Part shown: one piece after another, positions 1 through 64,000 of the stretch
Layout: each line of letters starts with the position of its first letter
How positions within the stretch are numbered: the first letter of the stretch is position 1
NCBI RefSeq assembly: GCF_039532215.1
Contig: NZ_BAAARN010000001.1
Location: forward strand, 1,037,029 to 1,101,028
Source of the DNA: Pedococcus aerophilus
GTDB taxonomy: Bacteria; Actinomycetota; Actinomycetes; Actinomycetales; Dermatophilaceae
Reading direction: 5' to 3'
DNA length: 64,000 bases
Position numbers and translations under genes: made by a program
The notes under the pieces: model-generated
What the model was told of the DNA's origin: nothing
Databases searched by the model: none
What the model saw: only the letters and a program-made list of their open reading frames with translations

Positions 1-452
1 ATGCGGGTCGTGAGGAAGTCGGTGGTGGTCAGCGACCAGCCCTGCCACGGCAGGTGGATGGTGTCGGGGTCGCGGGGCGCCGCCAGCAGCGCGGGCAGGG
101 CGTCGATGGTGACGCGGGCCCCGGCCAGCACGGCGTCGCGCCCGGACCGGGCCTGCTCGTTGCCGCCCTCGCGGATGCCGACGTTGACCTCGTCCTCCGG
201 CGCAGCCCTGACCCACGCGGCCCGCTCGTAGTGCTCGGCGAGCGTGATCGGCTCCTGTGCCTTCGGCTCGGCGCGCAGGCCGTCGGCGACGAGGTCGGCC
301 TGCTGCAAGAGGTGGTGGGTCAGGCCGCCCACCGTCATCCCGGAGCAGCTGCTCTCGCGGTCCCAGGCGGCGGCCACCTGAGGGGTGGTCGCCAGCTCCC
401 GGGACAGGTCGACGGCGGCGAGGAAGGCTGCGGCGTGCTCGGCTCGGCTCAT
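1..452 (-). CDS. Maleylpyruvate isomerase N-terminal/DinB-like family protein, 3' end cut off by the window
   Basis: The reading frame opens with ATG at 452 (MSRAEHAAAF...) and runs off the left edge after about 150 codons. The N-terminal part has the layout of the mycothiol-dependent maleylpyruvate isomerase/DinB fold: a first helix ending in W-x-x-E-S-x-C-S-G-M-T-V-G-G-L, followed by T-H-H-L as in the metal-binding helix of this superfamily. Members are small-molecule thiol transferases or uncharacterised metalloenzymes that work with mycothiol, which suits an actinobacterium. Its start lies 9 bp after the stop of the HTTM gene, so the three leftmost genes could be one transcript. Substrate cannot be inferred, and the C-terminal domain is not visible. 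Confidence 0.6.
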   Translation of the reverse strand, partial: MSRAEHAAAFLAAVDLSRELATTPQVAAAWDRESSCSGMTVGGLTHHLLQQADLVADGLRAEPKAQEPITLAEHYERAAWVRAAPEDEVNVGIREGGNEQARSGRDAVLAGARVTIDALPALLAAPRDPDTIHLPWQGWSLTTTDFLTTR

Positions 453-461
453 CGGCCGATG

Positions 462-1400
462 CTAACCAGCGGTGCCGACCGTCGCCCCCGGACGACGTCC
501 GGCCGGGTCCGGTGCGACCGCCTCAACGGGCTCCCCCGGTGGTGACCCGCTCGAGGGCGGTGACCCACCCGGGAGGCGGGGGAAGCGCTCGCGCAGCCAC
601 GCGGCATACCGCTCCAGGGGCAGGAAGGCGAGCATCATCACGAGGTGCGGCCAGAAGGCGATGGTGATGGCGGCGTAGGTCATCGCGTGGAAGACGAACC
701 ACCCGGCCACTACGCGGCGCCGCCACCGCTCGGAGAGCAGGAAGATCACCGGGGCCGTGAGCTCGGCCGCGAACAGCACCCACTGGAACGCGTGCAGCGT
801 CCACGGCACCTCGAGCAGCCACTGGGCCATCGGCGTCCCCCGGCGCACCACCGCCCGCACCATGGTCGCCGAGTTGACCCACTCCCAGCCGCCGAAGCGG
901 ATCTTGGCCCAGGCGGACAGGAAGTACGTCGCCACCGCGGCCAGCTGGATGGCGCGCAGCGCGAAGCCCGCGGCCTCGCTACGGCGCCGGTCGGACAGGT
1001 GGGCGATCCCCACGGTCGGCAGCAGCGCGAGCGCCACGACGAAGTCGGCCCGGTCGTGGTCGACCTTGCCGTAGGAGAAAGCGACGTACTGGTACCAGAC
1101 CCAGCCGACGGCCACGGTCCACCCGAGCAGCCGCGGTGCCCGGCCGGTCATCGCGGCGAGGGCTGCGAGCACGCAGCCCCACTTGAGGGTCTGGACGAGC
1201 AGCACCGTCGCGGCTGGCAGGTGCAGCACCTCCCCCATGACGAGGGGCTCGTACCAGACGGGGTCGGCCCAGCCGTGGTACCAGCCGGAGGTGTGCAGGC
1301 CGAGGACGTCGATGACGACGAACGCGAAGACGAGCAGCCGCAGGACGGCCACCCGCGCGAGCGGCATCGGCGCGAAGAGCCATCCACTCAGGCGTGTCAT
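462..1400 (-). CDS. HTTM-domain integral membrane protein
   Basis: 312 codons from ATG (MTRLSGWLFAPMPLAR). The protein has several hydrophobic helices (about residues 14-35, 55-80, 85-105, 150-170, 190-215, 230-260), an S-Y-G-K-V-D-H-D loop and a late F-H-A-M-T-Y ... F-W-P-H segment. This matches the HTTM family, membrane proteins related to the vitamin K-dependent gamma-carboxylase fold. The bacterial members are mostly of unknown reaction. The hydrophilic tail after about residue 270 is rich in Pro and Gly. Its start overlaps the stop of the upstream gene by 4 bp (ATGA), so the two are translationally coupled and probably form a pair. Confidence 0.75.
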   Translation of the reverse strand: MTRLSGWLFAPMPLARVAVLRLLVFAFVVIDVLGLHTSGWYHGWADPVWYEPLVMGEVLHLPAATVLLVQTLKWGCVLAALAAMTGRAPRLLGWTVAVGWVWYQYVAFSYGKVDHDRADFVVALALLPTVGIAHLSDRRRSEAAGFALRAIQLAAVATYFLSAWAKIRFGGWEWVNSATMVRAVVRRGTPMAQWLLEVPWTLHAFQWVLFAAELTAPVIFLLSERWRRRVVAGWFVFHAMTYAAITIAFWPHLVMMLAFLPLERYAAWLRERFPRLPGGSPPSSGSPPGEPVEAVAPDPAGRRPGATVGTAG

Positions 1401-1864
1401 CGTGCCTCCCACTGCGCGACGACCTGGGTGCGGACCTCGCCCGTGGGCTTCCGGTCGACGACGACGATCTGGCGGCGGACCACGCGCAGGGCGGTCCACT
1501 CGGGGGCGTCCGGGCGCAGCTCGGCGTGGCTGCGGGCGAGCGTCCCAAGCCGTGCGGGGTCGGCCTCGATCTGCGGTATGCGGCCCTCGATCTCGGCGCG
1601 GTTGAGGCCGGTGTTCTCCGGGGTCAGCGGAGCGCTGACCCACGTGTCGGGGGCGTCGGCGGTCTGCACCTCGATGCCGGTGGAGATCACCGACCCCGTG
1701 GCCGCCTGCGAGGTGGAGAACATCCGCCACGGGCTGAACGGCCACCAGTGGTCGTCCCCGACGAGGGAGCCGGCGCAGAAGAGGACGGTGAGCGCGAGGA
1801 CGACGACGGCCCGCCACGACTTCGCAGCGGCGCCCAGTCGCACGACCCCCGGTTCCACGCCCAC
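1397..1864 (-). CDS. Single-pass membrane protein coupled to the HTTM protein
   Basis: I do not recognise a named family. One membrane helix (S-W-R-A-V-V-V-L-A-L-T-V-L-F-C-A-G) sits near the N-terminus and is followed by W-W-P-F-S-P-W-R-M-F, a motif-like aromatic stretch, then a soluble domain of about 110 residues ending in V-V-A-Q-W-E-A-R. The stop overlaps the HTTM gene start by 4 bp, so the two products are probably made in equal amounts and may form one membrane complex. The frame stays open to a GTG at 1984, but that start would place the 26-bp inverted repeat inside the coding region. I therefore prefer GTG 1864 (or 1858). Neither has a strong ribosome binding site. Confidence 0.55.
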   Translation of the reverse strand: MGVEPGVVRLGAAAKSWRAVVVLALTVLFCAGSLVGDDHWWPFSPWRMFSTSQAATGSVISTGIEVQTADAPDTWVSAPLTPENTGLNRAEIEGRIPQIEADPARLGTLARSHAELRPDAPEWTALRVVRRQIVVVDRKPTGEVRTQVVAQWEAR

Positions 1865-1921
1865 AGGGTAGGCGATGGGAGGGCTGTGGTCGGCGACCAC
1901 AGCGCCCGTACGGCGCCACCC

Positions 1922-1981
1922 ACCCGAGTCTTTGAGCGTCTGACCCCACCCTGACGGGGTCAGACGCTCAAAGACTCGGGT
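1922..1981. repeat. Perfect 26-bp inverted repeat, probable terminator
   Basis: The left arm 1922-1947 (begins ACCCGAGTCTTTGAG) and right arm 1956-1981 are exact reverse complements around an 8-nt loop (ACCCTGAC). It lies 32 bp after the stop of the anchored secreted-protein gene, so it may end that transcript, although there is no T-tract. Perfect arms of this length are longer than termination needs, which leaves open a mobile or structural repeat. Confidence 0.85.
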
Positions 1982-2013
1982 CACGGGCGGTGCCCCCGCT
2001 CAGTGGCGCCGGG

Positions 2014-3078
2014 TCATCGGCGTTGCGCGCGTCGGGCCAGCCGGGTCGCCAGGAGGGCGACGAGGACGAGGGCGACCGAGCCGCCGAGGCCGGCGACGAG
2101 CTGGGCACGGTTCACCGGCGGGGTGGCGTCGGGCGCCTGACCCGGACCCGTGATCGGGCCGGCGCTCGGACCCGAGGTCGACGCAGACGGAGCGGGGGTG
2201 GCTGCCCGGGTCGCCGCCGAGGAGGGCGAGGCGACCGGTGTCGCCGGCACGGTGACCTGCTGCACCGGTGACCGGCTGCCTTCGCTCCCGACGAGCAGGC
2301 CCTGGTCGGCGCCCGGGGCGAGGGCGATCGTCTCGCCCTGGCGCTGGAGCGGGAGCAGGGCGGACACCAGGGGGCGCCACGACGTGGGGTCGAGCAGGAC
2401 GAGCTGGGTGTAGGTGCGGACGGCGAGCGCCGACCCGTCACCGAGGAACACCGCGTCGGTCGCCGTCGCAGGGGCGTCGGCGAGGCGCTCCAGGCGGTTG
2501 ACGCCCTGTCGACTCGGTTTCTCGGGCAGGGCGTAGACGCCGCCGTCGGCGCTCTTGGTGACGATGACGACGCGCCCGGTCGTGGGGTCGACGGCGATCG
2601 ACTCCGCGTCGTGCGGCCCGTCGGGGTAGGTCAGCTCCCACGAGGCCCAGCCACCGCTGGTGGTGCCGAGCGCCGGTTCGTCGAACCAGAAGACCCTGAC
2701 GACCTCGCGGGAACGGGCGTTGTCACCGATGTCGGCGACGAGGACCCGTCCCTGTGGGGTGACCGCGAGCGCCTCGACGTCGACCACCGGCGCGCCGAAG
2801 GAGTGGACCCCGACGGTCTTCCCGGTGCGGGTGTCGACGGCGAAGATCCGCGCGGAGTCGCCCGAGTCGTTGGCCGTCCAGACGGTGTGCGGGTGGGCCC
2901 GGCTCAGCGCGAGCCCCGAGGACTCCTCGATCCGGTCGTCGAGGATCCGGAACCCGCCGCCCGCGGACGCGGTCGTGCCGACGGTGGCGGAGGCGGTCGC
3001 GCCGGTGGACGCCATACCCAGTGCTGCCGCGGCGAGGACCGCGGCAGCGAGCCGTCGGGCCGGTCTCAGGTGAGGCAC
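2014..3078 (-). CDS. Secreted, C-terminally anchored beta-propeller-like protein
   Basis: 354 codons from GTG 3078. Residues 1-30 form a signal peptide (basic MPHLRPARR, then an Ala-rich core ending T-A-S-A). Residues about 40-260 hold repeated short strands with D-x-x-x-G-x-x-x-x-V patterns (I-F-A-V-D-T-R-T-G-K, V-L-V-A-D-I-G-D-N, I-A-V-D-P-T-T-G-R), as in SMP-30/NHL-type propellers. A Pro/Ser/Thr/Ala-rich linker of about 60 residues follows, then one hydrophobic helix and a basic end (A-R-R-A-Q-R-R), so the protein should stand on the outside of the membrane. It begins 2 bp after the ftsY stop and is probably co-transcribed with ftsY. Ligand or substrate is unknown. Confidence 0.6.
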   Translation of the reverse strand: MPHLRPARRLAAAVLAAAALGMASTGATASATVGTTASAGGGFRILDDRIEESSGLALSRAHPHTVWTANDSGDSARIFAVDTRTGKTVGVHSFGAPVVDVEALAVTPQGRVLVADIGDNARSREVVRVFWFDEPALGTTSGGWASWELTYPDGPHDAESIAVDPTTGRVVIVTKSADGGVYALPEKPSRQGVNRLERLADAPATATDAVFLGDGSALAVRTYTQLVLLDPTSWRPLVSALLPLQRQGETIALAPGADQGLLVGSEGSRSPVQQVTVPATPVASPSSAATRAATPAPSASTSGPSAGPITGPGQAPDATPPVNRAQLVAGLGGSVALVLVALLATRLARRAQRR

Positions 3079-3080
3079 CC

Positions 3081-4307
3081 TCAGTCGAGCAGCGCGTCGA
3101 CGAACGCCTCGGGATCGAACGGCGCGAGGTCGTCCGGGCCCTCCCCCAGGCCGACGAGCTTGACCGGCACGCCGAGCTTGCGCTGGACGGACACGACGAT
3201 GCCGCCCTTGGCCGTGCCGTCGAGCTTGGTCAGGACGATGCCGGTGACATCGACGACCTGGGCGAAGACCTCGGCCTGGCGCAGGCCGTTCTGCCCGGTG
3301 GTGGCGTCGAGGACGAGCAGGACCTCGTCGATCGGGCTCTGCTTCTCGATCACGCGCTTGACCTTGCCGAGCTCGTCCATGAGGCCGACCTTGTTGTGCA
3401 GGCGACCCGCGGTGTCGACGAGGACGACGTCGGCCTCCATCTCCATGCCGGCCTTGACGGCGTCGAACGCGACCGCCGCGGGGTCGGCGCCGTCGCGGTC
3501 GGAGCGCACCGTCGGCACCCCGACGCGGGCGCCCCAGGTCTCGAGCTGGTCGGCGGCGGCGGCGCGGAACGTGTCTGCCGCACCGAGGACGACGTCCTTG
3601 TCCTCGGCCACGAGCACGCGGGCGAGCTTGCCGACGGTGGTGGTCTTGCCGGTGCCGTTGACGCCAACGACGAGCACGACGGCCGGACGTTCGCCGACGC
3701 GGCTGCTGGCGACGGCGCGGTCCATCCCGGGGTCGACGAGGCGCAGCAGGTCCTCACGCAGCCAGCCGCGGACGGTGGCCTCGTCGGTCGTGCCCTCGAC
3801 CTTGACGCGGGCCCGCAGGCTGTCGACGAGCTCGGTGGTGGCCTCGACGCCGAGGTCGGAGGCGATGAGGGTGTCCTCCACCTCTTCCCAGGCGGCCTCG
3901 TCGAGACGCCCTCGGGAGAGCAGGGCGAGCAGGCCTTGGCCGAGGGCGGAGTTGGAGCGCGACAGGCGGGCGCGCAGCCGGGTGAGACGGCCCTGGGCGG
4001 AGTCGGGGCGCTCGACGCTCGGGGCGACCTCGGGCTCGGGCAGGGTCTGCGGTGCGGGCAGGGTGTCGACCCCGCCACCGACATCCTCGACCGAGCGCTT
4101 CGGCGCGTCACGCGGCTCGGTGGCGTCGTCGCCGACACCGGGCAGGACCTCGGTGTCGGTCGTGCCGGTCGGCGCCGGGGTGCGTGGCGCGTCCTTGGTC
4201 TTCCCACCCCGGCCACGCACGAGCCCGAGCAGGGCGCCTCCGAGGACCACGAGGATCCCGACGGCGATGGCAATCCATTCCCACAGCTGATCAATCACGC
4301 GGGTCAT
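3081..4307 (-). CDS. ftsY: Signal recognition particle receptor FtsY
   Basis: FtsY is the SRP receptor GTPase that docks ribosome-nascent chain complexes at the membrane. The 408-residue product starts with a membrane helix (I-A-I-A-V-G-I-L-V-V-L-G-G-A-L), typical of actinobacterial FtsY, then an acidic/Pro linker to about residue 110. The NG domain follows, with G1 G-V-N-G-T-G-K-T-T-T, D-T-F-R-A-A-A (I-box), D-T-A-G-R (G3) and T-K-L-D-G-T-A-K-G-G (G4/closing loop). Length and motifs are complete. It lies downstream of smc in the same orientation, as in many actinobacteria, although here a large secreted protein gene sits between them. Confidence 0.98.
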   Translation of the reverse strand: MTRVIDQLWEWIAIAVGILVVLGGALLGLVRGRGGKTKDAPRTPAPTGTTDTEVLPGVGDDATEPRDAPKRSVEDVGGGVDTLPAPQTLPEPEVAPSVERPDSAQGRLTRLRARLSRSNSALGQGLLALLSRGRLDEAAWEEVEDTLIASDLGVEATTELVDSLRARVKVEGTTDEATVRGWLREDLLRLVDPGMDRAVASSRVGERPAVVLVVGVNGTGKTTTVGKLARVLVAEDKDVVLGAADTFRAAAADQLETWGARVGVPTVRSDRDGADPAAVAFDAVKAGMEMEADVVLVDTAGRLHNKVGLMDELGKVKRVIEKQSPIDEVLLVLDATTGQNGLRQAEVFAQVVDVTGIVLTKLDGTAKGGIVVSVQRKLGVPVKLVGLGEGPDDLAPFDPEAFVDALLD

Positions 4308-4392
4308 CCTCCCCCATCACCGGTGCTGCACACGATTCGACCTCGGCCACCGGACGGCGCCGTGCCCGCGCCGGGTCCTGCCGGACAGCACG

Positions 4393-4424
4393 GTGGGCGG
4401 TCGGGGTCACCCCCGACCGCCCAC
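4393..4424 (-). terminator. Hairpin after the BNR-repeat protein gene
   Basis: Perfect 14-bp arms (GTGGGCGGTCGGGG at 4393-4406 and its complement at 4411-4424) around a 4-nt loop, 24 bp beyond the stop at 4448. There is no T-tract, as is common for actinobacterial terminators. Confidence 0.75.
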
Positions 4425-4447
4425 GTCGTGCATGGTCGGACCTGCTA

Positions 4448-7135
4448 CTAAGGAGCGGTGATGCTCCAGATGCCCCGACCGTGGGTCGCGGCGTAGAGGT
4501 TCCCGTCAGGACCGGACTCGAGGTCCATGACCACCGTGAGCGGCAGGCCCGTGCCGAGCTGCTGCCAGGTCGTCGCACCCGGCGCCCGGTAGAAGGCAGC
4601 CAGGTCGGTGCCCAGGACCACGCCGCCGTTCGCGAGCTGCTTGATGCTGCTCGCCGGGACGTCGGGAAGGTTCGCGCTCGTGTCCGTCCACGTGGCGCCC
4701 CCGTCCCGGGTCTCGTAGACGTGACCGACACCCGCACCGGGGCCCTCGGTGAACCGGCGCGAGAAGCCGTTGATCGCGGCATACGCGTGCTGGGTGTTGG
4801 TCGGGTCGATGCCGATGCCCTGGACGAACCGGTTGGGGAAGCCCGAACCCAGGGTGAGCTGGTGCCACGTCCCGCCGGCGTTGGTCGCGATGCCCCGGGC
4901 GAAGCCGGCGTTGTTGCACGGACCGCACCAGGAGACGTAGGAGACACCGTTGTGCATCGACACGGCCGTGGCCGAGTGGCCCGTACCGAGGTCGAACGCC
5001 TTGGTCAGGTCCGAGGCGCTGCGCGTCGCGGTCCAGCCCTTCATGCCGGTGTAGACGAACTCGCCACCGAAGATGAAGTGGTCCGGGTTGCCCGAGTCCA
5101 GCGAGATCGGCGCGATGAACCGCGGGAGCGGGTCGCCGGGGTCGAGGGAGTACGACGTCGCCTCGGCCTCGGACTGGGCGCCGGGGTTCAGCGCGCAGTT
5201 GTTGGTGATCTTCACCGCCAGGTTGGTGTACTCCTGCAGCTGGTTGCAGCCCTGGCGCGGGTCGGCCGCACCATCGCCGCCGTCGCCACCGAAGTTGGAC
5301 CCCATCTTGGTGTCGCCGTTGCTGCCGTCCGGGCGGACGGCGAACAGGTTGGACACCCCGTTGTCCTGCAGGCCACCGGAGACGACGACGCCGCCGTTCT
5401 TGGCGTCCTTGCCGACGGAGACCGAGTAGTACTGGAGGGCGTCCATCGTGCCGTCGGCCGTCGTGGACTCGAGGTCCGTGGCGTTGCCGTTGGCGTTGAC
5501 CGTTCCGTTGACCGGGCGGCGGTAGACACCGCCGTCGTTGCCGAAGAACACCATCGGCTTGCCACCCTGGGTGCCCACGGTGACCGAGTGCTGGTCGGGG
5601 TGGCCTGCGAGCGGACAGGTGTTCGAGGCGTCGGAGAGGCTCCAGCACGGGAAGGTGAAGTTCCAGTACGGCGACACGGCCGACCAGTGCGACCCGGCGT
5701 CCTTGGTCTCGAAGACCTCCTCGAGACCGGCCCAGACGTGGTCACGGTTCGCGGGGTCGACCTGGAGGAACTGGTTGTACCAGGCCTGCACCCCGACGGC
5801 GTAGCCCTTGCGGTCGAGCGCTGAACCGCTGTTGTGCAGCTGGGCTGCGTCGGCGATCTTGTTCCACGGCCCGCTCGGCGAGCCCGACTTGGAGACGAAG
5901 ATGCCGGCCAGCGAGGAGGCGGAGTTGATCTTGCTGGGCTGCTGCACCTCCGCGTAGAGCCGGCTGCCGTCCTTGCTGAACGCGAAGGTCGTGTAGCCCA
6001 CGTCGCTGCCGTTGGTGATGCCACCGAGGGTCACCGAGAGCTTGTGCCAGCTCGACGGCCCCTGCGTGAAGTCGTTCGTCTCGTAGAACCCGTTGTACGT
6101 GTCACCCGAGCGCCAGCCGATGGCGGCGATGACGTGCTTGGGGTTCTTGGGGTCCACGGCGATGTCGTTGACGATGTTCTTGTAGGCCGCGTTGGTCGCG
6201 CCCGACTCCGTGTTGCCCTTCCAGTCGGAGCCGGCCGGGACGAGGGTGTTGCCCGCGTCGTCCTTGATCTCCGGCATCCACGACATGTTCGGGGCGAACC
6301 CGAAGGTCCAGGCCCCGGCCTTGCTGCCGGCGGCGTGGTACCAGATGCCGCGGTTGGTCGCCGCGAAGACGTTCGTGCCGCCACCGAAGCGGATGCGACC
6401 GATGGTCGTCGACTCGAGCTCCTTGCCACCGACGCGGTCGGTCGGCGCAAAGCTGCCGCTCGTGGGGTTGGCCAGTCGGTAGACACCAGCGCCCACGTAG
6501 GACGTGCCACCCGTGTTCGCCTCGCCCGTGGCGTACCAGAGCGAGCTGTCGCCGGCGAGCTGCAGGTCGCCACCGCTGAGCGAGGGCAGGGTGTCCGCGA
6601 TGGGGGTCCAGCCCCCGCCACCGGTGGAGGAGCGCCACACGCCGCCGTCCGCGCCGGCGGCATACACGTGGTTGCTCGTGTCGGCTGCGAGGCCGGTGAT
6701 GCGGCCGGTGACCTTGCCGGCGCCACCGGAGGAGTTGGAGTTCCAGTCGCGGTAGCGCGGGTCGTCGGCGTCGTAGGTCACCTTGGTGACCTCGTGCCAC
6801 GTGCCTGCCGTCTTCGGCAGGGACTGGAGCTGCGTGTATGCCGAGCCGTACGCCCCGGGGGCGACGATGCCGGGCGCGGTGCGCGCCTGCTCGAACTGCT
6901 CCGCGATCGTCACCGCTTCCTTGGACTCGCTCTGCGCCTCGGAGGGGTTGCCCCCGGCGATCATGAGCGCCTTCTCCATGACGGCGGCGTTGTAGTGCTT
7001 GTCGCGCCACTGGTACTTCAGCCAGGCCTCGTTCAGCTCATGGCGGCCGAGGAAGCCGCTGGCTCCTCCGGCGACGAGGGCGATCCCGGCACCGGCTGCC
7101 ACCAGCCTGCGTGCCCGGGGTGTGAGGGATGCCAT
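4448..7135 (-). CDS. Large secreted BNR/Asp-box repeat protein
   Basis: 895 codons from ATG 7135, chosen because GGAGGAGA lies 6-7 nt upstream. The N-terminus (MASLTPRARRLVAAGAG...) is a signal peptide or anchor. The rest looks like one or two seven-bladed propellers of the sialidase/BNR or VPS10 type: recurring G-G-V-W-R-S-S, E-T-K-D-A-G-S-H-W, E-T-R-D-G-G-A-T-W-T-D Asp-boxes and G-x-D-G-G-V-Y-R turns. It has few cysteines, among them a C-G-P-C-N-N stretch near residue 760. Such proteins bind or hydrolyse extracellular polymers, or simply bind cells. I see no catalytic residues that would decide for a glycosidase. A hairpin follows the gene, so it is probably monocistronic. Confidence 0.7.
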   Translation of the reverse strand: MASLTPRARRLVAAGAGIALVAGGASGFLGRHELNEAWLKYQWRDKHYNAAVMEKALMIAGGNPSEAQSESKEAVTIAEQFEQARTAPGIVAPGAYGSAYTQLQSLPKTAGTWHEVTKVTYDADDPRYRDWNSNSSGGAGKVTGRITGLAADTSNHVYAAGADGGVWRSSTGGGGWTPIADTLPSLSGGDLQLAGDSSLWYATGEANTGGTSYVGAGVYRLANPTSGSFAPTDRVGGKELESTTIGRIRFGGGTNVFAATNRGIWYHAAGSKAGAWTFGFAPNMSWMPEIKDDAGNTLVPAGSDWKGNTESGATNAAYKNIVNDIAVDPKNPKHVIAAIGWRSGDTYNGFYETNDFTQGPSSWHKLSVTLGGITNGSDVGYTTFAFSKDGSRLYAEVQQPSKINSASSLAGIFVSKSGSPSGPWNKIADAAQLHNSGSALDRKGYAVGVQAWYNQFLQVDPANRDHVWAGLEEVFETKDAGSHWSAVSPYWNFTFPCWSLSDASNTCPLAGHPDQHSVTVGTQGGKPMVFFGNDGGVYRRPVNGTVNANGNATDLESTTADGTMDALQYYSVSVGKDAKNGGVVVSGGLQDNGVSNLFAVRPDGSNGDTKMGSNFGGDGGDGAADPRQGCNQLQEYTNLAVKITNNCALNPGAQSEAEATSYSLDPGDPLPRFIAPISLDSGNPDHFIFGGEFVYTGMKGWTATRSASDLTKAFDLGTGHSATAVSMHNGVSYVSWCGPCNNAGFARGIATNAGGTWHQLTLGSGFPNRFVQGIGIDPTNTQHAYAAINGFSRRFTEGPGAGVGHVYETRDGGATWTDTSANLPDVPASSIKQLANGGVVLGTDLAAFYRAPGATTWQQLGTGLPLTVVMDLESGPDGNLYAATHGRGIWSITAP

Positions 7136-7204
7136 GCGTGTCTCCTCCAGATCAGGACATGACCCGGTCCGGGTCCGCCCCAGCATCAGGGGTAGACACA
7201 CGTG

Positions 7205-7230
7205 CGGCCCATGACATCTGTCATGGGCCG
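7205..7230 (-). terminator. Short palindromic hairpin downstream of the small membrane protein gene
   Basis: Arms CGGCCCATGACA (7205-7216) and its complement (7219-7230) are separated by 2 nt. It lies 89 bp beyond the stop at 7319 and about 70 bp upstream of the BNR protein start. It could end the upstream transcript or act as an operator for the large gene. Confidence 0.55.
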
Positions 7231-7318
7231 TTCAGTCGAAGGAGGTCGTCAGCCGTTTCGGTGAACGCGCAGGTCGAGGGGTGGACCGTGACGCGGCATC
7301 TGCGCCGTCTGTGATGGC

Positions 7319-7591
7319 TCAGCTCGCCTGGCGGTGGCGACCGGTCTCGTCGGCCGGCTCGCGCTGGACGGTGTCGCTGACCTTGTCCTTGGTGGCGGAC
7401 AGGACGTCACCGGTCTTCTCGATGGTGGACTCGAGCGTCGACTCGGTCTTCTCCTTGACGGCGGCGACGATCTCCTCGCCCTGCGGGCTGAGCAGCTCGC
7501 GTCCCTCGCGGCGCGCGGGGACCGCCACGACGGCGACGACGGCCAGGGCCAGTCCGACGCACAGCAGCATCCCGATGATCAGCGCAACCAT
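7319..7591 (-). CDS. Small single-pass membrane protein
   Basis: 90 codons from ATG 7591 (MVALIIGMLLCVGLALAVVA). An N-terminal membrane helix is followed by a charged, probably helical tail with regular Glu/Lys/Thr (K-E-K-T-E-S-T-L-E-S-T-I-E-K-T), reminiscent of YtxH or apolipoprotein-like amphipathic tails. No family can be named with certainty. It is 70 bp downstream of smc in the same direction, so it may be co-transcribed. Confidence 0.65.
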   Translation of the reverse strand: MVALIIGMLLCVGLALAVVAVVAVPARREGRELLSPQGEEIVAAVKEKTESTLESTIEKTGDVLSATKDKVSDTVQREPADETGRHRQAS

Positions 7592-7661
7592 GGGACCAGA
7601 GTGCCTTGCCCCGGCGCCCCCGACCAAATCGACACCCCGCCATGGGACGCCCGGTCGCTGG

Positions 7662-10600
7662 TCAGGCGCTCTGGGCCGCCACGTCGCGGATCCGCTGCGA
7701 GACCACGGTGGTCACACCGTCACCACGCATGGACACGCCGTACAACGCGTCCGCCACCTCCATGGTGCGCTTCTGGTGGGTGATGACGATGAGCTGGCTG
7801 GAGTCGCGCAGCTCCTCGAAGAGGGTGATGAGGCGGCCGAGGTTGGCGTCGTCGAGCGCCGCCTCCACCTCGTCCATGATGTAGAAGGGGCTGGGCCGCG
7901 CCTTGAAGATCGACACGAGCAGCGCCACCGCGACGAGCGAGCGCTCGCCACCGGAGAGCAGCGACAGGCGCTTGATCTTCTTGCCGGGCGGGCGGGCCTC
8001 GACCTCGATGCCGGTGGTCAGCATGTTCGACGGGTCGGTGAGCGTGAGCTTGCCCTCGCCGCCGGGGAACAGGCGGCCGAACACGCCCTCGAACTGGGCG
8101 GCGGTGTCGTGGAACGCCTCGGTGAAGACTCGCTCGACCCGCTCGTCGACCTCCTTGACGATGTCGAGCAGGTCGCGCTTGGACTTCTTGAGGTCCTCGA
8201 GCTGGTCGGTGAGGAACTTGTGCCGTTCCTCGAGCGCCGCGAACTCCTCCAGCGCCAGCGGGTTCACCCGACCGAGTGCGCTGAGCCCGCGCTCGGCCTT
8301 GCGCAGCCGCTTCTCCTGGACCTCGCGGACGTAGGGCGCCGGCTCGGGCAGGTCGTCCGGGTCGTCGTCGGGTCCGGGTACGTGCGGCACGGGCTGGTGG
8401 GGCCCGAAGTCCTCCATGAGGACGGCCGGGTCCATGCCCAGCTCCTCGACGGCCTTGGCCTGCATGGCCTCGATCCGCAGCCGCTGCTGGGTGCGGGCGA
8501 CCTCGTCGCGGTGGACCGTGTCGGTGAGCTCGCGCAGCTCGTCCTGGAGGGCGCTGACCTCGCGGCGCACCTGCGCGAGGGCCTGGTCGCGCTCGGTGCG
8601 CGCGGTCTCGGCGAGGGCGCGCTGCCGGGCTGCGGTGTCGAGGGTGGCCGCCACGAGCGAGACGGCGTATGCCGCGCCGCGACGGACGGCCTCGGCCACC
8701 GTGGCCTCGCGCTTGCGGCGCTCCTGGCGCGCCGCGAGCCGCTGCCGGGCGGCCAGTTCGTTGCGGGCGGCTCCCTCCAGGGAGTCGGCGCGGCCCTTGA
8801 GCGCGCGGGCGCGCTCCTCCTTGGTGCGCAGCGTGAGGCGCAGCTCGGTCTCGGTCGCCCGCCCGCGGCTGGCGAGAGCCTCGAGGCGGTCGCGCTCGTC
8901 GGTGCTCGGGTCCTGCGCCTCGGTCGGCTCGGCGCTGGCCTCGTCGAGGCGCTCGCTCAGGCCGGCGAGCTCGACGCGGTCGGCCTCGAGGGCCTCGGTG
9001 GCCGTCGCGATGGTGCGCTCGGTCCGCTCCGCCTCGGCGCGGGCGGCTCGGACGGTCGCGCCGAGCTGCCCGAGGCGCTCGGCCACGGCCGCCATCTTGG
9101 CGTCGGAGTCGTGCAGGGCGTCGAGGGCCGCCTCGACGTCGGCGTTCGCCTCGCGGTGCCGCTCCTGCGTGCCGGTGAGGGCGAACCTCGCCTGCTCACC
9201 GCGCCGGGTCGCATCGGCCACCCGGTCACGCGTCTCGTCGACGGCGGACTGGATCTCGATGAGGCTCGGGGCGTGGCTGCTGCCTCCGCGGACGAACCCG
9301 GGCGCGAAGACGTCGCCGTCGGCCGTGACCGCGGTGACCCCCTCACCACGGGCGACGAGGGCCGCCGCGAGCGCGGGGTCGTCGACGAGGGCGACCCGGT
9401 CGAGGAGCTGCTCGACGGCCGGTCGGACGGAGGCGGGCGCCTCGACGACGTCGCGGGCCCAGACCGCCGACCCGTCCAGGGACGGCCACGTCGAGGGGTC
9501 GCTGGAGACGGCGGTCTGGCCGACGAGGAACGCCGCCCGGCCCGCGTCGTCCTCGCGCAGGGTGAGCAGGGCCCGCGCGGCGTGGTCGACCGACTGGACG
9601 GCGAGGGCGTCGCCGGCCCAGCCGAGCGCTGCGGCGACAGCCGCCTCGTGACCGCCCTTGACCTGCAGGAGCGAGGCGACGGAGCCGACGATGCCGTGGC
9701 GGTCGTCCGCGGCGGCGATGAGGGTGGCGGCACCGTCCTTGCGGGACAGGCTCAGCTCGAGCGCCTCGAGCCGGGCCGCGGCGGTGGTGCGGTCACGCTC
9801 TGCGGTGCGCTCGGCCTCCTTGAGCTTCTCGACCTCGGCCTCGATGCCCTCGAGGACGGCGGCGGCCTTCTCGTACGCGCTGTCCAGCCCCTCCTCGCCC
9901 TCCTCGTCGACGGCGACGGAGGACTCGAGTTGGGCGAACTCGCGCTCGGCGGCCGCAGCCCGCTCCTGGGACTGCTCGACGATCCCGCGCAGGCGGCCGA
10001 GCTCGGCCTCCCCTGCCTCGATGCGGCTCCGACGGGCACCGACCTGGCCGGCGAGCTTGGCCAACCCCTCTCGGCGGTCGGCCGCGGCGCGCGCGAGGCG
10101 CTGGAGGCGCTGCTGCTCCGCGGCATACGCCTTCTCCGCCTCGGTGCGCTCGGTGATGGCCGCCTCCAGCGCACGAGCGGCTTCGCGGACGTCGGCGAGC
10201 AGCGACTCCTCCTGCGTGCGCGCCTCGGCGGCCTGCTTCTTGAGCTCCTCGGGATCGCGACCGGTGGTCTGCTCGTCCTGGCTGTCCTGCGACAGCAGGC
10301 GGACCCGCTCGGAGGCGAGCGACTTGGTGGAGGCGAGCTTGTCGCGCAGCTGCTGCAGGGCGAACCAGCGCTCCTGCGCCTTCGTCAGCTCCGGGGCGGC
10401 GTCCTGGGCCTGCTGCTCGAGGGTGGCCAGCCGGCTGCGCAGGGTGGCCAGACCTTCCTCGACCTCGGTGCGCTTGGCGATGAGGGCCGACTCGTCGGCG
10501 ACCTCCTGCTCGAGGGTCGAGGTGAGCTGGACGAGGTCGTCGGCGAGCAGGCGCAGGCGAGCGTCACGCGCGTCGGCCTGGATGCCGGCGGCTCGACGGG

Positions 10601-11234
10601 CCGCCTCGGCCTGGCGACCGAGCGGGCCGAGCTGGCGGCGGATCTCACCGGTGAGGTCGTTGACCCGGGTGAGGTTGGCCTCCATCGACTCGAGCTTGCG
10701 GAGCGCCTTCTCCTTGCGCTTGCGGTGCTTGAGGACCCCGGCGGCCTCCTCGATGAAGCCGCGGCGCTCCTCGGGGGTCGCGCGTAGGACCGCGTCGAGC
10801 TGGCCCTGGCCGACGATGACGTGCATCTCGCGGCCGATCCCGCTGTCGGACAACAGCTCCTGGACGTCGAGCAGTCGGCAGGACGTGCCGTTGATGGCGT
10901 ACTCCGAGCCGCCGTTGCGGAACATGGTCCGCGCGATGGTGACCTCGGTGTAGTCGATCGGCAGCGCGCCGTCGGTGTTGTCGATGGTCAGGGCCACCTC
11001 GGCGCGACCGAGCGGCGCGCGGCCGGCGGTCCCGGCGAAGATGACGTCCTCCATCTTGCCGCCGCGCAGGCTCTTGGCACCCTGCTCCCCCATGACCCAG
11101 GCGAGCGCGTCGACGACGTTGGACTTGCCGGAGCCGTTGGGCCCGACGATGCACGTGATGCCGGGCTCGAGGCGCATCGTGGTCGCCGAGGCGAAGGACT
11201 TGAAGCCCTTCAGGGTCAGGCTCTTGACGTACAC
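7662..11234 (-). CDS. smc: Chromosome segregation ATPase SMC
   Basis: SMC forms the condensin core with ScpA/ScpB and organises the nucleoid. The 1190-residue product has the N-terminal ATPase half with Walker A G-P-N-G-S-G-K-S-N near residue 32, a first coiled coil (about 165-480), a hinge (about 500-650, with G-F-V-R-G-G-S), a second coiled coil (about 660-1010) and the C-terminal half with signature L-L-S-G-G-E-R-S-L and Walker B F-Y-I-M-D-E-V-E-A-A-L-D-D. I chose GTG 11234 (V-Y-V-K-S-L-T-L-K-G-F) because AGGAG lies about 12 nt upstream and homologues begin there. An in-frame extension to 11297 exists. scpA and scpB are not in the window. Confidence 0.97.
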   Translation of the reverse strand: MYVKSLTLKGFKSFASATTMRLEPGITCIVGPNGSGKSNVVDALAWVMGEQGAKSLRGGKMEDVIFAGTAGRAPLGRAEVALTIDNTDGALPIDYTEVTIARTMFRNGGSEYAINGTSCRLLDVQELLSDSGIGREMHVIVGQGQLDAVLRATPEERRGFIEEAAGVLKHRKRKEKALRKLESMEANLTRVNDLTGEIRRQLGPLGRQAEAARRAAGIQADARDARLRLLADDLVQLTSTLEQEVADESALIAKRTEVEEGLATLRSRLATLEQQAQDAAPELTKAQERWFALQQLRDKLASTKSLASERVRLLSQDSQDEQTTGRDPEELKKQAAEARTQEESLLADVREAARALEAAITERTEAEKAYAAEQQRLQRLARAAADRREGLAKLAGQVGARRSRIEAGEAELGRLRGIVEQSQERAAAAEREFAQLESSVAVDEEGEEGLDSAYEKAAAVLEGIEAEVEKLKEAERTAERDRTTAAARLEALELSLSRKDGAATLIAAADDRHGIVGSVASLLQVKGGHEAAVAAALGWAGDALAVQSVDHAARALLTLREDDAGRAAFLVGQTAVSSDPSTWPSLDGSAVWARDVVEAPASVRPAVEQLLDRVALVDDPALAAALVARGEGVTAVTADGDVFAPGFVRGGSSHAPSLIEIQSAVDETRDRVADATRRGEQARFALTGTQERHREANADVEAALDALHDSDAKMAAVAERLGQLGATVRAARAEAERTERTIATATEALEADRVELAGLSERLDEASAEPTEAQDPSTDERDRLEALASRGRATETELRLTLRTKEERARALKGRADSLEGAARNELAARQRLAARQERRKREATVAEAVRRGAAYAVSLVAATLDTAARQRALAETARTERDQALAQVRREVSALQDELRELTDTVHRDEVARTQQRLRIEAMQAKAVEELGMDPAVLMEDFGPHQPVPHVPGPDDDPDDLPEPAPYVREVQEKRLRKAERGLSALGRVNPLALEEFAALEERHKFLTDQLEDLKKSKRDLLDIVKEVDERVERVFTEAFHDTAAQFEGVFGRLFPGGEGKLTLTDPSNMLTTGIEVEARPPGKKIKRLSLLSGGERSLVAVALLVSIFKARPSPFYIMDEVEAALDDANLGRLITLFEELRDSSQLIVITHQKRTMEVADALYGVSMRGDGVTTVVSQRIRDVAAQSA

Positions 11235-11398
11235 GAGCGGGTCGGCTCCTGGGTGAGGGGGCAGGGGGTCGCGATGGGGGTCACGGTCGGGGGACACGGG
11301 CGGCGCTGGGTCGGGGCCACCCTACCCGCGGCGGCGGCGTGCTCCCGGGAGCGCGGCCTCCCCTGCGTTGCCTGTGCACCGTGGGGCGTATGGGGCAC

Positions 11399-11465
11399 GT
11401 GGGGCGCCCAGGGTGGGGCGCCCAGGGTGGAGCGCCCACGGTGGCGCGCAGGGTACGGCGCCCGG
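11399..11465. repeat. Degenerate 14-bp tandem repeat between chorismate mutase and smc genes
   Basis: GTGGGGCGCCCAGG occurs exactly at 11399-11412 and 11413-11426, then degenerates: GTGGAGCGCCCACG (11427), GTGGCGCGCAGG (11441), GTACGGCGCCCGG (11453). The intact units contain the palindrome GGCGCC. It lies in the 246-bp gap upstream of smc. Confidence 0.85.
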
Positions 11466-11480
11466 GCTCCAGCCGGCGCC

Positions 11481-11795
11481 TCAGGACTTGGCGATGCGCT
11501 CGTGGTGGTGGATGACCTCGGCGATGACGAAGTTCAGGAACTTCTCGGCGAACGTCGGGTCGAGCCCGGCGGTGTCGGCGAGGTCGCGCAGCCGCCCGAT
11601 CTGGGACTCCTCCCGCGCGGGGTCCGCGGGCGGCAGACCCTCGCGCGCCTTCAGCTCGCCGACCTGCTGGGTGCACTTGAAGCGCTCGGCGAGCAGGTGG
11701 ATCAGGGCGGCGTCGATGTTGTCGATGCTCGCGCGCAGGCGCAGCAGGTCGGCAGACGTGGCGCCGGTGTCGGGCGGTGTGGCGGGCTGGGTCAC
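11481..11795 (-). CDS. Chorismate mutase (AroQ-type, short form)
   Basis: This enzyme rearranges chorismate to prephenate for Phe and Tyr synthesis. The product has 104 residues from GTG 11795 with the all-helical AroQ pattern: L-R-x-x-I-D-N-I-D-A-A-L-I-H-L-L-A-E-R-F near the N-terminus, Q-V-G-E-L-K-A-R-E-G-L-P-P (catalytic Lys region), then P-A-R-E-E-S-Q-I and a last helix F-L-N-F-V-I-A-E-V-I-H-H-H. There is no fused dehydratase or dehydrogenase domain. The start overlaps the preceding small gene by 4 bp (GTGA), implying coupled translation. The odd location, upstream of smc, is one I do not know as conserved. Confidence 0.8.
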   Translation of the reverse strand: MTQPATPPDTGATSADLLRLRASIDNIDAALIHLLAERFKCTQQVGELKAREGLPPADPAREESQIGRLRDLADTAGLDPTFAEKFLNFVIAEVIHHHERIAKS

Positions 11796-11995
11796 CCGGC
11801 AATCGTAGGCGCGCCGGCACCTACGACGTCCTCGTGTCTCACCCGCTCCCGCGCTGCTTCGCGCAGCAGGTCGTTGTCGCGCTGGAGGCGGTCGACGAGG
11901 TGTTCGAGGTCGGACACGCGGCGGCGCAGCTCGAGGGTCTCGAGCTGCAGGCGCGGGTCGTGGGCGACGCGGTAGCCGACGAGGGCCTTGGCCAT
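11792..11995 (-). CDS. Small coiled-coil protein coupled to chorismate mutase
   Basis: 67 codons from ATG 11995 with AAGGAGTC 4-9 nt upstream. Residues about 15-50 (L-Q-L-E-T-L-E-L-R-R-R-V-S-D-L-E-H-L) have the heptad spacing of a parallel coiled coil, so the protein is probably a dimer. The stop overlaps the chorismate mutase start by 4 bp. No named family recognised. The coupling suggests a partner or regulatory subunit of the mutase, which is inference only. Confidence 0.65.
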   Translation of the reverse strand: MAKALVGYRVAHDPRLQLETLELRRRVSDLEHLVDRLQRDNDLLREAARERVRHEDVVGAGAPTIAG

Positions 11996-12140
11996 GGTGA
12001 CTCCTTGGAGACGGCGGTGCGCCGTCGGGGATGTGCCGTCGGGGTGAGCCGGGGGGACCGTCTCTCAGCGTGACAGCCCCGCCAACGCCGGTCAATGGAC
12101 GATCTGGGGCCCGTCCCCACGGAACCGGCCCGACCGCTCC

Positions 12141-12437
12141 CTACTTCTCGACGAACCCCGAGATGCCCTCGCGCGGTGCCCCGAACGACGTCACGCAGGT
12201 CTGCACCTCACCGGGTCGCAGGTGCTGCGACGGCTTCTCCTCCAGCAGCCCGATCAACCGGCGCACACTGTCCTGCTCGCCCTGGGCGACGACCTCGACC
12301 CGGCCGTCACCGGCGTTGCGCGCGTGGCCGACGAGGCCAAGCTCGAGGGCGCGGGCCCGCACCCACCAGCGGAACCCCACACCCTGCACACGACCGTGCA
12401 CCCAGATGACTGCTCGCGCGGGACCGTCGTGGTCCAT
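12141..12437 (-). CDS. acyP: Acylphosphatase
   Basis: The product hydrolyses acyl phosphates. It has 98 residues from ATG 12437, preferred over the in-frame GTGs at 12446 and 12443 because AGGGG lies 9 nt upstream. The catalytic signature V-H-G-R-V-Q-G-V-G-F-R-W (Arg near residue 22) and the catalytic Asn in G-H-A-R-N-A-G-D-G-R-V-E-V are both present. The gene sits between smc and mutM as in other actinobacteria, where acyP, mutM and rnc are neighbours. Confidence 0.93.
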   Translation of the reverse strand: MDHDGPARAVIWVHGRVQGVGFRWWVRARALELGLVGHARNAGDGRVEVVAQGEQDSVRRLIGLLEEKPSQHLRPGEVQTCVTSFGAPREGISGFVEK

Positions 12438-12496
12438 CTGCACCACCCCTCTCGAGTCAGTTGTACCGCCGTGACGGCCCTGCTGTCAGCCCACGG

Positions 12497-13366
12497 TCAG
12501 CCGCGCACCGGCCGCGGTCGCGGCTGGCACCGTGGACACGAGAACGACGAGCGGTTCATGAAGGCCTCGCGCCGGATCGGTGTGCCGCACCGGTCGCACG
12601 GTCGCCCCTCCTGGCCGTATGCGTGCAGCGAGCGGTCGAAGTACCCTGAGGCGCCGTTCACGTTGACGTACAACGCATCGAAGCTCGTGCCGCCCTGCCC
12701 CAGCGCCTCGAGCATGACCTCGCGCGCGTGGTCGAGGATGCGCGACAACGTGGGTTTGGTGAGCGCCGAGCAGAGTCGCGCACCGTGCACCTGGGCACGC
12801 CACAGCGCCTCGTCGGCGTAGATGTTGCCGACACCCGAGACGAGGGTCTGGTCCAGCAGGGCGCGCTTGACGGCGACCGCCTTGCCCTTCATCCGGCGCA
12901 CCACGGCAGCCGCGTCGTACGCCGCCTCCAGCGGGTCGGGGGCGATGTGGGCCACCGGCTCGGGCACGCCGTCGGGGGTGAGCTCCGCGAGCGCCATACC
13001 CCCGAACGTCCGCTGGTCGACGAACCTGAGCTGGGGTCCGTCGTCGGCGAAGTCGAAGACCGCGTGCAGGTGCTTCTCGGGCGGGGCGTCCGGGGGCTCG
13101 ACGAGCAGCTGCCCGCTCATGCCCAGGTGCGCGATCAGCCCCTGCCGCGACCCGTCCGGGGTCCGCAGGACGAGCCAGAGGTACTTGCCGCGGCGCCTCG
13201 CCTGCTCGACGTGGTTGCCCGTGATCCGCTCGGCGAGGTCGAGCGGTCCCGGCAGGTGCCGGCGGGCGACGCGGGCACCGCGGAACTCGGCCCGCTCGAT
13301 GGTGCGGCCGACGACGTGGTCGGCCAGCCCGCGACGGACCACCTCGACCTCGGGCAGCTCAGGCAC
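12497..13366 (-). CDS. mutM: Formamidopyrimidine-DNA glycosylase MutM (Fpg)
   Basis: MutM excises 8-oxoguanine and formamidopyrimidines and nicks the abasic site. The product has 289 residues from GTG 13366, giving the N-terminus (M)PELPEVE in which Pro2 is the catalytic nucleophile and Glu3 the acid. The H2TH region ([19 protein letters not shown]) and the zinc finger C-D-R-C-G ... F-S-C-P-R-C are intact. The gene starts 20 bp after the rnc stop and belongs to the same transcript direction. Confidence 0.97.
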
Positions 13367-13386
13367 GGCGTATGGCGACCGCTCGC

Positions 13387-14274
13387 CTAGGAGGGCGAGC
13401 CCGCCACGGTGTCGTCGTCGGACGACCCGTGCCCGGCGATCGCCGCGGTGGCCGCGACCGCGGCCTGGGTCGCTGCCGCCTTCGCCGCGGCAGCCTTCGC
13501 GACGGCCTCGGCCCGCGCGGCCTCGGCGGCCGCGGCCTCGGCGGCGCGGGTGCTCAGGGTGCGCCACGCGAGCTCGGCAGCCTTCTGCTCGGCTTCCTTC
13601 TTGGACCGACCGGTGCCGGCGCCGAGCACCTCGGCCGCGACGACCGCGTGGGCATGGAAGGTCTTCTCGTGGTCGGGACCCTCCTCCTCGACGCGGTACT
13701 CGGGGACACCGAGCGACGCCGCCGCCGACAGCTCCTGGAGGCTGGTCTTCCAGTCGAGTCCGGCGCCGAGGGTGGCGCTGGCGGCCATCAGCGGGTCCAG
13801 CAGGTGGTGCACGAGGGTCGCGGCGGCGTCCATCCCCGCGGACAGGTAGACGGTGCCGATGACGGCTTCCATCGTGTCGGCGAGGATCGAGGCCTTGTCA
13901 CGACCGCCGGTGGTCTCCTCACCACGTCCGAGCAGGACGTGGTCGCCGAGGCCCAGGGTGCGCGCGACGTCGGCGAGGGCACGCATGTTGACGACGGCCG
14001 CACGAAGCTTCGCGAGCTGCCCCTCGGGCAGGTCGGGGTGCGTCGTGTAGAGCGTGTCGGTGACGACCAGCCCCAGCACCGAGTCGCCGAGGAACTCGAG
14101 GCGCTCGTTGTTGGGCAGGCCGCCGTTCTCGTACGCGTACGAGCGATGCGTCAGGGCGCGCAGGAGCAGCGACTCGTCGACCGGACCACCCACCACCTCG
14201 GTGAGGTGCTGGACGAACCCGTCGACGGGCCGCTGCGTCTCGCTGTCCCCCGTGGGGGACGGAGTGGAACTCAC
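13387..14274 (-). CDS. rnc: Ribonuclease III
   Basis: RNase III cuts double-stranded RNA during rRNA and mRNA processing. The product has 295 residues from GTG 14274. The signature [12 protein letters not shown] lies near residue 55, the second acidic cluster is D-T-M-E-A-V-I-G, and the dsRNA-binding domain spans about 165-235 (D-W-K-T-S-L-Q-E-L ... [10 protein letters not shown]). An unusual Ala-rich, Lys-poor tail of about 60 residues follows, longer than in most relatives. The start lies 14 bp after the rpmF stop, in the common order DUF177 - rpmF - rnc - mutM. Confidence 0.96.
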
Positions 14275-14288
14275 GCGAGAGTCGGGAC

Positions 14289-14483
14289 TCAGCCCTGGTG
14301 CTCGGTGCGCTCGGCGACCGTGTAGTGGCGACCCTTGTAGGTGCCACAGGACGGGCACGCGATGTGCGGCTGCATCTGGGCCTTGCACTGGGGGCACACG
14401 GTGAGCGTGGTCGCCGTCGTCTTCCAGTTCGCGCGACGCGAACGGGTGTTGGAGCGCGACGTCTTCCGCTTCGGGACAGCCAC
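14289..14483 (-). CDS. rpmF: 50S ribosomal protein L32, zinc-binding type
   Basis: 64 codons from GTG 14483 with GAGGAA upstream. The product begins [13 protein letters not shown] and carries the zinc ribbon C-P-Q-C ... C-P-S-C, so this is the C-plus form. The start is 1 bp after the DUF177 stop, so translation is coupled. Confidence 0.96.
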
Positions 14484-14484
14484 G

Positions 14485-15081
14485 TCAGTTCCTCTTCTCT
14501 TCGATGGTGCTCTGGGTGGTGGTGCTGACATCGGTGGCCAGCGCGTTGAGCGCAGCCCACCGGGGGTCGATCACATCGTGCTGGTGGTCCGGATCGTCGG
14601 CCAGGCGTTCTCCGCACTCGGAGCACAGTCCCGGACAGTCCTCGCGGCACACCGGCTGGAACGGCAGTGCGGGCACCACCGTGTCCAGGAGCACGGACTC
14701 GAGGTCGAACAGGTCGCCCTCGAGGGTGTGCTCCTCGGTCTCGTCGTCGTCCGCCCCCACCTCGCGGTGGTGGGCAGCACGGTCGGCGTAGGCGAACAAC
14801 TCCTGGAAGTGACCGTCCACGTCGTGGGCGACCGGGTCCAGGCACCGCACGCAGGCGCCGGTTGCCGTGGCGTGGACCGAGCCCGTCACCAGCACGCCCT
14901 CGACCACGGACTCGAGCCGCAGCTCGATCTGCATCGGAGCGCCTTGCGGCACCGCGATGACCTCCGTGCCGAAGTCGGCAGGTGTCTCGACGGAACGCTG
15001 GACCCGCACCATGGATCCGGGTCGCCGACCGAGGTCCGTGGTGTCGAAGACCAGCGGCGATCGGGGATTGAGGTGTTCCAT
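14485..15081 (-). CDS. DUF177/YceD family protein
   Basis: 198 codons from ATG 15081, which gives M-E-H-L-N-P-R-S-P-L-V-F-D-T, the N-terminus usual for this family. An in-frame ATG at 15111 is possible. The family is nearly always next to rpmF and is linked to 23S rRNA accumulation in other bacteria and plants. The C-terminal half has the cysteines C-V-R-C-L-D-P and C-R-E-D-C-P-G-L-C-S-E-C-G, a likely zinc site shared with relatives. An upstream gap of 124 bp probably holds the promoter of the DUF177-rpmF-rnc-mutM run. Confidence 0.9.
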   Translation of the reverse strand: MEHLNPRSPLVFDTTDLGRRPGSMVRVQRSVETPADFGTEVIAVPQGAPMQIELRLESVVEGVLVTGSVHATATGACVRCLDPVAHDVDGHFQELFAYADRAAHHREVGADDDETEEHTLEGDLFDLESVLLDTVVPALPFQPVCREDCPGLCSECGERLADDPDHQHDVIDPRWAALNALATDVSTTTQSTIEEKRN

Positions 15082-15205
15082 GGCTCCAGCTGTGTCGAGT
15101 GACTCGGCCATGCGCCTCGGATGAGACGTAGACCGACGCACGAGGTTACCGGAGCGCCACCCAGACTCCCAAATGCGCGGGGATCTCCCCTCCCCCGCCC
15201 TGACC

Positions 15206-17314
15206 TCAGCGCGAGGGCGGGGTCGTGCCGCTCGCGGGAGGGAGCGCGTCCAGGGCGGCCCCGAGCCGGCCCGCCAGCGTGCGCACGTACGTGGCGGTGA
15301 GGTGGTCCCCGGCCCGGTGGATGGTCACGTGCCCGATGGCCACGGGGCACTGCACCACGGGGCAGATCCAGGGGGTGAGGTCGATGAGGGTGGTGCCGGA
15401 CTCGTATGCCGCGAGCTGCTGGGCGGGGAGCCCGCTGCCCTCGACCGCGGTCGCCTTGTCGAACGAGCAGAGGGTCAGCTTGCGGGGGTGCCGCGCCGTG
15501 CAGACGTCGAGGTCGTCCGGGGACAGCGGGCTGTCGCCGATGACGGCCATCGGCACCCCGAGGTCGGCCACCTCGCCCCAGCGCTGCACCAGGCCCCGGA
15601 CGAGGGCGTCCCGCGTGGCCGCCTGCCCGTCCCACGCCGTGGCGGCGTACCCGGACGTGAGGAGCAGGTCCGGCGGGTCGGCCTCCAACGCCCGCATCAC
15701 CCGGGCGTTGAACTCGTCGCACGACGGGTAGGGCTTCCCCGCCTGCTCCGCGGCGCCGGCGGCGAACGCGCACGCCGACTTGCCGTAGGTCACGATGCGC
15801 CAGCCGCGCTGCGGCGCCAGCCGCTCGAGGGCCGGCAGCCACTGCATGGCCTTGGAGTCCCCCACCAGCGCCACGGTCACCGGTCCGTCGGCGACCCCGA
15901 ACTCGCACGGGACGGGGTCGGCGGTGAGGCGGTCCACCTGGCACCGGTCGACGTCCGCTGCGGGGCGGTCCTTGCCGGCCAGCTGGGGGTCCGGGGTGAG
16001 CCATTCCCAGTCGTCGACGACGTAGCCCGAGGGGTCGGTGCTCAGCGGGGACGTCAGCGTCGCGGCGCCGAGCTGGTCGATGGATGGCGTCGCGCCGGCC
16101 AACGGCGTCGTCCGGAACGGCGAGGGCGCCTGCAGCAGGGGCAGGGCGGCGAGGGCGCCGGTGGCCGACAGCGCCAGACCGACGACGACGGCGCGGCGGG
16201 TGTGCGTCGCCAGGGCCTTGCTGTGGTGCACCGGCTGCTCGAGGAACCGGTGGCTCGCCCACGCCGGCAGGACCGACAGCACGACGACCCCGACCTTGAG
16301 CCCGTCCGAGAGCCCGTCGAGGGCCCACTCGGTGAGGATCACGGTCGGCCAGTGCCAGAGGTAGATCGAGTAGGACAGACCACCGATCCACACCATCGGC
16401 CGGGTGCCGAGCACCCGCACCGGACCGGCGCCCGCACCGGTCCAACCGGCCCAGAGGACCGCCGCGACCCCGAGCGTCGGGACGAGGGTCCAGGGGCCGG
16501 GGGTCGTGGCGCCGGAAGGGAGCCACACCGCGGTGCCCAGGACCGCGGCGAGACCGAGCCAACCCACGGCGGCGGGCAGAACCCCGCCCTCCAGTGGTGG
16601 CCCTGTCGCTGGGTCGCGATTGCGCTCACGGGCCGCGATCCACACCGCGAGCCCCGCGCCGACACCGAGCTCCCACGCACGGGTCGTGGTGACGAAGTAC
16701 GCCCGGTCCGGGTCGAGGGCACTGAGCCACACGCCGTACGCGAACGAGGGCACTGCCAGCGCGGCGAGCATCAGGCCGACCGCGCGCAGGGACGGGCGCC
16801 GGCCGAACCGGCGCAGGACGTAGGCCAGGGCGATGAGCGCGAGCGGCCAGACGACGTAGAACTGCTCCTCGACGGCCAGCGACCAGAAGTGCTGGACCGG
16901 CGACGGACGGGCGTCGGAGGCGAGGTAGTCGACGGCGCGGTGGGCGAACACCCAGTTGACGACGTAGAGGGCGGCGCCGGCGATGTCGGCGCCGATCTCG
17001 CGCCGGCGCAGACCGGGGACCACGAACCACGTGACGGCCGCGGTCACGACGAGGACGAGGATGGCGGCCGGCAGGAGGCGGCGGACCCGTCGACCGACGA
17101 AGCGCGCCCAGGCGATCGTCCCGGTGTCCAGCAGCTCGCGCACGAGGATGCCGGTGATGAGGAAGCCGGAGATGACGAAGAAGACATCGACCCCGAGGAA
17201 GCCGTTCTTCAGCGGGAGCCCGGCGTGGTAGATCAGGACGAGCAGGACGGCGACCGCCCGCAGCCCCTCGATGTCCGGGCGGAAGCGCTCCGGCCGGCGG
17301 GTTCGTGCGGTCAG
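15206..17314 (-). CDS. OafA/YrhL-type membrane acyltransferase with C-terminal SGNH domain, probable CTG start
   Basis: The protein O-acylates cell-surface glycans. The N-terminal part has about ten membrane helices with the family start R-F-R-P-D-I-E-G-L-R-A-V-A-V, Y-H-A-G, V-D-V-F-F-V-I-S-G-F-L-I and F-W-S-L-A-V-E-E-Q-F-Y. After about residue 400 comes a periplasmic SGNH-like domain with A-L-V-G-D-S-K-A. The family's first 57 residues are encoded in frame, yet no ATG, GTG or TTG occurs between the in-frame stop inside coaD and GTG 17143. A CTG at 17314 has AGGAG 7 nt upstream and gives about 702 residues. It starts 13 bp after the coaD stop and interrupts the usual coaD - DUF177 - rpmF neighbourhood, so it may be an insertion. 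Confidence 0.85.
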   Translation of the reverse strand: MTARTRRPERFRPDIEGLRAVAVLLVLIYHAGLPLKNGFLGVDVFFVISGFLITGILVRELLDTGTIAWARFVGRRVRRLLPAAILVLVVTAAVTWFVVPGLRRREIGADIAGAALYVVNWVFAHRAVDYLASDARPSPVQHFWSLAVEEQFYVVWPLALIALAYVLRRFGRRPSLRAVGLMLAALAVPSFAYGVWLSALDPDRAYFVTTTRAWELGVGAGLAVWIAARERNRDPATGPPLEGGVLPAAVGWLGLAAVLGTAVWLPSGATTPGPWTLVPTLGVAAVLWAGWTGAGAGPVRVLGTRPMVWIGGLSYSIYLWHWPTVILTEWALDGLSDGLKVGVVVLSVLPAWASHRFLEQPVHHSKALATHTRRAVVVGLALSATGALAALPLLQAPSPFRTTPLAGATPSIDQLGAATLTSPLSTDPSGYVVDDWEWLTPDPQLAGKDRPAADVDRCQVDRLTADPVPCEFGVADGPVTVALVGDSKAMQWLPALERLAPQRGWRIVTYGKSACAFAAGAAEQAGKPYPSCDEFNARVMRALEADPPDLLLTSGYAATAWDGQAATRDALVRGLVQRWGEVADLGVPMAVIGDSPLSPDDLDVCTARHPRKLTLCSFDKATAVEGSGLPAQQLAAYESGTTLIDLTPWICPVVQCPVAIGHVTIHRAGDHLTATYVRTLAGRLGAALDALPPASGTTPPSR

Positions 17315-17327
17315 CTGACTGCTCCTG

Positions 17328-17858
17328 TCACTGCTGGTGCAGACGGGCCACGAGGGCGTCCCGCACCCGGTCGGTCACGAGGCCGGTGACGTCGCCGCCG
17401 TAGCGGGCCACCTCCTTGACCAGCGAGCTGGAGACGTGGCCGAAGGCCGGGTCCCCGGGCAGGAACACCGTCTCGACACCGCTGAGGTGACGGTTCATCA
17501 GCGCCATCGGGAGCTCGTAGGCGAAGTCGACGTCGCTGCGCAGGCCCTTGACCACGACCTGCGCGCCCACCGCGGCGCACACGTCGACGAGCAGCTGGCC
17601 GCCGAAGACCTCCACGCGGACGCCGGGCAGCCCGCCGAGGGCGTCCTCGATGAGCTCGCGACGCTCGTCAGGGGTGAAGACGCCCTGCTTGGCAGGGTTG
17701 TGCAGCACCGCGACGACGACCTCGTCGTGCAGCGCCGCGGCGCGCCGGATGACGTCGACGTGGCCCAGGGTCACCGGGTCGTAGGAGCCGGGACAGACCG
17801 CCCGTCGCAGGGCTCCGGTGGCCGGGGTGGGCGCAGGGCCGGGCGCGGGGCTGGTCAC
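17328..17858 (-). CDS. coaD: Phosphopantetheine adenylyltransferase
   Basis: CoaD adenylates 4'-phosphopantetheine to dephospho-CoA. The product has 176 residues from GTG 17858; an N-terminal Pro/Ala-rich stretch of about 17 residues precedes the core, so the true start may be later. Motifs: V-C-P-G-S-Y-D-P-V-T-L-G-H-V-D (T/HxGH nucleotide-binding motif), R-S-D-V-D-F-A-Y-E and the C-terminal H-V-S-S-S-L-V-K-E. Usually adjacent to rsmD and recG; here a hemerythrin and a HesB-like gene lie between it and rsmD. Confidence 0.96.
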   Translation of the reverse strand: MTSPAPGPAPTPATGALRRAVCPGSYDPVTLGHVDVIRRAAALHDEVVVAVLHNPAKQGVFTPDERRELIEDALGGLPGVRVEVFGGQLLVDVCAAVGAQVVVKGLRSDVDFAYELPMALMNRHLSGVETVFLPGDPAFGHVSSSLVKEVARYGGDVTGLVTDRVRDALVARLHQQ

Positions 17859-17918
17859 AGCGGAACGCTAGCAGCGCCGGCCCCGCACCCACCGGTCACG
17901 CGCAGCCCTCGACGACGC

Positions 17919-18473
17919 TCACTCGTCCTCGTCGTCAGCCGGGAGGAGCCCATCCTTGTGGGCCTTGGCCACGATCTCGCGCACGTTGGTGAGCGAGCCG
18001 GCGCCCTCGTCGAGCAGGCGGTTGCGCTCGGCCGTCCACTTCGCGCCGAGGTCTTCGCGGACCTCCTGCGACACCTCGGTGCGCGCGGGGTTGAGGATGG
18101 TCTGCTCCTCCTCGCCGATGTGGTGGTTCAGCGCGGTGGCGAGGTCCTCGACGGCGTCGTCGAACTTCTGGGTGTCGGTGCCCTTGCACTCCAAGAGGGC
18201 GAGCAGCGCCTCGTTGCCCTCGGCGTGCTCCTCCTCGCCGTGCTCGGCCTCGTGGTCGGTGATGGCGTCCTTGCGCTGGAGGTTGGGGTAGACCTTCGAC
18301 TCCTCGGCCTCGCCGTGGGCGATGAGGACCGCGGACAGGGCGGCGCGGGCCGCCTCGCGGTCGGCCGTGGCGTCGCGCAGGTCGCGCAGCAGGGCTTCGA
18401 ACAGGCGGTGGTCCTCGAGGATGAGCTCGACGACGTCACCGGAGGTGGGGCGGGGGATCTCGTAGTCCGTCAT
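17919..18473 (-). CDS. Hemerythrin HHE-domain protein
   Basis: 184 codons from ATG 18473. Two helical repeats carry the metal-binding histidines and acids: L-E-D-H-R-L-F-E, L-I-A-H-G-E-A-E-E, a very acidic H-E-A-E-H-G-E-E-E-H segment and L-N-H-H-I-G-E-E-E. This is the pattern of the HHE cation-binding domain, a non-haem di-iron site used for oxygen, nitric oxide or peroxide sensing and iron handling. It stands divergent from a HesB-like gene with a 160-bp shared promoter region. The pairing hints at an iron or oxidative-stress role. Confidence 0.85.
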   Translation of the reverse strand: MTDYEIPRPTSGDVVELILEDHRLFEALLRDLRDATADREAARAALSAVLIAHGEAEESKVYPNLQRKDAITDHEAEHGEEEHAEGNEALLALLECKGTDTQKFDDAVEDLATALNHHIGEEEQTILNPARTEVSQEVREDLGAKWTAERNRLLDEGAGSLTNVREIVAKAHKDGLLPADDEDE

Positions 18474-18633
18474 GGCTCCAGCCTTCCTCACCTGCGACGA
18501 CTCCACACCTCCGGGACGGCCCCGCGAACCGGTCCCACCCACCGGACGCCCGGTTTGAGACCTTTGCGTGCCTGCGAGACGGTGGAGACGTCCTGACCTC
18601 ATGGGCCGAACTCCACCGACAGAGAGGGAGCAC

Positions 18634-18930
18634 ATGCTCACCCTGACCGAGAACGCCAGCACGATCGTCAAGACCCTGGTCGACCAGACGGAGGTCGGCG
18701 ACGACGCCGGTCTGCGCTTCAGCCAGGAGGACCCGGCCGCGGGAGCCCTCACCGTGACCACCTCGGAGCAGCCCGTCCCCGGCGACGCCGTCGTCGAGAG
18801 CGACGGCGCGAAGGTCTTCCTCGACGAGACCGCGGCGGTCGCGCTCGCCGACCAGGTCCTCGACGCGAACGTCGACCAGTCCGGTGCGGTGCAGTTCAGC
18901 ATCATCCCCTCGGCGGCACCGACCGCCTGA
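18634..18930 (+). CDS. HesB/IscA-like fold protein without the cysteine ligands
   Basis: 98 codons from ATG 18634 (M-L-T-L-T-E-N-A), with a purine-rich AGAGAGGGAG just upstream. The pattern resembles A-type Fe-S carriers: a first helix A-S-T-I-V-K-T-L-V-D-Q, a strand G-L-R-F-S, then V-F-L-D-E-T-A-A-V-A-L-A-D-Q-V-L-D. The three conserved cysteines that bind the cluster in IscA are absent; the protein has no cysteine at all. It therefore cannot carry a cluster in the known way. It is divergent from the hemerythrin gene and ends in a strong hairpin. Confidence 0.7.
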   Translation: MLTLTENASTIVKTLVDQTEVGDDAGLRFSQEDPAAGALTVTTSEQPVPGDAVVESDGAKVFLDETAAVALADQVLDANVDQSGAVQFSIIPSAAPTA

Positions 18931-18944
18931 GGCACCTGCACGGC

Positions 18945-18982
18945 ACGAGGGCCCGGAACCAGCTCGGTTCCCGGGCCCTCGT
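18945..18982. terminator. Bidirectional hairpin between HesB-like gene and rsmD
   Basis: Arms ACGAGGGCCCGGAACC and GGTTCCCGGGCCCTCGT pair with one bulged G around a 5-nt loop. It follows the HesB-like stop by 15 bp and the convergent rsmD stop by 45 bp. Confidence 0.8.
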
Positions 18983-19026
18983 CGCGTCCGCACCGGCCCT
19001 CACGCACGCGCGGGACGCCATACGGC

Positions 19027-19602
19027 TCAGGCGATCTCGTCCGGCACCCGGGGGCCGGCGAACCAGATCTTCGTCTCCCCGTAGCGCCGCTCCCCCTCCG
19101 GCTCCCAGTCCGCGGGCCACCGCGGCTCGGGCGTCCGCGACGAGCGCTCGACGACGACGAGCGCATCGTCGGTGAGCCACTGCTGCTCGGCCAGCAGGAC
19201 CAGGTCGGCGGCGAGCTCGTCCTCGGTGAGGGCGTACGGCGGGTCGCTGAACACCAGGGAGCACGGCGCCGCCGGTGGGGTCGCGAGCACCCTGGCCACC
19301 GTGGACTGCCGGACCACCGCGCCGGGTATGCCGATCGCCTCGGCGTTCGCGCGCGTCACCTTCGCGGCGGCCTTGTCCGACTCCACGAGCAGGACCGAGG
19401 ACGCGCCCCGGCTCAACGCCTCCAGCCCGAGGGCGCCCGAGCCGGCGTAGAGGTCGAGGACCCGCGCGCCGGCGAGCACCTCGAGGTGCTCGAGCCGGGA
19501 GAACAGCGCCTCGCGCACCCGGTCGCTCGTGGGGCGGGTGCCCGCACCGGGAGGCGTGGCCAGTCGTAGTCCGCCGGCCCGGCCGCTGATGATCCGCGTC
19601 AC
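19027..19602 (-). CDS. rsmD: 16S rRNA (guanine966-N2)-methyltransferase RsmD
   Basis: The product has 191 residues from GTG 19602 (V-T-R-I-I-S-G-R-A-G-G-L-R-L), the usual size. SAM-binding motif I is V-L-D-L-Y-A-G-S-G-A-L-G-L-E-A-L and the catalytic motif is F-S-D-P-P-Y. RsmD modifies G966 of 16S rRNA during 30S assembly. A 55-bp gap separates it from the hydrolase gene upstream. The frame remains open further upstream through that gene, but the family's start clearly fits GTG 19602. Confidence 0.95.
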   Translation of the reverse strand: MTRIISGRAGGLRLATPPGAGTRPTSDRVREALFSRLEHLEVLAGARVLDLYAGSGALGLEALSRGASSVLLVESDKAAAKVTRANAEAIGIPGAVVRQSTVARVLATPPAAPCSLVFSDPPYALTEDELAADLVLLAEQQWLTDDALVVVERSSRTPEPRWPADWEPEGERRYGETKIWFAGPRVPDEIA

Positions 19603-19657
19603 GGCAGGACCGTAACAGCGCGACGTGGTCCGGCTCCTGCACGTGCCGCGTCGGAAC

Positions 19658-20434
19658 TCAGGGCTGGTGGACCGCCGGGTCGTCGCGCAGGACGTCGAGC
19701 AGCAGCGCGAGCACGGCGTCGGGGCGCTCCAGCGACGGCAGGTGGCCGGCCCAGTCGAGCACGACCGACTCGGCGCCCGGGATCTCCCGGGCCAGCACCT
19801 CGGCGACCTGCGTGAACAGGTCGAGGTCCAGGGCGCCCGAGACCACCACGGTGTCCACCGCGATCGCGGAGAGGTCCACGTCCACGCGCCGCGGCGACGG
19901 CGGCGGGTCCTGCTCGTCGGCCGCGATCTGCACCTCGAACGCATGGCGTTGCATCTCGACGAGGTGGTCGCGGGTGGCCGCCCTCGCGTCCGGCCCCAGG
20001 AACGTGCGCACGTTGAGCTCGGTCGCCCCCTCGACGTCACCAGCCTCGAGGAGCCGGTCCTCCTCGGCGCCGAACGCCCGGACGTCCGCGGTCGGCTCCA
20101 CCCCTCGGTATGCCGCGCAGAGGAGCACGAGGGACGACACCCTCCCGGGGTGCAGGGTCGCCAGCTCGAGCGCCACCCTGCCTCCGAAGCTCGACCCGAC
20201 CACCGCGGCGGACTCGATGCCCAGGTGGTCGAGCAGCGCGTCGAGGTCGTCGGCATCGGCGTACTCGCCGGGCGGGAGCGGCGTCTGGCCGAACCCGCGG
20301 AAGTCGGGCCGCACCACCGTGAAGCTGTGGCCGAGCGCGGGGACGAGGTCGTCCCACATGCGGCGGTCCGCGACCCCCGAGTGGAGGAGCAGGACCGCCG
20401 GGCCGGAGCCCGAGACGTCGTGGGAGAGCAGCAT
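19658..20434 (-). CDS. Alpha/beta hydrolase
   Basis: 258 codons from ATG 20434. Features: oxyanion region L-L-L-H-S-G-V-A-D, P-D-F-R-G-F-G, nucleophile elbow V-V-G-S-S-F-G-G-R, acid probably in V-V-S-G-A-L-D-L-D, and catalytic His in W-A-G-H-L-P-S-L-E. The complete triad and the cap-like segment around residues 125-175 put it with 3-oxoadipate enol-lactonase or haloperoxidase-like hydrolases, but the substrate cannot be read from sequence. It lies between recG and rsmD in the same direction. Confidence 0.85.
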   Translation of the reverse strand: MLLSHDVSGSGPAVLLLHSGVADRRMWDDLVPALGHSFTVVRPDFRGFGQTPLPPGEYADADDLDALLDHLGIESAAVVGSSFGGRVALELATLHPGRVSSLVLLCAAYRGVEPTADVRAFGAEEDRLLEAGDVEGATELNVRTFLGPDARAATRDHLVEMQRHAFEVQIAADEQDPPPSPRRVDVDLSAIAVDTVVVSGALDLDLFTQVAEVLAREIPGAESVVLDWAGHLPSLERPDAVLALLLDVLRDDPAVHQP

Positions 20435-20478
20435 CTCGCCACCCTAGGGGCCGGGGCCGCGCCGTGGCTCCCGGGTTT

Positions 20479-22770
<2,292 letters not shown>

Positions 22771-22772
22771 GC

Positions 22773-24461
22773 CTACTCGACTCCCAGCAGCAGGGGGTAG
22801 TGCGGCTGGCCACCGTCGATGACGGTGACCTCCACGTCGCGGTGACCACGCTCGATACGGGCTCCGAGCTCCTCGACGAGGCCGTCGGGGGCGCCCTCCC
22901 CACCGATGACCGTGACCAGCTCTCCGCCGCTGGACAGGAGGCGGTGGACGACGTCGAGGGCCACCTCCGCGATGTCGTGGCCGACGATGACCACGTCGCC
23001 ACCGACGGCGCCGAGGACGTCACCCGCCTCGCACGGACCGGCGCTGGTCAGGGCCTGCTTGCTCGCGAGCGCGACCGCGCCGTGTCGGGTGGCCGCCGCC
23101 GCGTGGCTCATCTCGGCAGCGTTGCGGGACGCCGAGGCGTGCTCGTCGAAGACCGCGAACGCCGCGAGCCCCTGCACCGCCGTCCGCGAGCGCACGAGGT
23201 GGACGTCGAGGCCCTCCTGCTCGGCGGCGCTCGCTGCTGCGCGGGCGGCCATCTCGGTGTCGCGGTCGTTGGGCAGGACGATGACGGACAGGGCGTGCGA
23301 GGCACGGATGGCGTCGAGCAGCTGGCCGGCCGAGGCGCGGTTGCCGGGGCCGCTGGTCACGACGACGGCCCCGGCCCCTTCGAACACCTCGGCCAGACCC
23401 GGCCCGGCCGCGCAGGCGACCACGGCCACGCCGGTGGCGGGCTGGCGGTGGGCGACCTGGTCGGCGAAGTGCGTGACGCGGACGCGGTAGGGCCGCCCGG
23501 CATCGAGCCCGGCCTCGATGGCGGCACCGACGTCGTCGACGTGCACGTGGACGTTCCAGAGGTCGGGTCCGCCGACGACGAGGAGGGAGTCGCCGAGCCC
23601 GTCGAGGACCTCGCGCAGGGTCGCCGCCCGTTCCTCGTCGCTGTCGCGGAGCAGGTACATCACCTCGTACGCCGGCCCGCCGGGCGTCCCGTCGTGACCG
23701 CTCGTGGGGGCTCCGCCGGTGCGCCCCATGGGCTCGACCGGGCCGCCCTGGCGGCTCCACTCCTCGCGCCGACGCATGGACGGGTCCTCGGCGAACGGCT
23801 CCATCCGCTCCCCGACGTGGGCCCCGTCCTGGTGCACCACGCGCGCGAGCGCCTCGAGCAGCAGCAGGTATCCAGCCGCGCCGGCGTCGACGACCCCGGC
23901 GCGTTCCAGCGCGGCCAGCTGGCCGGTGGTCGCCCGGAGCGCCTCGGTCGCCGCGTCGAGGGCGGCCTCCGCGACGGCGGCCAGTCCCTCGTCGACCCGT
24001 GCCGCGCCGGCCTCCGCCGCAGCCCTGGCGACCGTGAGGATGGTGCCCTCCTCCGGCCGGGTGACGCTGGCGTACGCCCGGGCGCTGGCCCGGGCCAGTC
24101 CGTCGGCGATGACCTCGGCACCGGCCTGCGGCTGCCCGCTCTCGGCGATCGCCTCGGCGAAACCGCGCACCAGCTGGCTGAGGATGACGCCGGAGTTGCC
24201 CCGGGCCGTGAGCAGCATGGAGCGCGACAGCGACGAGCACTCCTGCTCCAGGGTGGCCGTGCCGAGGATGCCGGCCTTCTCGTGCTCGGCCCGCACCGAG
24301 TCCAGGGCGGCGTCGAGGGTGAGGTAGAGGTTGGTGCCCGTGTCACCGTCCGGGACGGGGAAGACGTTGAGCGCGTCGATCTCCGCACGACGGGCCGCGA
24401 AGGCCATCCGCGTGAGCACGGCCCACCGCCGCGCATCGACGGCGGACAGGGCTTCGAGCAC
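22773..24461 (-). CDS. DAK2-domain protein (YloV/FakA-like putative kinase)
   Basis: 562 codons from GTG 24461. The N-terminal DhaL/DAK2 domain shows the nucleotide/Mg site N-V-F-P-V-P-D-G-D-T-G-T-N and G-N-S-G-V-I-L-S-Q-L, and V-V-D-A-G-A-A-G-Y. A linker with M-E-P-F follows, then a long C-terminal part with Y-x-V-x-Y-L-L-R and a receptor-like end. This is the architecture of fatty acid kinase FakA, which phosphorylates FakB-bound fatty acids, but no fakB (DegV) gene is in the window. Position next to recG and divergent from rpmB is conserved in Actinobacteria and Firmicutes. Confidence 0.85.
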   Translation of the reverse strand: MLEALSAVDARRWAVLTRMAFAARRAEIDALNVFPVPDGDTGTNLYLTLDAALDSVRAEHEKAGILGTATLEQECSSLSRSMLLTARGNSGVILSQLVRGFAEAIAESGQPQAGAEVIADGLARASARAYASVTRPEEGTILTVARAAAEAGAARVDEGLAAVAEAALDAATEALRATTGQLAALERAGVVDAGAAGYLLLLEALARVVHQDGAHVGERMEPFAEDPSMRRREEWSRQGGPVEPMGRTGGAPTSGHDGTPGGPAYEVMYLLRDSDEERAATLREVLDGLGDSLLVVGGPDLWNVHVHVDDVGAAIEAGLDAGRPYRVRVTHFADQVAHRQPATGVAVVACAAGPGLAEVFEGAGAVVVTSGPGNRASAGQLLDAIRASHALSVIVLPNDRDTEMAARAAASAAEQEGLDVHLVRSRTAVQGLAAFAVFDEHASASRNAAEMSHAAAATRHGAVALASKQALTSAGPCEAGDVLGAVGGDVVIVGHDIAEVALDVVHRLLSSGGELVTVIGGEGAPDGLVEELGARIERGHRDVEVTVIDGGQPHYPLLLGVE

Positions 24462-24626
24462 GGTGGCAGGCTAGTGCCCAGCACCGTCCGGAGCCTCGTT
24501 TTGGTCGCAGCACCTGTCCTCGGCTACTCTTGACCGGTTCCCGTGGTCCTTCGTGGTGCTTCATTGCGCCCGCTTCCGGCCCGGGACATTCCAAGTCTTG
24601 TCACCATCGAATTTCAGGAGAACCCC

Positions 24627-24821
24627 GTGGCTGCCAACTGCGACGTCTGCGGCAAGGGACCGAGCTTCGGTCACAACATCTCGCACTCGCACCGCCGCAC
24701 CAAGCGTCGCTGGAACCCCAACATCCAGCGCGTCAAGGCTCTGGTGGGCGACGCGGGCGTGACCCCGAAGCGTCTCAATGTCTGCACCTCGTGCCTCAAG
24801 GCCGGCAAGGTCAAGCGCTGA
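24627..24821 (+). CDS. rpmB: 50S ribosomal protein L28, zinc-binding type
   Basis: 64 codons from GTG 24627 with CAGGAG 6 nt upstream. Cysteines C-D-V-C-G-K-G and [10 protein letters not shown] form the zinc site of the C-plus form. The core [14 protein letters not shown] is typical. It is divergent from the DAK2 gene and followed by a clear hairpin. Confidence 0.97.
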
Positions 24822-24842
24822 CCCTGCCCGACCGGTACTGAT

Positions 24843-24879
24843 CGAAGCCGACCCTCCCCTTGCGGGACGGTCGGCTTCG
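24843..24879 (+). terminator. Terminator hairpin after rpmB
   Basis: Arms CGAAGCCGACC (24843-24853) and its exact complement (24869-24879), starting 21 bp after the rpmB stop. The convergent thiL gene ends at 24917, so it may serve both. Confidence 0.8.
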
Positions 24880-24916
24880 TCGTTCCCGGCGGGCGTCGAG
24901 CCCGGGTCGATGTCCC

Positions 24917-25891
24917 TCAACCAGCGAAGTGGTCCCAGCCGCGGGGCTGTTGGGCCACCCCGTCGAGGGTGACGCCCTCGCCCTCCTCCACCCGACCGAG
25001 GGGCCGCCACCCGGGTGGCAGGGTCCCAAGGGTCCCGACGAAGGTGGCGAGCAGGCTGTGCTCCTCCCCGCCGGCCAGGACGGACTCGAGCGCCGCGTCG
25101 CCGACGGCTTCGCGCAGCACCACGAGATCGGGCTCCAGCAGCGCCGAGTCGAGCGCGAGCCGCACCCCGCTCGCGGCAGCGATCCGCGAACCGTCGCGCA
25201 GCAGCCCGTCGGACACGTCGAGCATCGCCGTCGCTCCCCCGTCCGCCGCTGCGGCTCCGGCCACCACGTCGACCACCGGCCGCAGGTGGTGCGCCACGCA
25301 GGCACCTCGCGCCCCGTCGGTCTCGCCACGGGCCCCGGCTTCCTGCTGGAGCAGCAGGAGCCCGGCCGCCGAGCGACCCAGCGTCCCGTGCACCGCGACC
25401 GTGTCGCCCGGGCGGGCGCCGCTGCGCAGGACCGCGGCGCGTCCCCGGAGGTCGCCGAGCGCCGTGATCGAGACCATCACGGTGCCGCTGGGCGCCGACG
25501 AGAGGTCGCCACCGGCGACCGCCACCCCGGCGTCGGTGGCCAGGTCACCGAGGGTCCGCGCGAACTCGACCGCCCAGTCGGCGGGCGTCGCAGGGTCGGC
25601 CACGAGGGTGACCACGAGCGAGGTGGGGGTCGCCCCCATGGCGGCGACGTCGGCGACGTTCTGCGTGAACACCTTGGTCGCCACGTCCGCGGCGGTCGAC
25701 CACTCGTCCAGCCAGTCGCGGCCGCGCACCATGGCGTCGGTCGTCACGACCACGGAGCCGCCGGAGACCAGCACCGCCGCGTCGTCGCCCGGTCCCACCA
25801 GCACGCCCTCGCGAGCGGGGAAGAACGGGAAGATCTCGGCGAGCAGCGACGCCTCCGAGACCTGCGCCAGCGTACGACCGGCCGTGACCAT
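24917..25891 (-). CDS. thiL: Thiamine-monophosphate kinase
   Basis: ThiL phosphorylates thiamine monophosphate to the active diphosphate. The product has 324 residues from ATG 25891, with GGAGG 8 nt upstream. Motifs: G-P-G-D-D-A-A-V-L, T-T-D-A-M-V-R-G-R-D-W, A-A-M-G-A-T-P-T-S-L, A-G-G-D-L-S-S and D-V-S-D-G-L. These give the PurM-like ATP and Mg sites. The gene diverges from the Lrp-like regulator gene across 185 bp; the same order with rpmB is found in Streptomyces. Confidence 0.94.
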   Translation of the reverse strand: MVTAGRTLAQVSEASLLAEIFPFFPAREGVLVGPGDDAAVLVSGGSVVVTTDAMVRGRDWLDEWSTAADVATKVFTQNVADVAAMGATPTSLVVTLVADPATPADWAVEFARTLGDLATDAGVAVAGGDLSSAPSGTVMVSITALGDLRGRAAVLRSGARPGDTVAVHGTLGRSAAGLLLLQQEAGARGETDGARGACVAHHLRPVVDVVAGAAAADGGATAMLDVSDGLLRDGSRIAAASGVRLALDSALLEPDLVVLREAVGDAALESVLAGGEEHSLLATFVGTLGTLPPGWRPLGRVEEGEGVTLDGVAQQPRGWDHFAG

Positions 25892-26076
25892 GACTTGACC
25901 TCCTCGTGACAGCCCGGGGAAGACGGCCGGGACACCGGCACGGTAGCGTCTGCCCTGGCCGTGGCGCTTCGCCACGGTCTGGTTCTCTCGGGACGCCGAT
26001 GTCCCGGCCAACCGGACAGGCCATGTCGTCCCCGACGGCATGACGTGTTCCATCTTCGACAGAAGTGAGGCGCTCA

Positions 26077-26313
26077 GTGGTGGTCCAGGCCTACATCCTG
26101 ATCCAGACCGAAGTCGGCAAGGCGGCGACCGTCGCAGAAGCCATCGCCGGTATCGCCGGTGTGGTCCTGGCCGAGGACGTCACCGGTCCCTACGACGTGA
26201 TCGCGCGCGTCGAGGCCAACACCGTGGACGAGCTGGGCAAGCTCGTCATCGCCAAGATCCAGGACGTCCCGGGCATCACCCGGACCCTGACGTGCACCGT
26301 CGTCCACGTCTGA
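26077..26313 (+). CDS. Stand-alone Lrp/AsnC ligand-binding (RAM) domain protein
   Basis: 78 codons from GTG 26077 with GTGAGG 6 nt upstream. The whole protein is one RAM domain (A-Y-I-L-I-Q-T-E-V-G-K-A, G-P-Y-D-V-I-A-R-V-E-A-N-T, P-G-I-T-R-T-L-T-C) and lacks the helix-turn-helix found in Lrp. Such proteins form the Lrp-type ring and bind amino acids or partner with full-length regulators. The gene is 8 bp upstream of the DUF3515 gene and divergent from thiL, an order kept in other actinobacteria. Confidence 0.9.
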   Translation: MVVQAYILIQTEVGKAATVAEAIAGIAGVVLAEDVTGPYDVIARVEANTVDELGKLVIAKIQDVPGITRTLTCTVVHV

Positions 26314-26320
26314 CCTGACC

Positions 26321-26800
26321 GTGCACCGCGCCGCCCGTCGGCGCCTGATCGTCGCCGCCGCCGGCCTCCTCGTCCTCGGGGTGGCCGGCGGTGTGCTGTA
26401 TGCCGTGCAGTCGCCCGAGGGGATCGCTGCACCCGCCCACGTGGCCGCGTGCGAGTCCCCCATGAGCCAGCTGCCCCGCAGCGTCGGCGGGCAGCCGTCC
26501 ACCGAGGCCACCGTCGCCGAGGGCACCGACCCCCGTGACGTGCGCCAGTGGGGCGACCCCGCCATCATCGCCACCTGCGGCTGGCCCGCCCTCGGTCCCA
26601 CGACGGACCAGTGCCTCGACGTCGACGGCGTCGACTGGGTCGCCGCCCCGCTCACCGACGGCACCCGCTTCACCACGTTCGGCCGCGACCCCGCAATCGA
26701 GGTCCTCGTGCCCAGGGCCTACGACCCCGCCCCACTGCTGCTCCCCGCCTTCGGCGCCGCCGCCAAGGCCCTCCCGAGCAACAACCGCACCTGCAGCTAG
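26321..26800 (+). CDS. DUF3515 membrane-anchored protein
   Basis: 159 codons from GTG 26321. An N-terminal membrane helix (L-I-V-A-A-A-G-L-L-V-L-G-V-A-G-G-V-L) precedes an extracytoplasmic domain with the family's C-E-S-P, A-T-C-G-W-P-A-L-G-P-T-T-D-Q-C and D-W-V-A-A-P-L pattern. Three of the cysteines could form disulphides outside. Function is unknown. The family belongs to the conserved thiL - rpmB - ddl region of actinobacteria. It lies 7 bp after the RAM-domain gene, so the two probably share a transcript. Confidence 0.85.
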   Translation: MHRAARRRLIVAAAGLLVLGVAGGVLYAVQSPEGIAAPAHVAACESPMSQLPRSVGGQPSTEATVAEGTDPRDVRQWGDPAIIATCGWPALGPTTDQCLDVDGVDWVAAPLTDGTRFTTFGRDPAIEVLVPRAYDPAPLLLPAFGAAAKALPSNNRTCS

Positions 26801-26932
26801 CCCTCGCCGTCGCTCACTGAGCGCCAACCGTCACCTCGGCCGCGCCATACCGACAGTTCCTGCTCACTGAGCCCACGAGCCGAGCGGAGTGCCCCCTGCC
26901 CACCCCGCGGCAGAGGGACGGTCAGCCCGCGA

Positions 26933-28078
26933 CTACCGGAGGCCGACGGGGCGGGTCAGGGCGAGCTGGAGGAGCTCGTCGATCAGCTCGGGGTAGCTGA
27001 GCCCGGTCGCCTGCCACATCTGCGGGTACATCGAGTGCGGCGTGAACCCGGGCATCGTGTTGATCTCGTTGACCACGACGTCACCTGACTCGGTGTAGAA
27101 GCAGTCGACCCGCGCCAGCCCCTCGCAGCCCAGCGCCTCGAAGGCCTCGCGGGCCAGCCGCTGGACCTCCTCGGCGATCGCGTCGGGGACGTTGGCGGGG
27201 CAGGACAGGACGGCACCGTCGTCGAGGTACTTGGCCTCGAAGTCGTAGAACTCGTGCCCACCGCCGGCGGTCACCTCGATCTCACCGACGTGCGAGACGC
27301 GCGGGGCGTCGGTGCCGCGGCCCTGCAGGACGGCGCACTCGATCTCGCGGCCGACGATCCCCTGCTCCACGACGACCTTGAGGTCGTGGGTGCGCGCCTC
27401 CTCGATCGCGGCCTCGAGGGCCTCGGGGTGCGAGACCTTGGAGATGCCCATGCTCGACCCGGCCCGGGCCGGCTTGACGAACACGGGGTAGGTCAGCGCG
27501 GCCACGGCATCCATCGCCGCCGCCTTGTCGCGCTGCCACTGGGCGTTGGTGATGACGACGTACGGACCGACCGGCAGCCCGGCCCCCGCGAAGAGCACCT
27601 TCATGTGGTGCTTGTCCATGCCGGCGGCGGACGCGAAGACCCCCGAGCCGACGTAGCGGATGTCGGCCATCTCGAGCATGCCCTGGATGGTGCCGTCCTC
27701 ACCGAACGGCCCGTGCAGCAACGGCAGCACGACATCGACCTCACCCAGGTCGCGCGGCACCTCGCTCGGCTCGAGGCTCACGAGGGTGCGGTCGGTGGTG
27801 GCCAGCGGGACGACCACACCGGCGCCCTCGGACGAGACCTCCGGCGTGCGGTCGGCCGTCAGCTCGAGCCGCTGCGGGTCACCGTCGGTGAGCACCCAGT
27901 GCCCGTCGCGCGAGATGCCGATGGGGACGATGTCGTAGGCGTCGCGGTCGATCGCGCGCATGACACCGGCCGCGGTCGCGCAGGACACCGCGTGCTCCGA
28001 GGAGCGCCCGCCGAAGACGATGGCGACGCGGGGCTTCCGGGCGGGCGTGCGGGGGGCTGCGGGCTGGTCCGTGGTCAT
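26933..28078 (-). CDS. ddl: D-alanine--D-alanine ligase
   Basis: Ddl joins two D-Ala for peptidoglycan precursors. The product has 381 residues from ATG 28078. ATP-grasp features: V-A-I-V-F-G-G-R-S-S-E-H near the N-terminus, L-L-H-G-P-F-G-E-D-G-T, F-V-K-P-A-R-A-G-S-S-M-G-I, and the C-terminal V-N-E-I-N-T-M-P-G-F-T-P-H-S-M. The M-P-G-F-T-P-H-S-M-Y-P end is that of D-Ala-D-Ala rather than D-Ala-D-Lac ligases, which also argues against a vancomycin-resistance role. It is divergent from a PLP enzyme gene and lies near gpsA, as in Streptomyces. Confidence 0.95.
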   Translation of the reverse strand: MTTDQPAAPRTPARKPRVAIVFGGRSSEHAVSCATAAGVMRAIDRDAYDIVPIGISRDGHWVLTDGDPQRLELTADRTPEVSSEGAGVVVPLATTDRTLVSLEPSEVPRDLGEVDVVLPLLHGPFGEDGTIQGMLEMADIRYVGSGVFASAAGMDKHHMKVLFAGAGLPVGPYVVITNAQWQRDKAAAMDAVAALTYPVFVKPARAGSSMGISKVSHPEALEAAIEEARTHDLKVVVEQGIVGREIECAVLQGRGTDAPRVSHVGEIEVTAGGGHEFYDFEAKYLDDGAVLSCPANVPDAIAEEVQRLAREAFEALGCEGLARVDCFYTESGDVVVNEINTMPGFTPHSMYPQMWQATGLSYPELIDELLQLALTRPVGLR

Positions 28079-28152
28079 CGCGGACGAGCGTATCCCGCTC
28101 ACCGGGCGGGCACGCAGCACGGCTCGCGGGCGACGCCGCCTACGCTGACGGG

Positions 28153-29226
28153 GTGAGTCACGAGCAGCTGTCCCCCGCCTCCCGCGTCGTCGCCCTGGGC
28201 CGCCAGCCCCGTGTCCCCGGAGCCGGCGTCAACGCGCCGCTGGAGTTCTCCTCGACCTACATCGCCGACGGTCCGGTCAACTACGCCCGCGTCGGCAACC
28301 CGACGTGGACGGCCTTCGAAGAGGCCCTGGGTGCCCTCGAGGGTGGCGACGCGCTCGTCTTCGCCTCGGGCATGGCAGCGGTCTCCGCCGCGATCTCGCT
28401 CGTCCCCCACGGCGGGGCCGTCGTCGTCCCGCACCACGCGTACAACGGGACCACCGCGCTGCTCGACCAGCTCGCCGGCACCGGCGCGGCCCAGGTCCGC
28501 CGGGTCGACCCCACGGACCAGGCGGCCGTGCGCACCGCCCTGGACGGCGCCGCCATGCTGTGGCTCGAGTCGCCCACCAACCCCATGCTCGAGGTGTCGG
28601 ACGTGCGGGCGCTCTCCGCGATGGCCCGTGAGGCCGGCGCGATCACGGTGTGCGACAACACCTTCGCCACCCCGTTGGTGCAGCGTCCCCTCGAGGACGG
28701 CGTCGACGTCGTCCTGCACTCGGTCACCAAGTACCTGTCCGGTCACTCCGACGTCATCCTCGGTGCCCTCGTCACGGCCGCCACCGAGGCCGGGGACGGG
28801 CTGCGCGCGCGACTGTCGACCGCGCGCACGCTCGGAGGCGCCATCGCCGGACCGATGGAGACCTGGCTGGCCCTGCGCGGGCTGCGCACCCTGCACGTGC
28901 GGCTCGAACGGGCCACCGCCAACGCCCGCGAGCTCGCCGGTCGGCTCGACGGCCACCCCGGTGTGGAGACGGCGCGCTACCCGGGCTTCGGGGCGATCAT
29001 CGCGATCGAGGTGCCGGGTGGGGCCGACGGAGCCGAGCGGGTCGCCGCCGCGACGGACCTGTGGATGCACGCGACCAGCCTCGGCGGGGTCGAGTCCCAG
29101 ATCGAGCGCCGTCGCCGCCACCCGGCCGAGCCGCAGACCGTGCCGGAGAACCTGCTGCGCCTGTCGGTCGGCATCGAGGACGTCGAGGACCTCTGGCACG
29201 ACCTCGACCGGGCCCTGCGCGCCTGA
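28153..29226 (+). CDS. Cys/Met metabolism PLP-dependent lyase (cystathionine gamma-lyase/synthase-like)
   Basis: 357 codons from GTG 28153. TACGCT, a good -10 hexamer, ends 6 nt before the GTG and there is no ribosome binding site, so the mRNA is probably leaderless. The fold-type I PLP enzyme has F-A-S-G-M-A-A (phosphate site), P-T-N-P-M-L-E-V, D-N-T-F-A-T-P and the PLP lysine in H-S-V-T-K-Y-L-S-G-H-S-D. It is shorter than typical MetB/MetC (about 380-400), mainly before the C-terminal domain. The reaction (gamma-lyase or gamma-synthase) cannot be decided. G-G-V-E-S-Q-I-E near the end is the usual G-G-x-E-S-L-x-x substrate loop. Confidence 0.85.
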   Translation: MSHEQLSPASRVVALGRQPRVPGAGVNAPLEFSSTYIADGPVNYARVGNPTWTAFEEALGALEGGDALVFASGMAAVSAAISLVPHGGAVVVPHHAYNGTTALLDQLAGTGAAQVRRVDPTDQAAVRTALDGAAMLWLESPTNPMLEVSDVRALSAMAREAGAITVCDNTFATPLVQRPLEDGVDVVLHSVTKYLSGHSDVILGALVTAATEAGDGLRARLSTARTLGGAIAGPMETWLALRGLRTLHVRLERATANARELAGRLDGHPGVETARYPGFGAIIAIEVPGGADGAERVAAATDLWMHATSLGGVESQIERRRRHPAEPQTVPENLLRLSVGIEDVEDLWHDLDRALRA

Positions 29227-29260
29227 GCCCGGCGCGCCCGACGCGCCCGACGCGAAAGAC

Positions 29261-30259
29261 CTACTCCGCCTCGTTCTTCAGGGCGCGGAGCATGAGGGCG
29301 CCGACGACCTCCTTGGGGCTTCGGCCGTCGTGCACCACGGCGGCGACCTGCTCGATGATCGGCACCGAGACCCCGTGGTCGTGGGCGAGCTGGAGGATCG
29401 ACTCGCAGGACTTCACGCCCTCGGCCGTCTGCCGGGTCACGGCGACGACCTCGTCGACGGTCATGCCCTTGCCGAGGTTGAGCCCGAAGGTGCGGTTGCG
29501 CGACAGCGGCGACATGCACGTGGCGATGAGGTCGCCCACCCCGGCGAGCCCCGAGAACGTCACGGGGTCGGCACCGAGCTTCATCCCCAGGCGCGAGGTC
29601 TCGGCCAGTCCACGAGTGATGATCGAGGCCTTGGAGTTGTCGCCCATGCCCAGGCCCTCGGCCATGCCGACGGCGAGGGCGATGACGTTCTTCACGGCAC
29701 CACCGAGCTCGACGCCGATCACGTCGCCCGAGGTGTAGGGCCGGAAGTAGGGCGGGTTCGACGCCTCGGCCACCATCTCGGCGATGCGTTCGTCGATGCA
29801 CGCGATGACGCTGGCCGCCGGCTGCTTCTGGGCGATCTCCTTGGCGAGGTTCGGCCCCGACACGACGACGATGCGCCCGGGCTCGATCCCGCCGGCCTCG
29901 GCGATGACCTCGCTCATCCGCTTCGTCGTGCCGAGCTCGACCCCCTTCATCAGGGAGACGATCGCCGCCCGTCGCGGCAGGGCGTGGGCCCACTCGGCGA
30001 GGTTGGCCCGCAGCGTCTGCGACGGAACGGCCAGGACGACGATGTCCGCGTCCGCGGCCGCCTCGACCGGGTCGGTCGTCGCGCGGATGCCCTCGGGCAG
30101 CCGGATGCCGGGCAGGTAGTCCTCGTTGCTGCCCGCGTTGATCTGGTCGACCATCGCCTGGCGCCGGCCCCACATCGTCACGGGGGTGCCCCCGTCGGCC
30201 AGCACCGCTGCATACGCGGTGCCCCAGCTGCCGGTCCCGAAGACCGCAGCCCTGGTCAC
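29261..30259 (-). CDS. gpsA: Glycerol-3-phosphate dehydrogenase [NAD(P)+]
   Basis: GpsA reduces dihydroxyacetone phosphate to sn-glycerol-3-phosphate for phospholipids. The product has 332 residues from GTG 30259, with GGAGGG upstream. Dinucleotide fold A-V-F-G-T-G-S-W-G-T-A, substrate-site V-S-G-P-N-L-A-K-E-I and the catalytic Lys region G-A-V-K-N-V-I-A-L are present, followed by S-R-N-R-T-F-G. The start overlaps the plsC stop by 4 bp (GTGA), so the two steps of glycerol-phosphate supply and acylation are translated together. Confidence 0.96.
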   Translation of the reverse strand: MTRAAVFGTGSWGTAYAAVLADGGTPVTMWGRRQAMVDQINAGSNEDYLPGIRLPEGIRATTDPVEAAADADIVVLAVPSQTLRANLAEWAHALPRRAAIVSLMKGVELGTTKRMSEVIAEAGGIEPGRIVVVSGPNLAKEIAQKQPAASVIACIDERIAEMVAEASNPPYFRPYTSGDVIGVELGGAVKNVIALAVGMAEGLGMGDNSKASIITRGLAETSRLGMKLGADPVTFSGLAGVGDLIATCMSPLSRNRTFGLNLGKGMTVDEVVAVTRQTAEGVKSCESILQLAHDHGVSVPIIEQVAAVVHDGRSPKEVVGALMLRALKNEAE

Positions 30260-31017
30260 GAACCCTCCTTCGTCCCGCGGTGGAAGTTGCCGGTCTCGGG
30301 CAATCCCGCCTTGCGGGTGTCGAACCGCTCCGCAGGGGCCTTCTCGCCCCGGATCCCCTCGAGCTGCACCGTGATCGCGTCGACGATGCGGTCGGTCGCC
30401 TGGCGCAGCAGCGCCCCGGTGACCGGCTGGTCGTAGAGGTCGCTGAGGTCGACCGGCGGACCCGCCGACATCTGCACACGGGTGCGCGGGAACAGCTTCG
30501 GCTTCTTGGAGTACGGAGCGAGCATGTCCTGCGGACCCCACTGGGCCACGGGGATGACCGGGCAGCGGGTGGTCAGGGCGATGCGCGCGGCGCCGGTCTT
30601 GCCGACCATCGGCCACAGGTCGGGATCGCGGGTGAGCGTGCCCTCGGGGTACACCCCGACGCACTTGCCCTCGTTGACCGCCGCGACCGCCGCGCGGAAG
30701 GCATCCGCTGCGCGGCCGGTGTTGCGGTACACCGGGATCTGCTGGGCGCCACGCAGGATCGCGCCGGCCACCGGGATGCGGAAGACCGCCTCCTTGCCGA
30801 GGAAGTAGGGCGGGTGGCCGCTGTCGTAGAGGAAGTGCGCGAAGGTGAACGGGTCGGCGTACGACAGGTGGTTCGGGCACACGATGAAGCCCCCCGACGT
30901 CGGCAGGTGCTCCGTGCCGCGCCACGTCCGCTTCGTCAGCAGCAGCATCAGGGGTCGCACGATCGCCACCGCCAGGCGGTAGGCGAAGGGCAGGGGGCGT
31001 GCGCCGCTGGCGGTCAC
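30256..31017 (-). CDS. plsC: 1-acyl-sn-glycerol-3-phosphate acyltransferase
   Basis: The product acylates lysophosphatidate to phosphatidate. It has 253 residues from GTG 31017. Acyltransferase block I is N-H-L-S-Y-A-D (NHx4D), block II G-A-Q-Q-I-P-V-Y-R, block III V-Y-P-E-G-T-L-T-R-D and block IV V-I-P-V-A-Q-W. The gene is coupled to gpsA and divergent from cofC, the conserved actinobacterial order. Confidence 0.9.
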   Translation of the reverse strand: MTASGARPLPFAYRLAVAIVRPLMLLLTKRTWRGTEHLPTSGGFIVCPNHLSYADPFTFAHFLYDSGHPPYFLGKEAVFRIPVAGAILRGAQQIPVYRNTGRAADAFRAAVAAVNEGKCVGVYPEGTLTRDPDLWPMVGKTGAARIALTTRCPVIPVAQWGPQDMLAPYSKKPKLFPRTRVQMSAGPPVDLSDLYDQPVTGALLRQATDRIVDAITVQLEGIRGEKAPAERFDTRKAGLPETGNFHRGTKEGS

Positions 31018-31121
31018 GAGGGGTCTCCGTGGTGAAACTCGGGGTCGGGGTCGAGTGTGCATCCTCGCGGCTCGGCGGGTCGGTGTCGAGCAAGCGCGCC
31101 ACCACTGCGACGATCGGGGCG

Positions 31122-31757
31122 ATGAGCCCACCGACCACCCTTCCCTGGCGACTCGTCGTGCCCGTGAAGGGTGGGGCCGGCGCCAAGTCCCGCCTGCACC
31201 CGCCGCCGGGCGTCGACCGCGAGGACCTCGCCCTGGCCCTGGCCACCGACTGCCTCACCGCCTGCTGCGCCGGTATGCCGCCGGCCCACGTCCTCGTCGT
31301 GACCTCCGACCCGCGCGCGGCCGCCGTGGCCGAGGGGCTCGGCGCCGTCGTGGTCGCCGACCCCGGCGCCGGGTTGAACGCCGCCGTCGCGGCCGGTCGC
31401 GACCACGCCCTGCGCTCCTCCCCCGGGACGCCGGTGGCGGTCCTTCTCGGGGACCTCCCTGCCCTGCGGCCGGTCGACCTCGTCACCGCCCTGGGCGCTG
31501 CGGCGGCGCACCCGATGGCGCTGGTGCCCGACGCAGCAGGTGAAGGCTCCACGCTGCTGACCGCGGTCGACGGGGCCCGGCTGGCGCCGCTGTTCGGGAC
31601 CGGTTCGGCCGCTGCGCACGAGGCTGCCGGGCACGTGCGCCTCGACCTCGACCTACCCCGGCTGCGCACCGACGTGGACGACGACGCCGCCCTGCGTGCC
31701 GCGCTGGCGCTCGGGGTGGGTCCGGCGACCCTCGCCGTGCTCGCAGGGACCTACTGA
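31122..31757 (+). CDS. cofC: 2-phospho-L-lactate/phosphoenolpyruvate guanylyltransferase (CofC/FbiD)
   Basis: This enzyme uses GTP to activate phosphoenolpyruvate (FbiD) or phospholactate (CofC) for coenzyme F420 synthesis. The product has 211 residues from ATG 31122. The N-terminus V-V-P-V-K-G-G-A-G-A-K-S-R-L is the nucleotide-binding start of the family. V-L-L-G-D-L-P-A-L and D-V-D-D-D-A-A-L supply the metal site. Its presence indicates that the organism makes F420, an actinobacterial and archaeal trait; the other fbi genes are not here. Confidence 0.88.
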   Translation: MSPPTTLPWRLVVPVKGGAGAKSRLHPPPGVDREDLALALATDCLTACCAGMPPAHVLVVTSDPRAAAVAEGLGAVVVADPGAGLNAAVAAGRDHALRSSPGTPVAVLLGDLPALRPVDLVTALGAAAAHPMALVPDAAGEGSTLLTAVDGARLAPLFGTGSAAAHEAAGHVRLDLDLPRLRTDVDDDAALRAALALGVGPATLAVLAGTY

Positions 31758-31809
31758 GCTCCTCCCGTCCACGCCGGGCGCCGGCACACCCCGGGCTACG
31801 CTGACGCCC

Positions 31810-32028
31810 ATGCAGGGCAGCGTGCACACGTTCGACGAGCAGACCGGGTCAGGGTCGCTGCTGCTCGACGACGGCCTCGAGGTGACCTTCACGGCCGACG
31901 TCTTCGGCGCCAGCGCCCTGCGCCACCTGCGCCCCGGTCAACGGCTGAGCCTCACCGTGGGCGACGGTGGCCGCGAAGTCACCCGGCTGTGGATCGTCGG
32001 GATCGGCGACGACCAGGTGATCGGCTAG
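31810..32028 (+). CDS. Short cold-shock-like OB-fold protein, probably leaderless
   Basis: 72 codons from ATG 31810. TACGCT ends 7 nt before the ATG and there is no ribosome binding site. M-Q-G-S-V-H-T-F-D-E-Q-T-G-S-G-S-L-L-L-D-D-G-L-E resembles the first strands of cold-shock proteins (x-G-x-V-x-x-F-D-x-x-x-G-x-G), but the RNP motifs with aromatic residues are weak or absent. An OB-fold is likely, nucleic acid binding less so. It converges on murA, and the two stops share the tetranucleotide CTAG. Confidence 0.65.
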   Translation: MQGSVHTFDEQTGSGSLLLDDGLEVTFTADVFGASALRHLRPGQRLSLTVGDGGREVTRLWIVGIGDDQVIG

Positions 32029-33341
32029 CCGACCTCGTAGTCGGCGCCGAGCGAGTCGAGCTTCTCCGAGAACCGCTCGTACCCGCGATAGATGAGCTCG
32101 ATCCCGTGGACCTTGGACTGGCCCTCGGCCGCCAGGGCCGCGATGAGGTAGCTGAACCCGCCCCGCAGGTCCGGGACGGTGATCTCGGCGCCCCGCAACG
32201 GCGTCGGTCCGGAGATGACCGCGCTGTGGCGGAAGTTGGCCCGACCGAACCGGCACGGTGACCCGCCGAGGCACTCCTTGTAGAGCTGGACGACCGCGCC
32301 CATCTCCCCGAGCGCCTCGGTGAAGCCCAGACGGTTCTCGTAGACCGTCTCGTGGACGATCGACAGGCCGCTGGTCTGGGTGAGGGCGACGACGAGCGGC
32401 TGCTGCCAGTCGGTCATGAAGCCGGGGTGCACGTCGGTCTCGAGGACGAGCGAGTTGAGGGTGCCACCGGCGTGCCAGAAGCGGATCCCCTCGTCGTCGA
32501 TGTCGAAGTCGCCACCGATCTTCCGGAAGACGTTGAGGAACGGCATCATCGCCTGCTGCTGGGCCCCACGGACGTAGATGTCGCCCTTGGTCGCCAGGGC
32601 CGCACAGGCCCACGAGCCGGCCTCGATGCGGTCCGGGATCGCGAGGTGGTCGTAACCACCGAGCCGGTCCACGCCGTCGATCTTGATGACCCGGTCGGTC
32701 TCGACGCTGATGATCGCGCCCATCTTCTGGAGCACCGCGATGAGGTCGAGGATCTCGGGCTCGACGGCCGCGTTGCGCAGCTCGGTGACGCCCTGGGCCC
32801 GGACCGCGGTGAGCAGGACCTGCTCGGTCGTCCCGACCGAGGGGTACGGGAGCTTGATGCGGGTGCCCTTGAGCCCGTTGGGGGCGGTCAGGCGCAGCCC
32901 TTCGGGGCGCTTCTGGACGTCGGCACCGAACTGGCGCAGCACGTCGAGGTGGTAGTTGATCGGCCGCTCGCCGATGCGGCAGCCCCCGAGGTCGGGGATG
33001 AAGGCCTCGCCGAGGCGGTGCAGCAGCGGCCCGCACAGGAGCACGGGCACCCGTGAGGAGCCTGCGTGCGCGTCGATGTCGGCGACGTGGGCCTGCTCGA
33101 CGTTCGTGGGGTCGAGCAGCAGCTCGCCGTCACGGTCGGTCGAGTCGATCTTGACCCCGTGCAGCTCGAGCAGGCCGGAGACGATCTTGACGTCGGAGAT
33201 CTCCGGGACGCCCCGGAGGCGGCAGGGGTCCTCCGCCAGCAGCGCCGCCACCATGGCCTTGGAGACGAGGTTCTTGGCCCCGCGGACCTCGAGGTCTCCG
33301 ACCAGCGGCGAGCCACCATTCACGGTGAGGATGTTTGCCAT
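32025..33341 (-). CDS. murA: UDP-N-acetylglucosamine 1-carboxyvinyltransferase MurA
   Basis: MurA transfers enolpyruvate to UDP-GlcNAc, the first committed step of peptidoglycan. The product has 438 residues from ATG 33341. Features: G-A-K-N-L-V-S-K near residue 21 (usual K-N in the active site), G-G-C-R-I-G-E-R-P-I-N-Y-H, in which the Cys matches the catalytic, fosfomycin-target cysteine, and a full two-domain EPSP-synthase-like fold. It has some differences from E. coli MurA, such as R-G-Y-E-R-F near the end, as usual for actinobacterial enzymes. Just downstream of hup, separated by a hairpin. Confidence 0.94.
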   Translation of the reverse strand: MANILTVNGGSPLVGDLEVRGAKNLVSKAMVAALLAEDPCRLRGVPEISDVKIVSGLLELHGVKIDSTDRDGELLLDPTNVEQAHVADIDAHAGSSRVPVLLCGPLLHRLGEAFIPDLGGCRIGERPINYHLDVLRQFGADVQKRPEGLRLTAPNGLKGTRIKLPYPSVGTTEQVLLTAVRAQGVTELRNAAVEPEILDLIAVLQKMGAIISVETDRVIKIDGVDRLGGYDHLAIPDRIEAGSWACAALATKGDIYVRGAQQQAMMPFLNVFRKIGGDFDIDDEGIRFWHAGGTLNSLVLETDVHPGFMTDWQQPLVVALTQTSGLSIVHETVYENRLGFTEALGEMGAVVQLYKECLGGSPCRFGRANFRHSAVISGPTPLRGAEITVPDLRGGFSYLIAALAAEGQSKVHGIELIYRGYERFSEKLDSLGADYEVG

Positions 33342-33375
33342 GGCGCAAGCATCCCACCATGCCCCTCCCGACGTG

Positions 33376-33415
33376 CGACAGAGGTCGACACCGTCGGGGG
33401 TGTCGACCTCTGTCG
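33376..33415 (-). terminator. Hairpin between hup and murA
   Basis: Perfect 17-bp arms (CGACAGAGGTCGACACC at 33376-33392, complement at 33399-33415) with a 6-nt loop, 24 bp beyond the hup stop. No T-tract. Confidence 0.8.
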
Positions 33416-33438
33416 GGTGCGCCGGAGGGCGGTCCGGG

Positions 33439-34038
33439 TCAGGCCTTCTTGGCCGTGCGCTTGACCGCAGCCTTCTTCGCGGGAGCGGCCTTCTTGGCGG
33501 GAGCCGCCTTCTTGGCCGGGGCGGCCTTCTTGACGACGGCCTTCTTCGCCGGTGCAGCCTTGGTGGCCACGGCCTTCTTGGCGGGAGCCGCCTTCTTGGC
33601 CGGAGCGGCCTTCTTGACGACGGCCTTCTTCGCCGGTGCAGCCTTGGTGGCCACGGCCTTCTTGGCGGGAGCCGCCTTCTTGGCCGTGGCGGACTTCGCG
33701 GCCGCGGTCTTCGACGTGCCGGCCGATGCGCGGGCGCCGGCGACGGCGGCCTTGGGCAGGGAGCGCGGGTTCTTGACGACGTCCTTGAACGCCGAGCCGG
33801 CGCGGAACTTCGGGACCACGGTCTTCTTGATCTTCACCGACGCGCCGGTGCGGGGGTTGCGACCGGTCCGGGCGGCCCGAGCAGCCTGCTCGAAGGTGCC
33901 GAAACCGGTGATGGCGACACTGCCGCCCTTGGCGACCTCACGGATGATCACGTCGACGACGGCGGTGAGCGCGTCGCTTGCCGCCTTGCGGCTGCCGAGC
34001 CGGGACTCGAGCTCCTTGATCAGTTCTGCCTTGTTCAC
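33439..34038 (-). CDS. hup: HU-type nucleoid protein with lysine-rich tail
   Basis: 199 codons from ATG 34038. Residues 1-90 are a canonical HU domain (M-N-K-A-E-L-I, F-G-T-F-E, G-R-N-P-R-T-G, I-P-like arm V-V-P-K-F-R-A-G). Residues about 100-199 are a low-complexity tail of A-P-A-K-K-A, A-V-V-K-K and A-V-A-T-K units, as in mycobacterial HupB/Streptomyces HupS, where it helps compact DNA. The tail is encoded by a near-perfect 84-bp tandem repeat, so its length can vary by recombination. Confidence 0.96.
   Translation of the reverse strand: MNKAELIKELESRLGSRKAASDALTAVVDVIIREVAKGGSVAITGFGTFEQAARAARTGRNPRTGASVKIKKTVVPKFRAGSAFKDVVKNPRSLPKAAVAGARASAGTSKTAAAKSATAKKAAPAKKAVATKAAPAKKAVVKKAAPAKKAAPAKKAVATKAAPAKKAVVKKAAPAKKAAPAKKAAPAKKAAVKRTAKKA
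33493..33685 (-). repeat. 84-bp tandem repeat encoding the hup tail
   Basis: The segment 33521-33604 recurs at 33605-33685 without mismatch over the stretch compared, and 33493-33520 matches its last third but for one base (about 2.3 copies). One unit is 28 codons, so changes in copy number keep the frame. The synonymous positions also agree, which indicates recent duplication rather than selection on the protein alone. Confidence 0.9.
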
Positions 34039-34446
34039 GGCTTCCCCTCCACAGGGTTGGTGGTGTCGGACACCCTCTGTCCGACGAGGTGGGCGGCCGA
34101 GCCACTGCCCGACGTGGGTCCGACGTTAGGGCTGTTGGCCGTGCGAGTCCACCACAACGGACACGCTGATCCATTGTGTCGCAACGGATTCAGGCCCAGA
34201 TGCACCCCCGTCGGGGAGCGGGGAGGCGTGGGCCGACCTGGCGCCCCCACGCCTCTCACCCTCGGCCATGACCTGCAGGGACGCACTGATCCCGTTGGGG
34301 CACAATGAGTTTCGGCCCTCCCGGGCAACACGGAGGCCCGCCCGGCGGACGCGACAGGACCCCGGCACGGTCGGCCGGGGCCCTGTGTGGACAGGCATAT
34401 CGAGCCCGTCAAAGGTTTTTCTGCGCCTGCGTCGGCGCGCCGTGGT
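34039..34446. other. 408-bp gap between leuD and hup: hup 5' region and leuD terminator
   Basis: No open frame here is convincing. On the minus strand it must hold the hup promoter. A second 10-bp hairpin lies at 34223-34255 (GAGGCGTGGG and its complement), possibly in the hup leader. Two related stretches around 34156 and 34285 (GATCAGCGTGTCC / GATCAGTGCGTCC on the minus strand) look like a repeated binding site, about 125 bp apart. Confidence 0.5.
34354..34386 (-). terminator. Hairpin downstream of leuD
   Basis: Arms ACAGGACCCCGG (34354-34365) and CCGGGGCCCTGT (34375-34386) pair fully with one G-U, 60 bp beyond the leuD stop. Confidence 0.7.
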
Positions 34447-35040
34447 TCAGGCGACCGTCGTGGAGGGCTTCCAGCTCGGTCGGCGGCCCTCGAACTCGGT
34501 GACGTCCTGCTCGTGGCGCAGCGTCAGGCTGATGTCGTCCAGGCCCTCGAGCAGCCGCCAGCGGGTGTAGTCGTCGACCTCGAACGGCGCCACGATGTCA
34601 CCGGCCGTGACGGTCCGGGAGACGAGGTCCACGGTCACCGAGGAGCCTGGCTCGTTCTCGAGGTACTTCCAGATCAGCTCGATGTCGTCCTGGCTCACCT
34701 GGGCCGTCAGCAGCCCCTGCTTGCCGCTGTTGCCGCGGAAGATGTCGGCGAACCGCGAGGACAGCACGACGCGGAAGCCGTAGTTCATCAGCGCCCAGAC
34801 GGCGTGCTCGCGCGACGAGCCCGTCCCGAAGTCCTGCCCGGCCACGAGCACCGACCCGGCGGCATACGAGGGGTTGTTGAGGATGAACGTGTCGTCACGG
34901 CGCCACGCCGCGAACAAGCCGTCCTCGAACCCCGTGCGCGTCACGCGCTTGAGGTAGACGGCCGGGATGATCTGGTCGGTGTCGACGTTGCTGCGGCGCA
35001 GCGGCACCCCGATGCCGGTATGGGTCGTGAAGGCGTCCAT
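34447..35040 (-). CDS. leuD: 3-isopropylmalate dehydratase small subunit
   Basis: Small subunit of isopropylmalate isomerase, which with LeuC also isomerises citramalate to methylmalate in the CimA route. The product has 197 residues from ATG 35040. Motifs include [22 protein letters not shown] and S-S-R-F-A-D-I-F. Its ATG shares one base with the leuC stop (TGATG), so the two subunits are made together. Confidence 0.97.
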
Positions 35041-36500
35041 CAGTAGCTCCCCTCGCTCGCGGGCTGGGTGGTGGTCCGGGCGGCGTCCCCGCCACCCACG
35101 CCGGCGTCGACGAGGTCGGCCGGGCTGGACAGCGTGCCGCGCAGGGCGGTGGCTGCGGCGACGAGCGGGCTGACGAGGTGGGTGCGACCACCCTTGCCCT
35201 GGCGCCCCTCGAAGTTGCGGTTGGAGGTCGACGCGCTGCGCTCCCCCGGAGCGAGCTGGTCGGGGTTCATGCCCAGGCACATCGAGCAGCCGGGAAGGCG
35301 CCACTCGGCCCCTGCGTCGGTGAAGACCTGGTCCAGGCCCTCCTGCTCGGCCTGCAGGCGCACCCGCGCGGAACCCGGCACGACGAGCATCCGCACGCCT
35401 TCGGCGACCTTGTGGCCCTTGACGACCTCCGCGGCGGCACGCAGGTCCTCGATGCGGCCGTTGGTGCACGAACCGACGAAGACCGTGTCGACGCGGATCT
35501 CGCGCAGCGGCGTGCCTGCCGTCAGGCCCATGTACTCCAAGGCGTGTCGGGCGGCAGCCTTCTCGTTGTCGTCGCCCATCGTCTCGGGGTCCGGCACGGC
35601 GGCGCTGAGCGGCAGGCCCTGGCCGGGGTTGGTGCCCCAGGTGACGAACGGCGTGAGCGCCGTGGCGTCGAGGTCCACCTCGGCGTCGAAGACGGCGTCG
35701 TCGTCGCTGCGGAGGGTGGACCAGTCAGCCACGGCGGCGTCCCAGTCGGCACCGGTCGGGGCGTGGTCGCGGCCCTGGAGGTAGTCGAAGGTGGTCTGGT
35801 CGGGAGCGATCATGCCGGCGCGGGCACCTGCCTCGATCGACATGTTGCACACCGTCATGCGGGCTTCCATGGACAGCGCACGGATGGCGCTGCCGCGGTA
35901 CTCGAGGACGTAGCCCTGGCCGCCGCCGGTGCCGATCTTCGCGATCACCGCGAGCGTGATGTCCTTCGCGGTCACGCCGGGCTGGAGGTCGCCCTCGACG
36001 TTGATCGCCATCGTCTTGAACGGCTTGAGGGGCAACGTCTGGGTCGCCATGACGTGCTCGACCTCGGAGGTGCCGATGCCGAACGCCAGTGCGCCGAAGG
36101 CACCGTGGGTCGAGGTGTGGCTGTCGCCGCAGACGATCGTCATGCCGGGCTGGGTGAGGCCACGCTGGGGGCCGACGACGTGGACGATGCCCTGCTCGGC
36201 GTCACCCATCGGGAACAGCCGGACGCCGAACTCCTCGCAGTTGCGCCTCAGCGTCTCGACCTGGGTCCGGCTCACGAGGTCGGTGATGGGGCCGGGCGTG
36301 GTCGGAACGTTGTGGTCCTCGGTGGCCAGGGTGAGGTCGGGTCGACGCACCGTGCGGCCGGCGAGCCGGAGGCCGTCGAAGGCCTGCGGCGAGGTCACCT
36401 CGTGGATGAGGTGGAGGTCGATGTAGAGGAGGTCTGGTTCGCCTTCCGCGCGACGCACCACATGGGCGTTCCACACCTTCTCGGCCAAAGTTCCTGACAC
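35040..36500 (-). CDS. leuC: 3-isopropylmalate dehydratase large subunit
   Basis: LeuC carries the 4Fe-4S cluster of isopropylmalate isomerase. The product has 486 residues from GTG 36500, chosen for GGAGGAG about 8 nt upstream and the usual N-terminus S-G-T-L-A-E-K-V-W. The three cluster cysteines are in V-G-S-C-T-N-G and G-C-S-M-C-L-G-M-N. The frame is open to 36593, but that extension has no homologous look. It is divergent from an IclR regulator across 143 bp that contains a perfect palindrome, so the operon is likely controlled by that protein. Confidence 0.97.
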
Positions 36501-36611
36501 GTGTCCTACTCCTCCGTCGCGTCCTGCAGTCCTGCTCGCGCGCGTGTTTCGTCGATGCGCCACGCCGCGCGGATCTCCCACGTTGGCACGCACGACACGC
36601 CCCCGGATTTG

Positions 36612-36630
36612 CGTCTCATCGAATGAGACG
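36612..36630. promoter_or_regulatory. Palindromic operator candidate between leuC and the IclR gene
   Basis: CGTCTCAT-CGA-ATGAGACG, perfect 8-bp arms. It lies just upstream of the likely -10 of the regulator gene (CAATAT at 36632-36637) and overlaps the expected promoter of leuC on the other strand. This is where NdgR/LtbR-type IclR proteins bind in related bacteria. Confidence 0.65.
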
Positions 36631-36643
36631 GCAATATCATCCC

Positions 36644-37387
36644 ATGGACAACACGAGTGGAGTCGGCGTTCTCGACAAGGCAGCCATCGTCCTGGGTGCC
36701 CTCGAGGCCGGGCCGTCGACCCTTGCGCAGCTGGTCACCGCGACCGGCCTGGCCCGCCCGACGGCCCACCGGCTCGCCGTCGCCCTCGAGCACCACCGAC
36801 TGGTCACCCGCGACCTCCAGGGCCGCTTCGTGCTCGGGCCGCGGCTCGCCGAGCTGGCCGCGGCCGCCGGCGAGGACCGGCTGCTTGCTGCCGCAGGGCC
36901 GGTGCTCGGCGCCCTGCGGGACCACACCAACGAGAGCGCCCAGCTGTTCCGCCGTCAGGGCGACCACCGCATCTGCGTCTCTGCCGCGGAGCGTCCGGTC
37001 GGCCTTCGCGACTCGATCCCGATCGGCGCGACCCTGTCGATGCTCGCGGGCTCGGCCGCCCAGGTGCTGCTCGCCTGGGAGGAGCCGGACCGCCTGCACC
37101 GTGGCCTGCACGGCGCGAAGTTCACCGCCACCACGCTGTCCGGCGTCCGCCGCCGTGGCTGGGCCCAGAGCGTCGGCGAGCGCGAGGCCGGTGTCGCCTC
37201 GGTGTCCGCGCCCGTGCGCGGCCCGTCCGGGCGCGTCGTCGCCGCGGTCTCGATCTCCGGGCCGATCGAGCGGCTGTCGCGCCAGCCCGGGCGCCTGCAC
37301 GCCGCCACGGTCATCGCCGGCGCCAACAAGCTGACCGAGGTCCTGGCCCGCCACCACGCGCAGCAGCAGCAGCAGAACCACGCCTGA
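36644..37387 (+). CDS. ndgR: IclR-family regulator of leucine genes (NdgR/LtbR type)
   Basis: 247 codons from ATG 36644. The N-terminal winged helix ([27 protein letters not shown]) is followed by the IclR effector domain ([19 protein letters not shown]). In Streptomyces the orthologue, NdgR, sits in the same place and regulates leuCD and other amino acid genes. There is no ribosome binding site; CAATAT ends 6 nt before the ATG, so the message is probably leaderless. The end is Gln-rich (Q-Q-Q-Q-Q-N-H-A). Confidence 0.88.
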
Positions 37388-37517
37388 CCGTACGCGCGAC
37401 AGCACCCGGCAGGGCTCGACCACCGGACAGCGCGCCATACCGTCCACTCCATTCCACGCGCGCGGAGCGGGGTTTGATCGGCAACACGGACCGTGCACGT
37501 GCCGGTGTCGCCGAACA

Positions 37518-37557
37518 ACCCCCGCCTCGTCGCGTCGTCGCGGGGGTTGGATAGTGT
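37518..37557 (+). promoter_or_regulatory. Inverted repeat and -10 element in front of the MerR gene
   Basis: AACCCCCGC (37518-37526) and its complement GCGGGGGTT (37540-37548) lie just upstream of TAGTGT (37552-37557), a good -10 hexamer 8 nt before ATG 37566. The repeat occupies the spacer/-35 zone where MerR proteins bind. Confidence 0.5.
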
Positions 37558-37565
37558 CGCTGCCC

Positions 37566-38159
37566 ATGCGCATGTCCGAGCTCTCCGAACGCAGCGGCGT
37601 CGCCGTCCCGACGTTGAAGTACTACCTGCGCGAAGGGTTGCTGCCGGCAGGCGAGAGCCTCGGCGCGACGAGGGCGGACTACTCCGACGAGCACCTGCGA
37701 CGGGTGCGGCTCGTCCGGGCACTCATCGACGCCGGGGTGAGCGTCGCCGAGGCCAAGCGGGTCACCGAGGCCCTCGACGACCCGCCGAGGTCGCGGCACG
37801 ACCTGCTCGGCCGCGCGCAGTACGCCCTCCCGGCTCCCCACGCCGACACCCCCGTGAGCGAGGAGGTGATGGCCCTGCTGGCAGGGCTGGGATGGGCCGT
37901 CACGCCCGACTCCCCCGCGTTGCACTCGCTCAGCGGCGCGATCGCCGCAGCCCGTTCAGCCGGCGTGCCGCTGCCACCGGAGGCGCTCCGGGGGTACGCC
38001 GAGGCGACCGAGGGCGTCGCTGCCGTCGACGTCGCGAACGTCCCGACCGACGACCTCGCCTCTGCGCTGCACCGGGTCGTCGCCGGCACCGTGCTCGTGG
38101 ACCCGGTCCTGGCCGCACTGCGCCGACTGGCCCAGGAGCACATGAGCAGCCAGCGCTGA
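37566..38159 (+). CDS. MerR-family transcriptional regulator
   Basis: 197 codons from ATG 37566; a GTG at 37554 is the alternative. The MerR helix-turn-helix is clear: M-S-E-L-S-E-R-S-G-V-A-V-P-T-L-K-Y-Y-L-R-E-G-L-L and R-L-V-R-A-L-I-D-A-G-V-S-V-A-E. Residues 80-197 form an Ala-rich helical effector domain without metal-binding cysteines, so it probably senses an organic ligand or works with a partner. Start context suggests a leaderless message. The gene ends 70 bp before a strong hairpin shared with the convergent tRNA genes. Confidence 0.85.
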   Translation: MRMSELSERSGVAVPTLKYYLREGLLPAGESLGATRADYSDEHLRRVRLVRALIDAGVSVAEAKRVTEALDDPPRSRHDLLGRAQYALPAPHADTPVSEEVMALLAGLGWAVTPDSPALHSLSGAIAAARSAGVPLPPEALRGYAEATEGVAAVDVANVPTDDLASALHRVVAGTVLVDPVLAALRRLAQEHMSSQR

Positions 38160-38228
38160 CGCCACCGCCATCACCGCCACCGGCCTCGCGCCACACGCGC
38201 ACACCGGATAGGGGCCCGGACATGCGCG

Positions 38229-38258
38229 AAGGCCCCCGCCCTGGTGGGCGGGGGCCTT
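38229..38258. terminator. Bidirectional terminator between MerR gene and tRNA-Glu
   Basis: AAGGCCCCCGCCC and its exact complement around TGGT. It stands 7 bp from the 3' end of tRNA-Glu (minus strand) and 70 bp beyond the MerR stop. Confidence 0.85.
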
Positions 38259-38265
38259 CTGCGAG

Positions 38266-38338
38266 TAGCCCCGACGGGATTCGAACCCGCGCTACCGCCT
38301 TGAGAGGGCGGCGTGCTAGGCCGCTACACAACGGGGCC
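38266..38338 (-). tRNA. tRNA-Glu (CTC)
   Basis: 73 nt. The anticodon loop reads C-C-C-T-C-T-C-A-A-G-G with anticodon CTC; the T-arm is G-T-T-C-G-A-A-T-C. The acceptor stem starts GGCCCCG and pairs with CGGGGCT plus discriminator A; CCA is not encoded. It is downstream of tRNA-Gln in the same direction. Confidence 0.95.
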
Positions 38339-38447
38339 CTAGCTGGTTTCGCCCGGCGCCTTGCGGCTCCGGGCAGCGGAGAGAACCTTACCGAATGGTG
38401 GGGGAATTCTCCGAATCGGCGTGCGTCCCAAAGGACTTGCGCCTGAG

Positions 38448-38519
38448 CTGGGGTACCAGGACTCGAACCTAGAATGACGGTACCAGAAACCGTAGTGTTG
38501 CCAATTACACCATACCCCA
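38448..38519 (-). tRNA. tRNA-Gln (CTG)
   Basis: 72 nt with acceptor TGGGGTA/TACCCCA, anticodon loop TTCTGGT (anticodon CTG), T-loop GGTTCGAGTCC, discriminator G. It lies downstream of gltX. In actinobacteria without GlnRS, GltX charges this tRNA with Glu and GatCAB amidates it, so the grouping is functional. Confidence 0.95.
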
Positions 38520-38615
38520 AGGGGGTATCACGACCCGCGCGCCCGAAGGCCTTCAGGTTGTGAACCGAGAAGCGATACTACCGGTCCGCCCCACCCCGCC
38601 CAAATCGGCTCTCGC

Positions 38616-38828
38616 TCAGGACTCGCGCAGCTCGCTGCGGAGCTTGAGGACGGTCGTCCCGTCCTCCTGCTCGATGACGTATGCGGGGTCGTCGTCGCTG
38701 CCGTTGCGCGTGATCTCCGAACCCTTGATGGTCCGGGTGACCGAGTCGTGGTGCACCTCGGAGATGGTCCCCTCGGCGGTCCCCTGACCCCAGGACCAGG
38801 ACACCGAACTTCCCTTGCGCAGACTCAT
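38616..38828 (-). CDS. DUF2945 (HVA1/TUDOR-like) small protein
   Basis: 70 codons from ATG 38828. M-S-L-R-K-G-S-S-V-S-W-S-W-G-Q-G-T-A-E-G-T-I, followed by T-I-K-G-S-E-I-T-R-N-G-S-D-D-D-P-A-Y, is the pattern of the small hypervirulence-associated/DUF2945 family with a TUDOR-like barrel. Function unknown. The start overlaps the stop of the SRPBCC gene by 4 bp (ATGA), which in turn overlaps gltX by 4 bp, so the three are a tight operon. Confidence 0.8.
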   Translation of the reverse strand: MSLRKGSSVSWSWGQGTAEGTISEVHHDSVTRTIKGSEITRNGSDDDPAYVIEQEDGTTVLKLRSELRES

Positions 38829-39291
38829 GAGTGCTTCCCCTCGTTGACGGTGCGTGCATCGGACTCGGCCACGGACCTGAGCTTGACCAGTGTCTCCCGG
38901 ATGCCCCGACGGTTGCGCTTCGGGAAGCCGAGCGCCTCGATGAGGAGGCGTGGCGGGGCGGCATACATCGAGTAGTCGAAGGATTCCGTGACGCGGGTGC
39001 CGGTGCCGACGGGCTCGAGCTCGTAGCGCCAGCGGTGGCCGCCGAAGTGGCGCCACGCGATCAGGCGACCCTCCTCGAACTCCACGACGCGGTTGCTGAT
39101 CCGGTAGGAGAGGCCGGCGAGCTTCATGTCCACACCGAACGTCGCCCCACGGCTGAGCCGCGCGGGCCCGGACACGGTGTCGCGCACCGACCCCGAGCCG
39201 TCGATCCGCGAGTGCTGGCGCGGGTCGGCGAGGATCGCGAAGACGACCTCCGCCGGGGCCTCGACGTCGATGGAGGACGAGACGACCCGGC

Positions 39292-39295
<4 letters not shown>
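38825..39295 (-). CDS. SRPBCC/polyketide cyclase-like protein
   Basis: 156 codons from ATG 39295. The START-like fold is seen in S-R-V-V-S-S-S-I-D-V-E-A-P-A-E-V-V-F-A-I-L-A-D-P and W-R-H-F-G-G-H-R-W-R-Y-E-L-E-P, ending in a long helix. Such proteins hold hydrophobic ligands; the ligand here is unknown. It overlaps both neighbours by 4 bp and is in the gltX operon. Confidence 0.8.
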
Positions 39296-40818
<1,523 letters not shown>

Positions 40819-40925
40819 GGTGACCCGATTCTAGGGATGGGCCACCGCGGCGGCCCGGCGGCCGTGCGCGGCCCCGGCCCGGGCAGTGGTTGTCAGATCC
40901 CCCCGAACCGGCACAGACTGCCCTC

Positions 40926-41609
40926 GTGGGGATCGCGACACGGCAGGACCGGTCGGCACGGGTGCGGCCGGTCGGCGTGCTCATCGCCGTCCTCGTGACC
41001 ATCATCCTCGTCTTCTTCGTGCGCCGGCTCTTCAGCGACGTCCCCCACATCGTGGGCGGCACCGTCCCGGACGACGACCTCGCAGAGATGTACGTCGCCC
41101 ACCCCTGGCTGGCCTACGGCCACATCGTTCCCGGTGTGGTCTACCTCCTCGGCGCCCCCTTCCAGCTCTCGCAACGGTTCCGGAGTCGCCACTACACGTT
41201 GCACCGTCGGCTCGGCAGGGCCCTGCTCGTGTGCGCCCTCGTGTCAGGGGCGCTCTCGGTGGTGCTCGGCGTCGTGTTCGCCTGGGGCGGGAGCGCGGAG
41301 ACGAGCGCCTCCGTGGTGTTCGGGTCGTGGTTCGTCGTGTGCCTCGTCCTTGCCTTCCGCGCCATCCGGGGCGGCCAGGTGGCGCAGCACCGACGGTGGA
41401 TGGTCCGGGCGTTCGCCGTGGGTCTGGGTGTCGCGACGATCCGCATCTGGGTGGGCCTATTCACCGGCGTCGAGATCGGTCTGCTCGGCATGGGCGACGA
41501 GACGATGCCGCTGCGTGCGACGTTCGGGATCGCCTTCTGGCTCGGGCTGTCCATGCACGTCGCCTTCGCCCAGTGGTGGCTGCGCCGCACCCCCGACCTC
41601 CAGGGCTGA
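40926..41609 (+). CDS. DUF2306 integral membrane protein
   Basis: 227 codons from GTG 40926; a TTG at 40890 would add 12 residues. Six hydrophobic segments with H-P-W-L-A-Y-G-H-I, H-R-R-L-G-R and Q-H-R-R-W-M-V-R histidine patterns fit the DUF2306 family, which resembles haem-binding membrane proteins. Function is not established. The gene converges on the FAH-family gene and ends at a perfect 40-bp palindrome. Confidence 0.7.
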   Translation: MGIATRQDRSARVRPVGVLIAVLVTIILVFFVRRLFSDVPHIVGGTVPDDDLAEMYVAHPWLAYGHIVPGVVYLLGAPFQLSQRFRSRHYTLHRRLGRALLVCALVSGALSVVLGVVFAWGGSAETSASVVFGSWFVVCLVLAFRAIRGGQVAQHRRWMVRAFAVGLGVATIRIWVGLFTGVEIGLLGMGDETMPLRATFGIAFWLGLSMHVAFAQWWLRRTPDLQG

Positions 41610-41621
41610 GCCCCGACGGTG

Positions 41622-41661
41622 AGGAGGTATGGCGCGGGGCCGGCCCCGCGCCATACCTCCT
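41622..41661. terminator. Perfect 40-bp palindrome between convergent genes
   Basis: AGGAGGTATGGCGCGGGGCC followed at once by its exact complement, with no loop. It stands 13 bp after each stop (41609 and 41675), so it probably ends both transcripts. Confidence 0.85.
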
Positions 41662-41674
41662 GCGAGCGGCGTGC

Positions 41675-42445
41675 CTAGCGGCGGACGAACGGGTTGGACA
41701 GCGTCCCGATGCCCTCGATCTCGACCTCGACGCGCTGGCCACCCTCGACGGGGCCCACACCGGCTGGGGTGCCGGTGAGGATGACGTCACCGGGCAGGAG
41801 CGTGAAGGCCTTGGAGGCGTAGGAGACCAGGGTGGCCACGTCGTGGACCATGTCCGCGGTCGTGCCGTCCTGGACGACCTCGCCGTCCAGACGGGTCCGC
41901 AGCGAGAGGTTGGCGGGGTCGAGGTCGGTCTCGATCCACGGGCCGATGGGGCAGAAGGTGTCCATGCCCTTGGCGCGGGCCCACTGGCCGTCGCCGCGCT
42001 GCAGGTCGCGGGCGGTGACGTCGTCGGCGACGGTGTAGCCGAAGACCACCTTCGAGACCTCCTCCGGCTCGATGTCCTTGCAGAGCCTGCCGATGACGAC
42101 GGCGAGCTCGCCCTCGTAGTGCACCTCGGAGGTGACCGGCGGAAGCACGACGGGCTCGCCCGGACCGATGACGGCGGTGTTGGGGATGAGGAACATCAGC
42201 GGCTCGGTCGGGGCCTCGCCACCCATCTCCTTGGCGTGGTCGGCATAGTTCTTGCCGATGCCGATGACCTTGCTGCGCGGGATGACCGGCGCGAGGAGGC
42301 GCACCTCCTCCACGAGGTGGGTCGCCCCCGTCAGCTCGATCTTCGTGTAGAGCGGGTCGCCGGTGATCTCGGCGATCTTCTCCCCTGCCCCGTCGACCAG
42401 TCCGAAGACCGGGTCCTCTCCGGTCGTGAATCTCGCGATGCGCAT
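41675..42445 (-). CDS. Fumarylacetoacetate hydrolase (FAH) family protein
   Basis: 256 codons from ATG 42445. Metal- and substrate-site motifs I-G-K-N-Y-A-D-H-A, S-E-V-H-Y-E-G-E-L-A-V-V-I-G and G-Y-T-V-A-D-D-V-T-A-R-D-L-Q match 2-hydroxyhepta-dienedioate isomerases and acylpyruvases in this family. The carboxylate cluster (E, E, D) is complete. Actual substrate not inferable; acylpyruvate hydrolase or oxaloacetate decarboxylase is possible. In Streptomyces a homologue lies next to gltX too. Confidence 0.9.
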   Translation of the reverse strand: MRIARFTTGEDPVFGLVDGAGEKIAEITGDPLYTKIELTGATHLVEEVRLLAPVIPRSKVIGIGKNYADHAKEMGGEAPTEPLMFLIPNTAVIGPGEPVVLPPVTSEVHYEGELAVVIGRLCKDIEPEEVSKVVFGYTVADDVTARDLQRGDGQWARAKGMDTFCPIGPWIETDLDPANLSLRTRLDGEVVQDGTTADMVHDVATLVSYASKAFTLLPGDVILTGTPAGVGPVEGGQRVEVEIEGIGTLSNPFVRR

Positions 42446-42465
42446 GACGTCGAGCCTATCGGCGG

Positions 42466-43419
42466 TCAGCGCGAGGAGAACTCCCGGCGGTAGCGCTGCG
42501 GCGAGGTGCCCACGACCGACTGGAAGTGGGTGCGCAGCAGCGCGGCCGACCCGAAGCCGCTGTGCGAAGCGACCGAGTCCACCGGGAGGTCGGTCTGCTC
42601 GAGCAGCTCGCGGGCCCGCAGCACCCGCTGCTGCACGATCCACCGGTGCGGCGTCGTGCCCGTCTCTGCGACGAACCGGCGGGCGAACGTGCGCTCCGAC
42701 ATCATCGCCAGCCGCGCGAGGTCGGGGACGGTGTGCGGCTCGTCGAGGTTCTCGGTGATGTGGTTGAGGACCGGCTGGATGCTCTCGCAGCTGGTCTCCG
42801 GGAGCGGCGCCTCGACGTACTGCCGCTGGCCGCCGTCCCGTTGCGGCGGGACGACCATGCGGCGCGCGATCCGCGTCGCCACCGCACTCCCGAGCTCGCG
42901 GCGCACGAGGTGCAGGCAGGCGTCGATGCCGGCTGCGGTACCTGCCCCGGTGATGATCGAGCCCTCGTCGATGTAGAGGACGTCCATCGAGACCCGGGTC
43001 CGCGGGAAGCGTCGGGCGAACTGCTCGGCGTAGCGCCAGTGCGTCACCGCACTTCGCCCGTCGAGCAGGCCGGTCTCCCCCAGGACGAAGGCCCCGGTGC
43101 AGATGGACAGGACCGTCGCGCCACGGCGGTGCGCCTCGCGGATCGTCTCGAGCAGCGGCTCGGGGTAGGTGTCGCGCACCCCACCGGCGGGGATGACGAC
43201 GAGGTCGGCGTCGACGGCGTCCGCCCATGCGTGGCTCGGGACGAACTGCCCGCCGCTGGTCGTGTCCACAGGCACCCCGGCCGTCTCGCCGCAGGTGAGG
43301 AACGTGAACGGCGGCACTCCGTCGTCGGTGCGGTCGAGGCCGAACACCTCGCAGGCCACCGACATCTCGAACATCGCCATGGGGTTCGTGGCCAGGGCCG
43401 CGATCGTGGTGAGCGCCAT
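42466..43419 (-). CDS. GlxA-type AraC-family regulator with DJ-1/PfpI domain
   Basis: 317 codons from ATG 43419. Residues 1-190 form a DJ-1/PfpI amidotransferase-like domain (V-V-I-P-A-G-G-V, S-I-C-T-G-A-F-V-L-G-E with the family cysteine). Residues about 215-317 are the double AraC helix-turn-helix (L-A-R-L-A-M-M-S-E-R-T-F-A-R-R-F, S-G-F-G-S-A-A-L-L-R-T-H-F). This is the GlxA layout. It is divergent from a small membrane protein gene over a symmetric inverted repeat, probably its operator. Confidence 0.9.
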   Translation of the reverse strand: MALTTIAALATNPMAMFEMSVACEVFGLDRTDDGVPPFTFLTCGETAGVPVDTTSGGQFVPSHAWADAVDADLVVIPAGGVRDTYPEPLLETIREAHRRGATVLSICTGAFVLGETGLLDGRSAVTHWRYAEQFARRFPRTRVSMDVLYIDEGSIITGAGTAAGIDACLHLVRRELGSAVATRIARRMVVPPQRDGGQRQYVEAPLPETSCESIQPVLNHITENLDEPHTVPDLARLAMMSERTFARRFVAETGTTPHRWIVQQRVLRARELLEQTDLPVDSVASHSGFGSAALLRTHFQSVVGTSPQRYRREFSSR

Positions 43420-43437
43420 CGCGCCATCATGCCACGA

Positions 43438-43480
43438 CGAGTGGCAGATAAGTGGTGAACCCCGTCAGTTCTGCCACTCG
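43438..43480. promoter_or_regulatory. Inverted 10-bp half-sites between GlxA-type gene and small membrane protein gene
   Basis: CGAGTGGCAG (43438-43447) and its exact complement CTGCCACTCG (43471-43480), 33 bp from start to start, that is about three helical turns. The position in an 82-bp divergent gap fits an operator for the GlxA-type protein. Confidence 0.6.
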
Positions 43481-43501
43481 TGGCGGCAATCTTGCGAGCG
43501 C

Positions 43502-43693
43502 ATGATTACAGCCATGACCATCATCCTGCTCCTGGCCTTCGTCGCCACCCTCGTCGTCGCCCTCGAACGGCACCACCGCCGGACCTGGGCCCTGCCCCGC
43601 GCCCCGCACGGCGCGGACTCCTCCATCGCCTTCACCGACCTCGACCACGACGTCGACCGGGTCCTCCATGACGTCGAGGCCCACCGCGCCTGA
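43502..43693 (+). CDS. Small single-pass membrane protein
   Basis: 63 codons from ATG 43502, or 59 from ATG 43514. M-T-I-I-L-L-L-A-F-V-A-T-L-V-V-A-L is a membrane helix; R-H-H-R-R-T-W follows, then a short acidic cytosolic tail (D-L-D-H-D-V-D-R-V-L-H). No family recognised. It is divergent from the GlxA-type regulator and may be its target. Confidence 0.55.
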   Translation: MITAMTIILLLAFVATLVVALERHHRRTWALPRAPHGADSSIAFTDLDHDVDRVLHDVEAHRA

Positions 43694-43702
43694 CGCCGAC
43701 CG

Positions 43703-44701
43703 TCAGCGCAGCTGGGCCACGACGGCACGGGCCATCACGGCATACCCGGCGTCGTTGGCGTGGAAGTCGAAGCGAGGCGGGGCCATCCACGTCCACTGGA
43801 GGATCCGCGCGAGGTTGGTCGGCAGCCGGCCGACGTCCTTGACCGTGGTGGGCGTGGTGACCGTCGTCTGGAAGGCCGTCGCCACGTCGGCCACACGGGC
43901 GCCGCTCGCCGCGGCACTGCGCGCGATGACGCCGTTGACCTTGGCCAGCTCCGTCACCGACTTCTGGCCGAGCCCGGCGTCACCGAGCAGGTCGAGGACG
44001 AGGAACGGGTCGTAGTAGTTGAGGACGACGACCTGGGCCTTCGGCGCCGCGGCCCGCAGGCGGCTCGTGATCTGCGGCAGGTTGTCCGACAGCGTCGCGA
44101 GCGCCGGCGTGGTGCACGACGGCTTCAGCCCGCCGAACCCGCAGCGGGCGACGTCGTTGCCGCCGATGTCGAGGGTGACGAGGCGGGTGTCGGCTGCGTT
44201 CTCGCGCAGGAACGCCTCGGCGGCGGCCAGCTGCGTGCCCTCGTCGTAGGTGCACCCGCCGCCTTCCAGCATCGAGGTCGTGGTCTCGCCGGAGCAGGCG
44301 AGGTTGACCAGCTGCGTGGGCCCGTCACGTTCCTCGAGCGCGGCGCGGACCGCCCCGACGTAGCCCTCGGTCCGGTGGTCGGCACCGTTCTGGAAGCCGG
44401 CGGCGAGCGAGTCACCGAGGGCGAGGTAGTAGCCGGTGCCCGCAGGCGCCGACGACGGCGGGGAGATCGTCGACCCGGAGCCGGGTGCCGTCGAAGAGGG
44501 TGGTGCGGACGTGGTCGGTCCGGACCTCGGAGGGGACGTCGGCGCGGAGGTGGTGGGCGCGGAGGTGGTGGACGCGGTCGACGGGGCAGGGGCGCCGCCG
44601 AGCACCCGGTCGACCGCCCCGGTCGTGAACCCGACCACGGCGCCGACCCCGAGCAGCAGCGCGAGCACGGCGAGCACCGCGGCGAGGCGGCGACGGTTCA
44701 T
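43703..44701 (-). CDS. Secreted SGNH/GDSL hydrolase
   Basis: 332 codons from ATG 44701. An N-terminal membrane helix or uncleaved signal (A-A-V-L-A-V-L-A-L-L-L-G-V-G) precedes a Ser/Thr/Pro-rich spacer of about 55 residues. The catalytic domain has A-L-G-D-S-L-A-A-G-F (Ser), D-I-G-G-N-D-V (Gly/Asn) and D-F-H-A-N-D-A-G-Y (Asp/His), the full SGNH set. Cysteines in L-A-C-S-G, G-G-C-T-Y and R-C-G-F-G-G-L-K-P-S-C could form disulphides, as in the secreted esterases of Streptomyces. Likely a surface esterase or lipase. Confidence 0.85.
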   Translation of the reverse strand: MNRRRLAAVLAVLALLLGVGAVVGFTTGAVDRVLGGAPAPSTASTTSAPTTSAPTSPPRSGPTTSAPPSSTAPGSGSTISPPSSAPAGTGYYLALGDSLAAGFQNGADHRTEGYVGAVRAALEERDGPTQLVNLACSGETTTSMLEGGGCTYDEGTQLAAAEAFLRENAADTRLVTLDIGGNDVARCGFGGLKPSCTTPALATLSDNLPQITSRLRAAAPKAQVVVLNYYDPFLVLDLLGDAGLGQKSVTELAKVNGVIARSAAASGARVADVATAFQTTVTTPTTVKDVGRLPTNLARILQWTWMAPPRFDFHANDAGYAVMARAVVAQLR

Positions 44702-44760
44702 GGGGCCACGGTGCCACGGCTGGCTGGGAACCCCCTGGGCCGGGTTACCCTGCTGCGGCG

Positions 44761-45657
44761 ATGGAGACAGGGCAGACGGGACCGGTGGCGCTCACGCGCG
44801 AGCAGTGGGCGACCCTCGAGACGGCCCATGGCGCGCGCGCCGACGCCGCGACGGCGGGGCACCGGGCCCGACGGGGCGAGTCGGTCGCCCACCCCGTCGA
44901 GGACTTCCTCTTCACCTACTACCCGTTCCGCCCCGCGCTCCTGCGCCGGTGGCACCCAGGACCCGGCGTCCGCCTCGAGGACGCCGCCACGTCACCCCGC
45001 GCGCAGTGGAAGCACTACCGGGTGATGGGCAGGGACGTCGAGCTGGACGTCGCGGCATACGTCGCCCAGCGCAGCCGCACCCTCGACTTCGTGAGGGAGC
45101 TCCTCACCGCCACCGCCAGCCGCCCGGCTCAGCTCGGCTGCTTCGGACTGCACGAGTGGGCGATGGTCTACGGCCTGACGCCCGAGCAGGTGCGGCACTC
45201 CGCCTGGCCGCTGCGCCTGGGCGCCGAAGGCACCGACGAGGTCGTCCGCGGCCAGCAGATCAGGTGCACGCACTTCGACGCCTTCCGCTTCTACACGCCG
45301 CCGGCGCGCTCGCTCAACCTCCTGCAACCGACGCGCGAGAGCCAGGTCGCGCTCGAGCAGCCGGGCTGCCTGCACGCCGGGATGGATCTCTACAAGTGGG
45401 CGATGAAGCTTGCGCCCGCGGTCCCCGGCGACCTGGTCCTCGACTGCTTCGACCACGCGGGTGCGATCCGCGAGCTCGACATGCGCGCCTCCCCCTACGA
45501 CCTCAGCGACCTCGGCTACGAGCCCGTGCGGATCGAGACCCCGCAGGGACGGGCTGAGTATGCCGCCGCGCAGCGCGGGTTCGCCGAGCGCGGCCAGGTG
45601 CTGCGCGAGCGGCTGGTCACGGCGATCGACGCGGTGCACCAGCTCGCACCCACCTGA
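44761..45657 (+). CDS. Conserved actinobacterial protein of unknown function
   Basis: 298 codons from ATG 44761. H-P-V-E-D-F-L-F-T-Y-Y-P-F-R-P and W-H-P-G-P-G-V are striking motifs near the N-terminus, with C-F-G-L-H-E-W-A-M-V-Y and C-T-H-F-D-A-F-R-F-Y in the middle. I recall such proteins being labelled 3-methyladenine DNA glycosylase in databases. I see no helix-hairpin-helix or glycosylase active site that supports the label. It lies upstream of argG in the same direction with a 75-bp gap. TACCCT ends 9 nt before the ATG. Confidence 0.6.
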   Translation: METGQTGPVALTREQWATLETAHGARADAATAGHRARRGESVAHPVEDFLFTYYPFRPALLRRWHPGPGVRLEDAATSPRAQWKHYRVMGRDVELDVAAYVAQRSRTLDFVRELLTATASRPAQLGCFGLHEWAMVYGLTPEQVRHSAWPLRLGAEGTDEVVRGQQIRCTHFDAFRFYTPPARSLNLLQPTRESQVALEQPGCLHAGMDLYKWAMKLAPAVPGDLVLDCFDHAGAIRELDMRASPYDLSDLGYEPVRIETPQGRAEYAAAQRGFAERGQVLRERLVTAIDAVHQLAPT

Positions 45658-47160
<1,503 letters not shown>

Positions 47161-47184
47161 GGCGGCTCCCCGTGCTGACGCGCC

Positions 47185-47865
47185 TCAGCCGGGCGGGTCG
47201 AGCAGTCCGCGCTGGATGGCGATGGACATCGCCTCGAGCTTGCTGTGCGCGCCCAGCTTGGCCGACAGGTTGGACACGTGGTTGCGGACGGTGTTGACGC
47301 TCACGACCAGCTCCGCCGCGATGGCGGCGTTGGACATGCCCTGGGCCAGCATCGCGAGGACCTCGTCCTCACGGCGGGTCAGGGTGGGCACCGGTGCGCT
47401 CACCCGGGTGAGCCTGGGCAGCAGCCGGGCCAGCATCTCCGAGGAGATCGACGCCTCGCCCTGGGCCGCGGCGCGGACGGCGGAGGTGACCTCGGCGAGG
47501 CTGCGCGTCTTGGAGAGGAACCCCGCGGCCCCGGCTTCCAGGGCGCGGACGAGGACGTCGTCGGAGCTCGACCCCGTGAGGACGAGGACGTTCATGCTGG
47601 GGCGCAACGCCTTCAGGTCGCGGATCGCATCCACCCCGTCGCCGTCGGGGAGCCGCCGGTCGAGCACCAGGACGTCGGGAGCCGAGGACTGCACGCGTGC
47701 CCGCGCCTGGGCCAAGGTGCTGGCCAGTCCCACGGACACCACGTCGGGCTCGTCGTCGAGGACCCGGGCCAGGCTCGCAGCCATCACCTCGTGGTCGTCG
47801 ACGATGAGCACGCGTATCGGCTCCGTGACGCGGCGGTCGTCCCCGCCGTCCTCGACATCAGTCAT
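47185..47865 (-). CDS. NarL/LuxR-family response regulator
   Basis: 226 codons from ATG 47865 (GGAGGGG upstream). The receiver (V-L-I-V-D-D-H-E, phospho-Asp in V-L-V-L-D-R-R-L-P-D-G, L-T-G-S-S, F-L-S-K-T) is followed by a LuxR helix-turn-helix (L-T-R-R-E-D-E-V-L-A-M-L-A-Q-G-M-S-N-A-A-I-A, V-N-T-V-R-N-H-V-S-N). It is divergent from a second receiver gene, with a symmetric CCTAGT-N8-ACTAGG box between, and lies close to a HisKA_3 kinase, the usual partner of this type. Confidence 0.9.
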   Translation of the reverse strand: MTDVEDGGDDRRVTEPIRVLIVDDHEVMAASLARVLDDEPDVVSVGLASTLAQARARVQSSAPDVLVLDRRLPDGDGVDAIRDLKALRPSMNVLVLTGSSSDDVLVRALEAGAAGFLSKTRSLAEVTSAVRAAAQGEASISSEMLARLLPRLTRVSAPVPTLTRREDEVLAMLAQGMSNAAIAAELVVSVNTVRNHVSNLSAKLGAHSKLEAMSIAIQRGLLDPPG

Positions 47866-47879
47866 GTCCCCTCCCGGCA

Positions 47880-47899
47880 CCTAGTATCCATGCACTAGG
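47880..47899. promoter_or_regulatory. Symmetric box CCTAGT-N8-ACTAGG between two response-regulator genes
   Basis: CCTAGTATCCATGCACTAGG: two 6-bp inverted halves. It lies 15 bp upstream of the LuxR-type regulator start and 110 bp upstream of the second receiver gene. The right half with its flank (TCCATGCACTAGG) recurs in the repeat units at 50.3 and 50.6 kb. Confidence 0.6.
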
Positions 47900-48008
47900 T
47901 GGCGCGGCGCGCGTGCACCGCCAAATTGGCACCGAGTACCGCCACCATGGACTTCCTGAGGTCGCGGTCAGCGACAGCGCCTCCCCCTCGATCAGGACAG
48001 GCAGGTCC

Positions 48009-48434
48009 GTGTCCCACCTCCGCGTGCTGATTGCCGACGACCACCCGCAGATGCTCGCCGCGATGGTCCACGTGGTCGAGTCCGACAGCCGCTTCCTCGT
48101 CGTCGGCACCGCCACCAACGGGCACGACGCACTCCAGGTGGCGATCGACTCGGAGGTCGACATCGCCCTGCTCGACGTGCGCATGCCCGGCGGTGGCCCG
48201 GCAGCGGTCGCCGCGTTCGTCGCCCTGCCGTCACCGCCCGTCGTGGTGGCCGTCTCTGCCGAGACAAGCCTGAGCACGGTCGCCGCCATGGTGGGCGCCG
48301 GCGCCGTCGGTTACCTCGCCAAGGGTCGGATCGGCGAGAGCCTGCCCGAGGTGCTCGCCCAGTGCGCCGCGGGCGAGGTGGTGCTGGCGACGGGCTCCGG
48401 TGCGGGGGCGCTCCGGATGCTGCTCGGCAACTGA
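48009..48434 (+). CDS. Response regulator receiver-only protein (no DNA-binding domain)
   Basis: 141 codons from GTG 48009; the frame is open to GTG 47913, but V-L-I-A-D-D-H starts soon after 48009. The receiver is complete: D-D-H, L-L-D-V-R-M-P-G-G-G with the phospho-Asp, V-S-A-E-T, Y-L-A-K-G. It ends about 30 residues after the conserved Lys, before any LuxR helix-turn-helix. In sequence it is of the NarL type, so the output domain has probably been lost. It could act as phosphate sink, or in competition with the neighbour regulator, between kinase and full-length regulator. Confidence 0.8.
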   Translation: MSHLRVLIADDHPQMLAAMVHVVESDSRFLVVGTATNGHDALQVAIDSEVDIALLDVRMPGGGPAAVAAFVALPSPPVVVAVSAETSLSTVAAMVGAGAVGYLAKGRIGESLPEVLAQCAAGEVVLATGSGAGALRMLLGN

Positions 48435-48599
48435 CCGCGCTCTCCGGCTGGTCGCCGCCCGGCCGATCCGCCCGCCCGGGACTCACGCCACCAGGGTGCA
48501 GTCCGGACCGCGCCGTCCCATCAACCGCCCGGCCGTGGTGGACTGCGGTGCTCGCACCTAGCATGGGCGACCAGCAGCCGGGAGGCGAGGGGACCACTC

Positions 48600-50153
48600 A
48601 TGGCAGACGGCACGAGGTCGACGACGACCGAGCACGCAGGGCTGGGTCCTCAGGTGTTCTTCGGGATGGACGCCAACGGGGTCTGCACGCTCTCCGTGGG
48701 CTCAGGGCTGGCGGCCCTGGGGTTCGCGCCGGGAGAGCTGGTCGGGACCGACCTGCGTGAGCTCTACCGCGAGGACGCGATGAGCATCGAGTCCCTGGAG
48801 CGCGCCCTCGCCGGCGAGCGCCACAGCCACGAACGAGAGTTCGAGGGGCGGCGGCTCGTGCTGCACTTCGAACCGATCCACGACGACGACGGCTCGGTGT
48901 CCGGTGCCATAGGCATGACGATCGACGTGACGGAGCAGCGCCGGGCCGAGGAGGAGGCTCGCGACAGCCGGGCCCGCGCCCTGGACCTGTCCTCCGACCT
49001 GCGCCGCTTCAAGGCCCTCGTCGAGGCGTCCCCGGACTTCATCGCCATCGCCGCCCTCGACGGCACGGTCGAGTACGTCAACCCGGGCGGGCGCCGGCTC
49101 ATCGGGATGTCACGCGAGCACGACGTCAGCACCACCACGATCTCCGACTACCTCACCCCGGAGGGCCTGGAGCTCTCGCTCCAGGTCGAACAGCCGGCCG
49201 TGGTGCGCGACGGCCACTTCGAGGGTGAGACGACCCTCAAGCACCAGGATGGCAGCGCCATCCCCGTGGCCGTCGCGAGCTTCCTCATGTTCGACATCAC
49301 CACCGGCGAGCCCTTCGCCCTGGCCACGGTCCAACGCGACATCAGCGACCGCGTCGCCGCAGACACGGCCATGAGCGCACTCGTCGAGCAGCGCACCGCC
49401 CTGCTCACCCGCCTCGTCGACGCCCAGGACGCCGAGCGCAACCGCATCGCCGCCGACGTCCACGACGACCCCGTGCAGGCCATCGCCGCGGTCGACCTGC
49501 GGATGGGACTGCTGCGACGGCGCCTGCGCGAGCACGCGCCCGACCTGCTGCCCGAACTGGACGGCCTCCAGGAGACGTTGAGCGGAGCGACCGAGCGCCT
49601 GCGGTCACTGCTGTTCGACCTCGAGCCACCCAACCTCGAGGTGCGCGGGCTGGCCGGCGCACTCCAGCGCGCCGTGGAGGAGATCTTCGAGGGCACCGAG
49701 CTGCACGGCAAGGTCGACGGCTCGGCGGAGCCGGCGATGCCCGAGGCGACCCGAGCCGTGGCATACCGCATCGTCAAGGAGGCCTTGGTCAACGCACTCA
49801 AGCACGCCAAGGCGCGGCAGGTCCTTGTCACGGTCGCGGGTGCCGACGGGGGTCTGACGGTCGAGGTGCACGACGACGGCATCGGCCCGGGCCAGGCGCT
49901 CCACGGCTCGGCGCCCGGTCACCGCGGTGTCTCCGGCATGCAGGACCGCGCCACCCTGGCCGGGGGTCGGTGCACGATCGGCGAGAGCCCGCACGGCGGC
50001 ACCCTCGTGTCCCTGTGGCTCCCGGGACCCGGCGCCGCACCGAGCGGTCCTCCCGGCCTGGGCGCAGGGCTCGGCCTGACCCTGGCCGCCAGCCAGAGCA
50101 CCCGGCCCCAGCCGCAGGCCGACGCCGACGACCGCAGCGACGACGACGACTGA
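48600..50153 (+). CDS. Cytosolic PAS-PAS histidine kinase of the HisKA_3 type
   Basis: 517 codons from ATG 48600. There is no membrane helix. PAS 1 spans about 15-110 (G-M-D-A-N-G-V-C-T-L, ending with D-V-T-E-Q-R-R-A-E-E), PAS 2 about 135-250 (F-I-A-I-A-A-L-D-G-T-V-E-Y-V-N, D-I-S-D-R-V-A). The dimerisation helix has E-R-N-R-I-A-A-D-V-H-D-D-P-V-Q-A with the phospho-His at about residue 288, and the ATPase domain has E-A-L-V-N-A-L-K-H-A-K-A and D-D-G-I-G-P-G. The C-terminus is an Asp-rich tail. PAS domains suggest a redox, oxygen or small-ligand signal. HisKA_3 kinases phosphorylate NarL/LuxR regulators such as the one at 47185. Confidence 0.9.
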   Translation: MADGTRSTTTEHAGLGPQVFFGMDANGVCTLSVGSGLAALGFAPGELVGTDLRELYREDAMSIESLERALAGERHSHEREFEGRRLVLHFEPIHDDDGSVSGAIGMTIDVTEQRRAEEEARDSRARALDLSSDLRRFKALVEASPDFIAIAALDGTVEYVNPGGRRLIGMSREHDVSTTTISDYLTPEGLELSLQVEQPAVVRDGHFEGETTLKHQDGSAIPVAVASFLMFDITTGEPFALATVQRDISDRVAADTAMSALVEQRTALLTRLVDAQDAERNRIAADVHDDPVQAIAAVDLRMGLLRRRLREHAPDLLPELDGLQETLSGATERLRSLLFDLEPPNLEVRGLAGALQRAVEEIFEGTELHGKVDGSAEPAMPEATRAVAYRIVKEALVNALKHAKARQVLVTVAGADGGLTVEVHDDGIGPGQALHGSAPGHRGVSGMQDRATLAGGRCTIGESPHGGTLVSLWLPGPGAAPSGPPGLGAGLGLTLAASQSTRPQPQADADDRSDDDD

Positions 50154-50178
50154 GGCTTACTCCCCATACGGTGCCTGC

Positions 50179-50276
50179 GCACTAGGCAGGATCGCGCTGC
50201 GGCACTGGGTGCCGGCCGCCCTTGTGGGAGAAGGTGAAGGTACGTCGACCGGCCCGCGTCCCCTGAGGGCCGGTCG
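50179..50276 (+). other. Diverged first copy of the small repeat unit, ending in a hairpin
   Basis: GCACTAGGCAGGAT at 50179 resembles the start of the two units downstream, but the 21-codon frame is lost. A hairpin CGACCGGCCC (50246-50255)/complement (50267-50276) follows; a second, imperfect GACGTCC...GGACGTC hairpin lies near 50283-50320. It could terminate the kinase message. Confidence 0.45.
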
Positions 50277-50353
50277 GCGCTCGACGTCCCCGGGCCCGCC
50301 CGGGCCTGCCCGGGACGTCACGCCCAGTCACTGGTGTCCATGCACTAGGCAAG

Positions 50354-50419
50354 ATGCGACGCTCGCATCGGGTTTGCCCCTTGTGGGGTGGGCCAGACTG
50401 GTCCTACGAGCTCCGGTGA
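50354..50419 (+). CDS. Possible 21-residue micropeptide in unit 1
   Basis: ATG 50354 to TGA 50419. The peptide reads M-R-R-S-H-R-V, a variable centre (C-P-L-W-G-G), then P-D-W-S-Y-E-L-R. A weak AGG lies 5-7 nt upstream. Its frame, start, stop and both ends are kept in unit 2. The first 24 nt also form an ATGCGA-CGC-TCGCAT palindrome, so conservation could reflect RNA structure instead. Confidence 0.35.
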   Translation: MRRSHRVCPLWGGPDWSYELR

Positions 50420-50453
50420 TCCCCCCGCCTCACCCGCGCACCGGTCTCGTCGT

Positions 50454-50505
50454 GACGAGCACCGTTCGGCCCCTCCCCCCTGCACGGGTCCGATCGGTGC
50501 TCGTC
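50454..50505. terminator. Hairpin of unit 1
   Basis: GACGAGCACCGTTCGG (50454-50469) and CCGATCGGTGCTCGTC (50490-50505) pair over 16 positions with one mismatch, loop 20 nt. Confidence 0.65.
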
Positions 50506-50580
50506 CCATGTCCGGGGCCGTCCGCCCCGGACGCCGCGAGACCCAGCTGTCATGGTGCTGGTGTCGATGCACTAGGCGAA

Positions 50581-50646
50581 ATGCGACGCTCGCATCGGGT
50601 TCGTCCCCAGGCCGATCGGCCAGACTGGTGCTACGAGCTCCGGTGA
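50581..50646 (+). CDS. Possible 21-residue micropeptide in unit 2
   Basis: ATG 50581 to TGA 50646. M-R-R-S-H-R-V, a variable centre (R-P-Q-A-D-R), then P-D-W-C-Y-E-L-R; 15 of 21 residues equal those of unit 1 and no gap is needed. Four of the six changed residues lie in one block. Confidence 0.35.
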   Translation: MRRSHRVRPQADRPDWCYELR

Positions 50647-50678
50647 TCCCCCCACTTCACGTGCGCCGAGCTCGTCGT

Positions 50679-50731
50679 GACGAGCACCGTTCGGCCCCTC
50701 CCCCCCTGCACGGGTCCGATCGGTGCTCGTC
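50679..50731. terminator. Hairpin of unit 2, also downstream of cimA
   Basis: Arms 50679-50694 and 50716-50731 are identical to those in unit 1, with one more C in the loop. It lies 36 bp beyond the cimA stop (minus strand). Confidence 0.7.
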
Positions 50732-50766
50732 CCATGTCCGCGGCCATCCGGCTCCGAGGGACAGGG

Positions 50767-52347
50767 TCAGCGGACGGAGACCCCGGCGCGGACCAGGCCG
50801 TACGTCACGCCCTCCACGAGCGCCTGCCACGATGCCTCGAGGATGTTGCCCGCGACGCCGATGGTCTCCCAGGACGTCGTGCCGTCGGAGGTCTCGATGA
50901 GGACACGGGTGACGGCGTCGGTGCCATGGGCGGCGTCGAGGATGCGGACGCGGAAGTCGATGAGCTCGAGCTTGGCCAGCTCCGGGTAGGCCGGGGTGAG
51001 CGCCTGGCGGAGGGCGTGGTCGAGGGCGTTCACCGGGCCGTTGCCCTCCCCGGTCGCGACGACGCGCTCCCCGCCGGCGACCACCTTGACGGTCGCCTCG
51101 GACAGTGCGGACTCCTCGCCACGTGCGTCCGTGATGACGCGCCACGACTCCACGGCGAAGAAGTCGAGTCCCTTGCCCTCGACCTCACGCCGCAGCAGCA
51201 GCTCGAACGAGGCGTCGGCGGCGTCGAACGTGTAGCCCCGCAACTCGAGGTCCTTGACCTTGGCGAGGACACCGCTGAGCAGCTCGTCGTTGCCCGACAG
51301 GTCGTACCCCAGCTCTCGGCCCTTCAGCTCGATGCTGGCGCGACCGGCCATGTCCGACACCAGCATTCGCATGTCGTTGCCCACGTGCATCGGGTCCGTG
51401 TGCTGGTACAGGTCGGGGTCGATTCGGATGGCGCTGGCGTGCAGGCCGGCCTTGTGCGCGAAGGCGCTGGCCCCGACGTAGGGCTGGCGGCTGTACGGCG
51501 GGACGTTCGTGATCTCGCTGATGGAGTGGGCGATCCGCGTCGCCTCGCGCAGACGACCGGTTTCGAGCAGGGGCAGGCCCTGCTTGATCTGCAGGTTGCT
51601 CACGACGGTGAGCAGGTCGGCGTTGCCGGTGCGCTCGCCGTACCCGTTGATCGTCCCCTGCACGTGCGTGGCGCCTGCGTCCACGGCAGCCATGGAGTTG
51701 GCCACCGCGCAGCCGGTGTCGTTGTGGCAATGGATCCCCACGCGCGCCGACGTGCTGCCCACCGCGTCGGCGACGACGTCGGCGATCTGGTGCGGGAGCA
51801 TCCCGCCGTTGGTGTCGCACAACGCGACGACCTCGGCGCCGGACTCCATCGCCGCCCGGACGACCTCGAGAGCGTAGGCCCGGTCGGCGGCATACCCGTC
51901 GAAGAAGTGCTCCGCGTCGAGGAAGACGCGCCGACCCTCGCCGGCGAGGAAGGAGACGGTGTCGCGCACCATCTCCAGGTTCTCCTCCAGGGTCGTGCGC
52001 AACGCGGTCTCCACGTGGCGGACGTGGGACTTGGCCACGAGCGTGACCACGGGGGCGCCGGAGTCGACGAGGGCGCGGACCAGCGGGTCGGTGGCCGCGC
52101 GACCGCCGGCCCGCCTGGTCGCGCCGAACGCCGCGAGGGTGGCGTTGCGAAGCGTGAGATCGCGCTGGGCGCGGGCGAAGAACTCGGTGTCCTTGGGGTT
52201 CGCCCCCGGCCAGCCGCCCTCGATGAACCCGACCCCGAGCTCGTCGAGGTGTACCGCGATGGCGAGCTTGTCCGACACGGAGAGGTTGAGCCCCTCCTGC
52301 TGCGCTCCGTCGCGCAGGGTGGTGTCGTAGACGTGCAGGTCGCTCAT
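50767..52347 (-). CDS. cimA: Citramalate synthase
   Basis: CimA condenses pyruvate and acetyl-CoA to (R)-citramalate, a threonine-independent route to 2-ketobutyrate and isoleucine. The product has 526 residues from ATG 52347. The DRE-TIM barrel motif is Y-D-T-T-L-R-D-G-A-Q; metal residues are in H-C-H-N-D-T-G and G-T-I-N-G-Y-G-E-R-T-G-N. The C-terminal LeuA-dimer regulatory domain is present (about 410-526). The size and G-Y-G-E-R-T-G-N-A-D separate it from LeuA. Upstream lies a leader frame and attenuator. It works with LeuCD and LeuB, both encoded in this window. Confidence 0.94.
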   Translation of the reverse strand: MSDLHVYDTTLRDGAQQEGLNLSVSDKLAIAVHLDELGVGFIEGGWPGANPKDTEFFARAQRDLTLRNATLAAFGATRRAGGRAATDPLVRALVDSGAPVVTLVAKSHVRHVETALRTTLEENLEMVRDTVSFLAGEGRRVFLDAEHFFDGYAADRAYALEVVRAAMESGAEVVALCDTNGGMLPHQIADVVADAVGSTSARVGIHCHNDTGCAVANSMAAVDAGATHVQGTINGYGERTGNADLLTVVSNLQIKQGLPLLETGRLREATRIAHSISEITNVPPYSRQPYVGASAFAHKAGLHASAIRIDPDLYQHTDPMHVGNDMRMLVSDMAGRASIELKGRELGYDLSGNDELLSGVLAKVKDLELRGYTFDAADASFELLLRREVEGKGLDFFAVESWRVITDARGEESALSEATVKVVAGGERVVATGEGNGPVNALDHALRQALTPAYPELAKLELIDFRVRILDAAHGTDAVTRVLIETSDGTTSWETIGVAGNILEASWQALVEGVTYGLVRAGVSVR

Positions 52348-52467
52348 CGTGGTGGTCCCGTCGGGTCATCGGTGCAGTCGAGTCGTGTGGTGCGTGTGGT
52401 CCTGGTGGTTCATTCTCCCCTGTCGCGCCTCCGGGGCCGGGGATGGTGGCCTGGCGAAGGTCCTGAC

Positions 52468-52524
52468 AAAGCAAAAGACCCCCCGGGTGTGGGAGGTCTG
52501 CGCGACGAGGAGGTCTCGTCGCGC
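52468..52524 (-). promoter_or_regulatory. Attenuator of cimA: terminator and upstream hairpin
   Basis: Read on the minus strand, a perfect 10-bp hairpin GCGCGACGAG...CTCGTCGCGC (52524-52500) begins at the leader stop codon. The terminator AGACCTCCC-ACACCC-GGGGGGTCT (52499-52476) follows, with TTTTGCTTT behind it. The string AGACCTCC occurs both in the loop of the first hairpin and in the 5' arm of the terminator, so the GGGGGGTCT strand has two possible partners. Confidence 0.75.
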
Positions 52525-52568
52525 TAGTCGATAATCACCATGGTGGTCGCCATGTGCCAGGAGGTCAT
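52524..52568 (-). CDS. Leader peptide of cimA with Met-Val-Ile-Ile run
   Basis: 14 codons, MTSWHMATTMVIID, ending TAG at 52524, where the hairpin begins. Ile and Val codons near the end are the expected sensor for charged tRNA. The start is probably leaderless, as CACAGT ends 6 nt before the ATG. Confidence 0.7.
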   Translation of the reverse strand: MTSWHMATTMVIID

Positions 52569-52574
52569 GCGCTT

Positions 52575-52603
52575 ACTGTGGCACGCGCCGTCCGCCGACT
52601 GAA
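52575..52603 (-). promoter_or_regulatory. Promoter of the cimA leader
   Basis: On the minus strand, -35 TTCAGT (52603-52598) and -10 CACAGT (52580-52575), 17-bp spacing. Transcription would start at the leader ATG (52568). Confidence 0.55.
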
Positions 52604-53066
52604 CCCCCGTTCCGGATGATGGTCAAAGCCACTGGACGCCGCACCCCGTGAGGTCTCAGCCGTCCGACCAATTGGTCTGTGCCACAACGGTTCAGACCCT
52701 GTGGGTGACCCCTGACCGTTGTCAGTGGTCGCCGATAGCAACGCCGCCCTGCTCTGCCGCGCCCCACCACACCCTCGTCCACCAACAGCGCTACGCCGGC
52801 CGCGTCGCCCGCGACGACGACAGCGGAGCACAGGCCGGCGCAGTGGGCTGGCCTCATCGGGAGAGGCAGGCCGCGGGTCGAGTGGGACCTGACCATCGGG
52901 TCCTACGACACCGCCCTGGACCAGTGGCGCAGACGAAGGCGACCCCGCTCCATACCCGCTGCAGCCTGAGCGGACGATGGCCGACGCCACCACGAGCGCC
53001 CCGGGGTGAGCCGCGCACGAGACGCCCGCTGACGGCAGGCACAGGGTGGGCAGTGAGGATGTTCCC
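52604..53066. other. 463-bp stretch without a convincing gene
   Basis: Several frames are open by GC bias, but none shows family motifs or a consistent start. An imperfect inverted repeat CAACGGTTCAG / CTGACCGTTG lies at about 52686-52721. In one plus-strand frame around 52880-52970 a short protein-like stretch (V-E-W-D-L-T-I-G-S-Y-D-T-A-L-D-Q-W) appears without start; it may be decayed coding DNA. Confidence 0.4.
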
Positions 53067-53804
53067 GTGCTCCTCCTCACCACTGCCGCCGACGGACAGG
53101 CGACCGACCTCTGGCGCGAGGTGGCGCTGCGCCTGCAGCCCACCGCCGGTGCCATACCGACCTGGCCAGCCGTGGTCGTGGTGCTCGCCGCCGTCCTCGC
53201 CGTGGTGCTCGTCCCGTCGTGGTGGACGCAGGTCAGGGTCGTCGTCACCGTCGTGCACGAGCTGGGCCACGGCCTCGTGGGGACCCTCTTCGGTCGCCGC
53301 TTCACCGGACTCGTCCTGCGCGGGGACATGTCGGGCCACGCGGTGACCGTCGGCCCTGCACGCGGTCTCGGCCGGGTGCTGTGCACCTGGTCCGGCTATC
53401 CCGCCCCCGCGGTCGTCGGAGCCTTCTCGCTGCACGCGGTCGGCGCCGGGTGGGCGCCGCCTGCTCTCGGTGCCACGGCGCTTGTCCTGCTCCTCACCCT
53501 GGTACGGGTTCGGTCCGCCTACACCGCCGCCGTGATGGTGGCCCTCACCGCCGTGACCGGGGCGCTCTGGTGGTGGGCGGCGCCGGCGGTGCAGGGCGGC
53601 GTCCTGCTGGGCACCGGCTCGTTCCTCCTCGTCGGCGCCTGGCGCCACCTCGGAGCGGTCGTTCGCCGGCCCGGCGGCCAGTCCGACCCGGCGGTCCTCG
53701 CCGGGCTGACCCGCCTGCCGCGCTGGCTCTGGAACGCGAGCTTCGTCCTCGTGCTGGCAGCCTCGACGTGGTGGGCGCTGCGCAGCCTGCTGGCGATGGG
53801 TTGA
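53067..53804 (+). CDS. M50-family-like membrane zinc peptidase
   Basis: 245 codons from GTG 53067 (GAGGA 7 nt upstream; GTG 53046 is the alternative). Six or so membrane helices; the zinc motif H-E-L-G-H lies at the end of the helix V-R-V-V-V-T-V-V-H-E-L-G-H-G-L-V-G. Family M50 cleaves membrane substrates. A second metal ligand (N/H-P-D-G type) is not obvious, so it may be an inactive relative. No PDZ domain. Its target is unknown. Confidence 0.7.
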   Translation: MLLLTTAADGQATDLWREVALRLQPTAGAIPTWPAVVVVLAAVLAVVLVPSWWTQVRVVVTVVHELGHGLVGTLFGRRFTGLVLRGDMSGHAVTVGPARGLGRVLCTWSGYPAPAVVGAFSLHAVGAGWAPPALGATALVLLLTLVRVRSAYTAAVMVALTAVTGALWWWAAPAVQGGVLLGTGSFLLVGAWRHLGAVVRRPGGQSDPAVLAGLTRLPRWLWNASFVLVLAASTWWALRSLLAMG

Positions 53805-53824
53805 TCGCCCCGCCCGGACGAGGA

Positions 53825-53855
53825 CGCGCGCCGGGCCACGAGGGCCCGACGCGCG
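53825..53855. terminator. Bidirectional hairpin between the M50-like gene and ilvE
   Basis: CGCGCGCCGGGCC (53825-53837) and GGCCCGACGCGCG (53843-53855) pair with one mismatch around ACGAG. It lies about 22 bp from each convergent stop. Confidence 0.75.
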
Positions 53856-53877
53856 TTCGGTGGAGCTGACCGTTCTC

Positions 53878-54987
53878 TCAGACGAGCCGGGTCAGCCAGC
53901 CGTGGGTGTCCTCGGCGCGGCCGTACTGGATGTCGAGCAGCTTCTCGCGGATGCTCCGGGTGACCGGTCCGTAGTCGACACCGTTGCGGTGGTCGCAGCT
54001 GCCGCCGTCCCACTTGAGCTCGCCGACGGGCGTGATGACCGCTGCGGTGCCGCAGGCGAAGATCTCGGTGATCTCGCCGCTGTCGGCTCCGTCCTTCCAC
54101 TCCTGGATGGGGATCCGCCGCTCCTCGGGCTCGAGCCCCATCTCCTTGGCGAGCGCCAGCACCGACGAGCGGGTGACCCCCTCGAGGATCGAGCCGGTGA
54201 GCTCCGGGGTGATCAGGCGGTTGTCGCGGGTCACGAAGAACAGGTTCATGCCGCCGAGCTCCTCGACGTACGTGTGCGTCGAGGAGTCCAGGAACACCGC
54301 CTGGTCGCAGCCGTTCTCGATGCCCTCGAGCTGGCCCGCGAGACTGGAGGCGTAGTTGCCGCCACACTTGGCCGCACCGGTGCCGCCATCGCCGGCCCGG
54401 GCGTAGTCCATCGAGAGCCACAGTGTCACGGGCTTGATGCCGCCGGTGAAGTAGGCCCCGGCCGGGGACGCGATGACGGAGTACGTCACCTCCGACGCCG
54501 GGCGGACGCCGAGGAAGGCCTCCGACGCATACATGAACGGACGCAGGTAGAGGCTGGCCTCACCACTGGTGCCGGACGGCACCCACGCCTGGTCGACCTC
54601 GACCAGCGCGCGCAAGGAGGCGATGAAGTCCTCCTCCGGCAGTTCCGGAAGCGTCATGCGACGGGCGCTGCGGATCATGCGCTGGGCGTTGGCCTCGGGG
54701 CGGAACGTCCAGATGGAGCCGTCCTCGTGGCGGTAGGCCTTCATGCCCTCGAAGATCTCCTGCGCGTAGTGCAGGACGGCCGCGGACGGCATGAGGGAGA
54801 TCGGCCCGTATGCGGTGACCTTGCCGTCGTGCCATCCCTCCCCCTTCGTCCACGTCAGGGTGAGCATGTGGTCGGTGAAGGTGGTCCCGAAGCCAGGGTT
54901 GGCCAGTACCGCCTCACGCTCCGCGTCCGGCCGCGGATCGGTGCGGCGGGTGACCTCGAAGGTCAGCGGGGCGGTGGTCTGGCTCAT
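53878..54987 (-). CDS. ilvE: Branched-chain amino acid aminotransferase
   Basis: IlvE is the last step for Ile, Val and Leu. The product has 369 residues from ATG 54987, with AGGAGGA upstream. Fold-type IV PLP enzyme of the long (eukaryote-like) class: Q-E-I-F-E-G-M-K-A-Y-R, Y-L-R-P-F-M, the catalytic Lys in A-A-K-C-G-G-N-Y-A, and E-L-G-G-M-N-L-F-F. It follows leuB by 87 bp in the same direction and may be co-transcribed. Confidence 0.96.
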   Translation of the reverse strand: MSQTTAPLTFEVTRRTDPRPDAEREAVLANPGFGTTFTDHMLTLTWTKGEGWHDGKVTAYGPISLMPSAAVLHYAQEIFEGMKAYRHEDGSIWTFRPEANAQRMIRSARRMTLPELPEEDFIASLRALVEVDQAWVPSGTSGEASLYLRPFMYASEAFLGVRPASEVTYSVIASPAGAYFTGGIKPVTLWLSMDYARAGDGGTGAAKCGGNYASSLAGQLEGIENGCDQAVFLDSSTHTYVEELGGMNLFFVTRDNRLITPELTGSILEGVTRSSVLALAKEMGLEPEERRIPIQEWKDGADSGEITEIFACGTAAVITPVGELKWDGGSCDHRNGVDYGPVTRSIREKLLDIQYGRAEDTHGWLTRLV

Positions 54988-55074
54988 GGAGTCCTCCTGC
55001 GTCGTTGCGGATCTCCTGCCGAGGTTACCCGCCGGACTGGCACCCCCGGCAGGAGACTCAGGTGCAGCCGTGAC

Positions 55075-56142
55075 TCAGAGGCGCGAGGCGATCGCGTCGC
55101 CCACCGCGGTGGTGCTGCGTACGCTCGTGCCGCGCTCGGCGAGGTCGGCGGCGACCGCCCGCTCGACCCGCTGCGCCTCCTCGGTCCGACCGAGGTGCTC
55201 GAGCAGCATGGAGACGGACAAGATCGTCGCCGTCGGGTCGGCCTTGGCCTGACCGGCGATGTCGGGGGCCGACCCGTGGACCGGCTCGAACATGCTCGGC
55301 GCGGTGCCCTCGGGGTTGATGTTGCCGCTCGCTGCCAAGCCGATGCCGCCGGCGATGGCGGCCGCGATGTCGGTGATGATGTCGCCGAAGAGGTTGTCGG
55401 TGACGATGACGTCGAACCGGCCCGGGTCGGTCGCCAGGAAGATCGTGGCGGCGTCGACGTGCTGGTAGGCGGTCTCCACGTCGGGGAACTCGGCCCCGAC
55501 CTCCTCGACCGTCCGACGCCACAGGTGACCCGCGTGCGTGAGGACGTTGTGCTTGTGGACGAGGGTCAGGTGCTTGCGCGGACGGGCTGCCGCACGGGCG
55601 AAGGCGTCGCGGACGACGCGTTCCACGCCGAACCGCGTGTTGACGCTCACCTCGGTGGCGATCTCGTGGGGAGTCCCGGTACGCAGCGAGCCACCGTTGC
55701 CGACGTACGGCCCCTCCGTGCCCTCCCGGACGACGACGAAGTCGATGCCGTCGGGGGCGACGCGCTCGACGGCCAGGGGGCTCTGGACACCGGGGTAGAG
55801 CTTGGCGGGTCGCAGGTTCACGTAGTGCTGCAGGGCGAACCGCAGCGGCAGCAGCACACCACGCTCGAGGACGCCGCTCGGGACGGTCGGGTCGCCGATG
55901 GCACCGAGGAGGATGGCGTCGTGGCCGCGCAGCTCCTCGAGGACCGAGTCGGGCAGCGTCTCACCGGTCGCGTGCCACCGACGGGCGCCCAGGTCGTACT
56001 CCGTCGTCGAGAACTTCGGCCCCGAGCCGCCGGTCACCGCATCGACGACCTTGAGGCCCTCCGCGACGACCTCTGGGCCGATGCCGTCTCCGCCGATGAC
56101 GGCGAGGTTGACGGTGTCGGTGCTGGAGGCGTGGGTGGACAT
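55075..56142 (-). CDS. leuB: 3-isopropylmalate dehydrogenase
   Basis: LeuB oxidises 3-isopropylmalate, or methylmalate in the CimA route, to the 2-keto acid. The product has 355 residues from ATG 56142. Motifs: [58 protein letters not shown] ends 7 nt before the ATG with no ribosome binding site, so a leaderless transcript is likely besides any read-through from the leader region. A GTCTCA half-site similar to that at the leuC/IclR palindrome lies at 56183. Confidence 0.97.
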
Positions 56143-56191
56143 GCCGACCAGCCTAGAAGCGGTCTTGCGATCTGATACCTGCGTCTCACAT

Positions 56192-56229
56192 GACGAACGG
56201 CCCCGGCGGGTCGCCTGGGGCCGTTCGTC
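56192..56229 (-). terminator. Hairpin between the 26-residue frame and leuB
   Basis: 13-bp perfect arms (GACGAACGGCCCC at 56192-56204, complement at 56217-56229), 39 bp after the small-frame stop and 50 bp before leuB. It may be a terminator or an attenuator. Confidence 0.7.
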
Positions 56230-56267
56230 GTGCGGTGCGCTCTCGCGGCACCGCCGTCGGTCTGTGG

Positions 56268-56348
56268 TCAGTCGTCGGAGTGACCCTGCTCGCGCAGGTC
56301 CATCGACTCCTGCAGTGCCTGACGTGCCTTCTGTGCTTCTTCGCTCAT
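56268..56348 (-). CDS. Putative 26-residue acidic small protein upstream of leuB
   Basis: ATG 56348 to TGA 56268; AAGGA lies 9 nt upstream. The sequence starts [16 protein letters not shown] and ends R-E-Q-G-H-S-D-D; it would form an amphipathic helix and use typical high-GC codons only in part (GCA twice for Ala, GAA twice). It lies between the Val/Ile-rich leader frame and a hairpin, in the leuB direction. I recognise no family. Confidence 0.55.
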
Positions 56349-56463
56349 GTCGGTCATTCCTTCGTGGATTCTCCTGTGCAGCACAGGGATTCGGGTCTGG
56401 AGAGTTCTGCGGGGGCCGCTCCCGGATGACGGGGCGCCTCGGTCAGCCGTGCACGCGGGATCT

Positions 56464-56500
56464 CCGCGGCGAGGTGGCTGACTACCGGAACTCGCCGCGG
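56464..56500 (-). promoter_or_regulatory. Hairpin overlapping the stop of the leuB-region leader frame
   Basis: 10-bp perfect arms (CCGCGGCGAG, 56464-56473 and 56491-56500), with the leader stop at 56482-56484 in the loop. The same architecture as at cimA and ilvB suggests an attenuation element, but no T-rich terminator follows directly. Confidence 0.6.
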
Positions 56501-56529
56501 CGGATAAGAATTACGACCCGCTGCGTCAT
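56482..56529 (-). CDS. Leader peptide with Val-Val-Ile-Leu-Ile run upstream of leuB
   Basis: 15 codons, MTQRVVILIRRGEFR, from ATG 56529. TAATCT ends 6 nt before the ATG, so it would be translated from the first base of the message. The run of five branched-chain codons argues for control by charged tRNA levels. Confidence 0.65.
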   Translation of the reverse strand: MTQRVVILIRRGEFR

Positions 56530-56630
56530 GCTTCGAGATTAGGTGGACGTCCAACTATTTGGTACCCGGTTCCCACTGCGTGAGACACCTCTGGACGTGA
56601 CCCGCGCCTCATGGGTCCTAGGGTGATCCG

Positions 56631-57170
56631 GTGCTCCCCGACGGCTACACCCTGCGCCCCTTGTCGCTCGGCGACTCCGCCGCGCTCGCCCACGCGGCGC
56701 TGCGCAACCGTGAGCACCTGCGCCCCTGGGAACCCGCACGGCCCGAGACGTTCTTCACCGCCGACGGCCAGCTCGAGGTGGTGCGGGGACGACTGCACCA
56801 GGTCGAGCTCGGGTTGTACGACTGCTGGCTGCTGTGGCACGACGACACCGTGGTCGGCGCGGCCAACCTCCAGAACATCGTCCGCGGCGCGATGCAGGGA
56901 GCGGACGTCGGGTACTGGGTGGATCACCAGCACCTGCGCCGGGGGCTGGCCGTGGCAGCCCTCGAGCACCTCGTCCAGCGAGGCAACGCGCTCGGCCTGC
57001 ACCGGCTCGGTGCCAGCACCATGGTCGCGAACCTCCCGTCGCAGGCGGTCCTGCGGCGCTGCGGGTTCATCGAGTGCGGCCGGATCCCCCAGTTCCTCCA
57101 CCTCGACGGCGACTGGCGCGACAGCCTGCTGTTCAACCTCGTGCTGCACGACGGTCCACCACGCGGCTGA
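56631..57170 (+). CDS. GNAT N-acetyltransferase (RimJ/RimL-like)
   Basis: 179 codons from GTG 56631. TAGGGT ends 6 nt before the GTG, so the message is probably leaderless. Fold marks: Y-T-L-R-P-L-S-L-G-D, R-N-R-E-H-L-R-P-W-E-P, A-D-V-G-Y-W-V-D, and the acetyl-CoA loop R-R-G-L-A-V-A-A-L-E, ending with A-V-L-R-R-C-G-F-I-E-C-G. This is the RimJ/RimL layout, which acetylates protein N-termini or other amines. It is divergent from the leuB leader. Confidence 0.88.
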   Translation: MLPDGYTLRPLSLGDSAALAHAALRNREHLRPWEPARPETFFTADGQLEVVRGRLHQVELGLYDCWLLWHDDTVVGAANLQNIVRGAMQGADVGYWVDHQHLRRGLAVAALEHLVQRGNALGLHRLGASTMVANLPSQAVLRRCGFIECGRIPQFLHLDGDWRDSLLFNLVLHDGPPRG

Positions 57171-57199
57171 CGCTCGGCCTCCTCTCCCGGACACAGGTG

Positions 57200-57228
57200 T
57201 GCCGCCCGCTCAGGACGAGCGGGCGGCA
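57200..57228. terminator. Hairpin between the GNAT gene and serA
   Basis: TGCCGCCCGCTC and its exact complement around AGGAC; 30-40 bp from both convergent stops. Confidence 0.8.
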
Positions 57229-57267
57229 TACCGGGGGTGCCGGGACGGCACCGGGCGAACAGGTGGG

Positions 57268-58854
57268 TCAGCCGGCGAGGTCGACCACGCTGACCTCGGC
57301 CCCGACCTCGGAGACGATCGCGCCGAGCACGTCGGCAGGGATCGCGCTGTCGACGGTGAGGGCGACGAGCGCCTGGCCGCCCTTCTCGTTGCGGGCGACC
57401 TGCATGCCGGCGATGTTGACCTGGGCGTCGCCGAGGAGTCGGCCGACGGTGCCGATGACGCCGGGGCGGTCGACGTAGGTGAAGAACGCGAGGTGGTCGG
57501 TGAGGGGCACCTCGATGTCGAAGCCGTTGACCCCGACGATCTTCTCGATCATCCGCGGGCCGGTGAGCGTGCCGGCGACGCTGACGGTCGTGCCGTCGGC
57601 GAGCGTGCCACGCAGCGTGGTGACGTTGCGGAAGTCCTGTGTGGACGGGTCGGTGAGCAGGCGCACCTCGCACCCGCGCTGCTCGGCGAGAAGCGGCGCG
57701 TTGACGTAGGTCACCGGGTCCTCGGTGACGTCGGCGAACAGGCCCTTGAGCGCGGCGAGCTTCCAGATCGAGACGTCGTGCTCGGTGATCTCGCCGTGGA
57801 CGTCGACGTCGAGCTGCACGGGGACGGAGCCGGCGAGCGCGGTGAAGATGCGACCGAGCTTCTCGACGAGCGCGATACCGGGGCGGACCTCCTCGGGAAC
57901 GGCGCCACCGGACACGTTGACGGCGTCCGGGACCAGGTCGCCACCCAGGGCCAGTCGGACGGACTTGGCGACGGAGACGCCGGCCTTCTCCTGGGCCTCG
58001 TCGGTGGAGGCACCGAGGTGCGGGGTGACGACGACCGACTCGTGCTCGAAGAGCGGGCTCTCGGTGGTCGGCTCGGTCGCGAAGACGTCGATGCCGGCGC
58101 CGGCGACCCGGCCCTCGCGCAGGGCCTCGGCCAGCGCCTCCTCGTCGACGATGCCGCCACGGGCGGCGTTGATGATGCGCACGGTCGGCTTGACCTTGGT
58201 CAGCGCCTCCTTGCCGATGAGGCCGAGGGTCTCGGGGCTCTTGGGCAGGTGCACCGTGATGAAGTCGCTCTGCTCGAGCAGCTCGTCGAGGGTGACGAGC
58301 TGGGCACCGAGCTGGCCGGCGCGCTGGGCGGAGACGTAGGGGTCGTAGGCGAGGATGTCCATGCCGAAGCCCTTGAGCCGCTCGGCGACGAGCTGGCCGA
58401 TTCGGCCGAAGCCGACGACGCCGACCTTCTTGTCGAGCAGCTCGACACCGCCGTACTTGCTGCGCTTCCACGCGCCGGCCTTGAGGGCCTGGTTTGCGGG
58501 GGCGATGTTGCGGGCCGTCGCGAGCAGCAGTCCGACCGCGAGCTCGGCGGCAGAGGTGATGTTGGAGGTCGGGGCGTTCACGACCATGACACCGGCCTGG
58601 GTGGCGGCGGGGACGTCGACGTTGTCGAGCCCCACTCCAGCGCGGGCGATCACCTTGAGGTTCTTCGCCGCGGCGATGGCCTCGGCGTCCATCTTCGTGG
58701 CGGACCGGATCAGCACGGCGTCGACGTCGGCGAGCGCGGGCAGCAGAGCCTCGCGGGAGGCGCCGTCGACGGTGCGGACCTCGAAGTCCGGCCCGAGGGC
58801 GTCGATGGTGGCGGGCGAGAGTTCCTCGGCGATCAGGACGATCGGCTTGCTCAC
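57268..58854 (-). CDS. serA: D-3-phosphoglycerate dehydrogenase
   Basis: SerA is the first step of serine synthesis. The product has 528 residues from GTG 58854, with AGAGGA 8 nt upstream. It is the long form: substrate/NAD domains (R-A-G-V-G-L-D-N-V-D, V-V-G-F-G-R-I-G-Q, A-R-G-G-I-V-D-E, H-L-G-A-S-T), an intervening allosteric domain of about 120 residues (about 315-450) and a C-terminal ACT domain (about 455-528, R-P-G-V-I-G-T-V). Serine inhibition is expected. It is close to ilvC but separated by a hairpin. Confidence 0.96.
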   Translation of the reverse strand: MSKPIVLIAEELSPATIDALGPDFEVRTVDGASREALLPALADVDAVLIRSATKMDAEAIAAAKNLKVIARAGVGLDNVDVPAATQAGVMVVNAPTSNITSAAELAVGLLLATARNIAPANQALKAGAWKRSKYGGVELLDKKVGVVGFGRIGQLVAERLKGFGMDILAYDPYVSAQRAGQLGAQLVTLDELLEQSDFITVHLPKSPETLGLIGKEALTKVKPTVRIINAARGGIVDEEALAEALREGRVAGAGIDVFATEPTTESPLFEHESVVVTPHLGASTDEAQEKAGVSVAKSVRLALGGDLVPDAVNVSGGAVPEEVRPGIALVEKLGRIFTALAGSVPVQLDVDVHGEITEHDVSIWKLAALKGLFADVTEDPVTYVNAPLLAEQRGCEVRLLTDPSTQDFRNVTTLRGTLADGTTVSVAGTLTGPRMIEKIVGVNGFDIEVPLTDHLAFFTYVDRPGVIGTVGRLLGDAQVNIAGMQVARNEKGGQALVALTVDSAIPADVLGAIVSEVGAEVSVVDLAG

Positions 58855-59006
58855 AGGTCAGTCCTCTGGGGGTCGAAAGGGTGCGTGGACAGGTGTTCCG
58901 GCACCGCGCTGTGCCGCGGCAAGCATACGGCGGCGTTCAGCATGTGGATGCACCGGCTCGACATGTGACACGGTGCCGTTGCTCACGCCGGTCGCTCCCC
59001 GGACGA

Positions 59007-59072
59007 CGAAACGGCGGTTGCTCGGCAACCCGGGGGACATTGCTCCCGTGTTGTCGAACAACCGCCGTTTCG
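59007..59072 (-). terminator. Long nested hairpin between ilvC and serA
   Basis: Outer arms CGAAACGGCGGTTG (59007-59020) and complement (59059-59072). Inside, GTTG-CTCGG-CAAC and related strings can form smaller hairpins, so the element may form a branched structure. It starts 30 bp after the ilvC stop. Confidence 0.7.
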
Positions 59073-59101
59073 CAGTCGTGTCGTGCCGTCCCGCTCAGGC
59101 G

Positions 59102-60184
<1,083 letters not shown>

Positions 60185-60233
60185 TCAGCCGGTGAGCGCG
60201 TATGGCGCGTGCGCCACCGGAGGTGTGGGGTGG

Positions 60234-60746
60234 TCAGGCGCTGCGCAGCGCACGGTCGGTGATCGAGCGCGAACCGCGTCCGATGGCCACCATGCCCGAC
60301 TGCACGAGCTCCTTCACCCCGAAGGGCTCGAGGACCTCGAGGAACGCGGCGAGCTTGTCGCGGTTGCCGGTGACCTCGATGGTCAGGGTGTCGCTGGCCA
60401 CGTCGACGACCTTGGCACGGAACAGCTGCACGGTCTCGAGGACGTGGCTGCGGCTGTGCAGGTCGGTGCGGACCTTGACGAGCAGGATCTCGCGCTGGAC
60501 CGACGCGGTGGGCTCGAGCTCGACGACCTTGAGCACCTCGACGAGCTTGTTGAGCTGCTTGGTCACCTGCTCGAGCGGGAGCGCGTCGACGTCGACCACC
60601 ACGGTCATCCGGGAGATCTCCGGGTGCTCGGTCGGGCCCACGGCGAGGGAGTCGATGTTGAATCCCCTGCGGGAGAACAGCGCCGCGATGCGTGCGAGCA
60701 CGCCGGGCTTGTTCTCGACGAGGACCGACAGGGTGTGCTTGCTCAT
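60234..60746 (-). CDS. ilvN: Acetolactate synthase small subunit
   Basis: Regulatory subunit for valine feedback. The product has 170 residues from ATG 60746. ACT domain N-terminus H-T-L-S-V-L-V-E-N-K-P-G-V-L-A-R-I and R-R-G-F-N-I-D-S-L-A-V-G-P-T; second half about 80-165. It starts 5 bp after the ilvB stop. Confidence 0.96.
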   Translation of the reverse strand: MSKHTLSVLVENKPGVLARIAALFSRRGFNIDSLAVGPTEHPEISRMTVVVDVDALPLEQVTKQLNKLVEVLKVVELEPTASVQREILLVKVRTDLHSRSHVLETVQLFRAKVVDVASDTLTIEVTGNRDKLAAFLEVLEPFGVKELVQSGMVAIGRGSRSITDRALRSA

Positions 60747-60751
60747 GGCGC

Positions 60752-62686
60752 TCACTTCCCGTCCTTGCTCTCGGAGGTGGTCTCCAGGGTGGTCTCTGGG
60801 GTGGTCTCGGAGTTGTCGGCGTCCTCGGGCTGGGCGGTCGCCTCGTCCTCTTCGCGGTCCCACTGGGGCGCGGTGTCCTTGGCGACCTGGATCGCGTCGT
60901 TGCTCACGCCCGCCGGCACCATCGGCCAGACCATCGCGTCGCGGTGGACCACAAAGTCGACGACGACCGGGCGGTCGTTGATCTCCATCGCGGCCTTGAT
61001 CGTGGCGTCGATGTCCTCGGGGCGCTCGCACCGCAGACCGGCACAGCCGTACGCGTCGGCAAGCTTGACGAAGTCGGGGATCCGGCTGCCGACCGAGGTG
61101 TGCAGGTCGGTGTTGGAGTAACGCTGGTTGTAGAACAACGACTGCCACTGGCGGACCATGCCGAGGCTGCTGTTGTTGATGATCGCGACCTTGATGGGGA
61201 TGTTGTTGATGACGCAGGTCGCGAGCTCCTGGTTCGTCATCTGGAAGCACCCGTCGCCGTCGATGGCCCACACCGTGCGCTCCGGCTGGGCGACCTTCGC
61301 GCCCATGGCGGCCGGCACGGCATACCCCATGGTCCCGAGCCCACCGGAGTTGAGCCAGGCGTTCGGGCGCTCGTACTGCACGAACTGGGCGGCCCACATC
61401 TGGTGCTGGCCGACACCGGCGACGTAGACGGACTCGGGTCCGCTGATGGCGCCGATGCGCTCGATGACGTGCTGCGGCGAGACCGCCTCGCCGCCCTCGG
61501 GGGTCGTGTAGCCGAGGGGGAAGGTCGACTTCCACCCGGCCGTCTGGGCGCGCCACGCGGCGTAGTCGCCGGCGGTCCCGGCAGCGATATCGGCGGCGAC
61601 GGCCTTGTGCAAGTCACCGATCACCTCGAGGACGTCGCCGACGATCGGCACGTCGGCGACGCGGTTCTTGGAGATCTCCGCGGGGTCGATGTCGGCGTGG
61701 ATCACCTTGGCCTCGGGGGCGAAGGTCGACAGCTGGCCGGTGACCCGGTCGTCGAACCGTGCGCCCAGGGTGATGAGCAGGTCCGACTTCTGCAGGGCCG
61801 TGACGGCGGCGACCGACCCGTGCATGCCCGGCATGCCGAGGTGCAACGGGTGGCTGTCGGCGACGGCGCCACGGGCCATCAGCGTCGTGACGACGGGGAT
61901 CTGCGTGAGCTCCACGAACTCGCGCAGCGCGTCGGACGCCTTGCCCCGGATGACGCCGCCACCGACGTAGAACACCGGTCGCTGGGCCGCCGCGATCAGG
62001 CGGGCGGCCTCACGGATCTGCTTGGTGTGCGGACGCGCCACCGGGCGGTAGCCCGGCAGGTCGAACTTCGGCGGCCAGCTGAAGGTGGTGCGGGCCTGAA
62101 GTGCGTCCTTGGAGATGTCGACGAGCACCGGTCCGGGTCGGCCCGTCGAGGCGATGTGGAAGGCCTCGGCGATGACGCGCGGGATCTGCGACGCGTCGGT
62201 GACGAGGTAGTTGTGCTTGGTGATCGGCATCGTGATGCCGCGGATGTCGGCCTCCTGGAAGGCGTCCGTGCCGATCGAGGCCGAGCTCACCTGGCCGGTG
62301 ATGGCGACGATCGGGACCGAGTCCATGTAGGCGTCGGCGATGGCGGTGACGAGGTTCGTGGCACCGGGCCCGGAGGTGGCCATGCAGACCCCGACCTTGC
62401 CGGTGGCGCTGGCGTACCCCTCGGCCGCGTGGCCGGCGCCCTGCTCGTGACGCACGAGGATGTGGCGCACCTTGACCGAGTCGAGCAGCGGGTCGTAGGC
62501 GGGGAGGATCGCCCCGCCCGGGATGCCGAACACCGTGTCGACGTCCATGGCCTCGAGGGAGAGCACGAGGCTCTGCGCCCCGGTGACCTCGGTGGGCTGC
62601 TTCGCCCGGGCCTCCTGCTGCGCCTGCTGGGCCTTCTGGGCCACCTGGGACGGGCTCGGGGCCGGCGTCGTCCTCGTGTCGCTCAC
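60752..62686 (-). CDS. ilvB: Acetolactate synthase large subunit
   Basis: ThDP enzyme that makes acetolactate or acetohydroxybutyrate. The product has 644 residues from GTG 62686. Motifs: [23 protein letters not shown] with the catalytic Glu, and the ThDP/Mg motif G-D-G-C-F-Q-M-T-N ... N-N-S. An Ala/Gln/Lys-rich N-terminal stretch of about 35 residues and an acidic, Thr-rich C-terminal tail of about 40 residues ([10 protein letters not shown]) are not part of the fold; the tail is unusual. A leader with attenuator precedes it. Confidence 0.97.
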
Positions 62687-62734
62687 GTCTCTACCGCTTT
62701 CGGTTGCGTATCTCGCTCAACTGGATCTGCTCAC

Positions 62735-62772
62735 AAAAAAACCCTCCAGTCCCGGTGCGGGACAACGGAGGG
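62735..62772 (-). terminator. Attenuator terminator upstream of ilvB
   Basis: On the minus strand CCCTCC-GTTGTCCCGCACCGGGACT-GGAGGG (62772-62742) is followed by seven T. The inner GTCCC/GGGAC also pairs. It is the clearest Rho-independent terminator in the window and lies 49 bp before the ilvB start. Confidence 0.85.
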
Positions 62773-62774
62773 CA

Positions 62775-62808
62775 GCGCGCTGGCTCTGATCGGTCAGTGC
62801 CGGCGCGC
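62775..62808 (-). promoter_or_regulatory. Pause/antiterminator hairpin of the ilvB leader
   Basis: GCGCGC at 62775-62780 pairs with GCGCGC at 62803-62808, directly at the leader stop codon (62808-62810) and just upstream of the terminator. Confidence 0.6.
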
Positions 62809-62834
62809 TAGGGAAGTACGAGAATTCGTGCCAC
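62808..62834 (-). CDS. Leader peptide of ilvB with Ile-Leu-Val-Leu run
   Basis: 8 codons, (M)ARILVLP, from GTG 62834 to TAG 62808. Four branched-chain codons in a row, followed by the hairpin and terminator, give the classic ilv attenuator layout. GAGAGT, a possible -10, ends 6 nt before the GTG. Confidence 0.75.
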   Translation of the reverse strand: MARILVLP

Positions 62835-62840
62835 ACGTGC

Positions 62841-62870
62841 ACTCTCCCCCCGCCGCCCCGGCAGTGTCAA
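62841..62870 (-). promoter_or_regulatory. Promoter of ilvB
   Basis: On the minus strand, consensus -35 TTGACA (62870-62865) and -10 GAGAGT (62846-62841), 18-bp spacing; transcription would start at the leader GTG 62834. Confidence 0.7.
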
Positions 62871-62887
62871 CGAGCGAGACGACCGGT

Positions 62888-62933
62888 CTCGCGATCCGGA
62901 CCTGTCGTCTCAGTCACAGGTCCGGATCGCGAG
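62888..62933 (-). terminator. Hairpin downstream of the metalloprotease gene
   Basis: 18-bp perfect arms (CTCGCGATCCGGACCTGT at 62888-62905, complement at 62916-62933), loop CGTCTCAGTC, 40 bp after the stop at 62973. Confidence 0.85.
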
Positions 62934-62972
62934 CGATCACGTCAGCCGGTCACCCCGGCGCGTGGCCGGCGG

Positions 62973-63860
62973 TCAGTCGCGGTAGCGCGTCCAGGCAGAG
63001 GACATCCGATCAGCCTGACCACTGGTGAACGAGGTCATGCAGGCGTCCGAGGCGTAGGACATGAAGTTGGCACGGCAGGCCCCACTGGTGTCGGTGTGCG
63101 CCAGCGCCCCGATCCAGTGCCCGACCTCGTGGACCAGCACGTCACCGGTCGAGTTGCGGGAGGTGCCGTCGCCGGCCGTCCCCCGGATGGCTCCGCGGTC
63201 GTACCAGACGCCGTCCACGTTCGGGTGAGCCTTCGCGTACTGCGGGAACGTCGACTTGCCGATCAGCCCGTTGCCCTGCGGTCCGTCGACCCCGTCACCG
63301 ACGAGGTCTGCAACGTACACGTTGAGGGTCGCCGCCCCACCGTCGTGGTGGTTGCGCATCAGCGACTTCGTGCGCTCGCTGACGTAGGTGGCACCGTTGC
63401 CGGCGGTGGTGTTGTCGAGGTTCACGCGACGACTGTCGACGGCGATGTTCTTGTAGCCACCGAGAACGAAGTCGAAGCGCGTGGCGACGCCGCCCTGGCC
63501 GCCGCTGTACGAGTGGTTGAGCCACTTGGTCTGGTTGAGCGCCTGCTCGTAGGTGAGCTTGCCCTTGCCGGTCTGCCGGTCATAGAAGACCTTGTAGTAG
63601 ACCTTGATGTCGACGCCCACGGCGCGTTCGGCTGCCGCTCGCGCCGATGGGTCGGCCGCCAGCTCACGCGTCACCTGGGCGACGCCAGCGTCAAAGCCCG
63701 GGTCCTCGTCGTGGATGCCCCCGACGTCCGTGCTGGCCTCCGCGACCGCGGACAGCGGTGCTGTCGTCGTGGACGCCTGGGCCGAAGCCAGGGCTCCGAT
63801 CGGAGCGACGACAGCGGCGGCCCCCGCCGCTGCCAGCAGTGCCTTCATGCGAGTGTTCAT
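62973..63860 (-). CDS. Secreted M43-type (pappalysin-like) zinc metalloprotease
   Basis: 295 codons from ATG 63860, with a G-rich ribosome binding site. Signal peptide M-N-T-R-M-K-A-L-L-A-A-A-G-A-A-A-V-V ending A-S-A-Q-A; propeptide to about residue 85. The metzincin motif H-E-V-G-H-W-I-G-A-L-A-H binds zinc by three His, and the Met-turn is N-F-M-S-Y-A-S-D. C-R-A-N and D-A-C-M match the cysteines of M43B proteases. It is probably an extracellular protease; the substrate is unknown. Confidence 0.88.
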   Translation of the reverse strand: MNTRMKALLAAAGAAAVVAPIGALASAQASTTTAPLSAVAEASTDVGGIHDEDPGFDAGVAQVTRELAADPSARAAAERAVGVDIKVYYKVFYDRQTGKGKLTYEQALNQTKWLNHSYSGGQGGVATRFDFVLGGYKNIAVDSRRVNLDNTTAGNGATYVSERTKSLMRNHHDGGAATLNVYVADLVGDGVDGPQGNGLIGKSTFPQYAKAHPNVDGVWYDRGAIRGTAGDGTSRNSTGDVLVHEVGHWIGALAHTDTSGACRANFMSYASDACMTSFTSGQADRMSSAWTRYRD

Positions 63861-64000
63861 TGGTTCCCCCTTGTCCACCCCCGCACGGCGCGGGGGTCGG
63901 GGCGAACGTAGGACGGCCAGAGCCACGGTGGAATGGGGAGCACTCCCCACCCACCTAGGCGCCCATACCCACACCACACGGGCATTCCGGTCGCGCTCCG

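Follow-up and report, generated by a model that had tools for sequence, protein, structure and literature searches.

Tandem C-rich stem-loop RNAs as a putative output of a LuxR-type two-component system in Pedococcus aerophilus and related actinobacteria

Comparative analysis of a 64,000-nt stretch of Pedococcus aerophilus DNA (the window) points to tandem small RNA (sRNA) genes as a main output of the two-component system encoded beside them, with RNAs that would pair with G-rich ribosome-binding sites. The probability of this reading is put at about 0.8, and its statements on transcription, regulator binding and targets are predictions. As judged by sequence comparison, the palindromic site, its spacing to a -10-like hexamer, the stems and the C-rich loops are conserved, and these parts are inherited together. 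The genomes compared include that of the window (G000, 4.02 Mb), three of the same genus (G007, G010 and G001) and one from another genus of the family (G083).

Organization of the locus

The regulatory genes and their operator occupy the following positions in the window.

47185..47880, minus strand: LuxR/NarL-type response regulator, presumed activator, with Response_reg and GerE domains (Pfam PF00072, PF00196); its start is probably the ATG at 47865
47881..47898, plus strand: perfect palindrome CTAGTATCCATGCACTAG between the divergent regulator genes (site search and line-up)
47913..48434, plus strand: orphan receiver-only response regulator, longest frame (Pfam PF00072); the true start is uncertain, perhaps the GTG at 48009
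47943..47948, plus strand: -10-like CACCAT, putative promoter of the orphan response regulator and kinase genes, 48 nt from the second half-site
48600..50153, plus strand: histidine kinase with PAS-PAS-HisKA_3-HATPase architecture (Pfam)

Two full repeat units and a diverged third lie between the histidine kinase gene and a convergent cimA/leuA-like gene (50767-52347).

50168..50185, plus strand: palindromic site of the third, diverged unit (repeat comparison and site line-up)
50230..50235, plus strand: weak -10-like GAAGGT of unit 3, 48 nt from the site
50242..50279, plus strand: stem-loop of unit 3 with GUCCCC in the loop (folding; conserved in four same-genus genomes)
50331..50348, plus strand: palindromic site of unit 1 (repeat comparison and site line-up)
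50394..50399, plus strand: -10-like CAGACT of unit 1, 49 nt from the site; surrounding columns invariant (10/10) in four units
50406..50510, plus strand: predicted sRNA 1, ends predicted; stem-loop 1 at about 50406-50450 and stem-loop 2 at 50454-50505, with C-rich loops
50558..50575, plus strand: palindromic site of unit 2 (repeat comparison and site line-up)
50621..50626, plus strand: -10-like CAGACT of unit 2, 49 nt from the site
50633..50736, plus strand: predicted sRNA 2, ends predicted; stem-loop 1 at about 50633-50674 and stem-loop 2 at 50679-50731, with C-rich loops

The original prediction, made from the window alone, had described two near-copies with a period of 227 between the kinase and cimA, each with a 66-nt open frame and a hairpin, as well as a diverged third unit, and all of these elements were recovered. 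The two full units start at 50331 and 50558 (period 227 nt) and match block by block at 84-91% identity: 84% over 109 nt (50331-50439 versus 50558-50666), beyond which the copies continue through a 46-nt block (91%) and then a 62-nt block (89%). Both follow the same order, in which the palindrome is succeeded by a less conserved stretch, the CAGACT hexamer and two stem-loops with C-rich loops. The previously described hairpin has 20-nt arms that are 90% complementary (50454-50505 in unit 1, 50679-50731 in unit 2), and upstream of it each full unit carries an additional C-rich stem-loop. The 66-nt frame is present at 50354 and 50581 (21 codons), and the ATG within the site soon meets a stop (ATG CAC TAG). 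The third element appears as a 23-nt match at 50170, with 78% and 70% identity to the other two, and a strong hairpin comes after it at about 50242-50279; this unit has a single short stem-loop and lacks GGTGATCCCCCC.

On the minus strand, upstream of the cimA-like gene (window 52470-52568), a short frame, MTSWHMATTMVIID, precedes a pair of hairpins that lead into a T-run. Frame and hairpins are conserved in loci L037 and L038, with Val-Ile-Ile before the last codon, and the region looks like a leader-peptide attenuator of the cimA-like gene.

Operator and promoter geometry

The CTRGT-N8-ACTAG palindrome of the sRNA units recurs, in perfect form, between the LuxR-type and receiver-only regulator genes upstream of the kinase. 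This divergent layout is shared by G007, G010, G001 and G083, with perfect copies of the palindrome in G007, G010 and G083 and one imperfect in its last two bases in G001, and each of these genomes has a second site ahead of a hairpin RNA. Sites from nine genomes were lined up (22 in total: 8 between regulators, 13 before a hairpin RNA and 1 before a STAS-type gene), the weak downstream Nocardioides sites among them being chosen by eye from their position. A NANNNT hexamer was found 48 or 49 nt past the second half-site at 20 of the 22 sites, and at 47 and 50 nt in the remaining two, against an expectation of 0.8 of 22 for a two-base bin and a maximum of 3 in any bin off the peak; as the sites form homologous groups, they represent fewer than 22 independent observations. 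Weak -10-like hexamers are seen in unit 3 (GAAGGT) and in G001 (GAGGGT). With this spacing, the centre of the palindrome would fall about 66 nt before the predicted transcription start, a usual position for an activator. A candidate promoter and activator site ahead of each unit, as originally proposed, is well supported by cross-genome comparison, through the 20/22 spacing and the conservation of both site and -10 box. In the luxR direction such a hexamer was detected at 0 of the 4 operators checked, a fifth (L105) not being scorable, and we infer that the palindrome at 47881..47898 acts towards the orphan response regulator and kinase genes.

Across the whole G000 genome, a longer version of the site pattern matched exactly at two places only, units 1 and 2; including inexact matches it gave counts of 12 and 8 versus 20 and 17 in the control, and only the two exact hits are meaningful. 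The palindrome alone, allowing at most two mismatches, was uninformative in G000, since the reversed control yielded more places (72) than the pattern itself (48 per strand). 

Two further features were noted around these sites. After the palindrome of units 1 and 2, a second inverted repeat, ATGCGA-N3-TCGCAT (TGC-N7-GCA in relatives), was identified by eye at window positions 50354-50368 and in homologues; lying near -40, it is perhaps a second, weaker regulator site. G083 (L087, about 9650-10080) carries, between kinase and RNA, a short gene assigned by reading as STAS-like; a separate copy of the site stands in front of it, and this gene may possibly be a protein output of the same regulator.

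Structure and conservation of the RNAs

Taken from just after CAGACT, the two predicted RNAs fold at -51.1 and -52 kcal/mol, both with z = -6.1 and with none of 200 shuffles equal, while the unit 3 stem-loop alone has z = -3.6 and its 106-nt stretch z = -2.8 (3/200 shuffles equal). When both strands of the 64-kb window were scanned, hairpins with a C-run loop on a stem of 11 bp or more numbered 8, of which units 1 and 2 supply two; together with the fold z of -6.1, this sets them beyond chance. In an alignment of four units (the two window copies, G007 and G010), invariant columns are concentrated in the site (16/18), the -10 box (10/10) and the hairpins (33/49 and 46/56), as compared to the spacer (7/23) and the sequence just downstream (1/29). 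Five RNAs were also aligned (both window copies, G007, G010 and G083), G001 being omitted because of its longer linker. Changes on both sides that keep pairing affect 6 of 33 pairs, a number reached by 5 of 500 shuffles, and 89.7% of cells pair versus 30-43% when the structure is slid, although a structure derived from the same sequences is favoured over its slid versions. The original interpretation is partly supported: comparison gives good support to tandem sRNA genes preceded by a putative activator site of a LuxR-type regulator. In neither window copy does a U-run follow hairpin 2 (in G010, CCCCTTTT stands there).

Pairing of the C-rich loops with the luxR leader was assessed as the longest complementary run, which spans 8 nt in the window (GGGAGGGG, loop 2), 7 in G007, 6 in G010, 7 in G083 and 5 in G001. 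The 8-nt match is equalled by 281 of 14218 background stretches (about 2%), and the leader is a weak lead as an sRNA target.

Phylogenetic distribution

At the family level, the kinase was detected at E <= 1e-40 in 7 of 149 genomes, with at least 68% identity in G000, G001, G007, G010 and G083 and partial matches of 44-46% in G035 and G100. The regulator was found in 8 of 184 genomes, at 83% identity or more in the same five and at 47-67% in G100, G035 and G137 (63% in G035); all five genomes with a regulator of at least 83%, out of 184, also have the kinase, the site and the RNA. The system is present in 4 of the 11 same-genus genomes seen. G100, G137 and four more distant regulator loci (L129-L132) show nothing beyond 6/8 core bases, off the spacing. 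In G035 (L085), the core palindrome is perfect and lies 76 nt behind luxR, with C-rich stretches further on and no -10-like hexamer at the usual spacing; a 42-nt DNA match in the same genome (L026) was discarded, as the gene ahead of it is unrelated. A covariance model built from five RNAs (the two of G000 and those of G007, G010 and G083) was run on 186 family genomes, and its strong matches were confined to its four source genomes, with weak matches on their reverse strands, so that it revealed no new member. It missed G001, which nevertheless carries one site followed by two C-rich stem-loops, and returned one borderline match in G143 (E 0.034), rejected because no palindrome is present there.

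Class-wide, the kinase was found at E 1e-70 in 4 of 394 genomes and the regulator at E 1e-60 in 7 of 394, the four most distant regulators being without such a site. No site was identified beside the kinase homologues of loci L066, L067, L100-L104 and L108; for six of the genomes with site-free kinase loci, the regulator and its site are located elsewhere.

In Nocardioides, the kinase is carried by 10 of 215 genomes (E <= 1e-90) and the regulator by 20 of 209 (E <= 1e-62), among them all 10 kinase carriers. An operator with the expected spacing lies on the side away from luxR at 18 of the 20 regulator loci, and a second site with that spacing followed by a C-rich stem-loop lies within 200 nt behind luxR at 10 of the 20; as spacing was built into the criterion, these counts are no new test of it. 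Control stretches from the same loci contained site plus hexamer in 7 of 342 cases, and a C-rich stem-loop as well in 2 of 342. The RNA behind luxR is present in 9 of the 10 kinase carriers versus 1 of the 10 others (Fisher p = 0.001, with no correction for relatedness). In the tenth carrier only 140 nt of contig remain behind luxR, and a site-like stretch lies close to the contig end. In 7 of the 10 carriers, the kinase gene sits on another contig than the regulator gene or is separated from it by hundreds of kb or more, so their co-occurrence with the RNA does not reflect plain linkage. In N. ungokensis (G775), the kinase is in addition followed by a site and a single C-rich stem-loop. When 7 of the 10 RNAs were aligned (L112, L117 and L122 omitted), 9 of 22 pairs had changed on both sides, as in 1 of 500 shuffles, and 90.8% of cells were paired. 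Kinase, putative regulator, palindrome and predicted C-rich hairpin RNA co-occur in four same-genus genomes, in the genus of G083 and in Nocardioides.

Alternative explanations

Among the closest known systems is the 6C RNA (RF01066), and units 1 and 2 show its plan of two adjacent stem-loops with about six or more loop Cs each, whereas unit 3 has one stem-loop and four consecutive loop Cs. Were the units true 6C members, duplicated and placed under a new regulator, one would understand why 6C is the top-scoring Rfam match on both copies (full model, 23.7 and 22.2 bits). These scores, however, are half the gathering cut-off of 47 bits; G083 scores 19.6, no better than chance matches there; and neither L106 nor the RNA regions of seven Nocardioides loci match 6C (the latter at E up to 10), no Rfam family exceeding its cut-off in those regions. 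At cut-off, a scan of the 64-kb window returned two tRNAs only. Moreover, G000 has a separate 6C RNA above the cut-off, at 49.6 bits (G000:C1:1801313-1801387, L002). Plain 6C membership was rejected on the sub-cut-off scores, this separate copy and the missing Nocardioides matches, and the duplicated-member scenario is unlikely. It is quite improbable, too, that the stem-loops are mere terminators or spacers between the kinase and the cimA-like gene, locally duplicated. Strong GC-rich hairpins after a gene, with the cimA-like gene converging from the opposite side, would be expected in that case, but a conserved site and -10-like hexamer precede each of them, the full units have two hairpins with conserved C-rich loops, and in Nocardioides the same promoter and hairpins stand behind luxR.

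Several other readings derive from the original prediction. Its micropeptide array, in which the 66-nt frame would be translated, draws on a frame that is intact in both window copies yet broken in 2/2 relatives compared, by a frameshift in G007 and by loss of the stop codon in G010, and that falls mostly upstream of the predicted transcript start; this possibility is extremely remote. A mobile repeat family had been suggested as well, and was discarded given that the unit occurs at one place only in G000 rather than being dispersed and that the kinase-RNA-cimA order is kept in G007 and G010. The likeness to Gac/Rsm systems extends to the predicted wiring only, in which tandem sibling RNAs would be under a LuxR-type regulator. 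Known CsrA binding requires GGA, and Gac/Rsm sRNAs present repeated GGA motifs in their loops, whereas none of the three RNAs contains a single GGA; this argues against Rsm-type action, and sequestration of a CsrA-type protein is very unlikely. 

Relation to known systems and implications

Signal-controlled multicopy sRNAs are a kind already known. RsmY and RsmZ are sibling sRNAs and the output of the LuxR-type two-component system GacSA; the csRNA genes of CiaRH are dispersed; the LisRK response regulator is of another type than LuxR; and DosR belongs to the LuxR/NarL type, with a different operator. In Listeria, the five sibling sRNAs LhrC1-5 depend on the response regulator of LisRK, whose element is located upstream of -53; both of their loops contain UCCC motifs, and motifs of this sort are described as attaching to ribosome-binding sites, in a report that also mentions RsmY/RsmZ under GacSA (PMC4132741). 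The units share with LhrC the putative tie of sibling sRNAs to a response regulator and C-rich motifs in both loops, but Listeria is a low-GC host. In streptococci, two to six csRNAs of CiaRH are reported for each genome, the prediction relying on a terminator downstream of a promoter for the response regulator (PMC3091779); they differ in regulator and in RNA sequence. As in LhrC and the csRNAs, the predicted sRNA genes of the locus are siblings, and a copy of one common putative regulator site precedes every one of them. DrrS/MTS1338 of M. tuberculosis is an actinobacterial sRNA activated by a regulator, DosR, but it is a single gene and is processed from a longer transcript (PMC8628891). 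The 6C RNA of Corynebacterium has two stem-loops with C-rich loops in about 100 nt (PMC4046766), and the two C-rich loops of B11 were tested in the repression of a six-G leader in M. abscessus (PMC10470900). The window RNAs share this plan and size, and differ in their larger loops, tandem copies and putative activator site of a linked two-component system. Compared to RsmY/RsmZ, they lack GGA, and RNA-RNA pairing is expected instead of protein sequestration.

In the proposed mechanism, the PAS kinase would phosphorylate the neighbouring LuxR-type regulator, which would bind the CTRGT-N8-ACTAG palindrome, centred some 66 nt ahead of every start, and switch on the sRNAs as well as, in a positive feedback, the orphan response regulator and kinase genes. 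The RNAs, about 105 nt long, may then use their C-rich loops to pair with G-rich ribosome-binding sites and so lower translation, a mechanism we infer by analogy to B11/6C and LhrC, for which it is reported, and the tandem copies would provide a higher dose and diversified loops. The RNA family, its linked regulator and a 6C-like plan under two-component control appear to be new, and among open-licence papers no such RNA was found described in Phycicoccus, Intrasporangiaceae or Nocardioides. The wider proposal, considered less likely than not, is an undescribed actinobacterial sRNA family forming the main output of a dedicated LuxR-type two-component system. In this view the regulator's recognisable sites in G000 would be those of its own operon and of the three sRNA promoters, a Gac-like all-RNA output acting through pairing of C-rich loops with ribosome-binding sites in place of protein sequestration.

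How signals control C-rich sRNAs is little understood for high-GC Gram-positive bacteria, and the legend to a review figure gives the 6C-inducing factors as undefined (PMC8628891). Because the kinase-linked RNA arrangement recurs in related bacteria, it probably represents an undescribed signal-controlled RNA switch. The putative regulator, site, promoter and RNA are co-inherited in soil genera from two actinobacterial families, making the whole circuit testable in one strain, and the data suggest that 6C-like loops came under signal control on a line of their own.
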